From: a virus
DNA length: 64,000 bases
Virus record (IMG/VR): IMGVR_UViG_3300046167_000659
Location: 1-64,000 of that record
Reading direction: 5' to 3' (one strand)
Shown: piece by piece, positions 1 to 64,000 of the stretch
Numbering within the stretch: position 1 is the first letter of the stretch
How the letters are laid out: each line of letters begins with the position of its first letter
Translations under genes and position numbers: made by a program
Notes under the pieces: generated by a model
Told to the model about the DNA's origin: nothing
Seen by the model: only the letters and a program-made list of their open reading frames with translations
Database searches by the model: none

Positions 1-158
1 TCTTCTTGAACGTCAATTAAAAACCTATTAAGATCTTTTTCTTCGCCCTCAATCTCCTCCATCATTGTAGCTCCGTACTTTTCTTGACCAACAAGACTAC
101 GTTGATCCATCTTCTTTAGTACCTTTAGTACTATTTCATCTTTAGTGTTTATCTTCAT
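1..158 (-). CDS. Conserved-looking small phage protein, cut by the window edge
   Basis: The gene starts at an ATG at 156-158 and runs off the left edge, leaving 52 codons. The visible part is charged and helical (KKMDQRSLVGQEKYGATMM, then EEKDLNRFLIDVQE). The wording is like small phage proteins found near MazG genes, but I assign no function. The start codon overlaps the stop of the GIY-YIG/MazG gene in a TAATG arrangement, so the two are probably translationally coupled. Confidence 0.7.
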   Translation of the reverse strand, partial: MKINTKDEIVLKVLKKMDQRSLVGQEKYGATMMEEIEGEEKDLNRFLIDVQE

Positions 159-928
159 TACAATGTCTGTTTTACAAATGTTCCATTTTCCATTTTACCC
201 TTACGGTTAGCTATTTCGTTATAAGCTGACTCAATACAGTTTTCAATTTGCATACCTTCCAATACAGCTAGGTTTGTTAGAACTACAACCATATCACCAA
301 TAGCATCTTTTATTTCATACTTATCGTTCTTAAGCAATGCTTCAGCTAGTTCACCAGCCTCCTCCATAAGCTTAACATATTGCGTATGTGAATTACCCTT
401 TTCATATATACCGCGATCTTGAGCCCAGTCTCTAATTAAAGGAAAATAATTAGTTAAATTAACTTGCTTTGGTGGATTATGATCTTGATTAAAAAAGGCT
501 TCATAAAAAGCCTTGTTGTAAATGTAGCTTCGATTATCGTTAAACATCGAGGTTCGAGCGTTAGCTAATATCCAAGGTACATGCTCTTTTTGTAACTTAA
601 AGCTATATTCTGGAGTTTTCCACTCCATACCTAAGTTATCTAATAAGTTACCTTTTAATTTATTTACTGGCACTGGAAATGTACTTGTTTGTTCTGTTGG
701 GTTTACTTTCATATTTAATTTGAATAGATTTTTATATAATGTTCTGTCTCTTTTGTAGCCATAAGACTTTTGAAGTTCTATTTCACGGTCTGATATATAA
801 TCTATATCGTCTGACTGTTCAAGAACTTCATACTCATTCTCCTTATAGCCTTGCATAAGGGTTACTCTAGTATTAAGATTACGTGTAACGCCGATCTTTT
901 TACCAGGTATGTGGTATAAATAATACAT
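158..928 (-). CDS. GIY-YIG-like domain fused to MazG-type NTP pyrophosphohydrolase
   Basis: A 256-residue two-domain protein. Residues 1-60 look like a GIY-YIG nuclease fold: an initial YYLYHIPG strand, KIGVTRNLNTRV in the place of the YIG strand and conserved Arg, and a Glu in REIELQ that could be the metal ligand. Residues 170-250 match the MazG-like family, with EEAGELAEALL and the DAIGDMVVVLTNLA helix that carry acidic Mg-binding residues. MazG enzymes hydrolyse NTPs or dNTPs to monophosphates, fitting the adjacent nucleotide genes. The GIY-YIG part is divergent and could be inactive. The gene lies 1 bp downstream of the thymidylate-synthase family gene. Confidence 0.75.
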   Translation of the reverse strand: MYYLYHIPGKKIGVTRNLNTRVTLMQGYKENEYEVLEQSDDIDYISDREIELQKSYGYKRDRTLYKNLFKLNMKVNPTEQTSTFPVPVNKLKGNLLDNLGMEWKTPEYSFKLQKEHVPWILANARTSMFNDNRSYIYNKAFYEAFFNQDHNPPKQVNLTNYFPLIRDWAQDRGIYEKGNSHTQYVKLMEEAGELAEALLKNDKYEIKDAIGDMVVVLTNLAVLEGMQIENCIESAYNEIANRKGKMENGTFVKQTL

Positions 929-929
929 A

Positions 930-1586
930 TTAAGTTATTTTATTGTTATACAGATGAAGGTTGTGTGCGTGATGGTAATAAGTACCAATTTCATATCCTG
1001 TCCTCTCTGCAATTAATTCTTGCAATGATGCAAATTGATACTGATCGTTGCAGAAGCCGTACCAGAGATCATTAGAACGCATATAGACAGACATATTAAG
1101 CTTATTGTCTAGTACAGTAAACTGAACAGCATACGTACACGGTGTATCGTTTCTGTATGTATCAATTTCTTTACCGTCATATATACTTATTGCTGCTTGT
1201 CTAGTTTGCGGGTTGTCTTTTAGCATTGCTACAACTTTATCTATTTGATCTTGCCTTTGCCATTGCCAACCATAATTAGATCTTACATTGCCTAAGCTAT
1301 CAGCCATACGCTTCCATATCTGAGGTACTTTACCGTATATCTCACCAAGCTTTTCAATGCTAGGATCACCAGATAAATACCATTGCCATTCAGCTTCTGC
1401 GTATTCAGCGTTCCACTTGCGGTTTTTGTTGTGAATAACTTTGTCTGTAGGATCTAGTATTGTAAACCCTACATTAAACAAAGCTTTAGTGTCGCCGAAG
1501 TCAACCCCGTCCCAAAGTATTTTAGGAAAAAGCCAATTATAAGCTTCACTAGCAGTTTTAAACTCTGCGTTAGTTATATTTGTCAT
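930..1586 (-). CDS. thyA: Thymidylate synthase family protein (thymidylate synthase or dCMP/dUMP hydroxymethylase)
   Basis: A 218-residue member of the thymidylate synthase fold, shorter than the usual 264. The catalytic cysteine is Cys150 in NDTPC, followed by the RSND phosphate and nucleotide motif at 170-173 and a C-terminal HNLHLY like the GDTHLY of the family. These enzymes transfer a one-carbon unit from methylene-tetrahydrofolate to a pyrimidine monophosphate. In a gap-free alignment to the E. coli enzyme, Asp181 falls where Asn177 selects uracil; T4 dCMP hydroxymethylase also has Asp there, so a cytosine substrate is possible. The preceding small gene overlaps its start by 17 bases. 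Confidence 0.85.
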   Translation of the reverse strand: MTNITNAEFKTASEAYNWLFPKILWDGVDFGDTKALFNVGFTILDPTDKVIHNKNRKWNAEYAEAEWQWYLSGDPSIEKLGEIYGKVPQIWKRMADSLGNVRSNYGWQWQRQDQIDKVVAMLKDNPQTRQAAISIYDGKEIDTYRNDTPCTYAVQFTVLDNKLNMSVYMRSNDLWYGFCNDQYQFASLQELIAERTGYEIGTYYHHAHNLHLYNNKIT

Positions 1587-1812
1587 AATAATGTTTGTAG
1601 TATTTAAAGACTGTCTCCCAAATAACTACCTTCGTGTAGCTTTCAGGGTCTTGATTAGTTATTCCTTTATTTGTTATTGTAATTGTCCATCTAGCTTCAG
1701 TCAAAGCTTTAGGTGCAATGTGTATAGCATTTCTTATACACCATCTATATGCGTTCCACTCTTCAGGCGTAGCTAGGTATTCGCCCATGTTTATACCTTT
1801 ACTTTTAGCCAT
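1570..1812 (-). CDS. Hypothetical protein, 80 residues
   Basis: Unrecognised. It contains EYLATPEEWNAYRWCIRNAI and an aromatic C-terminus (VFKYYKHYYDKYN), with no membrane segment. It starts directly after the primase-helicase stop, and its 3' end overlaps the next gene by 17 bases, which places it in the replication operon. A 61-codon frame on the opposite strand is an antisense shadow. Confidence 0.65.
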   Translation of the reverse strand: MAKSKGINMGEYLATPEEWNAYRWCIRNAIHIAPKALTEARWTITITNKGITNQDPESYTKVVIWETVFKYYKHYYDKYN

Positions 1813-3522
1813 TTATTCCCATGGCATTTTTTCACCAGCTAAGTTTATCTGCTCGTGAGGTACAAAACAACCTGACTTTGGTTCCCATTTAAAATGAGCT
1901 TCAGCACCGTTTTCACCAAGGTTTTGAAACTTAACTTTTAAAACTTTAGCTTTAACTGTTTTTTGCTCATAATCTCTGTGAACTAGTATACCGTGATAAC
2001 TAGCATCATACCATTCGCCACCACCTTTAATGTTGTACATAGTTGGCTCTTCAATCTTGCCATCTTGATTTTTATACATTTTAGTTGGGTGAGCTACAAT
2101 AAATACTAGTACATCGTACTTCTTAGCAAAGATCTCGATCTTGCTTAAGTACTCCATGGTATATCTATTTACGTCTTCAGTTTTACAATCAATGTCTCTA
2201 ACTTTATTAAATGGATCAATGACTAAGCATTTGATACCTTTACGTTTTACAAGCTCAGCACCTTTTCTAAGTACTGACTCAAGCGTGTAACGTTCCATAT
2301 CAATATGAAAGTAATTAGTATTACAATGATCTGCTACTTGGTTCCATTTCTCTCCGTTGATATCATCTCTAGTTGGCATACCTTGCCAATGCTTACGCAT
2401 TAACTTATGAGCGTGTAAATAAGTCGGTTGATTCTCTGGCGACGCAAACGCTGTTTTCCATCCGTAGTTATTATTATATCCGACAACCATCTGATCGACG
2501 AAATCACTCTTACCGGAACTAGGAATACCAGTAACAGTAATAAATTGACCAGTGTAAGTTGAGAAGATATCATCAAAATTTTGCAAGCCAACTTGAAATC
2601 CTGGTTTAAAGCCATTCTTAACAAAGTCGGTAACTTCATCTTCAATATCCCTGAATGTTGTAACATTCTCAAGCGGTACTGGTCTTGCTCCTGAAATACG
2701 CTCTGATAGTTTTTCTTTTCCATACTTTTGTAAATATTCATTTGCATCTTTACAATCTTCAAACGATGCTAAGTAACAAGTTTCAGATCCTAATCTTCTA
2801 ACTAGTTCTGCTTGTAATGCTTGACCTGCTTCGTCTGTGTCTACAGCTAGTATGATTTTTTCTTTGTCTTCGAAATAATCTATACAAGCATCTAAGTAAT
2901 CAAGGTTATTGCTATTTAATGTAGCTCCGTTAGGAACTGATATTGCATTTGTTATACCAGCTTCGTGTAGTGCAAGCACATCCATTTCACCTTCAACAAT
3001 AACACAATACTCATAACCTATTATACTGTTTATATTATAGAATACTTTTTCAGCACCCTTATATAATTTAAAGTTTTTTCGTCCATCACGATACTTAACA
3101 TTAATAAGTTGATCGCCCATGAAGTAATTAAACTTTATAACGTTCTCGGTTTTACCGGTCTGAGGCATAAACTCAGGACCCTCACTAATTTTAAGATCAG
3201 TGAGAGTTTGCTGAGATATTCCCCTAGTTTTAAACCACTCAACCACTTTGCTAGCTGGAGGCTTATGTACAACCTCTGCAGGTCTTACATATACCTTTTC
3301 ACTAGCACCTTTACGCTGATACGTATGTAGTTGAAATGATGTATTACAGTTGTGACAAGTACCGAGACCCCGTTCCCAATCATACGAAGCACATTTTGCT
3401 TTTGTATTCTTAGGTTTTCTATCGTGAGAACAAAGAGGACATATGCCCTGCTTTTTTCCCTCTTCAAGCTTATGTTGATTGAACTCATCAATCAAAAATC
3501 CATTGATCTCTGTTGTCTGCAT
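1813..3522 (-). CDS. Bifunctional DNA primase-helicase (T7 gp4 / Twinkle-like)
   Basis: A 569-residue replicative primase-helicase. In order: a zinc ribbon with Cys28, Cys31, Cys56 and Cys59; a TOPRIM domain with VIVEGEMD (Glu177) and AVDTDEAG (Asp228, Asp230); and a RecA/DnaB-type helicase with Walker A GIPSSGKS at about 332-339 and a Walker B strand CLVIDPFNK. It should unwind the fork 5' to 3' and lay down RNA primers, as T7 gp4 does. It sits upstream of the SSB, exonuclease and annealing genes in transcription order reversed, with small gaps, so they probably share transcripts. Confidence 0.93.
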   Translation of the reverse strand: MQTTEINGFLIDEFNQHKLEEGKKQGICPLCSHDRKPKNTKAKCASYDWERGLGTCHNCNTSFQLHTYQRKGASEKVYVRPAEVVHKPPASKVVEWFKTRGISQQTLTDLKISEGPEFMPQTGKTENVIKFNYFMGDQLINVKYRDGRKNFKLYKGAEKVFYNINSIIGYEYCVIVEGEMDVLALHEAGITNAISVPNGATLNSNNLDYLDACIDYFEDKEKIILAVDTDEAGQALQAELVRRLGSETCYLASFEDCKDANEYLQKYGKEKLSERISGARPVPLENVTTFRDIEDEVTDFVKNGFKPGFQVGLQNFDDIFSTYTGQFITVTGIPSSGKSDFVDQMVVGYNNNYGWKTAFASPENQPTYLHAHKLMRKHWQGMPTRDDINGEKWNQVADHCNTNYFHIDMERYTLESVLRKGAELVKRKGIKCLVIDPFNKVRDIDCKTEDVNRYTMEYLSKIEIFAKKYDVLVFIVAHPTKMYKNQDGKIEEPTMYNIKGGGEWYDASYHGILVHRDYEQKTVKAKVLKVKFQNLGENGAEAHFKWEPKSGCFVPHEQINLAGEKMPWE

Positions 3523-3573
3523 TTAATTTAATTTAATTTGTTAATCTACTCTACTTTACATATGTGTATAGCA

Positions 3574-3882
3574 TTAGAACGGTAGATCATCTGCAGGTTC
3601 TGGCACTGCCGCTGCTTGTTGAGGCTGACCATCACGTGGCGCTGCTGCAACATTGTCTCCGTTAGTCCACACTACTTTGACATTACCTAAATAAGTCTTA
3701 GCTACTTTAGCTTCGCGTTCTTCTTTAGTCTGCTCAACTACAACTGGTCCTTGATTTCCGTAGTTATCTACTTCATCGTTTAATGTAATTGTGATAGGTA
3801 AATACTTACCTTTTTTGCCAACATAAATTTTATCCTTTGGGATTTCATTTAAGTTGATACTTGCTTTAATAATACTTGCCAT
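3574..3882 (-). CDS. ssb: Single-stranded DNA-binding protein (putative)
   Basis: A 102-residue protein with a beta-rich N-terminal part, a Pro/Ala/Gln-rich linker and the acidic tip DDLPF. That acidic-plus-phenylalanine tail is the hallmark by which SSB proteins recruit replication and repair partners. The core does not show a textbook OB-fold signature, so the call rests on the tail, the size and the position between exonuclease and primase-helicase genes. Confidence 0.7.
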   Translation of the reverse strand: MASIIKASINLNEIPKDKIYVGKKGKYLPITITLNDEVDNYGNQGPVVVEQTKEEREAKVAKTYLGNVKVVWTNGDNVAAAPRDGQPQQAAAVPEPADDLPF

Positions 3883-3884
3883 AA

Positions 3885-4616
3885 TTATAGGGTTTTGTTA
3901 ATAAAATAATTTTCCGGTTTAAAGTCCGGGTTTTTAAAAAATAAATTGTAAGCTTCACTTGCTTGCTGAACTTTATCCTCTCCGTAAGAAAGGAACTTAT
4001 CAGAACAGTCATATATACCTATTTGATGCGTGTTCTTATCTATGACCATAAAGATCATTTCATAACCAAACAGCTTTTGGTATATATAAGCTTGACTGTT
4101 GTAATTGTACTTTGATGCTGAATATTGAAACTTAGAAATATCTGCAGTTGTTTTTAGATCAATGATTAACTTCTCATCGTGATTAACAATATCTGCTTTA
4201 CCTTTCCATTGGTTTCCGAATATCTCAGCAATCCCAGGTACTTCGTACTCTACGTTTTCACCACGTATTAAATTTCTACAGATTTCATTAGACATCATTT
4301 TGTCTACTAATAATTCTGTTTGATCTACTTCGTGTTGTAATAAGCAAAGTTCTCCGTCTGAGATCTCTTTGTACGCTTTGGTATTCCTAGTCGTCGTTTC
4401 TATTATCTTAAAATTCTTGAGCTTATGTGGTTCAAGAATAGCTGTATGAAAATAGCCTCCAACTAGGAATGCGGGGATTGGTTTCATTGGTTTCCCTAGC
4501 GCCAAAGGATTTGTTAATAAGGTCGAGATATCTGAATTACTTAGGAATTGTTTTCCAAACTTACCATAGTAATGTTCATCTTCTCTCAACTTGTTTAACT
4601 CATCTTTTCTCTTCAT
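3885..4616 (-). CDS. PD-(D/E)XK exonuclease, RecE/RecB-like
   Basis: A 243-residue nuclease of the PD-(D/E)XK superfamily. The core is visible as WKGKADIVNHDEKLIIDLKTT, giving the catalytic Asp...Asp-X-Lys, followed by YNSQAYIYQKLFG, the QxxxY helix of RecB-like exonucleases. It probably resects 5' ends to give 3' single strands for the ERF annealing protein just upstream. Its ATG overlaps the ERF stop by one base (TAATG), so the pair is coupled like RecE-RecT or lambda Exo-Beta modules. Confidence 0.85.
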   Translation of the reverse strand: MKRKDELNKLREDEHYYGKFGKQFLSNSDISTLLTNPLALGKPMKPIPAFLVGGYFHTAILEPHKLKNFKIIETTTRNTKAYKEISDGELCLLQHEVDQTELLVDKMMSNEICRNLIRGENVEYEVPGIAEIFGNQWKGKADIVNHDEKLIIDLKTTADISKFQYSASKYNYNSQAYIYQKLFGYEMIFMVIDKNTHQIGIYDCSDKFLSYGEDKVQQASEAYNLFFKNPDFKPENYFINKTL

Positions 4617-5140
4617 TATAACGTTTTTAATGTTGCGGCGGGTATGTCGTACTTCTTTTTAATAGCTTCTAGACTACCGCCTGATTTGATGAAAGCTTTT
4701 GCTTTCGTTAATGCAGCTCCTTCTAACTTAGGTTTGACTGCGTTACCTTTACCGTGAGTGTTTGTTGCGTCACTGTCTGCTGTGTCATCGATTAGAAATA
4801 AATTTCCAAGCGCATATTTTTTAGCATAACTAGACGCTGATCCAAACTGCTGAGGTACGTTCATACCTTTTTGGTTTAAATCTACACCAACGATAGCATT
4901 AGCGTGTATAGCATTGTCGCCGTCACTTATAGACGCAGTAGACTGCATCATAGGTAAAGGGTCAACACTAATGATTTGCTCATTGATTGTTACCGTAACT
5001 CCTAACTCTAACAGAAAGGGCTTTGTTGCTTCAAGGATGTCTTCGGCTGATCTGAAGTTGTATTTGCCGAAGGAGTTAAATCTACTTTTTTTCGATTTAA
5101 ACTTTGTCTGGATCGTTGCCAGTTTCTCATTTAAGGTCAT
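4616..5140 (-). CDS. erf: ERF-family single-strand annealing protein
   Basis: A 174-residue ERF-superfamily recombinase. Recognisable elements are FGKYNFRSAEDILEATKPFL near the N-terminus and GSASSYAKKYALGNLFLIDD at about 110-130, the conserved S-Y-x-x-R/K-Y core. ERF proteins bind single-stranded ends and promote annealing, often circularising or repairing phage DNA. It is the first gene of a two-gene recombination module with the exonuclease. Confidence 0.88.
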   Translation of the reverse strand: MTLNEKLATIQTKFKSKKSRFNSFGKYNFRSAEDILEATKPFLLELGVTVTINEQIISVDPLPMMQSTASISDGDNAIHANAIVGVDLNQKGMNVPQQFGSASSYAKKYALGNLFLIDDTADSDATNTHGKGNAVKPKLEGAALTKAKAFIKSGGSLEAIKKKYDIPAATLKTL

Positions 5141-5200
5141 ATGGTTTTTATTGGTATATTAATATAATTACGTATTTTTTTTAATAATTAATCACTAAGC

Positions 5201-5959
5201 CTACAGATAATCAATCACTTGCGATGGATCTACATTTTTTATAAGTATATCTATTGCTTCTTTTTTTATCTGTGAAACTCTTATATTTGCAGTAGCTACG
5301 CTTAGTCCTATGTACGATGCTATTTGTTTAGCAGACATTTTATCTTCATCTAAGCCATAAGACAATCTAACAACATCGTACTGCGCTTTAGATAAGTGCT
5401 GTTTCATTAAACCTAAAATATAAATATTTATTAAGTTTATATTGTACGGCTCTGATTTGTCTTCTACTTGGTAAGCAAAGTTTTCTTCATTGTCTTCATA
5501 CTTGTCGTAGCTTGAAAATATAGAATTGAAAAACATAGAAACCATTTTTTCATCGTTAGGTGATTTACGTATTTCATTAAGCTTGTGTTCTGGTATTTTT
5601 ATATTACCTCTGTTTATATCTATAGCTCTACGTATAGCTCCTTTTATTCTTTTAGAGAAAAAAGATTTTAGTGTTTTTTCAATGTCAGGGGAGTCAGCTA
5701 GTTTTTCTTCCCAGTCAAGTTTGTCTACAGCTAGAGTTAAGCCTTTGTTTCCTTCTTGAAGCAAATCGTTAATGCTCATGACACCTGATGCTTGTTGCGT
5801 GGTAGAAAACTTACGTGCTAGATTTTCTACAAGAGGCATAAACTTAATAATAAGCTCATCACGAGTATATTCGTCCCACATTTTACCTTCAAGATTTGCT
5901 ATTGATGTCTTTACATCATTCTTATATCTTACGTAGTTTTGTACGTTATATTTCTTCAT
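5201..5959 (-). CDS. Phage RNA polymerase sigma factor (sigma-70 family)
   Basis: A 252-residue sigma factor. Region 2 is seen at about 40-100 (MPLVENLARKF, then INDLLQEGNKGLTLAVDK), and region 4 in the last 60 residues with a clear helix-turn-helix (MSAKQIASYIGLSVATANIRV). Region 1.1 is absent. It would redirect host RNA polymerase to phage promoters; the nine-copy motif at 9.1-15.4 kb is the natural candidate target. The upstream 36-codon gene overlaps its start by 14 bases. Confidence 0.9.
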   Translation of the reverse strand: MKKYNVQNYVRYKNDVKTSIANLEGKMWDEYTRDELIIKFMPLVENLARKFSTTQQASGVMSINDLLQEGNKGLTLAVDKLDWEEKLADSPDIEKTLKSFFSKRIKGAIRRAIDINRGNIKIPEHKLNEIRKSPNDEKMVSMFFNSIFSSYDKYEDNEENFAYQVEDKSEPYNINLINIYILGLMKQHLSKAQYDVVRLSYGLDEDKMSAKQIASYIGLSVATANIRVSQIKKEAIDILIKNVDPSQVIDYL

Positions 5960-6056
5960 AATCTTCTAGTTTTTCAAAAGCTTGTGACATTAGCCTGTTA
6001 TCAGCATAGTATATATTACCTATGTTTGCCATCCACTCGTTAAAGTCTTGTTTCAT
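5946..6056 (-). CDS. Small hypothetical protein, 36 residues
   Basis: ATG at 6054-6056 overlaps the upstream stop as ATGA, and its own end overlaps the sigma-factor start by 14 bases. This tight coupling on both sides is the reason for calling it. The product begins MKQDFNEWMANIGNIYYADN and has no known domain. Its coding sequence also contains one half-site (5985) of the TGACATTAGCC repeat. Confidence 0.55.
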   Translation of the reverse strand: MKQDFNEWMANIGNIYYADNRLMSQAFEKLEDYEEI

Positions 6057-6673
6057 AATTCTTGATTTAATAATTCTTTTTCTTTCTTAAGATCCATGCC
6101 CATATTTCTATGTATTGTACGAGCTGAACAGTCTAGTAACCCTGCTATTCGACCTATTGTTATTTTCTTACCCATATCGTGTATGTCTAACATGCACTGA
6201 TAAATATCATCTTCGTGTACAGTTTTAGATCGACCTACCATTTTACCTACAACACTTAATTTTTCTTCAGTTGTTAGTTTACAAAACTCTTTGAAGATAA
6301 TCTTACGTTGTTTGTTACGCGGTGGGTGATCTAAGTCCATCATACTTACTTCATATACCATTGTGTATAGCAATGATTCATTAACAGTAAATGTTATAAA
6401 ACCAGTGCGCTTGTTACATATATACTTAAATAAAGCTTGAAACTCATCTTGATCTAGTTGAGGGTTTAAATACCATAGAACAAGCATATGCCACTTAAGA
6501 GATTTATATGTTGTTATCTTAGCTTTGCTACGAAATAATTCATAGCATTCATATGTACCATCTTCATAGTAATCACCCCAGTCAAACGACTCTGTTGGTT
6601 GATCCGTGATCGGTGATCTACGGTATATGATACGTCTCTTGATAAGATAATCAAGGTTTCTATTGTGTGACAT
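6053..6673 (-). CDS. Helix-turn-helix protein of unknown role
   Basis: A 206-residue protein. The C-terminal 50 residues hold a helix-turn-helix of the recombinase/sigma-4 kind (KITIGRIAGLLDCSARTIHRNM), so DNA binding is likely. The N-terminal 150 residues are aromatic and charged without a domain I recognise. It is cotranscribed with the sigma factor through an ATGA overlap with a 36-codon gene. A replication-initiation or transcription-control role is a guess. Confidence 0.7.
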   Translation of the reverse strand: MSHNRNLDYLIKRRIIYRRSPITDQPTESFDWGDYYEDGTYECYELFRSKAKITTYKSLKWHMLVLWYLNPQLDQDEFQALFKYICNKRTGFITFTVNESLLYTMVYEVSMMDLDHPPRNKQRKIIFKEFCKLTTEEKLSVVGKMVGRSKTVHEDDIYQCMLDIHDMGKKITIGRIAGLLDCSARTIHRNMGMDLKKEKELLNQEL

Positions 6674-6709
6674 AAGCCTGTTACTATTTATATTCGAGGG
6701 CTGTTGTCA
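6668..6709. repeat. Dyad repeat A (TGACA...TGTCA)
   Basis: Left half TGACATAAGCC, right half GGGCTGTTGTCA, 24 bases between the GACATAAG and CTGTTGTC cores. It overlaps the start codon of the helix-turn-helix gene and the end of a 41-codon gene. Close relatives lie at 15265, 15617 and 39841, and a half-site at 5985. Confidence 0.6.
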
Positions 6710-6813
6710 TAGTCCTCGGTTGGTATTAATTGTTGGTAAAAAATATGATTATTATTATAATCATTTTCTGTCTCCAACCTCATTTGTTCAAATAATTCTC
6801 TAGTTCTACCCAT
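6688..6813 (-). CDS. Small hypothetical protein, 41 residues
   Basis: ATG at 6811-6813 overlaps the 3' end of the upstream gene. The product begins MGRTRELFEQMRLETENDY and is acidic and Asn-rich. Its last codons form part of dyad repeat A. I do not recognise it; the call rests on the coupled start. Confidence 0.5.
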   Translation of the reverse strand: MGRTRELFEQMRLETENDYNNNHIFYQQLIPTEDYDNSPRI

Positions 6814-7280
6814 TTGGTCTTGTTATTATTTCTTCACCTTTGTTTCTTACTGAAACTTTTTCAGCTTCATAATAATTCCAATACGCTGATATACTATCGC
6901 CTTCAACTTTGTATTCATCAGGCATACACTGCGGTGGCTCTGTAAAGCCAGTATCAGGTATACCAGCTGGAGCAAACGCTAGAGCATCTCTGCATTTTTC
7001 AATACTAAGATGATACTTACCGTATCGTTTAGTATACTGCTTACCGATACCTAGCATATGCTCATACAACCAATAGTAGTTTGATCTACTAGATCTAGCC
7101 CATATTGTAGACGGGATGGTTTAAATGAGCTTTCTTATAAGGCACATTGTCACCGTTGTCGTGCACGTGATGAGCTGTACAAAGCATTTGAGCACACTCT
7201 AAGATCATCTTAACTTTATGTTTATCGTAAAAGAATGTTGCAGCTTTGTATGGGTTATGGTGTAAATAAAATATATTCAT
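6806..7280 (-). CDS. Conserved phage protein of unknown function, frameshifted
   Basis: Two consecutive frames make one protein of about 157 residues. The first part begins MNIFYLHHNPYKAATFF and reaches HLNHP; the second carries NYYWLYEHMLGIGKQYTKRYG and PQCMPDEYK. The frame breaks in a run of three G on the + strand (7113-7115). Removing one base restores HPSTIWARSSRSNYYW, the order I know from similar marine phage proteins. Several conserved His, Cys and Asp residues suggest an enzyme, but no function is assigned. The start overlaps the upstream stop as TAATG. Confidence 0.75.
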
Positions 7281-7387
7281 TAGTATTTTTTATTATTAAC
7301 TCTGTTATAATGACAGTCAAGAAGTTGATGTACAACCTCTTCACTTATCATATTTTCGTTGTATAGTTTCCATATTAATTTACTCAT
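7280..7387 (-). CDS. Small hypothetical protein, 35 residues
   Basis: ATG at 7385-7387 overlaps the upstream stop as ATGA, and its own stop overlaps the next start as TAATG. The product begins MSKLIWKLYNENMISEEVVH. It is called for its double coupling in a gene-dense operon; function unknown. Confidence 0.55.
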   Translation of the reverse strand: MSKLIWKLYNENMISEEVVHQLLDCHYNRVNNKKY

Positions 7388-7656
7388 AATCCTGATTTTT
7401 GTAAGAAATAGTTATAAACTTCTGGTATATGCTTTTTGTAATAAGGCTGTTCTGATGCAACCCATTTTTTAAGCTCTGCTTTAGACTTAAAGCCTGCACT
7501 ATGATCCCAAAATCCATCAGATCTTTGTATAGTATTAAAACTTGGCTCTATGTCGTCTATAAAGTCGCCGACTGTCCAGCCTTCCCATATGTGTTTATCT
7601 CTATTTACCATGTCTTGTATTGTATTAAAATATCTATCTGCTAGTGGATCATTCAT
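7384..7656 (-). CDS. Hypothetical protein, 90 residues
   Basis: I start it at the ATG at 7654-7656 (MNDPLADRYFNTIQDMV). A longer frame would run 25 codons back inside the DNA ligase gene, whereas this start overlaps the ligase stop by only 8 bases. The protein is Trp- and Tyr-rich (IWEGWTVGDFIDDIEPSF); no domain is recognised. Confidence 0.7.
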   Translation of the reverse strand: MNDPLADRYFNTIQDMVNRDKHIWEGWTVGDFIDDIEPSFNTIQRSDGFWDHSAGFKSKAELKKWVASEQPYYKKHIPEVYNYFLQKSGL

Positions 7657-8485
7657 AATTTCTAAGTGTTTTAAATAGCGGGTGTCTGTAAGAACCTGCT
7701 TGTGTTCGTTGAAAATAAGTAAAGGTAGCACGCTGACCGATATAGTCGTGTATATTGTCTAGTATATTTTTACGATCTGCAAAGTTGTAACCTTTACCGA
7801 TAGGGCAGCCAAACATTATGCCATCATCATCTAGCATTAAGAACTTGCCAATAAGACCTGTAAACTTACCTTTGCCAGCTTCATAGCCTACAATAGTAGC
7901 TTCTGTGTCACTGAAGTCTTTGAACTTCTGCAAATTGTAAGAACGTTTATGCTCATACTTTTTGTTAAGACGTAACATAGAGCCTTCGTAACCTTGAGCT
8001 AAGTGTACATTGTGTAACATTTTAGCTTCATCATAGCTATCAACAACTGTATTTTTAATAAGTGTCATTGTAGCTGCGATAGGCAAGTAACGAGTTAGCC
8101 AATTAAAACGATCTTCGTAATTAACGTCGTGTAGCATATTGTGAATACCATCATACACATGATATTGTACAAGATGCTGCGCGTCACGCGCGTCCTGATC
8201 AGTTGGTTTTTGTTTTCTAACTAATGATATGATCTTTTCAAAATCGTCCTTTAGAGCATGATTATACAGCTCACCGTCTAGTATTACGTTAGGATGTTTT
8301 CTGAAAAAATCTGTTAGATCATACTTAATATGAGCTAGGTTTTTAAATTCTTTACCTGTACGAGAGTACGCACCGTCTTTAGTGAATATACAACGAACAC
8401 CGTCAAGCTTAGGTTGTATGAATACTTTCTCGGACCAGTCGACAGGTTTTTTGTCTACTTTGTATGCGAGCATTGGTTTTATCAT
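7649..8485 (-). CDS. ATP-dependent DNA ligase
   Basis: A 278-residue compact ligase. The adenylated lysine is Lys26 in motif I (KLDGVR), followed by motif III-like DGELY, motif IV EGSMLR and motif V KFKDF. The last 80 residues fit the OB-fold (GKFTGLIGKFLMLDDDG). It should seal nicks in replicating phage DNA. It resembles minimal phage ligases in lacking extra N-terminal domains. The start is coupled to the upstream coiled-coil gene by an ATGA overlap. Confidence 0.9.
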   Translation of the reverse strand: MIKPMLAYKVDKKPVDWSEKVFIQPKLDGVRCIFTKDGAYSRTGKEFKNLAHIKYDLTDFFRKHPNVILDGELYNHALKDDFEKIISLVRKQKPTDQDARDAQHLVQYHVYDGIHNMLHDVNYEDRFNWLTRYLPIAATMTLIKNTVVDSYDEAKMLHNVHLAQGYEGSMLRLNKKYEHKRSYNLQKFKDFSDTEATIVGYEAGKGKFTGLIGKFLMLDDDGIMFGCPIGKGYNFADRKNILDNIHDYIGQRATFTYFQRTQAGSYRHPLFKTLRNYE

Positions 8486-8760
8486 AGTTTATATTTGTTT
8501 TTTAAGTGTTTAATTTTATTTGCTACGATTCTTGCAGCTTCGTAATTTTCTTCTGTTTCTAGTCTGTCTAATGTTTCTTGAAGACCGTCAATCTCTTCGA
8601 TTATAAGCTCGTCTTGAGTTATAGTGCCGAACTCAATATTGGTATTTTCATCTACCATTGATTGAATATCGGCCTTAAACTCTTCGTCATAAGCTTTTTG
8701 TCTTTCGATTATCTTGTCTACAATAAGATCAGCCAACTTGCTCATTTCTTTATCTGTCAT
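8482..8760 (-). CDS. Acidic coiled-coil hypothetical protein, 92 residues
   Basis: A highly charged, almost wholly helical protein, with heptad-like spacing in the last 45 residues (IDGLQETLDRLETEENYEAA). No catalytic motif is visible. It overlaps the ligase start by four bases and abuts the KTSC gene upstream. Confidence 0.65.
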   Translation of the reverse strand: MTDKEMSKLADLIVDKIIERQKAYDEEFKADIQSMVDENTNIEFGTITQDELIIEEIDGLQETLDRLETEENYEAARIVANKIKHLKNKYKL

Positions 8761-8994
8761 TTACGATACTCTTCTATAGTTATAAGTTGATAGTACGTGC
8801 TTGTTAATAAACTTGCCTTTAGATTGAGATAATCTCAAGCCTTCGAATACAAAGTTTGGAACTTTAGTATAGCTGTAAGAACTACCGTTTGTATACGTCA
8901 AGGTTAGTTTATAGCTATCATACTCATAATCAGCCTTTTGTATAGCGGTTGAGTTGACTTCTACAGTCTGCATTGGTAAAATTAATTTGTTCAT
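8761..8994 (-). CDS. KTSC-domain protein
   Basis: A 77-residue protein matching the KTSC family: YDSYKLTLTYTNGSSYSYTKVP, then a helix and SKGKFINKHVLSTYNYRRV. KTSC proteins are small beta-rich domains common in phages and bacteria, tentatively linked to RNA or DNA interactions; the precise role is not known. The gene follows the tRNA-Gln by about 30 bases and may share promoter copy 1. Confidence 0.8.
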   Translation of the reverse strand: MNKLILPMQTVEVNSTAIQKADYEYDSYKLTLTYTNGSSYSYTKVPNFVFEGLRLSQSKGKFINKHVLSTYNYRRVS

Positions 8995-9024
8995 AAGTTA
9001 TTTAATTTAATTGTTAATAATTGT

Positions 9025-9096
9025 TGTCTCACTAGGGATCGAACCTAGACTCTTTGGTACCAAAAACCAACGTGTTGCCAATTACACCATGAGACA
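9025..9096 (-). tRNA. tRNA-Gln(TTG)
   Basis: A 72-base cloverleaf. The 7-bp acceptor TGTCTCA pairs with TGAGACA, the T-loop is TTCGATC, and the anticodon stem TTGGT/ACCAA closes the loop TTTTGGT, giving anticodon TTG (Gln, CAA). No CCA is encoded. Promoter copy 1 ends 8 bases upstream, so this tRNA is probably its first transcript. Confidence 0.9.
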
Positions 9097-9103
9097 TTTG
9101 TTA

Positions 9104-9144
9104 TTACATATATATTATCCGAAGACAATCGTATTTAGTTTGTA
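9104..9144 (-). promoter_or_regulatory. 41-bp repeated promoter-like motif, copy 1
   Basis: On the minus strand: TACAAA, 3 bases, AATACG, 9 bases, GGATAATA, 4 bases, TGTAA. All nine copies in the window keep exactly these spacings and point leftward. This copy lies immediately upstream of tRNA-Gln. Confidence 0.75.
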
Positions 9145-9145
9145 A

Positions 9146-9409
9146 TTAATCTAGTAAAGCCATGTAAGCTTCAGGGTTATTTTGCCTGAACCATCTAACA
9201 CCTTTTTGGTAGTCATCTATCATCTGATCGTTAACTCTATTAGAGGATCTTTCAAACAACATAGCACAACCCATCAAGAAGTCATACATACTAAGCTCTA
9301 CATTATTTAATTCATATACCTCTCCACTGAAAGGATTTTTAACTGATTCACCTGTCTTATATAAAGATCCGTTGAACCAACTTGGTAATTTTTGTTTTGT
9401 TTCTGTCAT
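9146..9409 (-). CDS. Conserved-looking hypothetical protein, 87 residues
   Basis: It contains PSWFNGSLYKTGESVKNPFSG, ELSMYDFLMGCAML and a C-terminal WFRQNNPEAYMALLD. I recognise this pattern from small proteins of marine phages, but no function is known to me. The stop lies just upstream of promoter copy 1. Confidence 0.7.
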   Translation of the reverse strand: MTETKQKLPSWFNGSLYKTGESVKNPFSGEVYELNNVELSMYDFLMGCAMLFERSSNRVNDQMIDDYQKGVRWFRQNNPEAYMALLD

Positions 9410-9414
9410 TTTAT

Positions 9415-9565
9415 TTAATTATTATTTATATAGTATTCGCAACCGTTATTTTCTATAGGTGTAGGCACGAAGTATGATTGGTATTCACTTGGCTTTAGCT
9501 GTGAAACGATAGCAAGTATGCTTCGCCTCACAACCGTCTCCATTGCACATTGATATATCTGGCAT
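9415..9565 (-). CDS. Small Cys-rich phage protein, frameshifted
   Basis: The ATG at 9563-9565 opens MPDISMCNGDGCEAKHTCYR. The frame then breaks in a T run on the + strand (9494-9496), and after dropping one base continues KPSEYQSYFVPTPIENNGCE to a stop at 9415, about 50 residues. Four Cys in the first half and one near the end suggest metal binding. Similar MPDI...CYR proteins with a PSEYQSYF element occur in marine phages. Function unknown. Confidence 0.65.
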
Positions 9566-9567
9566 GG

Positions 9568-10080
9568 TTAACTTAATATATTATTTACTTCGTTTATTAA
9601 TTCTGCTGTTGTTTTAGGTGTAGGTTCATCATACACATAGCCTTCGTCTTTTAGCTCGTCTATAACTTCTTCTTCGAATCTTTCAGCTAGATACTCGAAC
9701 AACTGCACGATAGCGTCGTCAATGAATTGCTGGTGAAGATCATCTACATATATAATGTCAGGGAAATCTTCAGAACCGTTAGAATATCTAATATGTTCTT
9801 CAAGGGCATCGCCTAGATCGCTGTCATAATAGTATACGTTTTCGTTTATATTAATAGAATTCTGGTCATACGTAGCTATAAACACTGAATAGCCATCGGC
9901 TGTTGACTCTTCGTATATATAGAAGTCTGCGTTGCTAGTCCATTGATCGGTGAATTCTACACCAAAATGTTTTAATACTGATTCTTTAGCTAGATCTTCG
10001 TCATTAATCTGCTTTTCACCGAAGCCTTTAGCTTCTAGTCTTTCGTTAATTAGTTCGTCTGTGATTAGTTTTTTACTCAT
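9568..10080 (-). CDS. Acidic hypothetical protein, 170 residues
   Basis: Very acidic, with YYYDSDLGDALEEHIRY and a C-terminal segment rich in Glu and Asp (ERFEEEVIDELKDEG). No domain is recognised. The extreme charge could mean a DNA mimic or a protein-binding inhibitor, but nothing in the sequence proves this. Confidence 0.65.
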   Translation of the reverse strand: MSKKLITDELINERLEAKGFGEKQINDEDLAKESVLKHFGVEFTDQWTSNADFYIYEESTADGYSVFIATYDQNSININENVYYYDSDLGDALEEHIRYSNGSEDFPDIIYVDDLHQQFIDDAIVQLFEYLAERFEEEVIDELKDEGYVYDEPTPKTTAELINEVNNILS

Positions 10081-10104
10081 ATTATTGTTTTTCTATTAAT
10101 TCTG

Positions 10105-10305
10105 TTATGTAATTCCATACTTGTAGTTCTTTTTATAACCTTCTAGTACTTGTTCAAACTCCTCATATGTAACACCTCCGATGTTACCTGTTCTCAAGTC
10201 TTCCTTGTAAGTTTCAACATCTAAGGTTAGTATTGTAACTTTTGCAAAAGCTTTATTGCTTGCTCTATTCTTAATATCTGCAAGCGTCCATTCGCACATA
10301 GCCAT
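10105..10305 (-). CDS. Hypothetical protein, 66 residues
   Basis: Begins MAMCEWTLADIKNRASNKAF and ends with a helical EEFEQVLEGYKKNYKYG. Unrecognised. It sits 24 bases from the following acidic gene within the same leftward run. Confidence 0.55.
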   Translation of the reverse strand: MAMCEWTLADIKNRASNKAFAKVTILTLDVETYKEDLRTGNIGGVTYEEFEQVLEGYKKNYKYGIT

Positions 10306-10338
10306 TATGCTACGTTGTTTTCAAGTTCGAATACGTCT

Positions 10339-10554
10339 TCACCATAACGCCAGTTCGAATGATTCTCTGTCAAGGTATTCCATGTCAGAGAACACAAAGA
10401 TGTTTAACACTTGACGAACAGTTAAGTCGTCGTAGTAAAATAATTGAGTAAGCAAGAACTCAATATCGTTAGTCATATCAGGATATCTAACCTTGTTGTC
10501 TTCCAAGCCTTTTTTAAACTCGGGCTTTAGCCGAGATAATAAATTTGATCTCAT
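10339..10554 (-). CDS. Hypothetical protein, 71 residues
   Basis: Begins MRSNLLSRLKPEFKKGLEDN; the rest is hydrophobic and acidic (IEFLLTQLFYYDDLTVRQVL) and probably helical. No known domain. It starts 4 bases after the stop of a 48-codon gene. Confidence 0.6.
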   Translation of the reverse strand: MRSNLLSRLKPEFKKGLEDNKVRYPDMTNDIEFLLTQLFYYDDLTVRQVLNIFVFSDMEYLDRESFELALW

Positions 10555-10558
10555 ATGT

Positions 10559-10705
10559 TTATTCTTCTATATATTTTGCAATTTCTTTACATGTTTCTAA
10601 AATGTCTTCGAAGTATAGATTATCACGTAGATCATCTAAGCCGTCTTCGTCTGAGTACATAATAGTACTTAGTAAGCTGTCTAACTCTTGATAAAGGTAT
10701 TTCAT
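10559..10705 (-). CDS. Acidic micro-protein, 48 residues
   Basis: ATG at 10703-10705. The product begins MKYLYQELDSLLSTIMYSDE and is acidic throughout. Its start lies 3 bases after the stop of a 46-codon gene, consistent with one transcript from promoter copy 2. Unknown function. Confidence 0.6.
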   Translation of the reverse strand: MKYLYQELDSLLSTIMYSDEDGLDDLRDNLYFEDILETCKEIAKYIEE

Positions 10706-10707
10706 AT

Positions 10708-10848
10708 TTAGTAAGTTTTAAATTTTTTAGCAATTTGGTAGACATCATCTACATCTTGTTCGTCGTAATTTTCATGGTTTTGTGACCAGTCTCGTAAGAC
10801 ATAGTATACAAAAGCGCAGTCTTGTTCTGTTAATCCTTTAATTTTCAT
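10708..10848 (-). CDS. Micro-protein, 46 residues
   Basis: ATG at 10846-10848, about 20 bases downstream of promoter copy 2, making it the probable first gene of that transcript. It begins MKIKGLTEQDCAFVYYVLRD and ends in a basic KKFKTY. Unrecognised. Confidence 0.6.
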   Translation of the reverse strand: MKIKGLTEQDCAFVYYVLRDWSQNHENYDEQDVDDVYQIAKKFKTY

Positions 10849-10867
10849 AGTTATAATTTTTTATTTG

Positions 10868-10908
10868 TTACATTAATATTATCCATTAGTCGTCGTATTT
10901 TGTTTGTA
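10868..10908 (-). promoter_or_regulatory. 41-bp repeated promoter-like motif, copy 2
   Basis: Same elements and spacing as copy 1. It overlaps the last seven or so codons and the stop of the upstream 47-codon gene, so this gene's C-terminus and the promoter are constrained together. Confidence 0.75.
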
Positions 10909-11029
10909 CATCTCGCTTGTTGTTCTTATGTTGTCTGTTACTTTTACAATAAGGACAGCTTCCGTTGTTTCTGCAAGTTTTATCAAACCTTTTTGAACCA
11001 GTGTAGGGCTTTTTTTTAGTCCTGCTCAT
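10886..11029 (-). CDS. Small basic zinc-ribbon-like protein, 47 residues
   Basis: Begins MSRTKKKPYTGSKRFDKTCR, then NNGSCPYCKSNRQHKN: a lone Cys, then CPYC, with several His, as in a small metal-binding knuckle. Similar MSRTKKKPYTGSKRFD proteins occur in other phages. It may bind nucleic acid; that is inference from charge and Cys spacing. Confidence 0.7.
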   Translation of the reverse strand: MSRTKKKPYTGSKRFDKTCRNNGSCPYCKSNRQHKNNKRDVQTKYDD

Positions 11030-11033
11030 CTAA

Positions 11034-11306
11034 TTAATTAAGATCTGCTAGTTTATACTCGCCTGATTCTATTTTAACTCTAGTGTCTGCAATACCTTCA
11101 CCTAAAAACTCGTTACGATATTTACTAGTTGTACGTGAGTAGTCCCAATAGTAATCATCTAACGTTATTTTACCATTATTGTCACGTAAAGCAATAACAC
11201 TGTCATAACTTTGAAAATAAGTTCCGTAGTTCGTATATATAACGAACTGATTAGCTACAGGTCTTCCTGAGCGGTTGCTTGTCATTTGTCTAACTTTTGC
11301 TGTCAT
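11034..11306 (-). CDS. Conserved-looking hypothetical protein, 90 residues
   Basis: I use the ATG at 11304-11306 (MTAKVRQMTSNRSGRPVANQ). A longer frame from 11363 would read through the tRNA-like RNA at 11322-11399. The protein has FVIYTNYGTYFQSYDSVIAL and ends FLGEGIADTRVKIESGEYKL, a pattern I have seen in marine phage proteins of unknown function. Confidence 0.7.
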   Translation of the reverse strand: MTAKVRQMTSNRSGRPVANQFVIYTNYGTYFQSYDSVIALRDNNGKITLDDYYWDYSRTTSKYRNEFLGEGIADTRVKIESGEYKLADLN

Positions 11307-11321
11307 ATTTAATTGTTTTAG

Positions 11322-11399
11322 TGGAGGTGGAGAGATTCGAACTCTCTTCCGCAATAGTTCCATATAGGCTTTCTATCACGTCAATACCAGGTCACCCCC
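11322..11399 (-). ncRNA. tmRNA-like tRNA domain without a tag-coding region (putative)
   Basis: A 78-base RNA. The acceptor GGGGGTG pairs fully with CACCTCC, including a G3-U70 wobble and A73, the alanine identity set used by tmRNA. The T-arm is perfect (GAGAG, loop TTCGAAT, CTCTC). The 5' end, GGGGGTGA then CCTGGTATTGACGTGAT, resembles the 5' end of E. coli tmRNA (GGGGCUGA, CUGGAUUCGACGGGAU). No normal D or anticodon arm forms. Instead GTGATAG pairs with CTATTGC (two wobbles) like helix P2, closing a 15-base loop where the mRNA-like domain would be. It could instead be a tRNA damaged by indels. Confidence 0.45.
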
Positions 11400-11402
11400 G
11401 TG

Positions 11403-11478
11403 TGTGCAGTCATTTCCTAAGCGCGGTGCACCACTGTCGTTAGACCGGTGCGCGTCTTTGTTATTTATTCGCTGCACA
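11403..11478. other. Structured hairpin between tRNA-like RNAs
   Basis: Terminal inverted repeat TGTGCAG / CTGCACA, 76 bases end to end, enclosing a GC-rich inner stem (GCACC with GGTGC, flanked by GCGC on both sides). It links the two tRNA-like RNAs and could be a processing element or part of a larger folded RNA. Confidence 0.4.
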
Positions 11479-11482
11479 TTTG

Positions 11483-11570
11483 TAACTAGTGGGGGAATCG
11501 AACCCTCATACTCGTCAGTAGTAATGAACTCTGGTTAATTTAATAACTCCTGTTGCATCCACACCTAGTT
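11483..11570 (-). ncRNA. tRNA-like RNA, 88 bases, aberrant
   Basis: The 3' acceptor strand ACTAGTT pairs with AACTAG at the 5' end, with a spare G that breaks the last pair, and the T-loop is TTCGATT in a slightly mismatched T-stem. The D and anticodon arms are not canonical. A CAGAG stem can pair with CT-A-CTG around the loop TTCATTA (anticodon CAT) only with a bulged A. It may be a tRNA damaged by consensus errors, a decayed gene, or the 3' part of a larger RNA: a second 5' candidate near 11729 (GTAACTA...GTGG) also pairs with this end. Confidence 0.35.
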
Positions 11571-11721
11571 GCCGCTAGAGTCGGCCTCTGAGAGCAAACG
11601 CAGAATTTATTCGTCGCGATTGCCCTGATTAAACCTCTCATCTAGCTATTTACTACCTTAGAGGATCTTCGTTAGCTTAACAATTTAAAATACCATTGCC
11701 GTACTAATCCCTCCACAGTAG
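11571..11721 (-). other. Non-coding stretch upstream of tRNA-like RNA
   Basis: About 150 bases without a credible gene between the 62-residue protein and the tRNA-like RNA. On the minus strand it contains GGATTAGTACGG, which faintly resembles a tmRNA D-loop, and several short GC-rich stems. I see no promoter motif of the repeated type here. Confidence 0.4.
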
Positions 11722-11910
11722 TTACTTACGCCGCCAAGCTCTGTGCACTGATGCACTTACTTCTTGGCTGACTATTTGTATTGTATTGCCTGTCTTGTGC
11801 TCGATAATAGGTACATACGAATATGTTTGAGTTGTCGAGTGCTCAACACACGTTTTATAACCTAATTCCAACCTCACAGGGTGTACTTCATTTCCACATT
11901 TACAATACAT
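11722..11910 (-). CDS. Small Cys-containing phage protein, 62 residues
   Basis: Begins MYCKCGNEVHPVRLELGYKT then CVEH, giving CxC and a later Cys/His as in a small zinc knuckle, followed by IIEHKTGNTIQIV, a phrase found in other small phage proteins. The start lies about 20 bases upstream in sequence of promoter copy 3's end, making it the first gene of that transcript. Function unknown. Confidence 0.7.
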   Translation of the reverse strand: MYCKCGNEVHPVRLELGYKTCVEHSTTQTYSYVPIIEHKTGNTIQIVSQEVSASVHRAWRRK

Positions 11911-11929
11911 AGTTTATTATTTTTATTTG

Positions 11930-11970
11930 TTACATATATATTATCCAGAGATAATCGTATTTTGTTTGTA
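11930..11970 (-). promoter_or_regulatory. 41-bp repeated promoter-like motif, copy 3
   Basis: Same strict spacing. It overlaps the last ten codons of the upstream 75-residue gene and drives the Cys-containing gene and the RNA cluster at 11.3-11.7 kb. Confidence 0.75.
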
Positions 11971-12168
11971 ATAATCAATATCTACAAGATCCACTTGTTC
12001 TAGTAATTTAATCACAGTTTGGTAGACAGTGTAATCTCTTAGATTATAAAAGTCATCACCGTTTAAATCATAGTCCGCTATGGACCATTCCACCTGTTCT
12101 TTCAGGGTTTCTAGTATAACATCAGCTTGATACTGAGCTATCTCATCTATTTCGTTCATTTTACTCAT
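11941..12168 (-). CDS. Acidic hypothetical protein, 75 residues
   Basis: Begins MSKMNEIDEIAQYQADVILE and is helical and acidic. The last codons (KQNTIISG) are encoded by promoter copy 3. The start overlaps the upstream stop (ATGA), the end of a run of four coupled genes. Confidence 0.6.
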   Translation of the reverse strand: MSKMNEIDEIAQYQADVILETLKEQVEWSIADYDLNGDDFYNLRDYTVYQTVIKLLEQVDLVDIDYYKQNTIISG

Positions 12169-12452
12169 TTTACATTTTTCTTTACCCAGTTAATAATATA
12201 TTCTAGTCTATCCATTTCGTTTGGAATTAGTATACGCTTGTAATTGTATATAATTGTATCGATGTTACCTCTACCGTGATGATAACCTGTCCAGTATTTG
12301 TTTATAGATTTAGTTTTTTTGTTTATTTGATACAATCTATCAAGGTTAAAGTTGTTAATTCTTATATAACCTGATTGATAAGACTTTATTTCACGCCCAT
12401 CATTTAATAAGAACGTAGATGTTCCGTTTTTGTTTACTTCTATTAGTTTCAT
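12165..12452 (-). CDS. Hypothetical protein, 95 residues
   Basis: Begins MKLIEVNKNGTSTFLLNDGR, beta-rich and basic, ending in a helical LEYIINWVKKNVK. No recognised domain. Both ends overlap neighbours by four bases (ATGA). Confidence 0.6.
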   Translation of the reverse strand: MKLIEVNKNGTSTFLLNDGREIKSYQSGYIRINNFNLDRLYQINKKTKSINKYWTGYHHGRGNIDTIIYNYKRILIPNEMDRLEYIINWVKKNVK

Positions 12453-12670
12453 AGTTTATTTGTTTTATAGTTTACTTTGTAATCATTCCATCGAGCAGTG
12501 TAAGCGAACGACTTGCCTTTAGCGAAAGAGCTTTTTTGCCTTGTAACCACGGCGTTCCACTCTTTATCAGTCAGTCCGCTACACACCTCGTGTTGGTGCT
12601 TGAGTCTATGCCCTCTTGCACGATTTCTTCTCGCGTCTATCATAGTTTGACACGCTTCCTTCATATTCAT
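12449..12670 (-). CDS. Basic hypothetical protein, 73 residues
   Basis: Begins MNMKEACQTMIDARRNRARG and continues RLKHQHEVCSGLTDKEWNAV. Strongly basic, so nucleic-acid binding is possible. Both ends are ATGA-coupled to neighbours. Confidence 0.6.
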   Translation of the reverse strand: MNMKEACQTMIDARRNRARGHRLKHQHEVCSGLTDKEWNAVVTRQKSSFAKGKSFAYTARWNDYKVNYKTNKL

Positions 12671-12864
12671 ATGGCGAAAGGGTTTTCAGTTTTCTCGACA
12701 AAAGTTAGACCTTTGTAGTTGAACCACTCAGTGATACCTTCTTGGTCTTTGTCTTCGTTGTAGATAAACGCGAAGCGTTTTGGTAACTCGCCAACAGGAT
12801 AACCTTTGTAATCTTGGCCATTAAATCTGATGGTTGTTGAGTTGATAAATTTAATTTTTTTCAT
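12667..12864 (-). CDS. Hypothetical protein, 65 residues
   Basis: Begins MKKIKFINSTTIRFNGQDYK, beta-rich. It is the first gene after promoter copy 4 (18 bases away) and the head of a four-gene coupled run down to 11941. Confidence 0.6.
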   Translation of the reverse strand: MKKIKFINSTTIRFNGQDYKGYPVGELPKRFAFIYNEDKDQEGITEWFNYKGLTFVEKTENPFAI

Positions 12865-12881
12865 AGTATATTATTTGTTTG

Positions 12882-12922
12882 TTACAGTATTATTATCCAA
12901 AGATAATCGTATTTTATTTGTA
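12882..12922 (-). promoter_or_regulatory. 41-bp repeated promoter-like motif, copy 4
   Basis: Same strict spacing. It begins exactly one base after the stop codon of the upstream 45-codon gene and drives the four-gene run starting at 12864. Confidence 0.75.
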
Positions 12923-13060
12923 TTATTGATACATCTCTTGTTGCCATAAAGGTATTTCAGAGTTATATCTCATCGCCCATTCACGTTCGATCGCTTCGAT
13001 CTCTGCTAATTTAATCTTATAGTGACTAAATTTACGCTTAGTTCTTTTAGTTTTCTTCAT
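12923..13060 (-). CDS. Basic micro-protein, 45 residues
   Basis: ATG at 13058-13060 overlaps the stop of the nucleotidase gene (ATGA). The product begins MKKTKRTKRKFSHYKIKLAE, with a strongly basic N-terminus and a helical rest. Function unknown. Confidence 0.6.
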   Translation of the reverse strand: MKKTKRTKRKFSHYKIKLAEIEAIEREWAMRYNSEIPLWQQEMYQ

Positions 13061-13467
13061 GGTTTTAAGATATTTAATATTTCTCGCCAGTTAGAGTGTT
13101 TACCTACGCCGAACTGTATTAGTTCGCCATCAAATTCACTTGCGCCGTTTACTGTTCTGTCGTCTATTAAATAGTCGCCACGTAATAGATTCTTGTGATT
13201 AGAAAGTATTAATCGTTTGTAAGCGTTATTACCTAAGTATTTACTCACCCATTGGCGCTTATGCGTCCAAGAAATAGGCATATTCCATGGAGCGGTAGAT
13301 AAGATGTACACATCATACTTATCTGACTCACATAATTTATTAAAGGATTCCACTGCATCTTTCATTGGTGGAAGGTCTTTAAATATACTTTGATACCAAC
13401 CTTTTTTATTAAGTGTAGGTTGTAAATCAACGAGTACACCGTCCATGTCTATATATATTGTTTTCAT
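13057..13467 (-). CDS. HAD-like 5'(3')-deoxyribonucleotidase
   Basis: A 136-residue HAD-superfamily protein. Motif I is IDMDGVLVD (Asp7, Asp9), motif II is the strand ending in STAP, and motif IV is DYLIDDRTVNG. The size and motif wording fit the NT5C family, which removes phosphate from deoxynucleoside monophosphates. It may balance nucleotide pools or remove host-type nucleotides. It lies in the micro-gene field, coupled to a basic 45-residue protein. Confidence 0.82.
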   Translation of the reverse strand: MKTIYIDMDGVLVDLQPTLNKKGWYQSIFKDLPPMKDAVESFNKLCESDKYDVYILSTAPWNMPISWTHKRQWVSKYLGNNAYKRLILSNHKNLLRGDYLIDDRTVNGASEFDGELIQFGVGKHSNWREILNILKP

Positions 13468-13485
13468 ATTAATCCGAGTTTTTTG

Positions 13486-13653
13486 TTAGTATATTGTTTT
13501 ATCATAATGACTCATCCACTCAATATTACTTAAGCTAAAACCTTTAGATATTATAAAATCTATTAAATCTTGATGTCTTTCATATTGGTCTTCTTGTATC
13601 TCATATTGGTGTACATGTCCCATTGAGAAATCTAGTATTGTTATATATTTCAT
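13486..13653 (-). CDS. Micro-protein, 55 residues
   Basis: ATG at 13651-13653, one base after the stop of the next gene upstream. It begins MKYITILDFSMGHVHQYEIQ, a beta strand followed by a helix and ISKGFSLSNIEWM. No family recognised. Confidence 0.6.
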   Translation of the reverse strand: MKYITILDFSMGHVHQYEIQEDQYERHQDLIDFIISKGFSLSNIEWMSHYDKTIY

Positions 13654-13654
13654 A

Positions 13655-13867
13655 TTAATCGCCTTTATAGTTTAATGTTTTATAGAATTCACCTGCCGCT
13701 TTGTTATTTGATTCTTCAAGCGACTTGTAATAGTCTTCGTTTTTTAGTTGGTCATCTCGCCACTGATTTACTTCATCGAGCGTACCGAACTTAGTAGTGT
13801 ATCGTATAGTACATTTGTAAGTTTCACGCTCTGGAAAGTGTGGATTGAAGTGTTTAATTATTCGCAT
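13655..13867 (-). CDS. Hypothetical protein, 70 residues
   Basis: Begins MRIIKHFNPHFPERETYKCT, beta-rich then helical and charged. It starts 11 bases after the stop of a 39-codon gene. Unrecognised. Confidence 0.6.
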   Translation of the reverse strand: MRIIKHFNPHFPERETYKCTIRYTTKFGTLDEVNQWRDDQLKNEDYYKSLEESNNKAAGEFYKTLNYKGD

Positions 13868-13878
13868 AGTTATTTAGT

Positions 13879-13998
13879 TTAGTAGAAGTCGTAGTAGATA
13901 TCGATTACTTTAGATTTTTGTTCGTCAGTTAATTTATCAAAGTCAGTATCGAAAAGATTCCACGAGATTTTTAGTAGAGTATAAGATTTAGTACACAT
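13879..13998 (-). CDS. Micro-protein, 39 residues
   Basis: ATG at 13996-13998, about 20 bases downstream of promoter copy 5, so it is the first gene of that transcript. It begins MCTKSYTLLKISWNLFDTDF and is acidic at its end. Unknown function. Confidence 0.6.
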   Translation of the reverse strand: MCTKSYTLLKISWNLFDTDFDKLTDEQKSKVIDIYYDFY

Positions 13999-14017
13999 AG
14001 TTATTTGTTTTTATTAG

Positions 14018-14058
14018 TTACATTTATATTATCTAAAGATAATCGTATTATATTTGTA
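14018..14058 (-). promoter_or_regulatory. 41-bp repeated promoter-like motif, copy 5
   Basis: Same spacing; the GGATAATA element reads AGATAATA. Its first base is shared with the 3' end of the tRNA-like RNA at 14057-14132. Confidence 0.72.
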
Positions 14059-14132
14059 GACATTGGTGGAATCGAACCACCTCACAAAGTAGAGCTCACG
14101 TAGTCAAAATGCAGAGTGAAACCGTTATGTCT
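14057..14132 (-). ncRNA. tRNA-like RNA abutting promoter copy 5, aberrant
   Basis: Six of seven acceptor pairs form (AGACAT with ATGTCT, then A-A), and the T-arm is perfect (GGTGG, loop TTCGATT, CCACC). The total is 75 bases plus discriminator A, tRNA size, but I cannot fold canonical D and anticodon arms in the middle. It may be a decayed or error-damaged tRNA, or a tRNA-shaped 3' end used for processing. Confidence 0.4.
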
Positions 14133-14188
14133 TTATTTCTATCCAGTTTGATGTCCCACTTCATGGTTCGGATAGTCACCATATTTAT

Positions 14189-14443
14189 TTATTTGTTTAT
14201 AAAGTGTCCGTCAAGTGCGAGTTGACAGTCTTCTAATGTATCTTTTAACGCCTCAGTAGTTACATTACCGTTTAAGTATTGGCGTAGTTCATCTATAGTA
14301 GATAAAACTTCAGTTCTAGTTTTAGAATTTATTTCTTTTGTTACTGTTAAGTTTACTTGTATGGTATGGTTTCCCACAGAAGTATATTCTATTTTATTAT
14401 TGTTTAAATAGTTTAGTAAGTCAGTTCTAGTATCATTGTACAT
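14189..14443 (-). CDS. Hypothetical protein, 84 residues, paralogue of the 15033 gene
   Basis: The segment NSKTRTEVLSTIDELRQYLN closely matches NSKTRIEILSTIDELNQYLN in the 43-residue protein at 15033-15164, so the two are paralogues. This one has an extra beta-rich N-terminal 35 residues. It follows promoter copy 6 by 18 bases. No function known. Confidence 0.65.
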   Translation of the reverse strand: MYNDTRTDLLNYLNNNKIEYTSVGNHTIQVNLTVTKEINSKTRTEVLSTIDELRQYLNGNVTTEALKDTLEDCQLALDGHFINK

Positions 14444-14461
14444 AGTTATATTTTTTATTTG

Positions 14462-14502
14462 TTACATATATATTATCCAATAAGAAACGTATTTAGTTTG
14501 TA
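14462..14502 (-). promoter_or_regulatory. 41-bp repeated promoter-like motif, copy 6
   Basis: Same strict spacing; located 18 bases upstream of the 84-residue gene and 8 bases after a 32-codon gene. Confidence 0.75.
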
Positions 14503-14510
14503 TTTTTAAA

Positions 14511-14609
14511 TTACCACTTAGTTTCATTCGGAGCGAAACCATCTTCAAAGTAATTAGATAGTTTAAAGTTACTGATTCTTAATACAATAGTGTGTATGAA
14601 TTTTCTCAT
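14511..14609 (-). CDS. Micro-protein, 32 residues
   Basis: ATG at 14607-14609. It begins MRKFIHTIVLRISNFKLSNY and ends NETKW. It has the A-rich leader typical of its neighbours, but its size makes the call tentative. Confidence 0.4.
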   Translation of the reverse strand: MRKFIHTIVLRISNFKLSNYFEDGFAPNETKW

Positions 14610-14666
14610 ATTAGTTTTATTTATAGATTTTAAAAGTATATTATTTGTTTAAGTGTAAAAATTAGT

Positions 14667-14691
14667 TAGAGGGTATAATACTACACCTCTA
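14667..14691 (-). terminator. Probable leftward terminator
   Basis: On the minus strand TAGAGG pairs with CCTCTA, with a bulged T and an inner GTA/TAC around a 6-base loop, followed by ACTAATTTTTAC. It lies about 30 bases after the stop of the 75-residue gene. Confidence 0.5.
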
Positions 14692-14722
14692 AGTGTGTGA
14701 CAGTATGTCATGACAAGAAGTA

Positions 14723-14950
14723 TTATATAACTTCTTTGTCACGAAGAATTACTGGTACTGAAGTAGACGATGTATAAGATTTATACTTTTCGAAACAGTT
14801 CATAGTTTCAAGTTTACTTTTCATAATTTCATATACTTTATCATGATTATAAGTAAATGATTTTCCATTTTTGAAAGTTACTTCAATGATTTGATTTTTT
14901 CCAATTAAGGATTTTCTTACGACGAATCGTTTTGATTGTAAATTTGACAT
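14723..14950 (-). CDS. Hypothetical protein, 75 residues
   Basis: Begins MSNLQSKRFVVRKSLIGKNQ; it has a beta-rich VTFKNGKSFTYN segment that recalls KTSC-like strands, then helices. Lys-rich overall. It is the only gene between promoter copy 7 and a terminator hairpin, so it is probably a single-gene transcript. Confidence 0.6.
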   Translation of the reverse strand: MSNLQSKRFVVRKSLIGKNQIIEVTFKNGKSFTYNHDKVYEIMKSKLETMNCFEKYKSYTSSTSVPVILRDKEVI

Positions 14951-14986
14951 AGTTATTATATTTAAGTTATTATTATTATTTATTAG

Positions 14987-15027
14987 TTACATTATTATTA
15001 TCCAATACGTATCGTATTTAGTTTGTA
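14987..15027 (-). promoter_or_regulatory. 41-bp repeated promoter-like motif, copy 7
   Basis: Same strict spacing, 37 bases upstream of the 75-residue gene. Confidence 0.75.
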
Positions 15028-15032
15028 AATTA

Positions 15033-15164
15033 TTATAGTTTATTTATTAATTCGTCGAGCGTTATTTGTAAACTACTTTTAGTTACGAAGCCGTTTAAGT
15101 ATTGGTTTAATTCGTCGATAGTAGACAGTATTTCGATACGAGTTTTAGAATTTAGATTTTGCAT
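15033..15164 (-). CDS. Micro-protein, 43 residues, paralogue of the 14189 gene
   Basis: ATG at 15162-15164. The product begins MQNLNSKTRIEILSTIDELN and continues QYLNGFVTKSSLQITL, aligning without gaps to residues of the 84-residue protein at 14189-14443. It follows promoter copy 8 and ends just before copy 7. Confidence 0.65.
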   Translation of the reverse strand: MQNLNSKTRIEILSTIDELNQYLNGFVTKSSLQITLDELINKL

Positions 15165-15200
15165 AGTTATTTTATTTAGTTATTATTAGTATTAATTTGC

Positions 15201-15241
15201 TTACAGTATTATTATCCGATTATACTCGTATTTAGTTTGTA
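15201..15241 (-). promoter_or_regulatory. 41-bp repeated promoter-like motif, copy 8
   Basis: Same strict spacing, 37 bases upstream of the 43-residue gene. Confidence 0.75.
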
Positions 15242-15264
15242 ATATTTATTCTTTATTAAAAACT

Positions 15265-15310
15265 GTGACATTAGGGTATTAAGCTAAGTATAGTAAGGGG
15301 CTATTGTCAC
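15265..15310. repeat. Dyad repeat B (GTGACATTAG...CTATTGTCAC)
   Basis: Ten-base arms with one mismatch, 26 bases apart. Read leftward the second arm is followed by AGTTTTTAAT, so this copy could also terminate the short transcript from promoter copy 9. Related to repeats A, C and D. Confidence 0.6.
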
Positions 15311-15349
15311 ACTTTTTATTCGGTTCATAGTTGTTAGTTTGTTTGTTAC

Positions 15350-15390
15350 TTACATTATTATTATCCAATGCAAACCGTATTACCTCTGTA
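15350..15390 (-). promoter_or_regulatory. 41-bp repeated promoter-like motif, copy 9 (most diverged)
   Basis: TACAGA replaces TACAAA, but AATACG, GGATAATA, TGTAA and all spacings are kept. It is the rightmost copy, and no credible gene follows it before copy 8; only dyad repeat B and a 14-codon frame do. Confidence 0.65.
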
Positions 15391-15616
15391 TGATACCTAA
15401 AAATATAGAGTGAATTTAAAAATAGTAGTAGCATCTCGGGCCCGATATAGCTGAGGTGGTATCGAAACCAGGGGCTAAAATCGTGGGAATTCGGTGGGGG
15501 CTGGGAAAAACAAATGGGTTTTACTAAAATATTACGGAAGAGAGAAGGAGGGTGCAACACAAAATCCCTATATATCTAACAAAAAATTTTTTACTATATT
15601 TTTTTTTACAAATAAT
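15391..15616. other. Non-coding divergence region, GC-rich core
   Basis: This is the boundary between leftward and rightward gene blocks. A GC-rich core at about 15435-15555 (CTCGGGCCCG, then runs such as GGTGGGGGCTGGG and GAGAGAAGGAGGG) stands out against AT-rich surroundings, followed by an A/T tract near 15585-15615. I see no gene. A replication origin or packaging-related site is possible but not shown. Confidence 0.45.
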
Positions 15617-15661
15617 GTGACATTAGGTAGTTATATATAAATAGTAGCAGGCTATTGTCAC
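15617..15661. repeat. Dyad repeat C (GTGACATTAG...CTATTGTCAC)
   Basis: The same ten-base arms as repeat B, 25 bases apart, with an AT-rich centre. It is 36 bases upstream of the first rightward gene, a position suited to a promoter operator or leader. Confidence 0.6.
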
Positions 15662-15697
15662 GTTAATAACCTATAAAATAGCGTAATCATACAAAGT

Positions 15698-15940
15698 ATG
15701 ACAAAACAAAAGCTTTCACCAGCCGCTAGGCGCGCAAAAGCAGCTCGGGATTTGGCATTTGCTAAAACTCCGGCTAGAAAAGCAAAAAAAGCGCACTCAC
15801 AAAGAGAGCGTAGAAAGAATCCGTGTCCAAAAGGGTATGATTATGACCACAAAAGACAAAAATGCGTGACTATAAAGTCTAATAGAGGCAATGAAGGTAA
15901 AGGTACTAAAGAAGAATCAGGAAAAAATTATAAAACATAA
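15698..15940 (+). CDS. Small basic protein, 80 residues
   Basis: First gene of the rightward block. It is very basic (LSPAARRAKAARDLAFAKTP, then RKNPCPKGYDYDHKRQK) and ends GNEGKGTKEESGKNYKT, a tail I recall from other small phage proteins. Likely nucleic-acid associated; possibly packaged. No firm function. Confidence 0.7.
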   Translation: MTKQKLSPAARRAKAARDLAFAKTPARKAKKAHSQRERRKNPCPKGYDYDHKRQKCVTIKSNRGNEGKGTKEESGKNYKT

Positions 15941-15945
15941 CATAG

Positions 15946-17058
15946 ATGGCAAGAATTAAAACATATAACATCGATGCTGACATATCTTCAGAAGATAAAG
16001 TAGTAGGTACAGATGGAAACCCAGGTAATAACTTTGGAAAAACAAAAAACTTCACAATAGGGGCGTTATCTGGATTTATAGGGGCTGGATCTCAAGGTCC
16101 CGTTGGTCCCGCAGGAGAACCAGGAGCTACTGGACCTGCTGGAGCAGACGGAACAGACGGAGTAGACGGAGTAGATGGTGCACAAGGACCTGCTGGTAAT
16201 GACGGAGCAACTGGAGCACCTGGACCTGCTGGTCAAACAGGTCCTGCTGGGGCAACTGGAGCACAGGGTGCTACGGGTGACGTGGGTCTAACTGGAGCAA
16301 CTGGGGCTCAAGGAGCTGTAGGTCCTCAAGGAGCTATTGGTGCAACTGGTGCGCAAGGAGCTACTGGAGCAGATGGAACATCAATAAACGTATTAGGTAC
16401 TAAACCTACCGTAGCTGATTTACCCGCAACAGGTAATACAGTGGGAGATTTGTGGGTTATAGATCAAACAGGTGGAGGTGCCACGGCTGGTGATGGTTAT
16501 GTTTGGACTGCTGGAAATACTTGGTTGAACATTGGGCCTTTAAGAGGACCTCAAGGAATACAAGGCGTACAAGGTCTACAGGGAATTCAAGGCATTAAAG
16601 GAGATCAAGGTGATCAGGGACCACAAGGTATACAAGGTTTACAAGGGGAGCAGGGTTTACAAGGAGATCAAGGAGCTGCGGGAACAAACGGAACAAATGG
16701 AGAACAAGGAATACAGGGAATTCAAGGAATACAAGGTCAGCCTGGACAAAATGGTAGCAACGGCCCACAGGGTGAAACTGGAGCTCAAGGTGAAACCGGA
16801 GCGACTGGCCCGCAAGGCCCAATAGGATTGACAGGTCCTCCGGGAGCAGTAGAATCAGTTAACGCTGGGGTAGGAATAACTGTAACGCCAAATACTACAG
16901 GCAACGTAATAGTTTCGGCTCCAGATGCAGTTTTAAATAACCAAGATACTTTTACAACCCCTAAAGTGAAATACATCGTTTCTTTAACACAAGCGGAGTA
17001 TGATGGTTTAGTAAGCGGTGGAACAATAAACGCTAACACATTATATATAATATTATAA
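15946..17058 (+). CDS. Collagen-like tail fibre protein
   Basis: A 370-residue protein. Residues 1-45 (MARIKTYNIDADISSEDKVV) resemble the N-terminus of the protein at 23033 and probably anchor to the virion. Two Gly-X-Y blocks follow, about 50-147 and 198-295, rich in GPAG, GATG and GIQG triplets, separated by a non-collagen insert with a Trp-containing segment. The C-terminal 70 residues may be the trimerising or receptor tip. Collagen-like repeats in phage fibres form triple helices. Confidence 0.85.
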   Translation: MARIKTYNIDADISSEDKVVGTDGNPGNNFGKTKNFTIGALSGFIGAGSQGPVGPAGEPGATGPAGADGTDGVDGVDGAQGPAGNDGATGAPGPAGQTGPAGATGAQGATGDVGLTGATGAQGAVGPQGAIGATGAQGATGADGTSINVLGTKPTVADLPATGNTVGDLWVIDQTGGGATAGDGYVWTAGNTWLNIGPLRGPQGIQGVQGLQGIQGIKGDQGDQGPQGIQGLQGEQGLQGDQGAAGTNGTNGEQGIQGIQGIQGQPGQNGSNGPQGETGAQGETGATGPQGPIGLTGPPGAVESVNAGVGITVTPNTTGNVIVSAPDAVLNNQDTFTTPKVKYIVSLTQAEYDGLVSGGTINANTLYIIL

Positions 17059-17059
17059 T

Positions 17060-17767
17060 ATGGCAGATTTAAAACTAAATGGGGTTACACCAGATGGTGT
17101 TGGTAAGATAAAGCTAGGTAGCAGTAATGTGCAAAAAATATATAGTGCCGAAACCCTTGTCTGGCCTTCATCTTTAGGGCCCGGTGAAGTACAAGTATGT
17201 AGCTTGATATGGAAAAAAACAAACTCAACAACATTAGCTAAAGTAGGGGGTGGAGCTATAGACTTTGCAAACAATGCAGACGATTGGGCTAATGCTCATG
17301 CAAACCAAATTCCTACCGCTTGCTATTTTGAATTTGATAGTAGTAAAGCTAGTTATGGATTAATTTATAATTATTGGGCAAAGAGCGTTATACAACCACC
17401 AACTGGTTTCAGGCTTCCATCGGGTGGTGACTTTTCTAATTTAGTAACGTGTTATGGCACCAACGACAACCCATTAGGAGCAGACCCTGGTGTATGGGAC
17501 ACGAGCTTATTGACAAATACAATTGGGCTTGGAACCTCTGGATTCAATGCTCACGGCTATGGATATGCTCATGTCGGCTACACGCTTAATGAACCAATGG
17601 CTTGGGTTAACAAAAAGAAAGTGGAGATTTATTGGACAGGTGATAACTATTCACAACTTACAGGGTTACACGTAGAATTTTATACCAATGGCCACTTACG
17701 ACAAGTGACTTATTCTAATGATAACAAAAAAATATCTACTTTTATTCGATTTGTTAAAGATGAGTAA
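17060..17767 (+). CDS. FISUMP-like putative receptor-binding protein
   Basis: A 235-residue protein directly after the collagen-like fibre (1-base gap). The centre has GLIYNYWAKSVIQPPTGFRL then PSGGDF, the order typical of FISUMP/formylglycine-generating-enzyme-like lectin folds (Y-N, P-x-G-x-R-L-P). The C-terminus ends STFIRFVKDE, like the SVRCVKD endings of FISUMP proteins. A surface-binding role is inferred from fold and position. Confidence 0.6.
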   Translation: MADLKLNGVTPDGVGKIKLGSSNVQKIYSAETLVWPSSLGPGEVQVCSLIWKKTNSTTLAKVGGGAIDFANNADDWANAHANQIPTACYFEFDSSKASYGLIYNYWAKSVIQPPTGFRLPSGGDFSNLVTCYGTNDNPLGADPGVWDTSLLTNTIGLGTSGFNAHGYGYAHVGYTLNEPMAWVNKKKVEIYWTGDNYSQLTGLHVEFYTNGHLRQVTYSNDNKKISTFIRFVKDE

Positions 17768-17835
17768 CTCTAGATTAAATAAAAAGCTAAGTACGTAACT
17801 ATATAGATATTAATAATAACCAAAACCAAAACCAA

Positions 17836-18126
17836 ATGACACTATTTTACCAGACTGAATCGTGGAGTAGTCACCCACCTGCGGAAGAAAACCAAGTTAA
17901 ACTATGGGAGCACATAGCTAATAAAGAAAACTGGAGGATTGTCCAGCTCATTAACGGTTTTTACCAAACAGAGTACCAAGATCTTCGTAATGGAGAAAAC
18001 TGGAAAGATGTTACACGGCGAGAAACATTACAAGAAGCTGAAACCTCAATAGATAAAACTATTGAACATTACAAAAAAAAGCTTGAATTTATAGACGGGC
18101 CGAAAGTAGTAAAAACATTTAAGTAG
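17836..18126 (+). CDS. Hypothetical protein, 96 residues
   Basis: Begins MTLFYQTESWSSHPPAEENQ, then a segment NGFYQTEYQDLRNGENWKDV, ending in a charged helix. No known domain. It precedes groEL by 22 bases and could be a fibre accessory; this is only positional. Confidence 0.6.
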   Translation: MTLFYQTESWSSHPPAEENQVKLWEHIANKENWRIVQLINGFYQTEYQDLRNGENWKDVTRRETLQEAETSIDKTIEHYKKKLEFIDGPKVVKTFK

Positions 18127-18148
18127 TAATAAAATATAATTTAATTTA

Positions 18149-19716
18149 ATGGAATTTAACAACCCTAGTCAGATTGTAAAAGATTTGACATTTGGCGATA
18201 AAGCCAATAGTAAAATAATGACAGGCGTCGAAAAATTAACAAGCGCAGTAAAAAGTACGTTAGGTGCTTCAGGAAAATGCGTAATATACGAAGATGCCTT
18301 AGGTAGACCGGTAATAACAAAAGACGGTGTAACCGTTGCAGAAAGCGTAGTCTTAATAGATCCGGTCGAAAATATAGGTGCAACCTTAATAAAGGAAGCC
18401 GCAAGCAATACAGTTAGAGAAGCGGGGGATGGTACAACAACAGCGACTGTCTTAGCGCACTCATTATTAAAAACAACAACAGAATCAGAGCATGAAGAAA
18501 CGGCTAGAAGCATTAAGAGCGGCATTGAAAAATGCAGCGAAAAAGTTATGGTTTATCTTGATAAAACCAGCATACCAGTTAAAGGGGAAATGCTTAAAAG
18601 CGTTGCTACAATTAGCTGCAACAACGATAAAGAACTTGGAGCCAAAATTGGCGAAGCATACGAAAAAGTTGGCAGAGATGGAGTCGTTTTAATGGAAGAG
18701 TCTGATACGAATGAAACTTATGTAGAATTCGTTGATGGCGCTCAAATTGATTCCGGTTTAAAGTCTCAGCACTTAGCAACCGACAAAGATAAACTTACAT
18801 GTACTTTAGATAACCCGTACGTGCTTATAATAGGATCTACAATACCTAACATCCGTAAGATACAAAGTGTCTTAGAGTTTATTATAAAAGAAAAGAGACC
18901 ACTACTTATTATAGCAGACATAGATCAACAGCCTTACGCTACTTTAGTAGCTAACAAGGTTAAAGGTAACATTAAAGGTCAATGTAATAGATCCTCCAGG
19001 GTTTGGGACCTACCAGGTTAGACTCCATGGAAGATTTAGCTTTTTTAACAGGGGCTAAGCTTATAAACGAGGAGCTAGGTGATGACTTAGATCTTATCGA
19101 GCCTTCTGTACTAGGTGAAGCCGTTAAAGCTGTTACTGATAATAAATCAACAGTAATGCAGGTTTACGACAAAGGTGAAGAACTGGAAGATAGAATTACA
19201 CATGTTAAAGAACAGATTAAAGATGAAAAAAATGGATTCTTTAAAATGAAACTAGAACAAAGGCTAGCTACTTTAGCAGGCACTGTAGGTATTGTAAGAG
19301 TTGGGGCTGATTCTAAGGTAGAGTTAAAAGAAAAGAAAGATAGAGTTGAAGATGCAGTTCACGCTACTAAAGCAGCCTTGAAAGAAGGTATTGTTGCCGG
19401 CGGTGGTGTAGCACTCTTAAATGCAGCAAACAACATTAAGCCTAAAAACAAAGGAGAGGAATTATTGCTCGAAGCTATAAAAGCTCCTTATAAAACTATA
19501 TTAGACAACGCTGGGCTTGACTTTCAAGACCTGAATAAAAAAGGCTGGGGTATAGATGTAGTAACAGGCAAGCCAGTGAACATGGTCAAAGCAGGTATTA
19601 TAGATCCGGTTTTGGTTACAAAAGCGGCGCTGAAAAATGCTGTGAGCGTAGTTAACACAATTGTGTCTGCAGATTGTATAATCAGTAATAAAAGGTTAGA
19701 CGATGCAAGCAATTAA
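18149..19716 (+). CDS. groEL: GroEL-type chaperonin, frameshifted twice
   Basis: Two frames make one chaperonin of about 520 residues, near the usual 545. The first holds KDGVTVAESV and AGDGTTTATVLAHSL (ATP site) and VGRDGVVLMEE; the second holds GIVAGGGVALLNAA and ends in the equatorial domain. The break is at the conserved PGFG segment: dropping one G at 18977-18978 and one C at 19013-19014 restores VNVIDPPGFGTYRLDSMED, aligned residue for residue with cellular GroEL. The short C-terminus lacks the Gly-Met tail. It would fold phage or host proteins with the adjacent GroES. Confidence 0.9.
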
Positions 19717-19960
19717 TTTTTACGTCGTTATAGACAAAATAAAAGAAGCTCCGAAGAAAGTAGGAGGCTTAGAGTTAACAGAAAAGCAAGACAGTGACGT
19801 TAGGTACTTAAAAGGTAAAGTTATAAGCGTAGGAGATCAAGTCCCTATTGTTAAAGAGGGTGATATCGTAAGATATGACAAACACGCCGGAAGTGGTATA
19901 GAGCACGAGGATCATCTTTACTACGTAATCAAAGTATCAGACATTGTTGTTGTAGAATGA
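19703..19960 (+). CDS. groES: GroES-type co-chaperonin
   Basis: An 85-residue GroES-like protein, slightly shorter than the usual 95. It begins INFYVVIDKIKEAPKKVGGL, the last part being the mobile-loop region, and has KGKVISVGDQVPIVKEGDIV then a strand ending DIVVVE. The start overlaps groEL by 14 bases, giving a compact groEL-groES pair in the reverse of the usual bacterial gene order. Confidence 0.88.
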   Translation: MQAINFYVVIDKIKEAPKKVGGLELTEKQDSDVRYLKGKVISVGDQVPIVKEGDIVRYDKHAGSGIEHEDHLYYVIKVSDIVVVE

Positions 19961-20397
19961 GAATAGAAGCAAATGATTTGCGAGAATTAAATTTATTAAA
20001 GTATTACAGGCTTGTCAGAAGATGGGCCTGTAAAACTTATGATTTAAAAGATGCTGATCTAGAATTACTAATATATTTAGATTGTAAAGTACATTTTACA
20101 CGTAATGATTTTATAGATGGTGTTTATACTTACTCTTGGGATAAAGCAAGATGGGAGCGCTTGCGTAAAGGCGGATGGATTGATGTTTGGCGTGAACGTA
20201 ATAGAACTACTATTAAATATAGTGTGTACAAAACATCGTCAAGATGCAAAAGATTAATAAACAGAATATATAGAATATTGCTAGCGGAAGAGGATTTACC
20301 TACTTCACATGCAAGCGTGTTTTACAAAAACAAGACATATACAGATAAAGTCTTTAATAAGGCTATTGATGATATGATAAAAGACAAAGAAAGATAA
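19957..20397 (+). CDS. Winged-helix-like hypothetical protein
   Basis: A 146-residue basic protein overlapping groES by four bases (ATGA). The segment LELLIYLDCKVHFTRNDFID then WERLRKGGWIDVW and TTIKYSVYKTSSRCKRLINR looks like a winged helix of the MarR/DnaD kind. DNA binding is inferred; no catalytic motif. It may be a regulator or a packaged protein. Confidence 0.6.
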   Translation: MRIEANDLRELNLLKYYRLVRRWACKTYDLKDADLELLIYLDCKVHFTRNDFIDGVYTYSWDKARWERLRKGGWIDVWRERNRTTIKYSVYKTSSRCKRLINRIYRILLAEEDLPTSHASVFYKNKTYTDKVFNKAIDDMIKDKER

Positions 20398-20399
20398 CT

Positions 20400-20648
20400 A
20401 TGAAAGCTAACAACCCAATTACAGCTAGAGTACAAGCTGCATTCAAAAACTTAACCACACCAACCAACCAAGAGGTTACATTAAACGCTGATGGTTCAGG
20501 AGGTCCTATTGTAGCTCCAGACGGAAGAGTTGTTAATAAACCAAAGAAAAAACAAAAGTCTTCTACAGAAGATTGTGGATGTGCTGGTAGTGCTAAAGGT
20601 GCTGCGGCTCCTGCAAAAAACTATAAAAAAGGTTACTACGGAAAATAA
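20400..20648 (+). CDS. Hypothetical protein, 82 residues
   Basis: Low-complexity and basic, with PKKKQKSSTEDCGCAGSAKG and a KNYKKGYYGK tail. The CGC element recurs in the 46-residue proteins of the tandem duplication. The stop overlaps the next start (TAATG). Confidence 0.6.
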   Translation: MKANNPITARVQAAFKNLTTPTNQEVTLNADGSGGPIVAPDGRVVNKPKKKQKSSTEDCGCAGSAKGAAAPAKNYKKGYYGK

Positions 20649-21022
20649 TGGCGTTTAAACTTAAAACTAAAGGCGAAATATTCGGGTACAACGAAGAGCT
20701 TTCTGAATGGGGTAGACCTGTTTTTGAAAAAGACTTAAAAGGTAACATTATGGCTGAGGCTAATAATGATGGTACAACTTTCATAGATAAAAGCTTATCA
20801 CCTTCTCAAAAGAAAGAGGCTGTTGAACACGAAAATGTGCATCACTGCCAAATGAAGCAAGGTAGATTACACTACGACGACAATATGGTAACTTGGAAAA
20901 AAGATACTAAGTCGCCTTCTAGAGTGTATAAGAGAGATCAAGGTAATTTAATAGCTATGGATTCCGGTCAAAAAGATGTCGAGGGCGGCAACTTTGAGTG
21001 GGAAGACGAAGCTTACTCATAA
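20648..21022 (+). CDS. Putative zincin metallopeptidase
   Basis: A 124-residue protein with a clear HExxH: His61-Glu62-Asn-Val-His65 in EAVEHENVHHCQMKQG, and a possible third ligand Glu in the C-terminal WEDEAYS, the arrangement of gluzincin-like small peptidases. The helix before the motif (LSPSQKKEAVEHE) fits. It may process virion proteins or host targets; substrate unknown. No signal peptide. Confidence 0.65.
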   Translation: MAFKLKTKGEIFGYNEELSEWGRPVFEKDLKGNIMAEANNDGTTFIDKSLSPSQKKEAVEHENVHHCQMKQGRLHYDDNMVTWKKDTKSPSRVYKRDQGNLIAMDSGQKDVEGGNFEWEDEAYS

Positions 21023-21041
21023 CAACTAACAACTAACAATA

Positions 21042-21266
21042 ATGAACAAAACAAAACCAATCACGCAGAAAGCTAAAGAATCAGTCGCTGCTAACTGTGA
21101 TTCGCCTAATAAATATATGGCTGCTTTAGTGAATGATTTAAAAGGCATGTACCAGAGTAAAGGATTTATAGATGCAGGTAAAGAAATAGGTAAAGGAATA
21201 GACAGAGCTACTCAACTTTCAGAAGACTTCACAGGAGGTATAGGTAGAAAAGGACCAAACGATTAA
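21042..21266 (+). CDS. Hypothetical protein, 74 residues
   Basis: Begins MNKTKPITQKAKESVAANCD and ends in a Gly-rich DFTGGIGRKGPND. Basic and probably helical. Similar small K/G-rich proteins surround it; likely virion-associated, by context only. Confidence 0.55.
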   Translation: MNKTKPITQKAKESVAANCDSPNKYMAALVNDLKGMYQSKGFIDAGKEIGKGIDRATQLSEDFTGGIGRKGPND

Positions 21267-21276
21267 AACTAATAAT

Positions 21277-22188
21277 ATGTATACACCAATAACTAAAAGA
21301 GTAAAAGTAGCTCAACATAAATCTTCTATTGCTAAGCAGACTACTGAAACAGCGCAGACCGCTGATCCATCAGGTAATTTACAATCTACAACAGGAACCG
21401 GAACAGGCTCAACCTACACTCCCCCTGTGGCATATGAAGGAAAAGACGCTTGTGAGGATCCCAATTCAGCTGCGTGCAAGAAATGGACATCTGAGAACGA
21501 AAGATGTAAAGACCCTAACGCGGAAAATTGTAGTGGCTTTAGAAAACATGAAACCGGAACAACTACGCCTGGAAATGCAGATTTTGAATCTAAACCCGTA
21601 GTACAAGACGCTAAACCAGCTTCAAGAATTGATTTAATGGGACCTCAAGAACTTAGAGGTAATACACGTGCTGGAAAAGTAGCTGCAAGAAACGTGAAAA
21701 AAGCTTCTAAGCAACTTAAGAGAATGCAAAAAAAGTTCAAGGCTGGTAAAATTAATCAAGAAACTTTAACAGCTTATGAAGACGAGCTAAAAAACACTGT
21801 TGCAAGAAGTAAAAACATAGGCCAACAAGCGACTGGCATGCGTAATAGGTATTTGAGCCAAACCATGGATTATGATCGCGATCTAACTAAGGGTAGAGAA
21901 GCTGGACCTGTTAAAGCCCCAGAAGGAACACAAACAGAAGACGAGTTTAAATCTAGATTTAAAAAAGAGCTAGGTGTTAGCAGCGACTCTACTGCTCCGC
22001 AAACTACAACAACTCCTACGTCAAGCTTTAGTGCAATGGCATCACAAAACGGCGTTAGCTACAAGCCTATCACATTAGATAATGGAGCTTTGTTTCAAGG
22101 ATTAGATTCATCAATATCAGCTTTTGGTAATAAAGTAAAAAAAGGAACAGTGTCTTTCAAAATGAAAGGCTACGGATCTAAAATATAA
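21277..22188 (+). CDS. Hypothetical protein, 303 residues
   Basis: A Thr/Gln-rich low-complexity N-terminus, a Cys-containing patch (EDPNSAACKKWTSENERCKD then PNAENCSGF), a basic coiled coil at about 130-200, and a C-terminal MKGYGSK-type tail. The 3' end of the gene (from 22136) is the left edge of the 2,727-bp duplicated unit, so its last 17 codons also occur out of frame at the junction near 24863. Function unknown. Confidence 0.6.
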   Translation: MYTPITKRVKVAQHKSSIAKQTTETAQTADPSGNLQSTTGTGTGSTYTPPVAYEGKDACEDPNSAACKKWTSENERCKDPNAENCSGFRKHETGTTTPGNADFESKPVVQDAKPASRIDLMGPQELRGNTRAGKVAARNVKKASKQLKRMQKKFKAGKINQETLTAYEDELKNTVARSKNIGQQATGMRNRYLSQTMDYDRDLTKGREAGPVKAPEGTQTEDEFKSRFKKELGVSSDSTAPQTTTTPTSSFSAMASQNGVSYKPITLDNGALFQGLDSSISAFGNKVKKGTVSFKMKGYGSKI

Positions 22189-22191
22189 ATT

Positions 22192-22485
22192 ATGGCATAC
22201 CAGCAAGAAAACTCACCTTTCGCAAGGGTTAGAAAAACTACTAAAGGTAAGGGAAGGAATTTTAGAACAACAGAAGAAGGCGCTGGTATGACTGAAGCTG
22301 GTGTAAAAAAATATAAAAAACAAAACCCAGGTAGTAAATTAAAAACAGCAGTAACGAAATGCGATGTAAAAGTTGGAACAGCGGCTTATAAAAGACAAAA
22401 AGCATTTTGTTCTAGATCTAAAAGCTGGACAGGTAAAAGAGGTAAAGCTGCTAGAAAAAGATGGTGCTGTAGTAGACATTCTTAA
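22192..22485 (+). CDS. Basic Cys-rich protein, unit 1 copy
   Basis: A 97-residue, highly basic protein with MTEAGVKKYKKQNPGSKLKT and a C-terminal KSWTGKRGKAARKRWCCSRH. The Cys residues and charge suggest a small nucleic-acid-binding or virion core protein. Similar SW-x-GKRGKAARKRW endings occur in other viruses. The identical copy is at 24919. Confidence 0.65.
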   Translation: MAYQQENSPFARVRKTTKGKGRNFRTTEEGAGMTEAGVKKYKKQNPGSKLKTAVTKCDVKVGTAAYKRQKAFCSRSKSWTGKRGKAARKRWCCSRHS

Positions 22486-22496
22486 AATATAATAAA

Positions 22497-22637
22497 ATGA
22501 AATCAAAAGGATTAGGGGATTCAGTAGAAAAATTTACAAAAGCAACTGGTATTAAAAAAATTGTTGAAACAGTAAATCCCGACTGCGGCTGTGGTAAAAG
22601 AAAAGATAAGTTAAATAAAATATTTCCATATAAATGA
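22497..22637 (+). CDS. Micro-protein, 46 residues, unit 1 copy
   Basis: ATG at 22497; begins MKSKGLGDSVEKFTKATGIK and has PDCGCGKRKDKLNKIFPYK. Its stop overlaps the holin start (ATGA). Proteins of this kind precede holins in related phages, so a lysis-linked role is possible. Confidence 0.6.
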   Translation: MKSKGLGDSVEKFTKATGIKKIVETVNPDCGCGKRKDKLNKIFPYK

Positions 22638-23032
22638 AAAAGATTTGGCAATGGCTTACAGGTTCCGTCATAAAAGAAGTTGGCGAGGTTTTAGATAACC
22701 TTACGACTACTAAAGAAGAGAAACTAGAGGCTCAGCGCTTAATCACAGAGATACTAGAAAAAGCAGATAAAGAAGCTCAAGAGCAGGTTACAGCTAGGTG
22801 GAAGTCTGATATGGAGTCTGATAGCTTTTTATCTAAGAACATACGCCCTATGGTACTTATATACTTAACTGTTATATTTACTGTATGCGCGTTTTTTGAC
22901 GGTAACGTAGGAGAGTTCACTATAGCTGAAGAATACGTGCCAATATTTCAAACTTTACTAGTAACTGCATATGGAGCTTATTTTGTAGGTCGTACTTGGG
23001 AGAAGGCGAAAGCTATAACAAAAAAAGATTAA
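22634..23032 (+). CDS. Holin of the 3TM type, unit 1 copy
   Basis: A 132-residue protein. It starts with an amphipathic helix (MKKIWQWLTGSVIKEVGEVL), then a charged segment, then two hydrophobic stretches at about 78-96 and 104-122 (MVLIYLTVIFTVCAFF; TLLVTAYGAYFVG). This fits the GTA/3TM holin superfamily, where helix one is the amphipathic segment. It would open the inner membrane for the M15 endolysin encoded at 61811. Confidence 0.75.
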   Translation: MKKIWQWLTGSVIKEVGEVLDNLTTTKEEKLEAQRLITEILEKADKEAQEQVTARWKSDMESDSFLSKNIRPMVLIYLTVIFTVCAFFDGNVGEFTIAEEYVPIFQTLLVTAYGAYFVGRTWEKAKAITKKD

Positions 23033-23749
23033 ATGGCTAGAATTAGTACATACGCAATAGATACAGTAGTAACACTACTAGATAGATGGATTGGCACCGA
23101 TTCTAATAGCGGTAATGCTACAAAAAACTTTACAGCACAATCAATAGCGGACCTGTTTAACGACAATGGCTCCATAGGTATTGTTAATCAAAACAACTTT
23201 AAATTTCAAACCAACCTAACTGGAGGTAGAAGACCAGGTACAGTGAGTCTTATATCTGGAGGTGGAAATAATACTGCCTTTAGTGACTTAACTAGTTTTA
23301 GAATAAGCAAAGATTCTTTAGCTAATACTTTAGCTTCAAACTACCTACTTACACTAGTTGATGAACCAATCATGCTAGCTCAAGTAGATGACTTAAATAA
23401 TTTTGGCGTATACAAGCTTGATTCTTTAACACAAGACGTTACTGAAACAGATTTTTATAACGCCAATCTTACATTAATAGAATCAAATGGCTATTTGTTT
23501 TCTGAAGAAACTTATGGTTTAATAACTTATCCTAAAGCTAAAGAAGATGAAAAAGATAAGAACTATGTGCATCCACAAGACCAAGCATCTGCTACGTGGA
23601 CTGTTCAACACGACTTAAACAAATTTCCTTCAGTAACTACCGTTAATACAAATAATATAGAAATGTACGGTGAAGTTGTGTTCAATGACTTAAATAACTT
23701 AACAATAAACTTTTCAGCAGCGTTCTCAGGACAAGCTTTCATAAACTAA
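23033..23749 (+). CDS. Fibre-associated structural protein, unit 1 copy
   Basis: A 238-residue protein whose start (MARISTYAIDTVVTLLDRWI, then GTDSNSGNATKNFT) parallels the collagen-like fibre at 15946, implying a shared virion-attachment domain. The C-terminal 70 residues (ATWTVQHDLNKFPSVTTVNT) look like a beta-sandwich module frequent in phage fibres. It follows the holin with no gap. Confidence 0.65.
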   Translation: MARISTYAIDTVVTLLDRWIGTDSNSGNATKNFTAQSIADLFNDNGSIGIVNQNNFKFQTNLTGGRRPGTVSLISGGGNNTAFSDLTSFRISKDSLANTLASNYLLTLVDEPIMLAQVDDLNNFGVYKLDSLTQDVTETDFYNANLTLIESNGYLFSEETYGLITYPKAKEDEKDKNYVHPQDQASATWTVQHDLNKFPSVTTVNTNNIEMYGEVVFNDLNNLTINFSAAFSGQAFIN

Positions 23750-23762
23750 CAAAAACAAACTA

Positions 23763-24908
23763 ATGGCAATTAATTTTTTAAACAACGTTGATTACAATAA
23801 AAATCAACTTTTAAACCCAAGAATTCAAAACGAAGCAAACGACACCGCTGCTGGAACACCTGTAGAGGGTCAGTTATATTATAACACAACAAGCAACGTG
23901 CTTAAAGTAGGTAGAGAAGTAACACCTGTTACAAACCCTCCAACTTACCAATGGGCTGAAGTATCGAGCTCTTACGGATTCAGTTTAAGTGATAGTGCAA
24001 ACCCTGCTATAACCGGTTCGATAGCATCAGGCGACACTGTTAAAATAGCTGCAACTGAAGATTTAACATCTAATTTAACAGGTGAAACAACTACAGCTAA
24101 AACCCTTACTGTAGGCTTAAAAGTAGATGGAGGCGTTGGTATATCTGATAATTATGTGGTTAATCAAGGTTCGGCTACAGCTGCAGCGGATGATACAATA
24201 CCTTTCAACAACTACACGGATGTAGGCACTCCTGCTACAAGTACCAATGTGGTTAAGAAAACAACTTTTGGAAGTATACCAGTAGATGCTTTGACATTAG
24301 TTAAAAGCTATATTGATAGCTCTGTTACTGGAGGTTTAATATATCAAGGTGGTTATGATGCAGTCAATAACCAGCCTGATTTAACAACTTCGCCAAACAC
24401 TATTAAAAAAGGCTGGACTTACACAGTAACTGTAGGTGACACGTTTTTTGGAGAAGTTCTTGAGGTTGGGGATGTACTTATAGCAGAACAAGATGATCCA
24501 AGCTCTTTAGCGGACTGGACAACAGTTCAAAACAATATAGATATTGCTACAGCTGGAACTGACACTGGCGCTGGCGCCGCTGTCATTGGGATATCTCGCT
24601 ACGATGAAGACGACTTTACAGTTAGCGCCTCTGGTTTTGTAGAACTAAAATCAACGTCTGCAACTGGTGTAATTACAGCAGGTTCTTTATCTGGAACTGT
24701 GAATCACACTTTTGGATTAAATACATTAGTTCAAACTATAAACTCTTCTGGAGATACAGTGCACTGTGATGTTACTAGAACAACAACAAGTGGAGTGGGA
24801 ACCCCTTCAACTTCTGTAGCTACTATAGCTGCAGCAGAAGCAACAGACATTACTATCCTAGTTAAAAAAAGGAACAGTGTCTTTCAAAATGAAAGGCTAC
24901 GGATCTAA
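23763..24908 (+). CDS. Tail fibre protein, unit 1 copy with altered C-terminus
   Basis: A 381-residue protein beginning MAINFLNNVDYNKNQLLNPR, an N-terminus common to fibre adaptors. The body is Thr/Ser/Gly-rich beta structure. After TDITILV at the duplication junction the frame runs into copied DNA and ends KKRNSVFQNERLRI, whereas unit 2 ends QKIG. The unit 2 end continues into the unique flank and is therefore probably ancestral. Confidence 0.7.
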   Translation: MAINFLNNVDYNKNQLLNPRIQNEANDTAAGTPVEGQLYYNTTSNVLKVGREVTPVTNPPTYQWAEVSSSYGFSLSDSANPAITGSIASGDTVKIAATEDLTSNLTGETTTAKTLTVGLKVDGGVGISDNYVVNQGSATAAADDTIPFNNYTDVGTPATSTNVVKKTTFGSIPVDALTLVKSYIDSSVTGGLIYQGGYDAVNNQPDLTTSPNTIKKGWTYTVTVGDTFFGEVLEVGDVLIAEQDDPSSLADWTTVQNNIDIATAGTDTGAGAAVIGISRYDEDDFTVSASGFVELKSTSATGVITAGSLSGTVNHTFGLNTLVQTINSSGDTVHCDVTRTTTSGVGTPSTSVATIAAAEATDITILVKKRNSVFQNERLRI

Positions 24909-24918
24909 AATATAAATT

Positions 24919-25212
24919 ATGGCATACCAGCAAGAAAACTCACCTTTCGCAAGGGTTAGAAAAACTACTAAAGGTAAGGGAAGGAATTTTAGAACAACAG
25001 AAGAAGGCGCTGGTATGACTGAAGCTGGTGTAAAAAAATATAAAAAACAAAACCCAGGTAGTAAATTAAAAACAGCAGTAACGAAATGCGATGTAAAAGT
25101 TGGAACAGCGGCTTATAAAAGACAAAAAGCATTTTGTTCTAGATCTAAAAGCTGGACAGGTAAAAGAGGTAAAGCTGCTAGAAAAAGATGGTGCTGTAGT
25201 AGACATTCTTAA
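24919..25212 (+). CDS. Basic Cys-rich protein, unit 2 copy
   Basis: Identical at the protein level to the 97-residue product of 22192-22485, including the KRWCC end. In this copy the gene follows the truncated fibre gene of unit 1 by 10 bases instead of the 303-residue gene. Confidence 0.65.
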   Translation: MAYQQENSPFARVRKTTKGKGRNFRTTEEGAGMTEAGVKKYKKQNPGSKLKTAVTKCDVKVGTAAYKRQKAFCSRSKSWTGKRGKAARKRWCCSRHS

Positions 25213-25223
25213 AATATAATAAA

Positions 25224-25364
25224 ATGAAATCAAAAGGATTAGGGGATTCAGTAGAAAAATTTACAAAAGCAACTGGTATTAAAAAAATTGTTGAAACAGT
25301 AAATCCCGACTGCGGCTGTGGTAAAAGAAAAGATAAGTTAAATAAAATATTTCCATATAAATGA
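25224..25364 (+). CDS. Micro-protein, 46 residues, unit 2 copy
   Basis: Second copy of the MKSKGLGDSVEKF gene, with the same ATGA coupling to the holin. Confidence 0.6.
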   Translation: MKSKGLGDSVEKFTKATGIKKIVETVNPDCGCGKRKDKLNKIFPYK

Positions 25365-25759
25365 AAAAGATTTGGCAATGGCTTACAGGTTCCGTCATAA
25401 AAGAAGTTGGCGAGGTTTTAGATAACCTTACGACTACTAAAGAAGAGAAACTAGAGGCTCAGCGCTTAATCACAGAGATACTAGAAAAAGCAGATAAAGA
25501 AGCTCAAGAGCAGGTTACAGCTAGGTGGAAGTCTGATATGGAGTCTGATAGCTTTTTATCTAAGAACATACGCCCTATGGTACTTATATACTTAACTGTT
25601 ATATTTACTGTATGCGCGTTTTTTGACGGTAACGTAGGAGAGTTCACTATAGCTGAAGAATACGTGCCAATATTTCAAACTTTACTAGTAACTGCATATG
25701 GAGCTTATTTTGTAGGTCGTACTTGGGAGAAGGCGAAAGCTATAACAAAAAAAGATTAA
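25361..25759 (+). CDS. Holin of the 3TM type, unit 2 copy
   Basis: Same 132-residue protein as 22634-23032. Two intact holin genes, if real, would raise holin dosage and could alter lysis timing. Confidence 0.75.
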   Translation: MKKIWQWLTGSVIKEVGEVLDNLTTTKEEKLEAQRLITEILEKADKEAQEQVTARWKSDMESDSFLSKNIRPMVLIYLTVIFTVCAFFDGNVGEFTIAEEYVPIFQTLLVTAYGAYFVGRTWEKAKAITKKD

Positions 25760-26476
25760 ATGGCTAGAATTAGTACATACGCAATAGATACAGTAGTAAC
25801 ACTACTAGATAGATGGATTGGCACCGATTCTAATAGCGGTAATGCTACAAAAAACTTTACAGCACAATCAATAGCGGACCTGTTTAACGACAATGGCTCC
25901 ATAGGTATTGTTAATCAAAACAACTTTAAATTTCAAACCAACCTAACTGGAGGTAGAAGACCAGGTACAGTGAGTCTTATATCTGGAGGTGGAAATAATA
26001 CTGCCTTTAGTGACTTAACTAGTTTTAGAATAAGCAAAGATTCTTTAGCTAATACTTTAGCTTCAAACTACCTACTTACACTAGTTGATGAACCAATCAT
26101 GCTAGCTCAAGTAGATGACTTAAATAATTTTGGCGTATACAAGCTTGATTCTTTAACACAAGACGTTACTGAAACAGATTTTTATAACGCCAATCTTACA
26201 TTAATAGAATCAAATGGCTATTTGTTTTCTGAAGAAACTTATGGTTTAATAACTTATCCTAAAGCTAAAGAAGATGAAAAAGATAAGAACTATGTGCATC
26301 CACAAGACCAAGCATCTGCTACGTGGACTGTTCAACACGACTTAAACAAATTTCCTTCAGTAACTACCGTTAATACAAATAATATAGAAATGTACGGTGA
26401 AGTTGTGTTCAATGACTTAAATAACTTAACAATAAACTTTTCAGCAGCGTTCTCAGGACAAGCTTTCATAAACTAA
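25760..26476 (+). CDS. Fibre-associated structural protein, unit 2 copy
   Basis: Same 238-residue protein as 23033-23749, with the MARISTYAIDT attachment-like N-terminus. Confidence 0.65.
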   Translation: MARISTYAIDTVVTLLDRWIGTDSNSGNATKNFTAQSIADLFNDNGSIGIVNQNNFKFQTNLTGGRRPGTVSLISGGGNNTAFSDLTSFRISKDSLANTLASNYLLTLVDEPIMLAQVDDLNNFGVYKLDSLTQDVTETDFYNANLTLIESNGYLFSEETYGLITYPKAKEDEKDKNYVHPQDQASATWTVQHDLNKFPSVTTVNTNNIEMYGEVVFNDLNNLTINFSAAFSGQAFIN

Positions 26477-26489
26477 CAAAAACAAACTA

Positions 26490-27605
26490 ATGGCAATTAA
26501 TTTTTTAAACAACGTTGATTACAATAAAAATCAACTTTTAAACCCAAGAATTCAAAACGAAGCAAACGACACCGCTGCTGGAACACCTGTAGAGGGTCAG
26601 TTATATTATAACACAACAAGCAACGTGCTTAAAGTAGGTAGAGAAGTAACACCTGTTACAAACCCTCCAACTTACCAATGGGCTGAAGTATCGAGCTCTT
26701 ACGGATTCAGTTTAAGTGATAGTGCAAACCCTGCTATAACCGGTTCGATAGCATCAGGTGACACTGTTAAAATAGCTGCAACTGAAGATTTAACATCTAA
26801 TTTAACAGGTGAAACAACTACAGCTAAAACCCTTACTGTAGGCTTAAAAGTAGATGGAGGCGTTGGTATATCTGATAATTATGTGGTTAATCAAGGTTCG
26901 GCTACAGCTGCAGCGGATGATACAATACCTTTCAACAACTACACGGATGTAGGCACTCCTGCTACAAGTACCAATGTGGTTAAGAAAACAACTTTTGGAA
27001 GTATACCAGTAGATGCTTTGACATTAGTTAAAAGCTATATTGATAGCTCTGTTACTGGAGGTTTAATATATCAAGGTGGTTATGATGCAGTCAATAACCA
27101 GCCTGATTTAACAACTTCGCCAAACACTATTAAAAAAGGCTGGACTTACACAGTAACTGTAGGTGACACGTTTTTTGGAGAAGTTCTTGAGGTTGGGGAT
27201 GTACTTATAGCAGAACAAGATGATCCAAGCTCTTTAGCGGACTGGACAACAGTTCAAAACAATATAGATATTGCTACAGCTGGAACTGACACTGGCGCTG
27301 GCGCCGCTGTCATTGGGATATCTCGCTACGATGAAGACGACTTTACAGTTAGCGCCTCTGGTTTTGTAGAACTAAAATCAACGTCTGCAACTGGTGTAAT
27401 TACAGCAGGTTCTTTATCTGGAACTGTGAATCACACTTTTGGATTAAATACATTAGTTCAAACTATAAACTCTTCTGGAGATACAGTGCACTGTGATGTT
27501 ACTAGAACAACAACAAGTGGAGTGGGAACCCCTTCAACTTCTGTAGCTACTATAGCTGCAGCAGAAGCAACAGACATTACTATCCTAGTGCAGAAAATAG
27601 GGTAA
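26490..27605 (+). CDS. Tail fibre protein, unit 2 copy, probable native form
   Basis: A 371-residue version of the fibre with the end TDITILVQKIG. It is identical to unit 1 up to the junction apart from a synonymous change at 26759. The large S74 fibre gene follows after 22 bases, so this is the original genomic context. Confidence 0.72.
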   Translation: MAINFLNNVDYNKNQLLNPRIQNEANDTAAGTPVEGQLYYNTTSNVLKVGREVTPVTNPPTYQWAEVSSSYGFSLSDSANPAITGSIASGDTVKIAATEDLTSNLTGETTTAKTLTVGLKVDGGVGISDNYVVNQGSATAAADDTIPFNNYTDVGTPATSTNVVKKTTFGSIPVDALTLVKSYIDSSVTGGLIYQGGYDAVNNQPDLTTSPNTIKKGWTYTVTVGDTFFGEVLEVGDVLIAEQDDPSSLADWTTVQNNIDIATAGTDTGAGAAVIGISRYDEDDFTVSASGFVELKSTSATGVITAGSLSGTVNHTFGLNTLVQTINSSGDTVHCDVTRTTTSGVGTPSTSVATIAAAEATDITILVQKIG

Positions 27606-27627
27606 CAATAAAAATAAAATTTAATTT

Positions 27628-30600
27628 ATGAAGTTTAAAAGTAACATAGAGTCTCAAGCTGGTATTGAAGATTCAGCTGGTTCAGCTGGAACCGATGGGA
27701 AAATACTTTCTTCACTAGGAGTAGACGGAAACGGCGTAGCTGGCGTCGAGTGGATAGACCAAGGTGACGTTGTAGCAGGAGAAGCTGATAAAGCTAAGTC
27801 TGTTATCTTAAGAGTTAAAAACTCTACGTTATCTGCAATGACCAAAGGTCAAGTTATATGCGAAAATGTATCTATCTCTCCACCAAGCGGCAACTTAATT
27901 GAAGTTGCTTTAGCTGACAATAACGCTGCAGGCAGAATGCCAGCTTTAGGTATACTAAACGAAGATTTAGATGCGGCTGGCGGTAACAACGACGAGGGTG
28001 ATGCTATCATGTTTGGTAAGGTGTCAGGTATTGATACATCTGCTTTTCAGGTTGGCGACGAGGTGTTTGTAAGTGACGCTCCAGGAGGTCTTACTACTAC
28101 AAAACCAACTGGAGTAAAGTATATTCAAAAAGTAGGTGTTGTAATTAGAGATGATAATACTAATGGTACTATAGAGGTATTTGGCGCGGGACGTGTTAAC
28201 GACGTGCCGACTCCATTATATGTAGACCACGCTAACCAGAGATTAGGTATTGGAACAACTACTCCAACTAGTAGACTTCACTCAGTTACTACAAATAGCG
28301 GCCCAGTGGATTACACAAACCGTGCGGCAGTATTAGGAATAAACGATAGTACAGATACATTATACGCTAACTCTGTTGGTGTAGCTGGAAAAGTAAGTAC
28401 TTCAGGGGGTTTCGCTATATATGGAGATGCTAGCGGAGCAGGTGGATGGGCTGGATATTTTGATGGTAAAGGATTTTTTTCAGGTAACGTCGGCATTGGA
28501 ACAACTAGCCCAAGTGAAAAACTTACTGTTAGAAATGGAACTTCTAATACTGACGTAAAAATACTAGCTTACAATAGCGCCGCTGGAACAGAGGCTACTT
28601 TAAAGTTTAGCACTATTGCTTCTGAAACCAATTATGAAAAAGCAGCTATTATAGCTAGAAATGCAGCGGGTAGTTTTGGAAGAAGTGACATGCACTTTGC
28701 TTTAGACTCTACAGCTGACTCTGGAAACGTTCAGTTTTCAGACACAAAAATGACCATACTAAACGGCGGCAATGTTGGTATTGGAATTACTGACCCAAGT
28801 CATACCCTCGAAGTTAAAGGTACTGTGCAGATAAAAAATGGAGTCAGCGGTTATTTGTATTTTCATAATACTAATAATTTTATATATGGAGACCAATACA
28901 ACTCTTTAAGAGCTTATGCAGGTGACAATTTTAGAATCGTAACAAACACCGGTGAAAGAATGCGTATATTAAGCAATGGTAACGTTGGTATTGGAACTAC
29001 TAGTCCTCAAGCTAAACTTCACGTAGCAAACGGTAATTTAAGAACTTGGACACCTAGTTCTGGAACATCAGCTATATTTGAAAGCACAGTCAGCAATAGG
29101 AATTTTGTTACTTTAACAGCAGCTAATGAAGCTGAGCTTTGGTTTGGTAACGCTTCAACTCAAACTTTAGGTAGGATTAGATATGAGATGGCCAATAATA
29201 ACATGGAGTTTTGGACCAACGCAACTCAAAAAATGGTTATAAATAGCTCTGGCAACGTTGGTATTAACACTACTGACCCAAAGACAAAACTCCACGTGGC
29301 TAGTGCAAATGGGAGCGACGCTCCTACAGCAGGAACTGCGACTGGAGGACTTTTTGTTTCTAACACAAATAAAACCTACGGCATCAATATGGGTGTTGCA
29401 GGCGCCGGATGGAGTTTTATTCAAAGTCAAAGAGCAGATGGCAATACCACATTATACAACCTAAACCTTCAACCGCTTGGCGGCAACGTTGGAATCGGAA
29501 CGACTACTCCAGACGTTAAGCTTGAAGTGGAATCTACAGCAAGTGCTAGTGGCATAAGAATAAAAAACACTAATAGCGGTTATGCTTCTTTAGATATAGA
29601 ATCTAATAGAGGCACTGGCGCCAATCTAGGTGGTTTAAGATATAAAAAAACAGGACAAGCTAATAGTCAAGCAGAAATTAACTATGTAGCTGGTACTAGA
29701 TTTGACTTCTTGTCTGGCTCAGGAACTTCAGCTCCTACTCAAAAACTTTCAATACTTAATAATGGCGATGTTGGTATTGGAACAAACAGCCCTTCAGAGC
29801 TATTGCATTTACGCTCAACTGGTCCAGCTAGACTACTTATAGAAGCTGATAGCGATAATGTTACCGAAACTGATAATGCCCAAATAATACTAAAGCAAGA
29901 TGGAGGAGCAGTTGTAAGCAGATTAGGCTATAAAACAAATACAAACGATTTAGAGTTGTTTAACGAATTTAGTTCTAATATATATTTAGGAACATCAAAC
30001 TCTATAAGAGCAACATTGCACGCTAATGGCAATTTCGGTATTGGTACGACTGGTCCTAGAACTAAATTACACGTATCAGGTTTAACAGGTGACGACGATC
30101 CATCTTTAGGATCTTCTACAGCTCCGCTATTTGTTAGTAACACAGCTAACAGCTATGGATTAAATATAGGTGTAAACAATGTTGGGGCTTCTTGGTTGCA
30201 AGCTCAAAGCAATACCTCTGCAACAGCTTATAACATGTTATTAAATCCACTTGGCGGCAACGTAGGTATTGGAATGACTAGTCCAAATTCTAAGCTTTAT
30301 ATACAAGGATCTACATCTACAACATCTTCTCAGCTAATGAGAATAAGATCTACAGCGTCTTCTACCAGCACTCCGCTACGAATTATAGAATTCATAAGAT
30401 CTAGCTACGCTGTTAGGGGCTACATATCTATGAACCAATACGGGGTTCAATACAATACGAGCTCGGATTATAGACTTAAAGAAAATATTACACCTATAAA
30501 CGACGCTCTAGATAGATTAAATAAATTAAAACCTAATAGGTTTAGTTGGAAAGAAGGACCAAGCGATTATAAAGTAGATGGCTTTATAGCTCACGAAGTG

Positions 30601-30780
30601 GCTGAAGTAATACCAGAAGCTGTATCAGGTGAAAAGGATGCGGTTGATGAAAATAATAAACCATCTTATCAAGGAATAGATCAAGCTAAAATAGTACCTT
30701 TATTGACAGCAGCTCTTCAAGAAGCTGTATCAAAAATAGAACAACTAGAAACAAGAATTCAAAATTTAGAAAATAAATAA
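27628..30780 (+). CDS. Long tail fibre with C-terminal peptidase S74 chaperone
   Basis: A 1,050-residue protein. About nine copies of a NVGIGTTSPxxKLHV-like repeat are spread through 200-900, typical of beta-helical fibres in Bacteroidetes phages. The C-terminal 105 residues form an intramolecular chaperone (peptidase S74): SSDYRLKENITPI with the cleavage Ser, then FSWKEGPSDYKVDGFIAHEV and a terminal coiled coil (LETRIQNLENK). After trimer assembly the chaperone cleaves itself off. Probable main receptor-binding fibre. Confidence 0.9.
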   Translation: MKFKSNIESQAGIEDSAGSAGTDGKILSSLGVDGNGVAGVEWIDQGDVVAGEADKAKSVILRVKNSTLSAMTKGQVICENVSISPPSGNLIEVALADNNAAGRMPALGILNEDLDAAGGNNDEGDAIMFGKVSGIDTSAFQVGDEVFVSDAPGGLTTTKPTGVKYIQKVGVVIRDDNTNGTIEVFGAGRVNDVPTPLYVDHANQRLGIGTTTPTSRLHSVTTNSGPVDYTNRAAVLGINDSTDTLYANSVGVAGKVSTSGGFAIYGDASGAGGWAGYFDGKGFFSGNVGIGTTSPSEKLTVRNGTSNTDVKILAYNSAAGTEATLKFSTIASETNYEKAAIIARNAAGSFGRSDMHFALDSTADSGNVQFSDTKMTILNGGNVGIGITDPSHTLEVKGTVQIKNGVSGYLYFHNTNNFIYGDQYNSLRAYAGDNFRIVTNTGERMRILSNGNVGIGTTSPQAKLHVANGNLRTWTPSSGTSAIFESTVSNRNFVTLTAANEAELWFGNASTQTLGRIRYEMANNNMEFWTNATQKMVINSSGNVGINTTDPKTKLHVASANGSDAPTAGTATGGLFVSNTNKTYGINMGVAGAGWSFIQSQRADGNTTLYNLNLQPLGGNVGIGTTTPDVKLEVESTASASGIRIKNTNSGYASLDIESNRGTGANLGGLRYKKTGQANSQAEINYVAGTRFDFLSGSGTSAPTQKLSILNNGDVGIGTNSPSELLHLRSTGPARLLIEADSDNVTETDNAQIILKQDGGAVVSRLGYKTNTNDLELFNEFSSNIYLGTSNSIRATLHANGNFGIGTTGPRTKLHVSGLTGDDDPSLGSSTAPLFVSNTANSYGLNIGVNNVGASWLQAQSNTSATAYNMLLNPLGGNVGIGMTSPNSKLYIQGSTSTTSSQLMRIRSTASSTSTPLRIIEFIRSSYAVRGYISMNQYGVQYNTSSDYRLKENITPINDALDRLNKLKPNRFSWKEGPSDYKVDGFIAHEVAEVIPEAVSGEKDAVDENNKPSYQGIDQAKIVPLLTAALQEAVSKIEQLETRIQNLENK

Positions 30781-30782
30781 AA

Positions 30783-31106
30783 ATGGCAGCAACTTACGAT
30801 TGGAATTGTAAAACAGTAGATGTATACCCTCAAGAAGAAGGGCAGACGGATGTAGTATATAACGTACACTGGACAGTAACAGGGGTTAATGGAGATTATT
30901 CAGTAACTAATATAGGTACTCAAATTGTACCTTTAAATGAAGGTGGTGATTTTATACCATTTAAAGACTTAACTAACGAAATAGTTGTTGAGTGGACAAA
31001 AGAAGCTATGGGCGAAGAGCAAGTAGCATCTATAGAAGCTAATATTGCTGGTCAAATAGAAGCTTTAATAAACCCAACATCTGTAACAATGACAATAGGG
31101 GAGTAA
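30783..31106 (+). CDS. Small structural or fibre-assembly protein, 107 residues
   Basis: Begins MAATYDWNCKTVDVYPQEEG and continues VVYNVHWTVTGVNGDYSVTN, with a C-terminal helix. The MATY-W...V-T-V-H-W pattern is like the DUF7936 family of small phage proteins found after fibre genes. Exact function unknown. Confidence 0.6.
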   Translation: MAATYDWNCKTVDVYPQEEGQTDVVYNVHWTVTGVNGDYSVTNIGTQIVPLNEGGDFIPFKDLTNEIVVEWTKEAMGEEQVASIEANIAGQIEALINPTSVTMTIGE

Positions 31107-31161
31107 ATAATTAAGTTTACACGTAATAATAAACTTATAAATAACAATTAAATTTAATAAA

Positions 31162-31416
31162 ATGAAAAAAGTGCAAGAAATTAAAAAAGAAGAGTTAACT
31201 GAATTACAGGATTTAGTTAAAAATTTCAACCAGCATCAACTAAAATTAGGTGAATTAGAAATTGAAAAACACCAAGTACTACACGGGGCAAGCAAGATTC
31301 AAGAAGATTTACAAAAATTTCAAGATGGGTTAAGAGAAGAGTATGGAGATATAACCATCAACATAAATGACGGATCTTTTGAAAAAATAGAAAATGAAGC
31401 TGATACGAAAGATTAG
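31162..31416 (+). CDS. Coiled-coil hypothetical protein, 84 residues
   Basis: Residues 5-65 form a clear coiled coil (ELQDLVKNFNQHQLKLGELE), ending in a short beta tail (GDITININDGSF). First gene of the packaging block after a 55-base gap; its last 23 bases overlap the next gene. Function unknown. Confidence 0.65.
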   Translation: MKKVQEIKKEELTELQDLVKNFNQHQLKLGELEIEKHQVLHGASKIQEDLQKFQDGLREEYGDITININDGSFEKIENEADTKD

Positions 31417-31612
31417 TATTGGAAGAGATTATAAAAATGACGCTATGCACTACTCTATTGGACAGGAAGTGTATGGCGGTCATATTATAACTAGTATATT
31501 AGAGGAAGAAAATAAGTACTCTATATATATAGAAAAAAACAAAGAAACTTTATCCTGGAAAGACTTCAATAAAAATATGGCAATAGCTGTAGAATATGAT
31601 TTACATTATTAA
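31394..31612 (+). CDS. Hypothetical protein, 72 residues
   Basis: Begins MKLIRKISIGRDYKNDAMHY then SIGQEVYGGHIITSI. Beta-rich. It overlaps both neighbours, by 23 bases upstream and 1 base downstream. Similar small proteins precede terminase genes in other phages; no known role. Confidence 0.6.
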   Translation: MKLIRKISIGRDYKNDAMHYSIGQEVYGGHIITSILEEENKYSIYIEKNKETLSWKDFNKNMAIAVEYDLHY

Positions 31613-32202
31613 TGAAGTCAATTTATAATTTTATAGTAAAGCCTAAAAGCGGAAGATCAACGTCTTTGGTTAAAATTGATAATAGTGAGTTGTTATTAAA
31701 TACTGAATTACAAAACCATAACTACGTAAGCAGGCACGGAATAATCTTAGCTACTCCTATGTTAGGCGAAACTAATGTAAAAGAAGGAGACGAGGTTATA
31801 CTGCATCACAATGTGTTTAGAAGGTTTTATGACGTTAGAGGTAATGAAAAAAACAGCAAAAGTTACTTTGAAGAAGATAAGTACTTTGCTCAACCAGATC
31901 AAATATATGCTTATAAATCAAATGGCAAGTGGAAGTCTGAAAAAGGTTTTTGTTTTATAAAACCTATAAAAGAAGATAAAATGTTTTCTACAGATTTTGA
32001 AAAACCAGGTCTTGGTATTGTAAAATACACAGACGGAAGCATAGATAAAGGAACATTAGTTTCTTTTAAAGTAGGTATGGAATACGAGTTTTTTATTGAA
32101 AAAGAAAGACTCTATAGAGTACCAACCAATCAAATTAAAATTAAATATGAATATCAAGGAAACGAAGTCGAATATAATCCAAGCTGGACACAAGGCAGTT
32201 GA
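31612..32202 (+). CDS. Possible double GroES-like protein
   Basis: A 196-residue protein. Segment RHGIILATPMLGETNVKEGD then EVILHHNVFRRF resembles the core of GroES (G-x-V-x-A ... V-x-x-G-D-x-V). A second, weaker copy is LGIVKYTDGSIDKGTLVSFK. The protein may therefore be two GroES folds in tandem, possibly a co-chaperonin or capsid cap. Evidence is pattern only. It overlaps the next gene by 56 bases. Confidence 0.45.
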   Translation: MKSIYNFIVKPKSGRSTSLVKIDNSELLLNTELQNHNYVSRHGIILATPMLGETNVKEGDEVILHHNVFRRFYDVRGNEKNSKSYFEEDKYFAQPDQIYAYKSNGKWKSEKGFCFIKPIKEDKMFSTDFEKPGLGIVKYTDGSIDKGTLVSFKVGMEYEFFIEKERLYRVPTNQIKIKYEYQGNEVEYNPSWTQGS

Positions 32203-32422
32203 GGAGTTGATCAAAGTAGCTAAAGAAGCTATTGTTGATTCAGATGACGATATATCAGCAGACAGACTTAAAAACGCTGCTGCTACAAAGAAGTTAGCTA
32301 TATTTGACGCTTTCGAAATATTAAACAGAATAAAAGAAGAGCAAGACATGCTCGATAACAAGCCTAAAGAAGAAGTAGCTAAAAAATCATTTAGTGGATT
32401 TGCTGAAAAAAGATCTAAATAA
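32147..32422 (+). CDS. Putative terminase small subunit
   Basis: I use the ATG at 32147 (MNIKETKSNIIQAGHKAVEE), not an upstream in-frame ATG, since the shorter form fits the 91-residue helical protein seen before terL in similar phages, with DISADRLKNAAATKKLAIFD. It ends one base into terL (TAATG). The small-subunit role is from position; no DNA-binding motif is obvious. Confidence 0.55.
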   Translation: MNIKETKSNIIQAGHKAVEELIKVAKEAIVDSDDDISADRLKNAAATKKLAIFDAFEILNRIKEEQDMLDNKPKEEVAKKSFSGFAEKRSK

Positions 32423-34467
32423 TGTACGAGCAAACTTTATATAAAATAGTTGAACCCGTAAAGCTTACTACTATTTCTAGATTAAATAAATCTAAAAAAT
32501 GGGATTATGGTTACAATAAAGAAAACGATATTGTAGTTATAAGTAAAACAGGTCAAATAGGTGATATATACGAAATACAGGGATTAAGAATCGCGCTTCC
32601 AAAAACGCCTTCTAAAATAAACAAATCTACAGATAAATGGACCGTAGAAGAATATCCTAAAGAGTTAAAGCAAATACAGAGTGTATTCGAGTGGAGAGAA
32701 TACCCTGAAGAATTTCAAAATAAATGGGAACCATATATAGATGAACAATTTAAACGCAGAGAAGAAGGCCATTGGTTCAATAATAAAGGCGTGGCTACTT
32801 ACATTACTGGCACTCACTTTATGTACTTGCAGTGGTCTAAGATTGACGTTGGCAACCCCGAATTCAGGGAAGCTAACAGATTATTCTACCTATTCTGGGA
32901 AGCTTGTAAAGCAGACAGAAGGTGTTACGGCATGTCTTATCTCAAGAACAGACGTTCAGGTTTTTCGTTTATGGCTTCAGGAGAGACGGTCAACATGGCC
33001 ACAATATCAAGTGATGCACGGTTTGGGATATTGTCCAAATCTGGCTCCGATGCGAAGAAAATGTTCACGGATAAAGTCGTACCCATATCTGTCAATTATC
33101 CGTTCTTTTTCAAACCGATACAAGACGGTATGGACCGACCAAAGACCGAATTGGCCTACAGAATACCGGCCTCGAGGCTTACAAGAAAATCGATCCAAAA
33201 CAAGCAAGACCAAGAACTACTCGAGGGTCTCGACACAACAATCGACTGGAAAAACACAGGGGACAACTCTTATGACGGAGAAAAATTAAAACTACTAGTA
33301 CACGATGAAAGTGGAAAGTGGGAAAGGCCAGATAATATATTAAATAACTGGCGAGTAACAAAAACGTGTTTACGTTTAGGTGCTAGAATTATAGGTAAGT
33401 GTATGATGGGATCAACATCAAACGCTTTAGATAAAGGAGGAGAAAACTTTAAGAAATTATACTACTCTTCTGATGCTACAAAAAGAAATAAAAACGGCCA
33501 AACAAAGTCTGGTTTATATTCTTTATTTATACCTATGGAGTGGAACTACGAGGGTTTTATAGATGATTACGGACATCCTGTGTTTGACACACCTACCGAT
33601 GAAGTTAAAGGTCCATACGGCGACGTTATAGACACTGGAATTATAGAACACTGGAACAATGAAGCTGAAGGATTAAAAAGCGACCAGGACGCTTTAAACG
33701 AATTCTATAGACAATTCCCACGTACGGAAGAGCACGCGTTTAGGGACGAAACAAAAAGCAGTCTATTTAACTTAGCGAAAATATACGAGCAAATTGATTA
33801 CAACCAAGATTTAAGAAATACAGGAGTAGTTAGTACTGGTAATTTTAGCTGGGAAAATGGAATTAAGGATTCAAAAGTTTTATTTACACCAAATCCCCAA
33901 GGAAGATTCAAAATAACTTGGGTTCCTACTCACGATATTCAAAACCGTCAAGTTTTAAAAAATGGAATGAAATACCCAGGTAACGATCATATGGGTGCTT
34001 TTGGATGTGACAGTTATGATATATCCGGAACAGTTGGAGGTAATGGATCGAAAGGAGCTTTACACGGGTTAACTAAGTTTAGCATGGAAGATGCTCCACC
34101 TAATACATTTTTCTTAGAGTACGTCGCGAGACCTCAGACTGCTGAGATATTTTTTGAAGACGTTCTTATGGCTTGTGTATTTTACGGAATGCCTATATTA
34201 GCTGAAAATAATAAACCTAGGTTATTGTACTATTTTAAAAGAAGAGGTTATAGAGGTTATTCAATGAATAGACCAGACAAGCTTTGGAACAAACTTTCTA
34301 CGGCAGAAAAAGAAATAGGAGGAATACCAAACTCAAGTGAAGATATAAAGCAAGCTCACGCTGCGGCTATAGAATCTTATATAGATAAATACATTGGCTT
34401 AAAAGAAGACGGCAACTATGGGGATTTATACTTTAGCGAAACTTTAAATGATTGGGCGAAAATTTGA
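32422..34467 (+). CDS. terL: Terminase large subunit
   Basis: A 681-residue terminase. The ATPase has a deviant Walker A (LKNRRSGFSF, about 174-183) and Walker B KLLVHDESGKW (about 290), then the coupling motif GSTSN. The C-terminal nuclease starts at GCDSYDISG with further acidic residues downstream. It packages DNA through the portal. The ATPase core (about 32810-33275) is richer in G/C and C-ending codons than its flanks, a sign of mosaic recombination. Confidence 0.92.
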   Translation: MYEQTLYKIVEPVKLTTISRLNKSKKWDYGYNKENDIVVISKTGQIGDIYEIQGLRIALPKTPSKINKSTDKWTVEEYPKELKQIQSVFEWREYPEEFQNKWEPYIDEQFKRREEGHWFNNKGVATYITGTHFMYLQWSKIDVGNPEFREANRLFYLFWEACKADRRCYGMSYLKNRRSGFSFMASGETVNMATISSDARFGILSKSGSDAKKMFTDKVVPISVNYPFFFKPIQDGMDRPKTELAYRIPASRLTRKSIQNKQDQELLEGLDTTIDWKNTGDNSYDGEKLKLLVHDESGKWERPDNILNNWRVTKTCLRLGARIIGKCMMGSTSNALDKGGENFKKLYYSSDATKRNKNGQTKSGLYSLFIPMEWNYEGFIDDYGHPVFDTPTDEVKGPYGDVIDTGIIEHWNNEAEGLKSDQDALNEFYRQFPRTEEHAFRDETKSSLFNLAKIYEQIDYNQDLRNTGVVSTGNFSWENGIKDSKVLFTPNPQGRFKITWVPTHDIQNRQVLKNGMKYPGNDHMGAFGCDSYDISGTVGGNGSKGALHGLTKFSMEDAPPNTFFLEYVARPQTAEIFFEDVLMACVFYGMPILAENNKPRLLYYFKRRGYRGYSMNRPDKLWNKLSTAEKEIGGIPNSSEDIKQAHAAAIESYIDKYIGLKEDGNYGDLYFSETLNDWAKI

Positions 34468-34633
34468 TATAAATAACAGAACAAAGTATGATGCTGCTAT
34501 AAGCTCTGGATTAGCTATAATGGCTTGTAATAAAAATTTATACAGACCTAACCCTATTATGCAAAAACGAAAATTAAACTTAAGTATCGCTAAATATAGT
34601 AATGGCGATTCAATTTCAAAAATAATAAAATAA
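34448..34633 (+). CDS. Hypothetical protein, 61 residues
   Basis: Overlaps the terL end by 20 bases and ends 2 bases before the portal gene. It has DINNRTKYDAAISSGLAIMA, a phrase seen in small proteins at this site in other phages. Function unknown. Confidence 0.6.
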   Translation: MIGRKFDINNRTKYDAAISSGLAIMACNKNLYRPNPIMQKRKLNLSIAKYSNGDSISKIIK

Positions 34634-34635
34634 AT

Positions 34636-37063
34636 ATGGCTGAATCAGTTGTAAAAAGTACTTTTCCTAGTCAAGTAGCTAGTGATGCTGAAAAAATGTC
34701 GCCTGAGTATGGACTTAAGGTTGGTAGAGCTATTCAAGACGAGTGGTTTCAATTAGATTCTGGTACAAATAGATATAGAAGCAATCAACATACGTTTCAC
34801 AAGTTAAGGTTATACGCTAGAGGCGAGCAGCCTATACAGAAATACAAAGATGAGCTTTCTATTAACGGTGATTTATCTTACTTAAACTTAGACTGGAAGC
34901 CCGTACCTATTATACCAAAATTTGTAGACATCGTTGTTAACGGTATATCTGAAAGAGCTTTTGATATAAAAGCGTACTCACAAGATCCTTATGGAGTCAG
35001 TAAAAGAACTGATTACATGGAAAGCGTACTTAGAGACATGTACACTAAAGATCTTAACAACTTTGTACAAGAGAATTTTAATATAGCTTTATTTGAAAAC
35101 CCAGAGGAAGATTTACCTGAAACTAAAGAAGAGCTAGAGGTTCACATGCAGCTAACATATAAGCAAGCTGTTGAGATGGCTGAGGAGCAAGCTATAAACA
35201 CTTTACTTGACGGTAACAATTATGATCTAACTAAAAAGCGTTTTTATTACGACCTAACTACAATAGGTATTGGCGCTGTAAAAAATAGATTTACATTATC
35301 GGAAGGGCATTGTGGTTGAATATGTAGATCCTGCTAATCTAGTATATTCTTACACTGAAGACCCTAACTTTCAAGACGTATATTATGTTGGCGAAGTAAA
35401 AGATGTCACTATAAATGAAATAAAAAAGCAATTTCCAGATTTAACAAACGATGATTTAGAAAAAATATCTAAAACATCATATCAAAGTAATAGCTATTAC
35501 GATCGACCATTAAATAACTCTGCTAGCCCAGACGTTAATACTGTTCAAGTTTTATACTTTAACTTTAAGACTTACATGAATGAAGTATATAAGGTTAAAG
35601 AAACAGCTACTGGAGCTTCAAAGGTGGTACTTAGAGACGATCAGTTTGATCCACCAGTTGAAATGCTTGAAGAACAGTTTGGAAAATTATCTAGGTCCTT
35701 AGAAGTGCTGTATGAAGGTGTATTAATATTAGGTACTGACTACTTGCTTCAATGGGAGTTGGCAAAAAATATGATGCGTCCTAAAAGCGATCATACTAAA
35801 GTTAAAATGAACTATAGTATTGTAGCTCCAAGAATGTATAAAGGTAAAATTGAATCTTTAGTAAGCCGTATAACTGGATTTGCTGATATGATTCAATTAA
35901 CTCATTTAAAGCTTCAGCAGGTGTTATCAAGAATGGTACCGGATGGAGTCTACCTTGATGCTGATGGTTTAGCTGAAATAGATTTAGGTAATGGAACAAA
36001 TTATAATCCGCAAGAAGCATTAAATATGTTCTTTCAAACAGGATCTGTAATTGGTAGATCATTTACTCAAGAGGGTGATATGAATCCTGGTAAAGTACCT
36101 ATACAAGAAATAACTAGTGGAGCTGGTGGTGGCAAGATGGCTGCGTTAATACAAACGTACAACTATTATCTACAAATGATAAGAGACACTACGGGATTAA
36201 ACGAAGCTAGAGATGGATCAACACCAGACGCTAAAGCTTTAGTTGGTGTACAGAAAATTGCAGCAGCTAATTCAAATACAGCCACAAGGCATATACTTAC
36301 AGGTGGTTTGTTTTTAACAGCAGATTTAGCCGAATGCTTGTCTTTGAGAATTTCCGATGTATTAGAATACTCTCCAACTAGAGAGGCTTTTATACAAAAG
36401 ATTGGAGGACATAACGTTGCTACTTTACAAGAAATGGGTGATCTTCATTTGTATGATTTTGGTATATTTTTAGAACTTACACCTGATGATGAAGAAAAAC
36501 AAAGGCTAGAAAACAATATACAAACAGCTTTATCTGCTGGACTTATTGATTTAGAAGATGCAATTGACATTAGAGAGATAAGAAGCATAAAACTAGCTAA
36601 TCAAGTATTGAAGATTAGAAGAAAAAAGAAGCTACAGAGAGATCAAGCTATGCAGCAGCAGAATATTCAAGCTCAAGCACAAGCAAACGCTCAAGCTCAA
36701 CAAGTGGCGGCACAAGCAGAAATTCAAAAAAATCAAGTTATTACAGATCAAAAAGCTCAATTAATGCAAATAGAATCTCAGCTTGATGAAAGAAAAATGC
36801 AGATGGAAGTGCAATCTAAAATGCAGTTAATGCAATTGGAGTTCCAATACAATATGCAGATTAGAGATATAGACGCTGCTAAAGCAGCTAATGATGAGTC
36901 TGAAAAAGAAGATAGAAAAGATCAAAGAGTAAAAATACAAGGTACTCAGCAAAGTGAGCTGATAGACCAAAGAAAAAACAATACACCGCCTAAAAACTTT
37001 GAATCCGCAGGTAATGATATATTAGGTGGTGGATTTGACTTAGGTTCTTTCGAGCCTAGGTAA
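34636..37063 (+). CDS. Portal protein, frameshifted
   Basis: Two frames make one portal of about 808 residues. The first ends at NRFTLSEG; dropping one G from the run 35305-35307 restores SEGIVVEYVDPANLVYSYTE. The N-terminal half has the helical wing and IPKFVDIVVNGISERAFDIK, the second the stem region (TTGLNEARDGSTPDAKALVG) and a Gln/Ala-rich coiled C-terminus with AQAQANAQAQQVAAQ. It forms the DNA gate of the capsid. The overlap of the frames and intact sequence argue for a consensus error. Confidence 0.88.
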
Positions 37064-37095
37064 TAATAGTAATAATAATTATATAATATTTTATC

Positions 37096-38277
37096 ATGGA
37101 AGAACAATTACAAGAAGGTGTTCCACAGGAAGAAGTTAAAGTGGAAGAAACACCTGTAAACGAAGACAACTCCCCTATGTCTTACGAAGACGGGGTAATT
37201 AAGGTAGACTTAGCAGAGTTAAACAAAACACAAGAAGATGCCGTTCAAGAGCAAGAAGCAGATGCAGTGGATGTTAATAAACCAGCCGAAGCTAGCGAAG
37301 AAGTGGTTGAAGAAGTACCACAACAACAAGAGCCCGTTCAAGCTGAACAACCCGTTCTTGAAGAAATAACAGAAGAAGAGGTTGCAGAGCAAGCTGAAGA
37401 GCTTGAAGATCAGGTAGAACAAGCTTTGATAGAAGCTGATGCAGGAGTTGAGTTACCAGAAAACATACAAAAAGCTGTTGATTTTATGAATGACACAGGC
37501 GGAAGCTTGGAAGATTATGTAAAACTTAACACTGATTACTCTGCGTTAAACGAAACTCAATTGCTAAGAGAGTATTACGAAAACACTAGACCTCACTTAG
37601 ACAAAGAAGAGATTGACTTTTTAATGGAAGATAATTTCGCTTATGATGAAGAGCTAGACGAGGAAAGAGATATACGTAAAAAGAAAATAGCTCACAAAGA
37701 AGAGTTAGCAAAAGCTAAAAATCACTTAGACGGTTTAAAGTCTAAGTACTACGAAGATATTAAAGCTGGATCAAAATTAAATCCAGAACAACAAAAAGCG
37801 GTTGAGTTCTTTAACCGATATAATAAAGAGCAAGAGGAAACAACTAAATTAGCTGAAAATCAAAAAAATGCATTTTTAAACCAAACTAATAAAGTTTTCA
37901 ATAATGATTTCAAAGGTTTTGATTATCAAGTTGGTGACAAGAAATACAGGTTTAATGTTAAAAATGCAGAAGAGGTTAAAACAAACCAAAGCGACATTAA
38001 CAATTTTGTCAAGAAGTTCTTGAATGAAAAAAATGAAATGTCTGATGCTTCTGGTTATCATAAATCTTTATTTACAGCTATGAATCCTGACGCAGTAGCA
38101 AAACACTTTTATGAGCAAGGCAAAGCTGATGCAATAAAAGATAGTATGGCTAAGACAAAGAACGTCAATATGGACCCGAGAGGGGTTCATGAAAATACGA
38201 CGGCTCCTAATGGCTGGACTGTGCGATCTGTAAATGGTGTTGATTCTTCTAAATTAAGAGTAAAAATTAGAAAATAA
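37096..38277 (+). CDS. Putative capsid scaffolding protein
   Basis: A 393-residue protein placed between portal and major capsid genes. The first 120 residues are extremely acidic (EEVVEEVPQQQEPVQAEQPV), followed by helices (about 180-290) and a basic C-terminus ending SSKLRVKIRK, which could touch the capsid protein. Acidic coiled protein plus position is the standard mark of scaffolds. Confidence 0.75.
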   Translation: MEEQLQEGVPQEEVKVEETPVNEDNSPMSYEDGVIKVDLAELNKTQEDAVQEQEADAVDVNKPAEASEEVVEEVPQQQEPVQAEQPVLEEITEEEVAEQAEELEDQVEQALIEADAGVELPENIQKAVDFMNDTGGSLEDYVKLNTDYSALNETQLLREYYENTRPHLDKEEIDFLMEDNFAYDEELDEERDIRKKKIAHKEELAKAKNHLDGLKSKYYEDIKAGSKLNPEQQKAVEFFNRYNKEQEETTKLAENQKNAFLNQTNKVFNNDFKGFDYQVGDKKYRFNVKNAEEVKTNQSDINNFVKKFLNEKNEMSDASGYHKSLFTAMNPDAVAKHFYEQGKADAIKDSMAKTKNVNMDPRGVHENTTAPNGWTVRSVNGVDSSKLRVKIRK

Positions 38278-38298
38278 CAAATTTAAAAATTAAAAATT

Positions 38299-39783
38299 AT
38301 GGCTGGAGAATTTCCAAACCCGGGCACAGGTGCCCAATTAAACCATTTAACTCCACGTCCTATTAAAGGATTATTTGGAGACAATTATTTATCAATCGGT
38401 GATTTAGATTTTACACAACAATTCTTACCAGAAGTGTATGAGAAAGAAGTAGAGCGTTACGGAAACCGTACGATCTCTGGATTCTTACGTATGGTAGGTG
38501 CTGAAATGCCAATGGCTTCAGACGTTATTGTATGGTCAGAACAAGGAAGATTGCACGTTGCTTTTGACGATTGTACTATCGATCAGTCAGTTGCTGCAAC
38601 AAACACAATTACTTTTGTAGATGACGCTGCTGGAACTGCTGGTGCTCAAACTGCCACTCAAAAAGCTGGGTTATTAGCAACAGGCGCTACTATTAATATC
38701 ACTGTAGGTGTTGTATCTGTAAAAGCTAGAGTAAGTTCTACTTACACTGCAGGAGACACTACAGTAACTGTTACTCCTTATGGAGCTGCTGATTTAACTG
38801 CTTTAGGTTTATCTGCTTTAACAGGTGTTAAGATTTTCGTATACGGTTCTGAGTATGGAAAAGGATCAGGAGATGTAGGTAATTCTATTGACGCTAAATT
38901 CACACAATTCAACAACAAACCAATTATTCTTAGAGATAAGTATAACGTAAACGGTTCTGATGTTGCACAAATTGGATGGGTTGAAGTAGCAACAGAAGCT
39001 GGAACATCTGGTTACTTATGGTACTTAAAATCTGAGCACGAAGCTAGATTACGTTTTGAAGATCAATTAGAAATGTCTATGATCGAAGCTGTTAAAGATG
39101 ACTCTGGTATTGCTGGAGGAGCTGGAGCTGCTGGATTCACAGGTTCTGAAGGATTATTTGCTGCTATCGAAGATAGAGGTCTTATCTATAACGATCAAGA
39201 TTTTGGAGCTGCTGCAACTGCAGGTGCGCCATTTGGAGGATTAACTGAATTTGACGATATTTTAGCAGAGCTAGACAAGCAAGGAGCAATCGAAGAGAAT
39301 ATGTTATTCTTAGATCGTTCAACTTCTTTAGCTATTGATAACATGCTAGCACAAGCTAATAACACAGGAGTAGGCGGAACATCTTACGGTGTATTCGAAA
39401 ACTCTGAAGATATGGCGCTTAACTTAGGCTTTTCTGGTTTCCGTAGAGGATCTTACGATTTCTACAAAACTGACTGGAAATACTTAAACGATTCTACAAC
39501 TCGTGGATTAGTTAACGACGTTCAAGGTGTTATTGTACCTGCTGGAGTATCTACTGTTTACGATCAGCAATTAGGTCAAAACATTCAACGACCATTCTTA
39601 CACGTACGCTACAGAGCTTCTGAAGCTGACGATCGTAAAATGAAGTCTTGGATCACTGGATCTGTTGGTGGTAACTTTACTTCTGCTATTGACGAAATGA
39701 ACGTACACTTCCTTTCTGAAAGAGCATTATGTACTCAAGGCGCTAACAACTTTGTATTGTTGAAGAAAACAACTACACCGTAG
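38299..39783 (+). CDS. Major capsid protein
   Basis: A 494-residue protein between scaffold and head-completion genes. The N-terminal GLFGDNYLSIGDLDFTQQFL and IVWSEQGRLHVAF resemble capsid proteins of Bacteroidetes podoviruses; an HK97-like fold is assumed. The gene prefers C-ending codons for amino acids such as Asn and Tyr more than its neighbours, as expected for the most expressed gene. A strong terminator hairpin follows. Confidence 0.85.
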   Translation: MAGEFPNPGTGAQLNHLTPRPIKGLFGDNYLSIGDLDFTQQFLPEVYEKEVERYGNRTISGFLRMVGAEMPMASDVIVWSEQGRLHVAFDDCTIDQSVAATNTITFVDDAAGTAGAQTATQKAGLLATGATINITVGVVSVKARVSSTYTAGDTTVTVTPYGAADLTALGLSALTGVKIFVYGSEYGKGSGDVGNSIDAKFTQFNNKPIILRDKYNVNGSDVAQIGWVEVATEAGTSGYLWYLKSEHEARLRFEDQLEMSMIEAVKDDSGIAGGAGAAGFTGSEGLFAAIEDRGLIYNDQDFGAAATAGAPFGGLTEFDDILAELDKQGAIEENMLFLDRSTSLAIDNMLAQANNTGVGGTSYGVFENSEDMALNLGFSGFRRGSYDFYKTDWKYLNDSTTRGLVNDVQGVIVPAGVSTVYDQQLGQNIQRPFLHVRYRASEADDRKMKSWITGSVGGNFTSAIDEMNVHFLSERALCTQGANNFVLLKKTTTP

Positions 39784-39800
39784 TGAGTTAATGTAATTTT

Positions 39801-39825
39801 TACCCTCGTTGTACTGACGGGGGTA
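39801..39825 (+). terminator. Terminator hairpin after the major capsid gene
   Basis: TACCCTCGT pairs with ACGGGGGTA (9 bp, one G-T) around a 7-base loop, followed by AT-rich AATTATTACTCTTAT. It lies 17 bases after the capsid stop and may raise capsid mRNA stability while partly terminating. Confidence 0.65.
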
Positions 39826-39840
39826 ATTATTACTCTTATA

Positions 39841-39882
39841 TGACATTAGCCCCTTACTAGTTATATACTATGGCTATTGTCA
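39841..39882. repeat. Dyad repeat D (TGACATTAG...CTATTGTCA)
   Basis: Same arms as repeats B and C, 24 bases apart. Located between the capsid terminator and the next gene, it could provide a new promoter/operator for the tail genes. Confidence 0.6.
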
Positions 39883-39911
39883 CAATTTAAACTATTTAAT
39901 TATATTATATT

Positions 39912-40736
39912 ATGGCTAAAAAAGCTACAAAAGCAGAAGCTAATGAGGTTGCACCTCAAGAGGTAGCAGTTAAAACTGCACCAGTTCAAAAACCAGCTAA
40001 ACCAAGTTGGGAAATTAAAGATAGATTGTATCTATTAAAAGGCAATAAAAAACCTGTTATTTTTACGTTACCAGCAAAACACTCAACTATTAGACCTTTA
40101 CTATGGTTTAATCAAGAGACTGGGGAACAGAAAGAAATAAGGTATGCTACAAATCAAAACTCGCCCTTTGCCGAGGATCAGCAAGGAACGGCTACATTAG
40201 GTCGTATTATCTTTAGAGATGGAGCTTTAACAGTTCCAAAAGAGATGCAGAATTTACAAAAAATACTATCTCTTTATCACCCTTTAAAAGATCAACTATA
40301 TACAGAATATAATCCAGTGCAAGAATCTGTTGACGAACTAGAGTATATCAACATGGAGATTGATGCATTAACATTGGCTCGAGAGCTTGATATAAACCAA
40401 GCAGAAAGCATTTTAAGAGTAGAGTATGGCAACAAAGTAGATACATTAAGTAGCTCTGAGTTAAAAAGAGACTTAATAATCTTTGCTAAAAGAAACCCAT
40501 ATTTATTTATTGAGCTAGCTAATGATGAAAACGTAGAGCTTAGAAATATTGGTATCAAAGCCACTCAAGCTGGTATTATACAATTATCACCAGATCAAAG
40601 AACATTTACATTTGGTGATACTAAAAGGAAATTAATGACAGTTCCTTTTGACGAACATCCTTACTCAGCGTTAGCTGCATTCTTTAAAACAGATGACGGT
40701 ATGGAGGTTTACAAACACTTAACTAAAAGACTGTAA
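39912..40736 (+). CDS. Hypothetical virion or head-completion protein, 274 residues
   Basis: Basic Ala/Lys N-terminus (MAKKATKAEANEVAPQEVAV), then a mixed fold with LRNIGIKATQAGIIQLSPDQ and a C-terminal LTKRL. Position directly after the major capsid gene suggests a head-decoration or connector role. No specific family recognised. Confidence 0.65.
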   Translation: MAKKATKAEANEVAPQEVAVKTAPVQKPAKPSWEIKDRLYLLKGNKKPVIFTLPAKHSTIRPLLWFNQETGEQKEIRYATNQNSPFAEDQQGTATLGRIIFRDGALTVPKEMQNLQKILSLYHPLKDQLYTEYNPVQESVDELEYINMEIDALTLARELDINQAESILRVEYGNKVDTLSSSELKRDLIIFAKRNPYLFIELANDENVELRNIGIKATQAGIIQLSPDQRTFTFGDTKRKLMTVPFDEHPYSALAAFFKTDDGMEVYKHLTKRL

Positions 40737-40745
40737 GTCACTTAT

Positions 40746-40786
40746 TATAGTAGCTAGGCCGCTGTAATGGTGGCCTAATTACTATA
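40746..40786. terminator. Long perfect hairpin, possible terminator
   Basis: TATAGTA and TAGGCC arms pair with GGCCTA and TACTATA, with a 2x2 internal loop and an 11-base apical loop. It fills the gap between two structural genes. Because it is symmetric and followed by AATAATAATAAAA rather than a T tract, it may be a processing or stability element. Confidence 0.5.
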
Positions 40787-40806
40787 AATAATAATAAAAA
40801 AACAAT

Positions 40807-41538
40807 ATGGCAGTAAGCATAGATACTGTATATCAAAAGGTTTTAGGTATACTTAACAAAGAACAACGAGGGTATGTCACAGCTCAAGAGTTTAATTTAT
40901 TTGCTAATCAAGCACAACTCGATCTTTTTGAGCAATACTTTTATGATATAAATCAGTTTGGTAGAATACCTGGCAATAGCACTGAGTATTCCGATATGCT
41001 TAATATATTGAATGAAAAAATTAATGTATTTGAAACTACAGCTGAGCCAACTCGTCTTGGAAACTTTTTTGACGAGCCAACTGACTTGTATAGACTAGGA
41101 ACAGTAGTATATAAAAATACAACAACAAATGCCTTTGGCGCAACATCTACAGAAAGCATCGAAGCAGAGCGTATTAACGCTAATGAATTTTTATACATAA
41201 ATTCATCTCCACTAACTAAACCAAAAAATGTTAGACCTGTGTTTGTGTCAAATACAAGCGGAATCAGAGTTTACGGTGACAATGAAATAACAGACGTTAC
41301 TGAAGTAGAGTTTCAATATATAAAGAAACCAGCTAAAGTACAATGGGCTTACCAAATGGTATTTGATGAACCTTTGTATGACGCAGCAAACTCTGTTAAC
41401 TTTGAGTTGCATCCTTCAGAAGAAGTTGAACTAGTTGTAAAAATATTAGAGCTGTCAGGTTTATTAATCAAAGACTACAACTTGTATAATGCTGTTAATC
41501 AAGAAGAAATAGAAACTATCCAACAAGAAAAATCTTAA
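40807..41538 (+). CDS. Putative head-to-tail connector protein, 243 residues
   Basis: Begins MAVSIDTVYQKVLGILNKEQ, then GYVTAQEFNLFANQAQLDLF, a helical start shared by adaptor proteins of podoviruses; the centre is beta-rich (VEFQYIKKPAKVQWAY) and the end helical. It sits 3 bases before the next tail gene. Confidence 0.65.
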   Translation: MAVSIDTVYQKVLGILNKEQRGYVTAQEFNLFANQAQLDLFEQYFYDINQFGRIPGNSTEYSDMLNILNEKINVFETTAEPTRLGNFFDEPTDLYRLGTVVYKNTTTNAFGATSTESIEAERINANEFLYINSSPLTKPKNVRPVFVSNTSGIRVYGDNEITDVTEVEFQYIKKPAKVQWAYQMVFDEPLYDAANSVNFELHPSEEVELVVKILELSGLLIKDYNLYNAVNQEEIETIQQEKS

Positions 41539-41541
41539 TAA

Positions 41542-42432
41542 ATGGGACTTATAAATCAAACAAACGAAGACTACTACTTAGGTCCTGATGGGATTTGGAA
41601 TAGTTTAGACGAGAACTACGGCGATTACCAATCTATTTCCTTAAAAGATATTGTAAATAACTTTATAATTTCATACGTTGGAGAAGATAAAATTATAAGT
41701 AAGATAAAAAGAACTGATGTTGCTTTTCACGCTCAGCGAGGAATACAAGAGTTAAGCTTTGATACTTTACCTTCTTTCAAGTCTCAAGAGATTGAAATAT
41801 CTCCTCAACTATATTTTGTGTTACCACAAGACTATGTAAACTACGTAAAAGTAACATGGACAGATAAGGACGGTATTGAAAGAGTTATATACCCTGCTCA
41901 CAAAACAAGCGACCCCTTACCTATTATACAGGATAATAACTATGAGTATACTTTTGATGAAAATGGTGAGATATTATACGCTCAAGATTCTGAAACTTGG
42001 AAACGGTTTAACAATCCCCGTAACTCAGAAGACAGCTTAGAAGGTCAGCTTCACAGAAGAGTTAATGGTGAAAGATATGGACTAGACCCTCAGTATGCTC
42101 AATCAAATGGCGTTTTCTTTATAGATCAAATAAAAGGCTTAATAAGGTTTAGCTCTGATATGGTAGGTCGCATAGTTACATTAAAATACATAAGCGATGG
42201 TTTAGCAACCGATGGAGAGATGATTGTTCACAAACTAGCTGAAGAAGCTATGTACAAGTATATCGCACACGCTGTTTTAGCAACAAGAGCCAATGTTCCA
42301 GAATACATGGTTGCTAGATTTAAAAGAGAAGCAGCTGTTGCGAAAAGAAATGCTAAGTTAAGATTATCAAATATAAAACTAGAGGAAATCACTCAAGTAA
42401 TGAGAGGTAAGTCTAAGCAAATAAAACACTAA
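41542..42432 (+). CDS. Tail tubular / adaptor protein (gp11-like)
   Basis: A 296-residue protein. Helical N-terminus with VAFHAQRGIQELSFDTLPSF, a beta-rich centre (FVLPQDYVNYVKVTW) and a C-terminal helix pair (LAEEAMYKYIAHAVLATRAN). This layout is that of neck adaptor proteins that bind the portal. It is followed by the tail-stabilisation gene with a 3-base gap. Confidence 0.7.
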   Translation: MGLINQTNEDYYLGPDGIWNSLDENYGDYQSISLKDIVNNFIISYVGEDKIISKIKRTDVAFHAQRGIQELSFDTLPSFKSQEIEISPQLYFVLPQDYVNYVKVTWTDKDGIERVIYPAHKTSDPLPIIQDNNYEYTFDENGEILYAQDSETWKRFNNPRNSEDSLEGQLHRRVNGERYGLDPQYAQSNGVFFIDQIKGLIRFSSDMVGRIVTLKYISDGLATDGEMIVHKLAEEAMYKYIAHAVLATRANVPEYMVARFKREAAVAKRNAKLRLSNIKLEEITQVMRGKSKQIKH

Positions 42433-42435
42433 TAT

Positions 42436-45400
42436 ATGCCAGAGTTTATTCATAATTTTACTAAAGGTAAAATGAACAAAGACCTTGACGAACGTTTAGT
42501 TCCGAATGGAGAATATAGAGATGCTTTAAATTTAGATTTAGCTAACTCTGATGCTAGCGATGTTGGAACTATGCAAAACATAGCTGGTAATTTAGAAATT
42601 AGAAATAAAATAGGTGCAGGTGCAACCTGGACCGGGGGCTACATAGATTCTATGACAAACCCTGTTTGTATAGGATCTTATAGAAACGACATAAACGAAA
42701 GAATATATTGGTTTATAGCTAGCGACGGAGTCAGTGCTATTGCAGAGTATGATGAAGTTAAAAATGCAGTAAGCCCTGTGTTAGTGGACACTGCAGGGAT
42801 TTTGAATTTTTCAATTGATTATTTAATTACAGGTATAAATGTAATTGATAAGTTTTTGTTTTGGACAGACGATCAAACTGAGCCAAAGAAGATTAATATT
42901 GAAAAGTTTAAAACAGGATCTACCAATTTCTCAACACATAGTAAAATACCTAAATGGGAACCCAACCAAGATAGCTATAACACAAACTTATCTGGACGCC
43001 CTGATTTCGTAGAAGCGGATATCACTACAATTAAACTATCACCTTTAGAAGCTCCAACTCATTTTATGGGAGCTAGTGCTTCTGATAACCCGGGGCAAGC
43101 ACCCCAACCAGGTACAGGTATAGACCCGCTTACTACAAGCTGGGGCTACTTAAATATTGAAAACTTTACTTACAAGCCAAACATTATAATTAATCCAATA
43201 GGGTTTGAATCATTACCTACGTACGCTCAATACTTAGATCTTATAGATCCAGTTACAGGTGACCCAAATGTTTTTGAAAACTCAAGCTTAAATCCCGCAA
43301 ATTCTGAGTCATACCCTAATGGGTCTAACACAGCCCCTTATTGGGACGGAAGAGTTACTTTTCAAGTAAACCAAACACCTGGCAGCGCTTTACAAGTTGG
43401 AGAGATATTAATATTATCAGGAGAAATGGTTAACCAATTTGGGCCAAACGACGATTATGAAATAAGTTTAAAAATACATGCTATAAATGGTGTTTCTATA
43501 ACTGGTGAAATACAAGGCTATTTCTAAAAACATAATTAAATCTTTAGACAGCGAAGGTGAGGTTGAAGCTATATCTTGGGATGTGCTTTTAGTAGAAAAA
43601 AAGCCTTTGTTTGAATACGTTTTTCCAAGATTTGCATACAGATGGAAATATATAGACAACGAGTATTCTTGTTACTCTCCGTTTTCTTCAGTAGCCTTTA
43701 TTGGCAATGATTTTGAGTATCTTTCATCCGACGGTTACAATGTTGGAATGACCAATAACTTAAGGAAAGCTTATAATTCAGGATTTAGTTTGGAACGCTG
43801 AAGAAATTTCTGAAATTGACATACTTTATAAAGAGTCTAACAACACAGCTGTTTATGTAGTTGATACATTGAAAAAAAGTGACTATCAAAACACTACTTT
43901 ACCCACGGAGTATGAAATAAAAACAGAGTTAATTGGAGCAGTGGTTGAAAGCAATCAACTGCTTAGACCTTGGGATAACGTGCCTCGCGAAGCTAAGTCT
44001 CAAGAGATAATTGGCAATAGAATTGTTTATGGTAATTATTTACAAAATTATGACACCGTAGGTGTTGTTAACGAAAGTACTGGTGAAATTTCAACACCAG
44101 TTAAATTAAACACGACATTGTTTTCTACAGAATATCCTGATTTATTAATTACCGACGAGGGAGCTACAGTTTCTACAACATTGCCATATGCATCTCTAAA
44201 GTCAATAAGAACATACCAAGCTGGTGTAGTTTATAAAGATGCTTATGGAAGAGAAACACCTGTTTTTACGAGTGAAAACTCAGGGCTTCAAGTAGATATT
44301 GTTAACTCTTCTACTGTAAATAAACTAGCAATACAACCTACTAACATACCACCTAGCTGGGCAACACACTATAAGTTTTTTGTAAAAGAAACTTCAAATG
44401 AATATTACAACTTAGCTTTAGATAGATATTATTTAGCAGAAGATGGAAATGTTTGGCTATCTTTTCCTTCTTCAGAAAGAAATAAAATAACTGAAGAATC
44501 TTATTTAATATTAAAAAAACAGCACGATAATAACGTTGCTGTAAAAGAATTAAATAGATACAAAATATTATCTATTGATAATTCTGCTCCAGACTTTATA
44601 TCTAAATTTGACAATTTCGTAGCTTCAAGAGATGTTGTGGCTGAAAATGAAATTGAGCCTGGTAGAATAACTATAGAGTTTGGGACAGGTAGTGATCCTG
44701 GTGCTACTTTTAGAGGTGGCTTAAATAGTAGTGCAAATAAATTAACTATAACATATCAAGGAATAACGTCTAATAAGTATGATATCTCAGGGCTCAACCC
44801 CTAGCGAAGACAACACAAGCTTTGATGTAGTTTTGTCACAACCCTTAGGCAATGAAGTGCCTAATATAGATAATGGATCGGATTTAACTATAACTATATA
44901 TGAAGAAGTAACCAAAAAACTGCCTGAATTTGAAGGTAGATTTTTTGCAAAAATAAACAGAGACTTTGCTTTTGACACTAATATTATAGATTCATTTGAT
45001 GCTCAAAAAACTGATTATGCTGTTGTTGATGAAATTGACTTTGACCACGCAGTTGCAGAAGGAGCTGGCTACGATGGAAGTTATCATTACGCTGATAACG
45101 GAAGAGGTTCTTCATCGGATGGGTGTCCTTCAAGGCCTGAATGGTACAGGTTATTAGGATGGACAGGTTATAGTCAAACTTATGGTGACAGAATGGGTGA
45201 CGAGCGAGATTTTGGATATACACCTCCCACAAGACAAAGCAACAAGTTTGGGTACGTATTCGTAGGTCGACGCGATGGGGTTGTAGATAAAATGACAGGT
45301 AGAATTTTAGAAGGTGCTTTAACAACTCCAACCGGAACAATAAATCCAGGAGCTAAAATAAGGTTTGCTAATAGCGATCCAAACGCCGCCTTCAGTGATA

Positions 45401-47957
45401 AACTATCAAGACCCTACACTATAATTGAAACACAGTCAAAACAATCTGCTAGAGGTGGAAGGCAAAAGCCTGGTTATGAAACCAATTGCTTTGATAAAAA
45501 TTTGGGGCCAAACTGGAAATACGCTGTGATGATTGTTTTGGATAAGCCAATAACAGAATCCTGGATGCCTAACGCAAATGAATGGAATGTTTTAGAAACA
45601 GTACTACCTAGTATACAACTTATACGACCAGTTTATGAAGGCGGTAATAAAGTTTTAACCTCTAGCAATCCCGCTATTTTTGAAACAGAACCTAAAGAAT
45701 CTATTGACTTAGACTTATACTATGAAGCCTCAAACGCGTTTCCTATTTCTGAATATAATACAGAAAAAACCTTAGACTGGTTCAACTGCTATATTTACGG
45801 CCAAGGTGTTGAGTCTAACCGTATAAGAGACGACTACAACGCTCCTTTTATAGACAAAGGACCTAAAGTATCTACAGTGTTAGATGCTCCTTATAGTGCT
45901 GAAAGAAGAGGTAGTGGATTTATATTTTCACAAATATACAACTCTACCTCTGGAATAAACAGATTAAACCAGTTTATACAAGCAGAACCAATTACAAAGG
46001 ATCTTAATCCAATACATGGTACGATACAAAAATTGCACGCTAGAGACACTGATTTAATATCTCTGTGTGAAGATAAATGTTTCCGTATATTAGCTAATAA
46101 GGACGCTCTATTCAACGCTGATGGCAACGCAAACTTAACATCTAATCAAGCTGTATTAGGTCAAGCTGTTCCTTATGCTGGAGAATTTGGTATATCTAAA
46201 AACCCAGAGTCATTTGCATCTTATGGCTTTAGATCTTACTTTTCAGATAAAAACAGAGGTGCTGTAATTAGACTTTCTGCTGACGGTATAACTAACATAG
46301 CAGAAAAAGGGTATGTCTAGCTTTTTTGCAGATAACTTAAGAACTACCTACAAAAGCTATAGGTAGTTATGACGATGACAAGGATATATACAACCTTACA
46401 TTGAACAACTTGTCTAGCTATTGGCAAAAGAGATTAAGCCTTGATGCTAACTACCAATTAGACCCAGACTGCGAAGACGCTCCTGATAGCCTAGTACCTA
46501 ATACAACGGTATCGTTTAAAGAAGGTGTAGATGGATGGACTAGTAGAAAAGATTTTATACAAGAATCAGGTGTAACATTAAACAATAATTACTACACTTT
46601 TAAAGATGGTCGTTTTTGGTTACATGGGGTTAATCCTTTACATAACAACTTTTATGGAGTTCAATATGACAGCTCTTTTAATGTTGTTTTTAATGAAATG
46701 CCTCAAGTTGTAAAAGGCTTTAGCACTTTAAATTATACAGGCACAGCTTCTAGAGTACTTGAATACCAAGGGCCAAACGAAAAATGGTATTCTATAGCAG
46801 AAGTTAATGCTAATCAAATAATACCTGAATTTTCACAGATTAAAAAGCACGGCTGGTACACTAGCTTTATTAGAACTGATCTTGAGGCTGGTAAAATTAA
46901 AGAATTTCAAAAGAAAGAAGGCAAGTACTTTAATTACATAAAAGGCACTTTAATTGGATGTGAACCTGATGGTGGGGGTATTGGACCTTGTTTAGACTGT
47001 GGAGATGATACACCTCAAGACTACTTATTAACAGTTACTATTGACGAAACTTGTAGCAGCTCAGGCTCTCCTACCCCAGATACTACTTTTGAAGGTTGGT
47101 ATGAATGGAATGCTAAAGGAAAAGACTCTTCAATAAAAAACTCACCAACAGCCGAAGAGGCGAAATGTATTATAGATGATTTTTACACTTATATAGGAGG
47201 CGGCTACTCAAGTATACAACAGCGTAGAAGAAACTACTTTAAGTATGTTTTTTCGGATGGAATTCAACCAGGCACTCAAATGTACGACTTTTATACATCA
47301 GGAACAGAGCCGGATGTTATTCCTAACGGAGGTACTTTCTTATGGACTAAACAGCCAATAGAAGCAATTCCAAGCGATGTAGCTTTAGACTCTAGCAATC
47401 CCGCTACAGTACCTGACGCTTACAGTATAGTTATAATTGGGTCTGATGGAATTGTTGATTCAGTTACACAATATAATACGTTAACTAGCTGCGCTCCTAC
47501 AACCCCAGACATGTCTAGAAATTTTAATAGCACCCTAAAAGCAAACAATTCTGACCCTCAAATACCTCCTTTTCTTGTTTCATCAGGGCACACCAGCGCA
47601 GATAACTTTTTATGTAGCTTAAGGTCATTTATGAATTTGTTTTGGGAGCAAAAAGATGATCCAAACATAGACGGACCTAATGGGGGATGGTCAGGCGGTA
47701 CGCTGTGGTGGCATGGCCCAGGAGAAATTGAGCTTGGTAAGGTTCTTTATACAAATCCTGATTCTTTAACCGTTGCTCTTTTACGTTCTTATTTGGTGAC
47801 TGGACCAGTGGGAGGTAACATTGAGTACGATGCAGCTAACAGGTGGACTGATGTATCTGTGTTACCTGATAGTTATAAGTTAATTAAAACGGACGAAAAT
47901 GGGGTGGTTATTGAAATTACTCAAATGAATCAAATCCCAAACCCTTCATGCAATTAA
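42436..47957 (+). CDS. Tail stabilisation / tail tubular protein, frameshifted five times
   Basis: Five frames read as one protein of about 1,840 residues starting MPEFIHNFTKGKMNKDLDER, the start typical of tail-stabilisation proteins in Bacteroidetes phages. Each break is repaired by dropping one base: GG at 43504, AAA at 43766 (giving NNLRKLIIQDLVWNAEEI), CCCC at 44798 (GLNPSEDNTS), GGG at 46309 (AEKGMSSFFADNL) and AAAA at 46352 (YKAIGSYDDDKDIY). The IDILYKESNNTAVYVVDT segment is characteristic. The last 350 residues are beta-rich and may be a spike or nozzle module. Confidence 0.82.
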
Positions 47958-47971
47958 AATAAAAAATAAAT

Positions 47972-50018
47972 ATGCCAAGTTTAAATAATTATACATTTAC
48001 AAATGTTCAGTACACTATACCAGAAGGAACCGATGTTGTTTCATTATACCCTACAGCGCAAATAACAATTGTGCCAAATAGCGGGTATACAGCAAACGCT
48101 GCAGATTTTTCACTAGACCCTAGCTTTTCTGACAACGCAGTACAATCCGTGGTTTTTACTCAAGATGGTTTAAACGTACTTTGTACAGTAACGTTCAATA
48201 CAGGGATTTGTTATGCCATCGGGTAATTACACAATACCGCTTTGTGTTGTAGGACAATCAGAAGTAGCTTTAATTATTATAGAAGGAACATTTACTGCTA
48301 ACGTAGGGCCTAATATTTCAGGAGACGTAAACGAAAGTGTTCCTTATGCGAGCTCGGGAAACGCTGGAGAACTTGAATTGCTTTTTACTAAAAATTACAC
48401 AGCTGATCCCGGTTATTACTTAACATCAACTGGACTTCAAGTTGTCGCAGGTAACGCGTCTAATTACAATATAGTTCAAGCGCCTACTTATGATGGGGAT
48501 AACAATTTAACAGGTATTAGTTATGCCGTTAATTATTTATATCCTAATCAAAGTATATATGACGACGAGTTACGAATAAATCAAGTTTCAGCAAATGAAA
48601 TATTTGTCGCTCCTCAGTATATTACAAGTTACTCTAGCTTACCTGGCACGGTTAACGGCTTTGGGCAGGAAGTTACTGGTTGGCGAATATATGGAGGTGA
48701 AGGAGCTAGCGTTACGGCTACTTTAGTAAGCGCTAATCACTCTGCCATTATTTGCAGCGACACCATTGATAGCTCCGGCTTTATAAGCGCTGACATTTTA
48801 TTTCCGTCTATAGCAGGAGGTAGTAGTGCTATTGAAGTATACCAAATAACATTAACAGGAGATTTAGATCCGGATTTTTCCCAAGCAAATCCTGTAACAA
48901 TTTGGCAAAGCACAATGATACCTAGAATAGAATTTACAGCAACAACAACTGGAAATATAACAGGATTCACTCCGGTGGTTAAAACCTCGTCAGCTTTTAG
49001 TGATTTCCAAAATGGCCCTCAAGTGGTAAACATACAATGGACATTAACATCTCCTGATACTTTAGTGGTAGATCAAGTTGCAGACGCAGTTACACTAACC
49101 AATGTAGGTTCTGTGGTGGTTACTACTACAGCTGCTTCAACTAATTCACCTACCATAACAGTAGATGATACATCAAATGTAGTTGTAGGTAGTAAGTTTA
49201 GCTTAAGCGGTACAGATAGAGGGGTTTATGACTATGAAATAACTGGAGTTAATTCACCCACTGAAATATCTGTATCTCCTAACATCACTATAGCAAACGA
49301 CTTTTCAATTTTCGCTTATACAAACAACGGCAATAAAGTTGACGACGTATCTTTTAGTATGACTGAAAACTCAGATGGTTCAATAACTTTTAACGCTGAA
49401 GCATCAATATATTACTTTGGCGCAGCAGACACTACTTTTACATTCTTGTTAGATAACTTAGTAAAAGAAATACCTTCAATAGCATGTGCATCATCTGCTG
49501 TTAGTGGAGGCGAAGGTATAACAGACTATTCTTTAAGCTTAGATCCAACAGGAGGCGTTATAGCGTTTTTAGTTAACGGGCAAGGTTTACCTGATAAGTT
49601 TGAAATATTGCACGGAGGAGCGTCAGGCGACAAGAAGGCAACCTCTAGCATGAGCGCTTCTGGAAACTTTGGACCGTTTGACAACGTTTTTGGAACTGAA
49701 CCTAACAACTTAATTCCAACTTCAGCACAGCTAAATGCAGATCAATTTATAGGCTCTTATAAATACGCGCCTTCACCGTTTGCTCCAAGTAGAACTTCAG
49801 AATTTTTTAATGATACTGGATTTATTATACCAAGTATGACTGTAGGTGGAACTACTTATCAACAAGTTGTTTGGTGGCAATACACAGCAGCCGATTATAC
49901 TAGTAATCCAAATGCAACAATGAGAATAACAGGGCCAAGTGGAACTGGGTGGGATATATTAAGAGTATGCTGCTTAGACCCGTCTGATCCTAATTGCACG
50001 CTACCTCCTTCACCTTAA
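47972..50018 (+). CDS. Putative adhesin-like virion protein, frameshifted
   Basis: Two frames make one protein of about 680 residues. Dropping one G in 48203-48205 joins VTFNTG to FVMPSGNYTIPLCVVG. The protein is Thr/Ser-rich and beta-strand dominated with many short Ig-like stretches (VTTTAASTNSPTITVDDTSN). No signal peptide. It probably decorates the tail. The alternative is two overlapping genes (47972-48226 and 48213-50018, 14-base overlap), less likely given the other errors. Confidence 0.65.
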
Positions 50019-50029
50019 AAAATAAAAAT

Positions 50030-50368
50030 ATGGCAAATATAACTTTAACATTTTCAAACCCCTTACCTGAAGGAATTCAAGTAGGAGACATCGCTTGGTA
50101 TTTAGATGTTGATGCCGAACCTGCACCTGCAGAAGTAGAAATGGGACCAATACTTTCAATAGGAAGTAACCCTGTTTCTATAACTGTAGACGCAGCAGTA
50201 GGCGTTGGTTCTCCCTCGCAAGATGATTTTATTTTTTATGCTGAAAATCCTATTGGTTTTTTAGGACAGCTTAAAGGCTACTACGCTGAAGCTCAATTTA
50301 GGAATAGCTCAACAAGTTCTGCAGAGTTATTTTCTGTAGGCTCAGAGATATTTGAGAGTAGTAAATAA
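50030..50368 (+). CDS. Small beta-rich structural protein, 112 residues
   Basis: Started at the ATG at 50030 (MANITLTFSNPLPEGIQVGD), which follows an A-rich leader; a longer frame would intrude on the previous gene. It contains AWYLDVDAEPAPAEVEMG and ends EIFESSK. Probably a tail accessory; function unknown. Confidence 0.65.
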   Translation: MANITLTFSNPLPEGIQVGDIAWYLDVDAEPAPAEVEMGPILSIGSNPVSITVDAAVGVGSPSQDDFIFYAENPIGFLGQLKGYYAEAQFRNSSTSSAELFSVGSEIFESSK

Positions 50369-50399
50369 CGTGTAATAATAATATATAAAGCAATAGAAT

Positions 50400-51011
50400 A
50401 TGATACCAATGGGAGCAATAATGGCTGGAGCACAAGGAATCGCTGGAATAGCAGGTGGTTTAATTGGCTCTCGCAAAAGAAAAAAAGAACAAAGAGCTGC
50501 TCAAGCGGAGTTTAATAGAAGAAAAGGGCAGTTTGAAGATTTAGATACATCAAACTTGTATACTAATTTAGAAAACGTATATGAAGATTTAACTGTGAAC
50601 CAGCAGCAAGCAGAGTTCACTAATAGAGCCCAACAACAGTCAATGGCTAACACAATGGCTGGTATGCAAGGTGCTGCTGGAGGATCAGGTATTGCCGCTT
50701 TAGCTCAAGCTATGGCTAATCAAGGTTCGTTAAATGCTGAAAGAGCAGGTGTATCAATAGGACAACAAGAAAGAGCTAATCAAGCTGCTCAAATGCAGCA
50801 AGAAGCACAGAACCAATTATTAGAAAGACAAGGTGAAGGTCAATCAAGAGCTGCAGAACTAAATAAAGTAAGTACGCTAATGGGTATGGCTGGTCAAAGG
50901 TTAGGTGCTGCTAACCAAGCGAGAGCCGCTGGTAAACAAGCCATTTTAGGCGGAGTAGGAGATATACTAGGTGGAGCCGGGCAAGCACTTCCTGGAATGA
51001 TGCGGAATTAA
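50400..51011 (+). CDS. Putative internal virion / DNA-ejection protein (gp14-like)
   Basis: A 203-residue Ala/Gln/Gly-rich protein. A hydrophobic Gly-rich N-terminus (MGAIMAGAQGIAGIAGGLIG) followed by SRKRKKEQRAAQAE and a long Gln-rich helical body is typical of the first, membrane-inserting ejection protein of podoviruses. It heads a three-gene ejection set ending in the giant protein. Confidence 0.7.
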   Translation: MIPMGAIMAGAQGIAGIAGGLIGSRKRKKEQRAAQAEFNRRKGQFEDLDTSNLYTNLENVYEDLTVNQQQAEFTNRAQQQSMANTMAGMQGAAGGSGIAALAQAMANQGSLNAERAGVSIGQQERANQAAQMQQEAQNQLLERQGEGQSRAAELNKVSTLMGMAGQRLGAANQARAAGKQAILGGVGDILGGAGQALPGMMRN

Positions 51012-51023
51012 ACTTAAAATAAA

Positions 51024-52195
51024 ATGACAGAAGAACAATTATTATCAAAAGACAGGCAGAAAGTAGCCCAGTTTTTAAGTTTAGCAGATAGTGGTACTGT
51101 GCAAGCAGGGCTAACACCTAAGCAGAAGCAACAGCAGACAGAATATATAATGCGCCAAAGAGATATATATGCTAACGCAGCGTTTAGAGCTCAAGACAAG
51201 CTTATCTCAAAAACATCACCTGCTTACCTACAGAACATACAAGAAATGAATCAAGTTAAAAGTAACTTAGAAAACTTGGCTGTGCAACAAAAAGCTATAG
51301 GGGATAACCAACAGCAGTATCTTGACGATGTAGAAAATGGTAGAATATCTAAAGCTAACTACGTAGACGGTAAGTCAAATGGTTTAGCTGACATTTATTC
51401 AGGCGTTGCTAACATGAACATTGATGATTTTGGAAATTTAACGTTTGAAATTGACGGTGAATACAAACCATATGCTCAAGTCGCTGATTATTCTTTAAAG
51501 TCAATAGATACAGCTAATGGTATTTTAGATTTAGTAGATAAAGTAGCTAGTTCTAAAAAACCAATGAATAAAGCTCAAATGGGTATGTTTGACAATAGAA
51601 TAAAAAGCATTATCAATGAAGCATCCAGATCTGATGTTGTGTCATTAATTAAAGACGACTTACTGCCAGGTTTTGAAAGCATTGATATTGACAGCGAAAT
51701 GTTTAAAACAGAAAACCTACCTGCGTTAAAAGATATTGTTATAAATACAATAAACAGCGCAGCTAATGATATCAATAGTAGCATTCCAGTTCACGTTGAT
51801 GGACCTAAAGAAAACACTCCAAAAAAAACTCAAGCTGAGATAAATAGAGAAGAGAAACAAGAGACAATAGAATATAGAGGAAAAACAATTGTCAACGGTT
51901 TATTGGAAAATCCAATGAGTCTACAATAAGACAATACTTTGGTCTTGATGGAGTTGATATAAAAGGCAAGGTAATAACAATAGGTGAAGGTGATGACGCG
52001 CAGGTATTTGATATGAATAGAGCTGAGGATATAGCTAATCTAGCTGGTCAAATGGATGCGTTTAAGTATGGATCTGATAACATAACAGACTTAGTAGCAG
52101 AGCAAATACCATTGTACATTGACAACAGAAGACTAAGTCGTGGAGAAAAAAGAATAATGACAAGTGGTTTACCAGGTTCAAATAAACAAAATTAA
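51024..52195 (+). CDS. Putative second ejection protein, frameshifted
   Basis: A helical protein of about 390 residues, starting MTEEQLLSKDRQKVAQFLSL. The frame breaks near the A run at 51907-51910; here one base appears to be missing, unlike all other breaks. Restoring it gives ESTIRQYFGLDGVDIKGKV and continues to DITDLVAEQIPLYIDNRRLS-type text ending at 52195. Gln-rich coils in the first half suit an ejected protein. It precedes the giant gene by 3 bases. Confidence 0.6.
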
Positions 52196-52198
52196 ATT

Positions 52199-55100
52199 AT
52201 GTTCGAATACGAAGGAAATGAATACTCATTAGAAGATGTAAAACAAGCTGCTTCAAATCTTGATATGGGATTTGACGAGTACGTTAAAAAGTATAATCTT
52301 AAAGAAAAGGGAAAAGCAAACGGTGTTGCACAACAGGATGCAACTGTAGCACCTCAACCGGAAATAGCATCCGAGAATATGGACTTAGAGCCGGAAAATG
52401 GTTCTTTGGATTTAAAAGAAATTGATCTTGACACGTATATAACCTTACAGCCACAGCAGAAAATGGGCGTTCCTTACGAGCGCAGAAAAGAGCTAAATAA
52501 AGAGCGTAGAAAAAGAGATTTTCAGATAAAAAAAGATAGAGCTACTTCAACAGAAGAAGCTAAGCTATTTAAGGATATGACTGAAGGTTATTTCAGTAAT
52601 CCTTCTTTATATGAAAACGTACAAGACAAAGGCTTCTTTAATAAATTAATTACTAAAATAGCATTTCCTACTTTAGAGTGGGGTACAGATGCTGGGGTTA
52701 GAGTTTTTGATGAAGAAAATATTGAAGCTAAAGGTAGGATAGATGGTACTGTGTCTGAGCTTAATAAAAATCCAGAATATAAAGAAGAAATAGTAGAAGG
52801 TTTAAAGAAAAGGTTTAAGTTTGAGCATCCTGACATGGAGCTTCCTGATGTCTTAGCTATAGATAACTTTGTAGACAACGCTATAGATAAGAAAATAAGC
52901 GAAGAGCGTAACATAATAATTACAAAAAGACAAGAAGCTAAAGAAAAAGACGAAGCAGTTGTTGATACATATAAAAAAGGATTGCCGCTATATATGTCTA
53001 AAGGTATAGTTTCTGAAGAAGAAGCACCTGGTATAAAAATAACGAATGAAATATTAGAGCTAGAAGAACAAAAAGAAAAATTACTAGAACAAGATCCTGC
53101 TTTAGACGCTAAAATAAAGGCTAAACAGAAAGAGCAAGAAGAAATATTTAAAAAAATTGATGAAAACTACACGTCTTACTTTGACATATCAACTAATAAA
53201 AGACTTACGGCTCTAGAGAAGCAAGCTAGAGAGGACGCTGGCGAAGAGGAAACTATGGTTGACAAATCTAAAGAATTAACAGCTTTAGAAAAGTTCTACT
53301 CTTCACAGCCTAGAGAGAAATTAAAAACACAATATTACGGCAACATATCTGATATTGAAAACTTAGAACAAGAATATAAAGATATATGGAATACGGTCTC
53401 AGCTGAAGACACTGATGTTTATGAAAAAATAAAAAATACTGATTTTTTCAAAAATTTAAGTAATAGAGAAAAGGCTATAGAGTCTTTAAACTACCTTAGC
53501 GATGAGCAAAGAGATAGAGCTAAAAAAGAACTAGGTTTTATTGATGAAGATTTAAAAACATCGTTATTAGAAGCTGAAGCTCTTAAAACAACCTTACTGC
53601 TCAATAGGGATCCAGCTAGCGTTAAATCAGACGGTGTTACTAGGTTTTTTGAATCTGCTGCTGAAGCCACTTTTGGTGAAAAAGATATAGTTCTAGATTT
53701 TGGTACTTCAAAAAGAAAAGAACTAGATCAGCTAGAAAAAACACTAAAAGATGCAGATATAGATCTTACTAAAGATCAAAAAGAAAATTTTGAAAGAAGC
53801 ATAGCTATGGAAGTGACTGAAGGCGTTGGTGCTTTTGTTCCTGAACTAGCTAAGTTCGCTGTCGCTAATAAAGCACAGGGCGCATTAGGTATGACTAAGG
53901 TTTTAGGTAACTTAATGAAGTCTAAAAAAACTATAGATAGAGTAAAAGGCTTTATGCTTGGAGCTGTTTTAGAAGAAGCTAAATTTAAAGCTGTAACAGT
54001 AGGTGAGTCTGAACTAGGTGCTGGTGCTTTCTTTTTTGTGGGTGGCGCTGGTGCTAGAGCTTTAACGCCTTTTAGATTTACAGGTAAAGCAGCTGCTTTT
54101 AATCCTGCGTTAGAAAAGATTGCTTTAGCAGGTGTTGGTGGAGCAACAGCTAGTGAAGTAGCTTTAGTAGGCGAAGGTTTTTTAAAGTCTTTAGAAGGCA
54201 ATGTTGACTTTGAAGCATATATGAACGAGAACTTTGGTGAAGATGCTAAAGCTATGAGAAGGTTTGCTGTAAACGTTGGAGTTTTCGGTTCTATTGGAGC
54301 AACTGGCATGAAAGGCACGGATTGGATGTCTATGTCTGGTAAGTACAAACTTCTTGACAAGCTTAAAAACGATTTATCTACTGGTGAATTAAATTCTTCT
54401 CAAGAAAAGCAGAAAATAAACAGCATAGAAACCTTAACAAGAGACATAGCTATATCGGAAAGAAGCTACGACAATCTTGTTATGTCTGATCAATTAGAGA
54501 ATAAAGCTAACGCTGAAAAAGCTTTAGCCGAAGGTAATCTTACTTTTATAGAAAAAAGACAAGCTAAAAAAGCTGTGTCAAGGGCTAATGCAAACATTGA
54601 CAGAATAAGAAGAAAAGTAAACACGTTTAAAACAAACGTTGAAAAAAGCGGAATACTTGTTGGTGATAAAAAACTAAAAGTAATTGTCACTGAAAATGGT
54701 AAAGACGCACAAGGTAGAGATCTTATAGCTAGTGACTCTAAAGCAGAGTATATATCAGAAAAAGATGGTATACCAATGAACGCTATAGTTGTTAACATAA
54801 GCAAAATGCGACCTGGCGTTGGAGGTCACGAGCTTGGTCACGCTTACTTTAAAGCTGCTTTTGACGCTAACCCTAAAGCTGCAGAAGCTCTTAGAAGTAA
54901 AATAGAGACTCAAGTAGAGCCTATTTTAGATCCATTTTTTAAAGAAGCAACAGGGTCAACATTTAAAGAATTTTTAGACAAGACGTACGAGAAAGATTTA
55001 ACAGCCGAAGAGTATGTTTTTAACGTTGTAGAGCAACTTTCTAAGCCTAAGTTTAGAGATGTTTTGTTGAAACAAGGTGTATTACCAGGTCTAAAAAGAG

Positions 55101-58100
55101 CTATAAACAATACAGCAAACTCTATGGGTCTTGGCTTTAAAGAAAAAGACCTTAAAACAGCTGGTGATGTTTTAGAGTTCTTAAGTAGTATAGAAGATAT
55201 AGCTAAAAGAGGTAGTGCTACAGCTTTAAAAAAGAAGTTTGATCAGTTTAGAACAGTTAAAGTGGATGGTAACAAACTTACTGATTTCCAAGGCAGTGAA
55301 ATAACACCTGAAAAAGCTGAAGAAGCAAGAGCATCTAAAGACTTAGAAGCGTCAGCAACCGATTTAATTAAAAAATACCAGACCAACAAGGAGGGTATGA
55401 CATCTAAAGAGTTGACCAATTTAAAAAGTCAATTTGTTAGTATAGGAGTAGAAGCTGTAAGTAGGTGGGCGGCTAAAAAAGGTGTATCTGTTAGTGCTAT
55501 TAAAGGTAATCCTGAAATAGCAGGTAAAATTTTAGATCAGCTTGGAAGTGTAACTAAAAACTACAAAGAGGTAAATCCAGTAACTAAACAGAAAAGAGAG
55601 CTTAGTACTTACATGGAAAGTTTTTTAGGATTAAGAGTTGGTACTAAAATAGTGGAAGAATACAGTAGAAAACTAAAGACTACAAGCGCTGATGCTGACT
55701 TCGTTAGAGAGATTGAAGATAAATCTTCCAGCGGAAACTTAAGTAAGAGAAAAGCTAAAGAAGAAGCTGAATACAGAGATCTAATAGACGTTAGAGAGTT
55801 TACACCCGCAAGAATAAAAAAAGAATTATTAGAAGAAGCCGTAGACGTTGGTAAAGACGCTGGTAGTGTTTCTAAGTTAACATATAAAACTACAGAAATT
55901 GATTATGCGCCAAAAGTAGCCGAAGCGCTGTTAGATATGCCTTATGATAGAGCTACCGGTAAATCTACGTTAAACTATGGTAAAGGCGGTGGCGCAGCTG
56001 AAGTTTCTAGAATGCAAGGTCTTTTTAGAAATATACAAGAGTTTAAAGAGTTTATAAAGACGATGCCAGAATACAACGTTGCTGGCCCAGAAACTGTACT
56101 TAAAACTATAGAAGGTCAAGAAAAAATTATAGATGTTTCACCTGACGCTAAAGGTTACGCCACAGGTTTAAACAACAAACTACTTAAATTGATGTACGAC
56201 AAGGTTAACGTTCAAATACCTGGTATATCATCTCCTAAAGGTAGAAGCTTAGGTAAAACGTCTCAAACTCAGGTGTGGAGATTAAAACCTGAGTTTAGAA
56301 AACCGTATGCAGAAACTTTAAGAAAATTACAGCAAGATATAGGTATTACTCCAGCTGGTGAGCTTAGTATACCCATGAAAGCTGCTAATAGAACTAAGTT
56401 CGGTACACTCTTACAGGGTTTAACAAAGGTATATGTTAGTAATCTTACAAACAAAATAGTAAGATCTAAGATTGAAGAATCTGGCATTAAAACAGCTAAG
56501 GGAACAAAACAGGTAATAGCTGATATTGCGGCTGGTAAGTCTAAGCGTATGGCTAGTAAAGATATTAAAGAAAATATAGCTAAGTTTAAGCCCAGCTTCT
56601 TAAAGGACCTAAAAGACATAAAAATGTATGAGGAAGGTGAGTCTGATTTTTACAACGCTCTATCATCTGGTATGAGTGTTGAGAAAGCTTTTAACTCTTC
56701 CTTTGATAAAACTTTTTTAACCAGTAAGAATGGCAAGCCTTTAAAAACTAAAAACGATTTAATAAAGTCTATTGAGTGGATTACTGGCGAATATGATAGG
56801 GCTAGTAGAGCTCTTTCTAAAGGCACTGAGCCAAAGTCACTTCAAAGATTTTTATACGAACAAGTTTCAGAGCAAAGAGCTATTGAGAACTTAAAGTACA
56901 TGTTAGATATAGGTAAAGACGGCATAGATTTTAACGACGCTAGTCAAATAAACGCTAGTGTAAAAGCGCTTGAAAAAGCTATTGGCGAAATATACAAAAA
57001 AAAGACAGACGCTGAACTCGCTGAAGCAGGTGCGTTTTTAGTTAAATCTTACGCTACTAACGCTAAAGTTGGTAGTGGTTTATTTGAGTGGGCTGAAACA
57101 GCGTTTGGAAGACAATTAGAACTATCAAATGGTAAAACAGGTACTCTTAGACAAAGTATATTTGGTAAAGCTGAGGATTTTATAGATCTTATTATAAAAC
57201 CTAACATGACTAACCCTGAGTCTATTAAAGTTGTTAGAAAACAAAAAAAGACTAAAGAAGGTCCTAGAATGGATTTTTCACATGTGGAGTTTAATGGTGA
57301 AAGAATAGATGTAGAAAGAGCTAAGCAAAGCTCAACAGCTGTGAAAGCTGCTATAAAAGAGGTTAAGGAAAGCGGCGTGATGTCTAAGGAAACACTAGAC
57401 ACTTCTTTAGACTACGCTAACTCTAATAGAGACTTATTTGTAGACATACTAGAGCAATTTAAGGAAAATGGAGACAGAAATGCCTCGGGTATGTTTTTAT
57501 CAGGAAGTACGTCTTCTATGGAAGGCATACTAAGAGCCGCAGCTAACCTAAACAGTATTGCTATAAAAGGTAAAGATTTCAACCCTGACAACTACAGGTA
57601 TGAACACAACCCTCCAGCAAACGTCATGAAAGTTTACGCTGTAGATTACTTAAATGGCAATATAACCAAGGCTGAACTTAGAGCTAAGCTAAACGACTAC
57701 AACGCTAGTATTATCCCTAAGGAAATGGATAATATTATAAACGAAAAATACCAAAGCTCCCTGCCTTTAGAAGCTATTATAAACACTTGGAAAAGATATT
57801 ATAACTTTAGTCACTACGGTAGAGACATAACGGAGCTTACTCTTTACGAAAAGCAAGCTGATGGAACTTATACAACTACTAGAAAAGGAGCTGGGTTTGA
57901 ACAAGCCTATAAAGACGCTCAATCTGCCTTAAAGCAAAACACGTCTACAAAAGCTTCTAAGGAATTTTTTGAAAAACCTAAAAGCGTTCAGGAAAGCATA
58001 GAAAACTTAAAATCCTTAGACAAAGCTTTAAAAGCCGGTAATGACGCTAAAGCCCCTGTTAAAAAGATTAGAGTGTTTGACTTTGACGACACGTTAGCTA

Positions 58101-61100
58101 GATCTAACAGTAAAGTAAATTATACTGCACCAAATGTAGAAGGTGGCTTCTCGCAAGGTGCTAATAAATATAAAGCTATATTTATGGTTGGTGGTCCTGG
58201 AGCTGGTAAAACCAATATAGGTAAAGGATTACAATTAGGTAGACGTGGATACAAAGTAGTTAATCAAGATATAGCTCTAGAGGCTATGAAAGCAGAATCT
58301 GGTTTACCTGCCAAAGAAAGCGAATACAATAAAGAACAAAGATCTATGAGATCTAAGCTTGGCGCTGCAGCTAGAAAAGCAGCTGTAGCCAAGTTTGATA
58401 AGTATGCTAAAAATGGAGACGGCATGGTCATTGATGGTACTGGTGCTTCTTACAACGCTACAATGAAAAAAGTAAAACAACTTGAAGACGCAGGTTTTGA
58501 AGTTCACATGGTCGTAGCTAATACACCTCTTGAAACTGCCATATCAAGAAACAAGGCTAGAGTAGAAAGATCTTTACCTGATTTTGTTGTTAGAAAAACG
58601 TGGGAGCAAGTGCAAGAAAGCGCTAAGAAGTATAGAGAAGATTTTTCTGATAGATTGTATGAGATCGAAACAACTGATATAGGTTTTGGCGAAGCACTTC
58701 CTGAAAGGTTTTTACAGAAGGTTTACTCAGGTATAACAAGAAATAAAGTTGGTAAAATCAATGCATCTGAGTTTGCAAAGCAATCCGATTTATTAGAAAG
58801 TCAAGGAGCTAAGTTTGATTTTAGAGAATTTAGTAAAGTTATAGACGGAGAAAAAGGACCTTTGTTTAGTGTAGCTGAAAAAATAGCTGCAGCAAGAGGA
58901 ACTGAAGATGTATTTATATTAACCGCTAGACCACCTGAGTCTGCTGTAGAGATACAGAAATTCATGAAAGAGTCTGGTATATCAATACCACTTGAAAACA
59001 TAACTGGATTAGGTGATGGTACTGCTAAAGCTAAAGCTAAATGGGTTTTAGATAAAGCAGGTGAAGGTTATAATGATTTTTACTTTGCAGATGACGCTAT
59101 TAAAAACGTTAAAGCCGTTAAAGACATACTAGGTCAAATAGATGTAAAGTCAAAAGTACAACAAGCTAAAGCGTCTAAAGACATAGATCTTAGCAAAACG
59201 TTTAACGAATACTTGGAGCTTAAAACTGGTATTGGAGCTCAAAAGAAATACGCTAGAGTAAAAGGCGAGGTTGCTGGAAAAGGAAAAGGTAAATTAAACT
59301 TTTTTGTTCCTTATTCTGCCAATGATTTTACAGGTTTGCTATACACAACTTTAGCTAAGGGTAAAAAAGGTGAAGCTCAAATGCAGTTTTACAAAGAAAC
59401 AATGCTGGACCCTTACGCTAGAGCTATGAATAACATATCTAGAGACAGAATCGCTATGCTAAACGACTTTAACGCATTAAAAAAAGCAAATAAACTCTGT
59501 ACCTAAAAATCTAAAGAAAAAACTACCTGGAGAACCTTTTACCCAAGAGCAAGCTATTAGAGTTAACTTATGGAGTAAGCAAGGTATGGAAGTTCCTGGC
59601 TTAAGTAAGGCGGATTTAAAATCACTTAACGAATTTGTAGAAAAATCTCCAGAGCTAAGCTCCTTTTCAGATCAGTTATCAAACATATTAAAAGGAGATC
59701 AATACGCTAAACCTGGAGAAGGTTGGGTTACTGGTACAATTACCACAGATTTACTACAAACTTTAAATACAACTAAGAGAGCTAAATACTTAGAGCCTTG
59801 GAAGCAAAACGTTAGTGAAATATTTTCTGAGCAAAACTTAAACAAGCTTGAAGCTGCCTTTGGTAAAAATTATAGATCTTCTATGGAAGGTATATTGAAA
59901 CGTATGGAGACTGGTAGAAATAGAGGTAACAATGCAGATAAGTTTTCAGGCAAGCTAGTCGATTGGTTGACAGGTAGTATTGGTGTGACTATGTTCTTTA
60001 ACACTAGATCAGCAGTACTACAGACGCTTTCTTCTTTTAACTATTTAAACTTTAAAGACAACAATATATTTGCCGCAGGAAAAGCTTTTGCTAATCAAAA
60101 ACAATACTGGAAGGATTTTTCTACATTGATGAACTCTGATTTCTTAAAAGAAAGAAGAAGTGGTTTACGTATAAATGTAAACGAAGCAGACATTGCTGAT
60201 ATGGCTAAGAAAGGTGGCGTAAGAGGTGTTGTTAATAAGCTTCTTGAATTTGGTTTTACACCAACGCAGGTTGCTGATAGTTTTGCTATAGCATCTGGAG
60301 GTTCTACTTATTACAGAAATAGAATAAAAAAATACGTGAAAGAAGGTATGAATGAGGCTGCTGCAGAAAAGCAAGCTCTTAAAGACTGGAGAGAAACATC
60401 GGAAGAAAACCAACAGTCATCTAGACCTGACAGAATATCAGCTCAACAATCTAGTGATTTAGGTAGAGTTGTTTTAGCTTTTGCTAACACTCCTATGCAG
60501 TACAACCGTATAATGAAAAAAGCCTATATGGATCTTAAAGATGGTAGAGGTAGTAAAAAAGAAAACATATCAAAAATACTTTATTACGGAGCTGTTCAAA
60601 ACTTGATCTTTAACGCTCTTCAAAATGCTTTGTTTGCGATAGCTTTTGATGAAGATGATGAAATGTCTGAGCAAGAGAAACAAAGTTCTTATAGAACATT
60701 AAACGGTATGGCAGATTCTGTTATGAGAGGTTCTGGTTACGTAGGTGCTATAGCTAGTGTCTTAAAAAACACGGCTATAAAGCTAAACACTGAGCTTGAT
60801 AAAAAACGACCAAACATAGAAAGAGTCTTAGTTTCTGACTTGTTAAAAGTATCACCACCTTTATCAGCTAAAGTTTCACAGATTCAAAACGCTTCTAGAG
60901 CTTACCAATGGAATAAAAATGAAATGATGGAAAAAGGTTTTAGTTTAGATAACCCAGCTTATTTAGCTGGCGGTCAAGTTATATCCGCAGCTACTAACTT
61001 ACCATTAGATAGATTAATTAAGAAGGTAAATAATATAGATGCTGCTTTGGGAGAGAATGTAGAAGAATGGCAAAGAATTGCTTTGCTAGCAGGTTGGAAT

Positions 61101-61199
61101 GAATGGAATTTGGGTATGCAGGAAACTAGTAAAAAAACAAAAAAATCAAAGAAAACTAAAGGCATAAGTAGAAAACTTAAAAAAAGAAAATTAAGATAA
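52199..61199 (+). CDS. Giant polyvalent ejection protein (zincin, HAD phosphatase with nested P-loop kinase), frameshifted once
   Basis: About 3,000 codons. Residues 1-40 (MFEYEGNEYSLEDVKQAASN) are an ejection-protein-like start. A zincin lies at 877-881 (HELGH in VGGHELGHAYFKAAF). A HAD phosphatase starts at VFDFDDTLA (1959-1967), is interrupted by a P-loop kinase (GGPGAGKT, 1998-2005; VIDGTGAS later), then resumes with LTARPPES (about 2242) and FADDAIKN (about 2297). The C-terminal 550 residues, helical with FANTPMQYNRIMKKAYMD, recall the end modules of polyvalent phage proteins. The frame breaks near 59479-59494 (one extra A). Such proteins are thought to enter with the DNA and counter host responses. 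Confidence 0.85.
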
Positions 61200-61221
61200 A
61201 TCAACATTTAAAATAAAAAAA

Positions 61222-61377
61222 ATGAGTTCACCATTGTACGCAAAAATAAGCGGAGCCTGTAAGTCCGCTGCTAAAAAAAAGTTTAAAGTTTGGCCAAGCG
61301 CTTATGCTTCAGGTTGGGGTGTTAGATGCACTAAAGCTGGAGGCCCAAGTAATTTTGGTAATAAAAAGAAAAAATAA
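61222..61377 (+). CDS. Small DUF5872-like protein, 51 residues
   Basis: ATG at 61222; begins MSSPLYAKISGACKSAAKKK and contains KVWPSAYASGWGVRCTKAG. The K-V-W-P-S-A-Y-A-S-G string is the core of a small basic domain found in many phages and giant viruses, of unknown role. The stop overlaps the next start as TAATG. Confidence 0.75.
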   Translation: MSSPLYAKISGACKSAAKKKFKVWPSAYASGWGVRCTKAGGPSNFGNKKKK

Positions 61378-61649
61378 TGTATAAGCAACCAGGAAATACA
61401 CCTTTAAATAAAGCTAAAGGCGGAGGTACACGTAAAGTGTGTTTACCTTCAGCTAAAGTAAAATCAATGAGTAAAGAGGCTAAGGAAAAAGTTGTCAGAG
61501 CTAAAGAATCTGCTGCCTCGCAAGGTAAAAGAGAAAGATCTACAAAGTCAGAAGTTAAAGGCGCACGTAAAAAAGGAGCTACACTACGTGATTGGTTTGA
61601 AAAAGAAAATTGGATTAATGTAAAAACAGGGGAACCTTGTGGTAAATAA
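61377..61649 (+). CDS. Small basic virus protein, 90 residues
   Basis: Contains KVCLPSAKVKSMSKEAKEKV and GARKKGATLRDWFEKENWIN. The RDWF...W segment occurs in basic proteins of diverse viruses, often beside the K-V-W-P-S-A-Y-A-S-G family as here. It may condense DNA or reside in the virion; unproven. Confidence 0.7.
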   Translation: MYKQPGNTPLNKAKGGGTRKVCLPSAKVKSMSKEAKEKVVRAKESAASQGKRERSTKSEVKGARKKGATLRDWFEKENWINVKTGEPCGK

Positions 61650-61655
61650 CATAAA

Positions 61656-61811
61656 ATGAATATATCAGATATAAAATTATACGCTATGAATGGTGGTACA
61701 TTAGGCGTAACTACTTTTACTCAAATAGAAGATTGGTTGAAAATAATATTATTAGTAGTAACCATAGGTTATACTATAACCAAGTGGTCTAGAGTTAAAG
61801 AGGAGGAGTAA
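61656..61811 (+). CDS. Single-span membrane protein, 51 residues (holin or lysis accessory)
   Basis: ATG at 61656; begins MNISDIKLYAMNGGTLGVTT, followed by a membrane helix (IILLVVTIGYTITKW) and a charged tail KEEE. It overlaps the endolysin start (TAATG). Size, one span and position fit a second holin, antiholin or spanin-like protein. Confidence 0.7.
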   Translation: MNISDIKLYAMNGGTLGVTTFTQIEDWLKIILLVVTIGYTITKWSRVKEEE

Positions 61812-62164
61812 TGAGGTATTTTAAGTTAGAAGAATTTGATTCGCCTGACGAGAAAGGTAGTGGTGGCAAAATGAGTGAAGAGCTTTTAAGCATGCTTGAT
61901 ATTGCTCGTAAAAAGTTTGGCAAACCTATAAAAATAAACTCAGGTTACAGAACTGTGGAACACAATAAAAAAGTAGGTGGGAAACCTTCGTCTTCTCATC
62001 TTAAAGGATTAGCCGCGGATATTGCTTGCGCAAACTCTGTAGATAGATTTAAGTTAGAAGGTATATTAAGAGAAGTAGGATTTAATAGATTAGGCGTAGC
62101 AAGTACGTTTATTCACGTAGACATAGATAAAAACAAATCACCCAATGTAATGTGGGTATATTAA
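61811..62164 (+). CDS. Endolysin, peptidase M15 family
   Basis: A 117-residue M15-type peptidase. Conserved elements are NSGYRTVEHNKKVGG, SSHLKGLAADI (zinc His and Asp) and the final STFIHVDID (zinc His). M15 enzymes cut peptide crosslinks in peptidoglycan (D-Ala-D-Ala or L-Ala-D-Glu type). No signal peptide, so release depends on the holin genes. Confidence 0.88.
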   Translation: MRYFKLEEFDSPDEKGSGGKMSEELLSMLDIARKKFGKPIKINSGYRTVEHNKKVGGKPSSSHLKGLAADIACANSVDRFKLEGILREVGFNRLGVASTFIHVDIDKNKSPNVMWVY

Positions 62165-62178
62165 AACATGTATAGCAT

Positions 62179-62307
62179 ATGAAAACAAAAGGAATAGGAC
62201 CTCAAGGTCTAGGATTAAAAGGAAATAACGGGTATAAAATAGGCTCTGAAGATGCCGCGCCTACAAAGAAAAAATATAAAAAAAAAGGAAGTAAATGTAA
62301 TAAATAA
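62179..62307 (+). CDS. Micro-protein, 42 residues
   Basis: ATG at 62179; begins MKTKGIGPQGLGLKGNNGYK and ends in a Lys-rich tail. It resembles the MKSKGLG micro-proteins of the duplication in its first residues. Last rightward gene before the terminator. Confidence 0.55.
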   Translation: MKTKGIGPQGLGLKGNNGYKIGSEDAAPTKKKYKKKGSKCNK

Positions 62308-62312
62308 AAAAA

Positions 62313-62334
62313 AGGGTGCCATTTCTGACACCCT
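62313..62334. terminator. Bidirectional terminator between convergent blocks
   Basis: AGGGTG pairs with CACCCT, with a short inner C-G, preceded by AAAAAAAA and followed by AATTTT. It separates the rightward late block from the leftward reductase gene and can end transcripts from either side. Confidence 0.75.
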
Positions 62335-62355
62335 AATTTTCAACTAACTAACTAA

Positions 62356-64000
62356 CTAACCATCGCATGCAAGACAATCTTCACTCATCGCTTGCTGTGC
62401 AATATCTCCACGTAGAACACTCTCTGTTCTCGTATAATATAGAGTCTTAACTCCGTTTTTCCAAGCATCAAAGTGTACTTTATTAAGCCACTTAGGTGTT
62501 GCTTCACTAGGAAAAGCTAAATTCAAACTAACTGATTGATCTATGTACTGCTGACGTAGTCCAGCTTGATTAACTAACTCCAATTGGTTAATCTCCTTAA
62601 AAGTCTTAAATACCTCTTTTGCTGGTATGTCGTGGCCCATAGTGATATCATCAAGCTCAGCAATATCTTGAACGCTACCACCATCAGCAAGGATTTTATT
62701 CCATATTTCATTTGTATTCAGTTTATGTTTCCTTAATAACTTTAAAAGCGTAGGATTTTTTCTTATAAAAGTTCCTTTAGCTGATTGCTCTGTAAACACA
62801 TTAGCAGCCCAAGGTTCAATACCTGCACTTACATTTCCCGACAATTTACTATTAGATACAGTAGGAGCAACGGCGCGCAAATGAGTATTGCGCATACCAG
62901 TGCCAACGCACCACAGAGGCTCACCATAAGTTTCAGCAAGATCCATGGAAGCTCTTTCACTTTCGATTTTAATTTGCGAAAAGATTTTCCTAGTTTCAAA
63001 CTGAGATAATAAACCTTCGAAAGGAATACCCTTCTCTTGTAAGTAAGTATGCCAGCCGAGGACTCCCAGTCCCAATGCTCTCCCTTTCTGTGCAGATCGT
63101 ATAGAATTCTCGAATCCGCGTAGTCCTTTCGCCCTTTGAATAAATTCTTCCATAACACCGTCAAGAAACCAAGTGGCGTCATAAATAAGGTTAGTGTCTT
63201 TCCATTCGTCATATTTTGCTAAGTTTAATGATGACAAGCAACAGACAAAGCTGTGGTTCTCATCGGTGTGTAATGCAATTTCTGAACATATGTTCGTCAT
63301 ATGTACTTTTAATCCGTTTTCTTTATATGCTTTTGGATTTGCTTTGTTAACGTTTCCTTTAAATAATATATACGGTTCTCCAGTTGCCTTTCGCTTTCTA
63401 AGTAGTTTACTCCATCTAGTCCTAGCATTCGCATCTCCTTGTTCAAGGCGTCGCATAAACTTATCACCCACAACTGCGCATTGATGTAAGTTAAGCGATT
63501 GTCTATTAACATCTCCTTTAGGTTCTCTGATCTCAAGCCACTCTTCGAAATCATCGTGTTCAATATTGATGTTAACCGATGCTGCTCCTCTTCTGACTGA
63601 TCCTTGATTAGTCGCGAGTATTGTTGAGTCATATATTTTACAAAAGGGTACAACTCCGTCTGATGTTCCATTTCCTGTTATTGTTGCGCCAGCGGGTCTT
63701 ATTTGATTAACTCCGATACCAACTCCACCGCCGTGCTTAGCGAGTAGCATCATCTCTAAATTCTTTTGTCCTATGTCTTGTATACTATCAGCCACATCAA
63801 TCCCAAAACAACTGATAGGCAAACCCCGATCAGTACCTGTATTAGATAATACTGGGCTAGCGAGGCAAAGCCAGCCGTTCCAGATGTACTCGAAGAAAGT
63901 CTCTGCCATTTCTGGCTTATATAATCTACGAGCAACTGTTTTAGCGACGCGATGGTATGCTTCTCTAGGTGACTCTCCGTCAAATAGATATCCCCCGGAT
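62356..64000 (-). CDS. nrdA: Ribonucleotide reductase large subunit (class I NrdA-like), 5' part beyond the window
   Basis: The frame stays open to the right edge, so more than 545 residues are visible and the N-terminus is missing; the Met at 63909 is internal. Landmarks: ASPVLSNTGT, GLPISCFG (redox Cys), AKHGGGVGIGVNQIRPAG, the active-site NICSEI (Asn-Cys-Glu), a C-terminal YYTRTES tyrosine pair and the EDCLACDG tail with the shuttling CxxC. It reduces ribonucleotides to deoxyribonucleotides. The small subunit is not in the window. Confidence 0.92.
   Translation of the reverse strand, partial: SGGYLFDGESPREAYHRVAKTVARRLYKPEMAETFFEYIWNGWLCLASPVLSNTGTDRGLPISCFGIDVADSIQDIGQKNLEMMLLAKHGGGVGIGVNQIRPAGATITGNGTSDGVVPFCKIYDSTILATNQGSVRRGAASVNINIEHDDFEEWLEIREPKGDVNRQSLNLHQCAVVGDKFMRRLEQGDANARTRWSKLLRKRKATGEPYILFKGNVNKANPKAYKENGLKVHMTNICSEIALHTDENHSFVCCLSSLNLAKYDEWKDTNLIYDATWFLDGVMEEFIQRAKGLRGFENSIRSAQKGRALGLGVLGWHTYLQEKGIPFEGLLSQFETRKIFSQIKIESERASMDLAETYGEPLWCVGTGMRNTHLRAVAPTVSNSKLSGNVSAGIEPWAANVFTEQSAKGTFIRKNPTLLKLLRKHKLNTNEIWNKILADGGSVQDIAELDDITMGHDIPAKEVFKTFKEINQLELVNQAGLRQQYIDQSVSLNLAFPSEATPKWLNKVHFDAWKNGVKTLYYTRTESVLRGDIAQQAMSEDCLACDG

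Follow-up and report, generated by a model that had tools for sequence, protein, structure and literature searches.

A P-loop kinase nested in the flap of a HAD phosphatase of a giant phage protein, at a site that exchanges whole domains

The window analysed here is a stretch of 64,000 nucleotides (positions 1 to 64,000 of the 66.6 kb virus record IMGVR_UViG_3300046167_000659) from a marine phage of bacteria. It encodes a giant protein in which the motifs of a HAD phosphatase stand on either side of a P-loop kinase, raising the question of whether the two form one enzyme for healing nucleic acid ends, in the manner of the T4 polynucleotide kinase-phosphatase (Pnkp), or are joined in some other way. 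The parts of the giant protein located below lie on the + strand.

The ORF for the giant protein (52199 to 59506) is placed after portal, capsid, tail and gp14-like genes and is 2435 aa long as it stands. A single-base difference near 59484 parts it from an ORF at 59586 to 61199, which in close relatives lies in the same frame and continues the protein to about 3000 aa. The 2435-aa ORF is therefore probably truncated, and since the frame continues in the relatives, the HAD/kinase module is internal to the giant protein rather than C-terminal. The one-base difference is seen in the 59440 to 59600 region against L001 (94% identical) and L014, where mutation, recoding and assembly error are alike possible. 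The same protein carries a zincin-type metallopeptidase motif, GGHELGHAYF (54821 to 54850), assigned from the motif and without a Pfam match. As in phage polyvalent proteins, several enzymes are encoded in one giant chain among virion morphogenesis genes, and the position beside the portal, capsid and gp14-like genes suggests that the protein is likely to be packaged in the virion and injected.

The terminase of the phage is nearest to that of an uncultured podovirus and next to those of flavobacterial podoviruses, and the genome also encodes an ATP-dependent DNA ligase and a tRNA-Gln. Elsewhere in the window a GroEL-like chaperonin is found in two overlapping ORFs (18149 to 19716) with a frameshift near 19003; the relative MW202828 has groEL as a single ORF, together with a GroES-like gene. 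At 15946 to 17058 a collagen-repeat protein (PF01391) precedes a protein with a Fib_succ_major domain, and in the tail-fibre region a three-gene block appears, by ORF sizes, to be duplicated in tandem (22634 to 24908 and 25361 to 27605; 132/238/381 and 132/238/371 aa).

Along the giant protein, HAD motif I (DFDDTLA, residues 1961-1967; 58079 to 58099) is followed by a complete P-loop domain (about 1990-2180) and then by motif II (LTARPPES, 2241-2248; 58919 to 58942), a candidate motif III (KxxW, with K2279 and W2282; 59033 to 59044; the invariant K344 and W347 of the alignment) and motif IV (FADDAIKN, 2296-2303; 59084 to 59107). By motifs and AlphaFold, the N-terminal piece of the HAD domain (residues 1940-1978; 58016 to 58132) comprises its first strand, motif I and the first strand of the flap hairpin, and the C-terminal piece as modelled by AlphaFold (residues 2182-2330; 58742 to 59188) runs from the second flap strand on. 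Between these two strands alignment, AlphaFold and comparison of modules place an insert of about 203 aa containing the kinase (residues ~1979-2181; 58133 to 58741). The AlphaFold model, built from a 61-row alignment (pLDDT 90.7, pTM 0.79), shows the kinase (model residues 57-244, protein residues 1992-2179) nested between short strands at 38-43 and 247-252. In separately modelled insert-free relatives the same strands (38-41 and 47-50) pair into a hairpin whose turn reads MPDGTT, and the later HAD elements of the nested and empty models agree one for one once shifted by 202 residues. This is the flap hairpin after motif I, where enzymes of the HAD superfamily carry a C1 cap. The nesting of a P-loop kinase within a HAD phosphatase, proposed in a preliminary description from motif order, is thus borne out by the predicted fold, and its motifs and coordinates are confirmed. 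Nor is the nesting a product of chance, because relatives are encoded at 550 viral loci, of the 425 family loci found by tblastn 424 have motifs I, II and IV intact, and dN/dS in close pairs lies between 0.03 and 0.33 (0.05-0.33 for the HAD, 0.03-0.19 for the kinase).

A Rossmannoid fold with motifs I (DxD), II (T/S), III (K) and IV (DD) places the outer domain in the HAD superfamily. Both aspartates of motif I are present in all 248 distinct modules accepted by the motif search, a search whose pattern partly conditions the conservation counts of individual HAD residues. Motif I reads DFDYTAA in L046 and L055, both of which carry a 46-aa insert. None of the Pfam HAD models scored above threshold in the window protein; the insert-free relatives match DUF2608 (one of them above the cut-off), HAD models weakly and PHROG_415 (5.7e-11). 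A PDB sequence search with a profile of the empty HAD gave nothing useful, and when the HAD and the complete giant protein were compared by tblastn with 50,697 phage records, relatives of the kinase were returned and none of the HAD. Modules L261-L266 come from contigs binned to Aliivibrio, Bacteroidetes, Ilumatobacteraceae, Woesearchaeota and Flavobacteriaceae MAGs, and are probably misbinned phage contigs.

The inserted domain carries a Walker A motif (GGPGAGKT, 1998-2005; 58190 to 58213), the sequence VVNQD (58256 to 58270), whose invariant D2024 aligns with the general base of Pnkp (D35 in T4), a DGTGAS segment (2079-2084; 58433 to 58450) aligned with T4 SDTNLN, and a lid, RNKARVER (2117-2124; 58547 to 58570), with R2117, N2118, R2121 and R2124 invariant in the alignment. 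Across 29 diverse kinases G1998, G2001, G2003, K2004, D2024, DGTGxS, R2117, R2121 and R2124 are invariant. One subgroup has GKG in place of GK[ST], a P-loop variant also found in adenylate kinases. Pfam assigns residues 1990-2142 to AAA_33 (1.1e-15, above the cut-off) and Zeta_toxin (1.1e-11), and CPT matches too. By its Walker A motif, catalytic aspartate and lid arginines the domain belongs to the AAA_33/PNK group of P-loop kinases. With catalytic residues kept and purifying selection on both, the HAD and the kinase are very probably both active enzymes.

By VIA-align both halves come nearest to the halves of Pnkp, with a tie for the kinase and a different Foldseek ranking for the phosphatase. 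With the empty HAD as query, the 3'-phosphatase of T4 Pnkp is the top structural match (Z 12.5), Pnkp1 and T4 Pnkp again follow at 11.7, 11.6 and 11.0 (VIA-align), and unrelated HADs score from Z 11.0 downward; by Foldseek, other HAD phosphatases (effector HADs of bacteria) come first. The HAD profile matches Pnkp at 74% (E 2.8e-5), against 9.7% for the control NT5C-type HADs. For the kinase, Clostridium thermocellum Pnkp is the top match by sequence as well as by structure, where its Z of 17.1 ties with that of O-phosphoseryl-tRNA kinase (PSTK, 16.6), followed by zeta toxin at 14.5 and T4 Pnkp at about 14. A profile of the nested module aligns with T4-type Pnkp over 262 columns (98.6%, E 5.6e-16), which take in, in this order, the kinase and motifs II-IV of the HAD, so that motif I alone differs in place. 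The substrate-binding residues are partly matched. Among the T4 phosphatase residues compared (R176, R213, R246, D254 and K258), R213 has its counterpart in LTAR, T2242 and R2244 aligning with S211 and R213 of T4, while R176, R246 and D254 (R175, R245 and D253 in the numbering of the Pnkp phosphatase set, in which they are invariant) have none in the profile alignment, possibly because they are misaligned there. In all 29 kinases the acceptor-binding arginine of T4 Pnkp (R38, three after D35) is replaced by leucine or isoleucine; to our knowledge mammalian PNKP likewise lacks this arginine, and its absence is thus not decisive.

The 248 distinct modules were compared at the site that holds the kinase. 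The HAD is intact throughout, and in 165 modules the flap hairpin is empty, with a distance of 77-78 from motif I to LTAR. The remaining modules hold the kinase (45), a helical-looking insert of 43-47 aa (18), an ART-like insert of 131-139 aa (13) or, more rarely, inserts of 143-147 aa (3), 184 aa (3) and 69 aa (1). Every insert occupies the same turn of the hairpin, and BLAST found no link among the six families. The 131-139 aa insert owes its ART label to ART-PolyVal matches below the cut-off (E 0.005-0.11) together with an H/N, Tyr, Asp pattern, and a PDB search with its profile was negative; the 184-aa insert was called ART-like by eye, without profile support. In a tree built from 124 HAD cores, with the insert columns left out, the state of the slot changes at least 26 times (shuffled mean 52.9); for the kinase label there are 9 changes, of which no fewer than 8 are forced by well-supported branches. 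Exchange is visible at the DNA level too. In L010, which has the kinase, and L045, which has a 46-aa insert, the flanking DNA is mostly 94-98% identical on the left up to the slot and 86-94% on the right, with abrupt breakpoints at the slot itself; L186/L190 and L067/L069 are similar close pairs with differing contents. Given these state changes and near-identical flanks around different inserts, the site has been exchanged repeatedly while the HAD was kept, and the turn of the flap hairpin is very probably an exchange slot for whole domains. Two different kinase-nested HAD modules, L021 and L037, were also seen on opposite strands of one 50-kb contig (IMGVR_UViG_3300025131_000066), and are either paralogues or a product of chimeric assembly.

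How far does the likeness to Pnkp extend to function? The preliminary description saw in the module the logic of end-healing enzymes and suggested that nicked tRNA or DNA could be repaired by it as the phage enters. Spelled out, this reading makes the module a rearranged Pnkp, a single unit whose 5'-OH kinase and 3'-phosphatase would heal such ends and leave the sealing to a ligase. Pnkp provides the best matches to both halves in structure and profile, the PHROG names of both halves read 'polynucleotide kinase', and the phage has the ATP-dependent DNA ligase and tRNA-Gln noted above. However, one healing enzyme would be expected to be kept together and to travel with a ligase, and neither is seen: two thirds of the HADs (165/248) are without the kinase, others hold unrelated domains at its site, and a DNA ligase is no commoner in kinase-bearing records (10/22) than in others (14/28), though records may be incomplete. 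No RNA ligase was found with the module, matches to RNA-ligase models falling only at the DNA ligases. The phosphatase arginines and aspartate without visible counterpart and the L/I at the T4 acceptor arginine also speak against this reading. Thus the resemblance of each half to Pnkp stands, the proposal that the two work as one end-healing unit is unlikely, and a role in tRNA or DNA end repair is possible. Since the slot is mostly empty or otherwise filled, we regard the kinase as an exchangeable payload rather than one indispensable half of an enzyme for end healing.

A similarly doubtful alternative is that the kinase is a small-molecule, protein or aminoacyl-tRNA phosphotransferase, of zeta-toxin, CPT or PSTK type, acting as an injected effector that modifies the host, with the HAD an unrelated phosphatase serving as scaffold. 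The Pfam matches to Zeta_toxin and CPT, the tie in Z with PSTK and the ART-like effector domains found in the same slot are consistent with it, as is gp53 of Agrobacterium phage Atu_ph07, where a relative of the kinase adjoins ART-like and other slot-type domains. Yet D2024 is followed by I-x-L/I in the 29 kinases, so that the DxxR motif, which we take to be that of zeta toxin (UNAG kinase) and PSTK, is absent, and it is C. thermocellum Pnkp that comes top in both sequence and structure. Far less probable is a true HAD cap, in which the kinase would gate or phosphorylate the HAD active site like the N domain of P-type ATPases. The insertion lies exactly in the flap hairpin and P-type ATPase HAD cores are among the structural matches, but empty HADs keep all their catalytic residues and the slot accepts unrelated folds. 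An assembly chimera might be suspected in a contig with two frameshift-like differences; it is refuted by the same nesting in dozens of independent contigs from different samples.

Because the kinase and HAD are not kept together, show no link to a ligase and match the Pnkp residues only in part, we favour a chassis with payloads as the probable explanation. Here a HAD most like the Pnkp 3'-phosphatase, near the C-terminal end of the giant protein as read in the window, would carry in its slot a phosphotransferase of the Pnkp clade. The giant protein would form part of the virion and enter the cell with the phage DNA, and early in infection the HAD would strip phosphates and the kinase add one to an acceptor, most likely a nucleic acid end or a nucleotide. 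The tie of the kinase with PSTK and the other HADs placed first by Foldseek weigh against so Pnkp-like an account, and that one or both of the enzymes act on nucleic acid ends is put forward tentatively, at somewhat less than an even chance. On this chassis-and-payload explanation the slot contents would be largely independent payloads, and the HAD flap probably serves as a recombination-driven socket in an injected protein, the phosphatase being the constant chassis in which complete effector enzymes (the kinase, two ART-like kinds and others) are swapped while the HAD domain itself stays whole. The slot could instead keep functionally matched partners. In either case the modules form a natural series in which one phosphatase has at its cap site either no insert or one of several unrelated folds, in some cases between near-identical flanks, and the tolerance and exchange of inserted domains in enzymes is therefore directly testable. 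They also suggest that abundant marine phages have a modular set of enzymes which are probably injected to act early in infection and which include a rearranged kinase-phosphatase.

In the open-access literature, outside which most subscription journals lie, we found no description of a P-loop kinase within a HAD domain or of this slot. T4 Pnkp (PseT) and bacterial Pnkp are alike in joining a Pnkp-clade kinase and a HAD phosphatase in one chain. In Pnkp, however, the kinase stands in series with a complete phosphatase, whereas here it lies between motif I and motif II, is optional and belongs to a giant structural-type protein, and several substrate-binding residues are not visibly conserved. 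The N domain of P-type ATPases is an ATP-binding insert after HAD motif I (a C1 cap), and C1 caps are usually fixed within a family; C1-capped HADs share the insertion of a domain in the flap, but in the present family the site is empty or swapped among unrelated folds between close relatives. The closest kinase relatives from isolated phages, those of HTVC008M, Melnitz and Atu_ph07 (PHROG_12810 and PHROG_505; 32-36% identity), stand alone in HTVC008M and in series with other domains in Atu_ph07, and not inside a HAD. In Atu_ph07 gp53 the accompanying domains are ART-like and of the 145-aa type, their likeness to slot inserts being judged by eye. The text of the polyvalent-protein survey of Iyer et al. 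2017 (PMC5512222) mentions no phosphatase, HAD domain or polynucleotide kinase, and describes the ART His/Tyr/Asp pattern. Like the proteins surveyed there, the family described here combines a giant multidomain chain with a zincin motif, and includes ART-like relatives with that pattern (PMC5512222). The ART-like slot contents and the domains of Atu_ph07 gp53 are compatible with a common pool of effectors for early infection, of the sort on which polyvalent proteins draw (PMC5512222).
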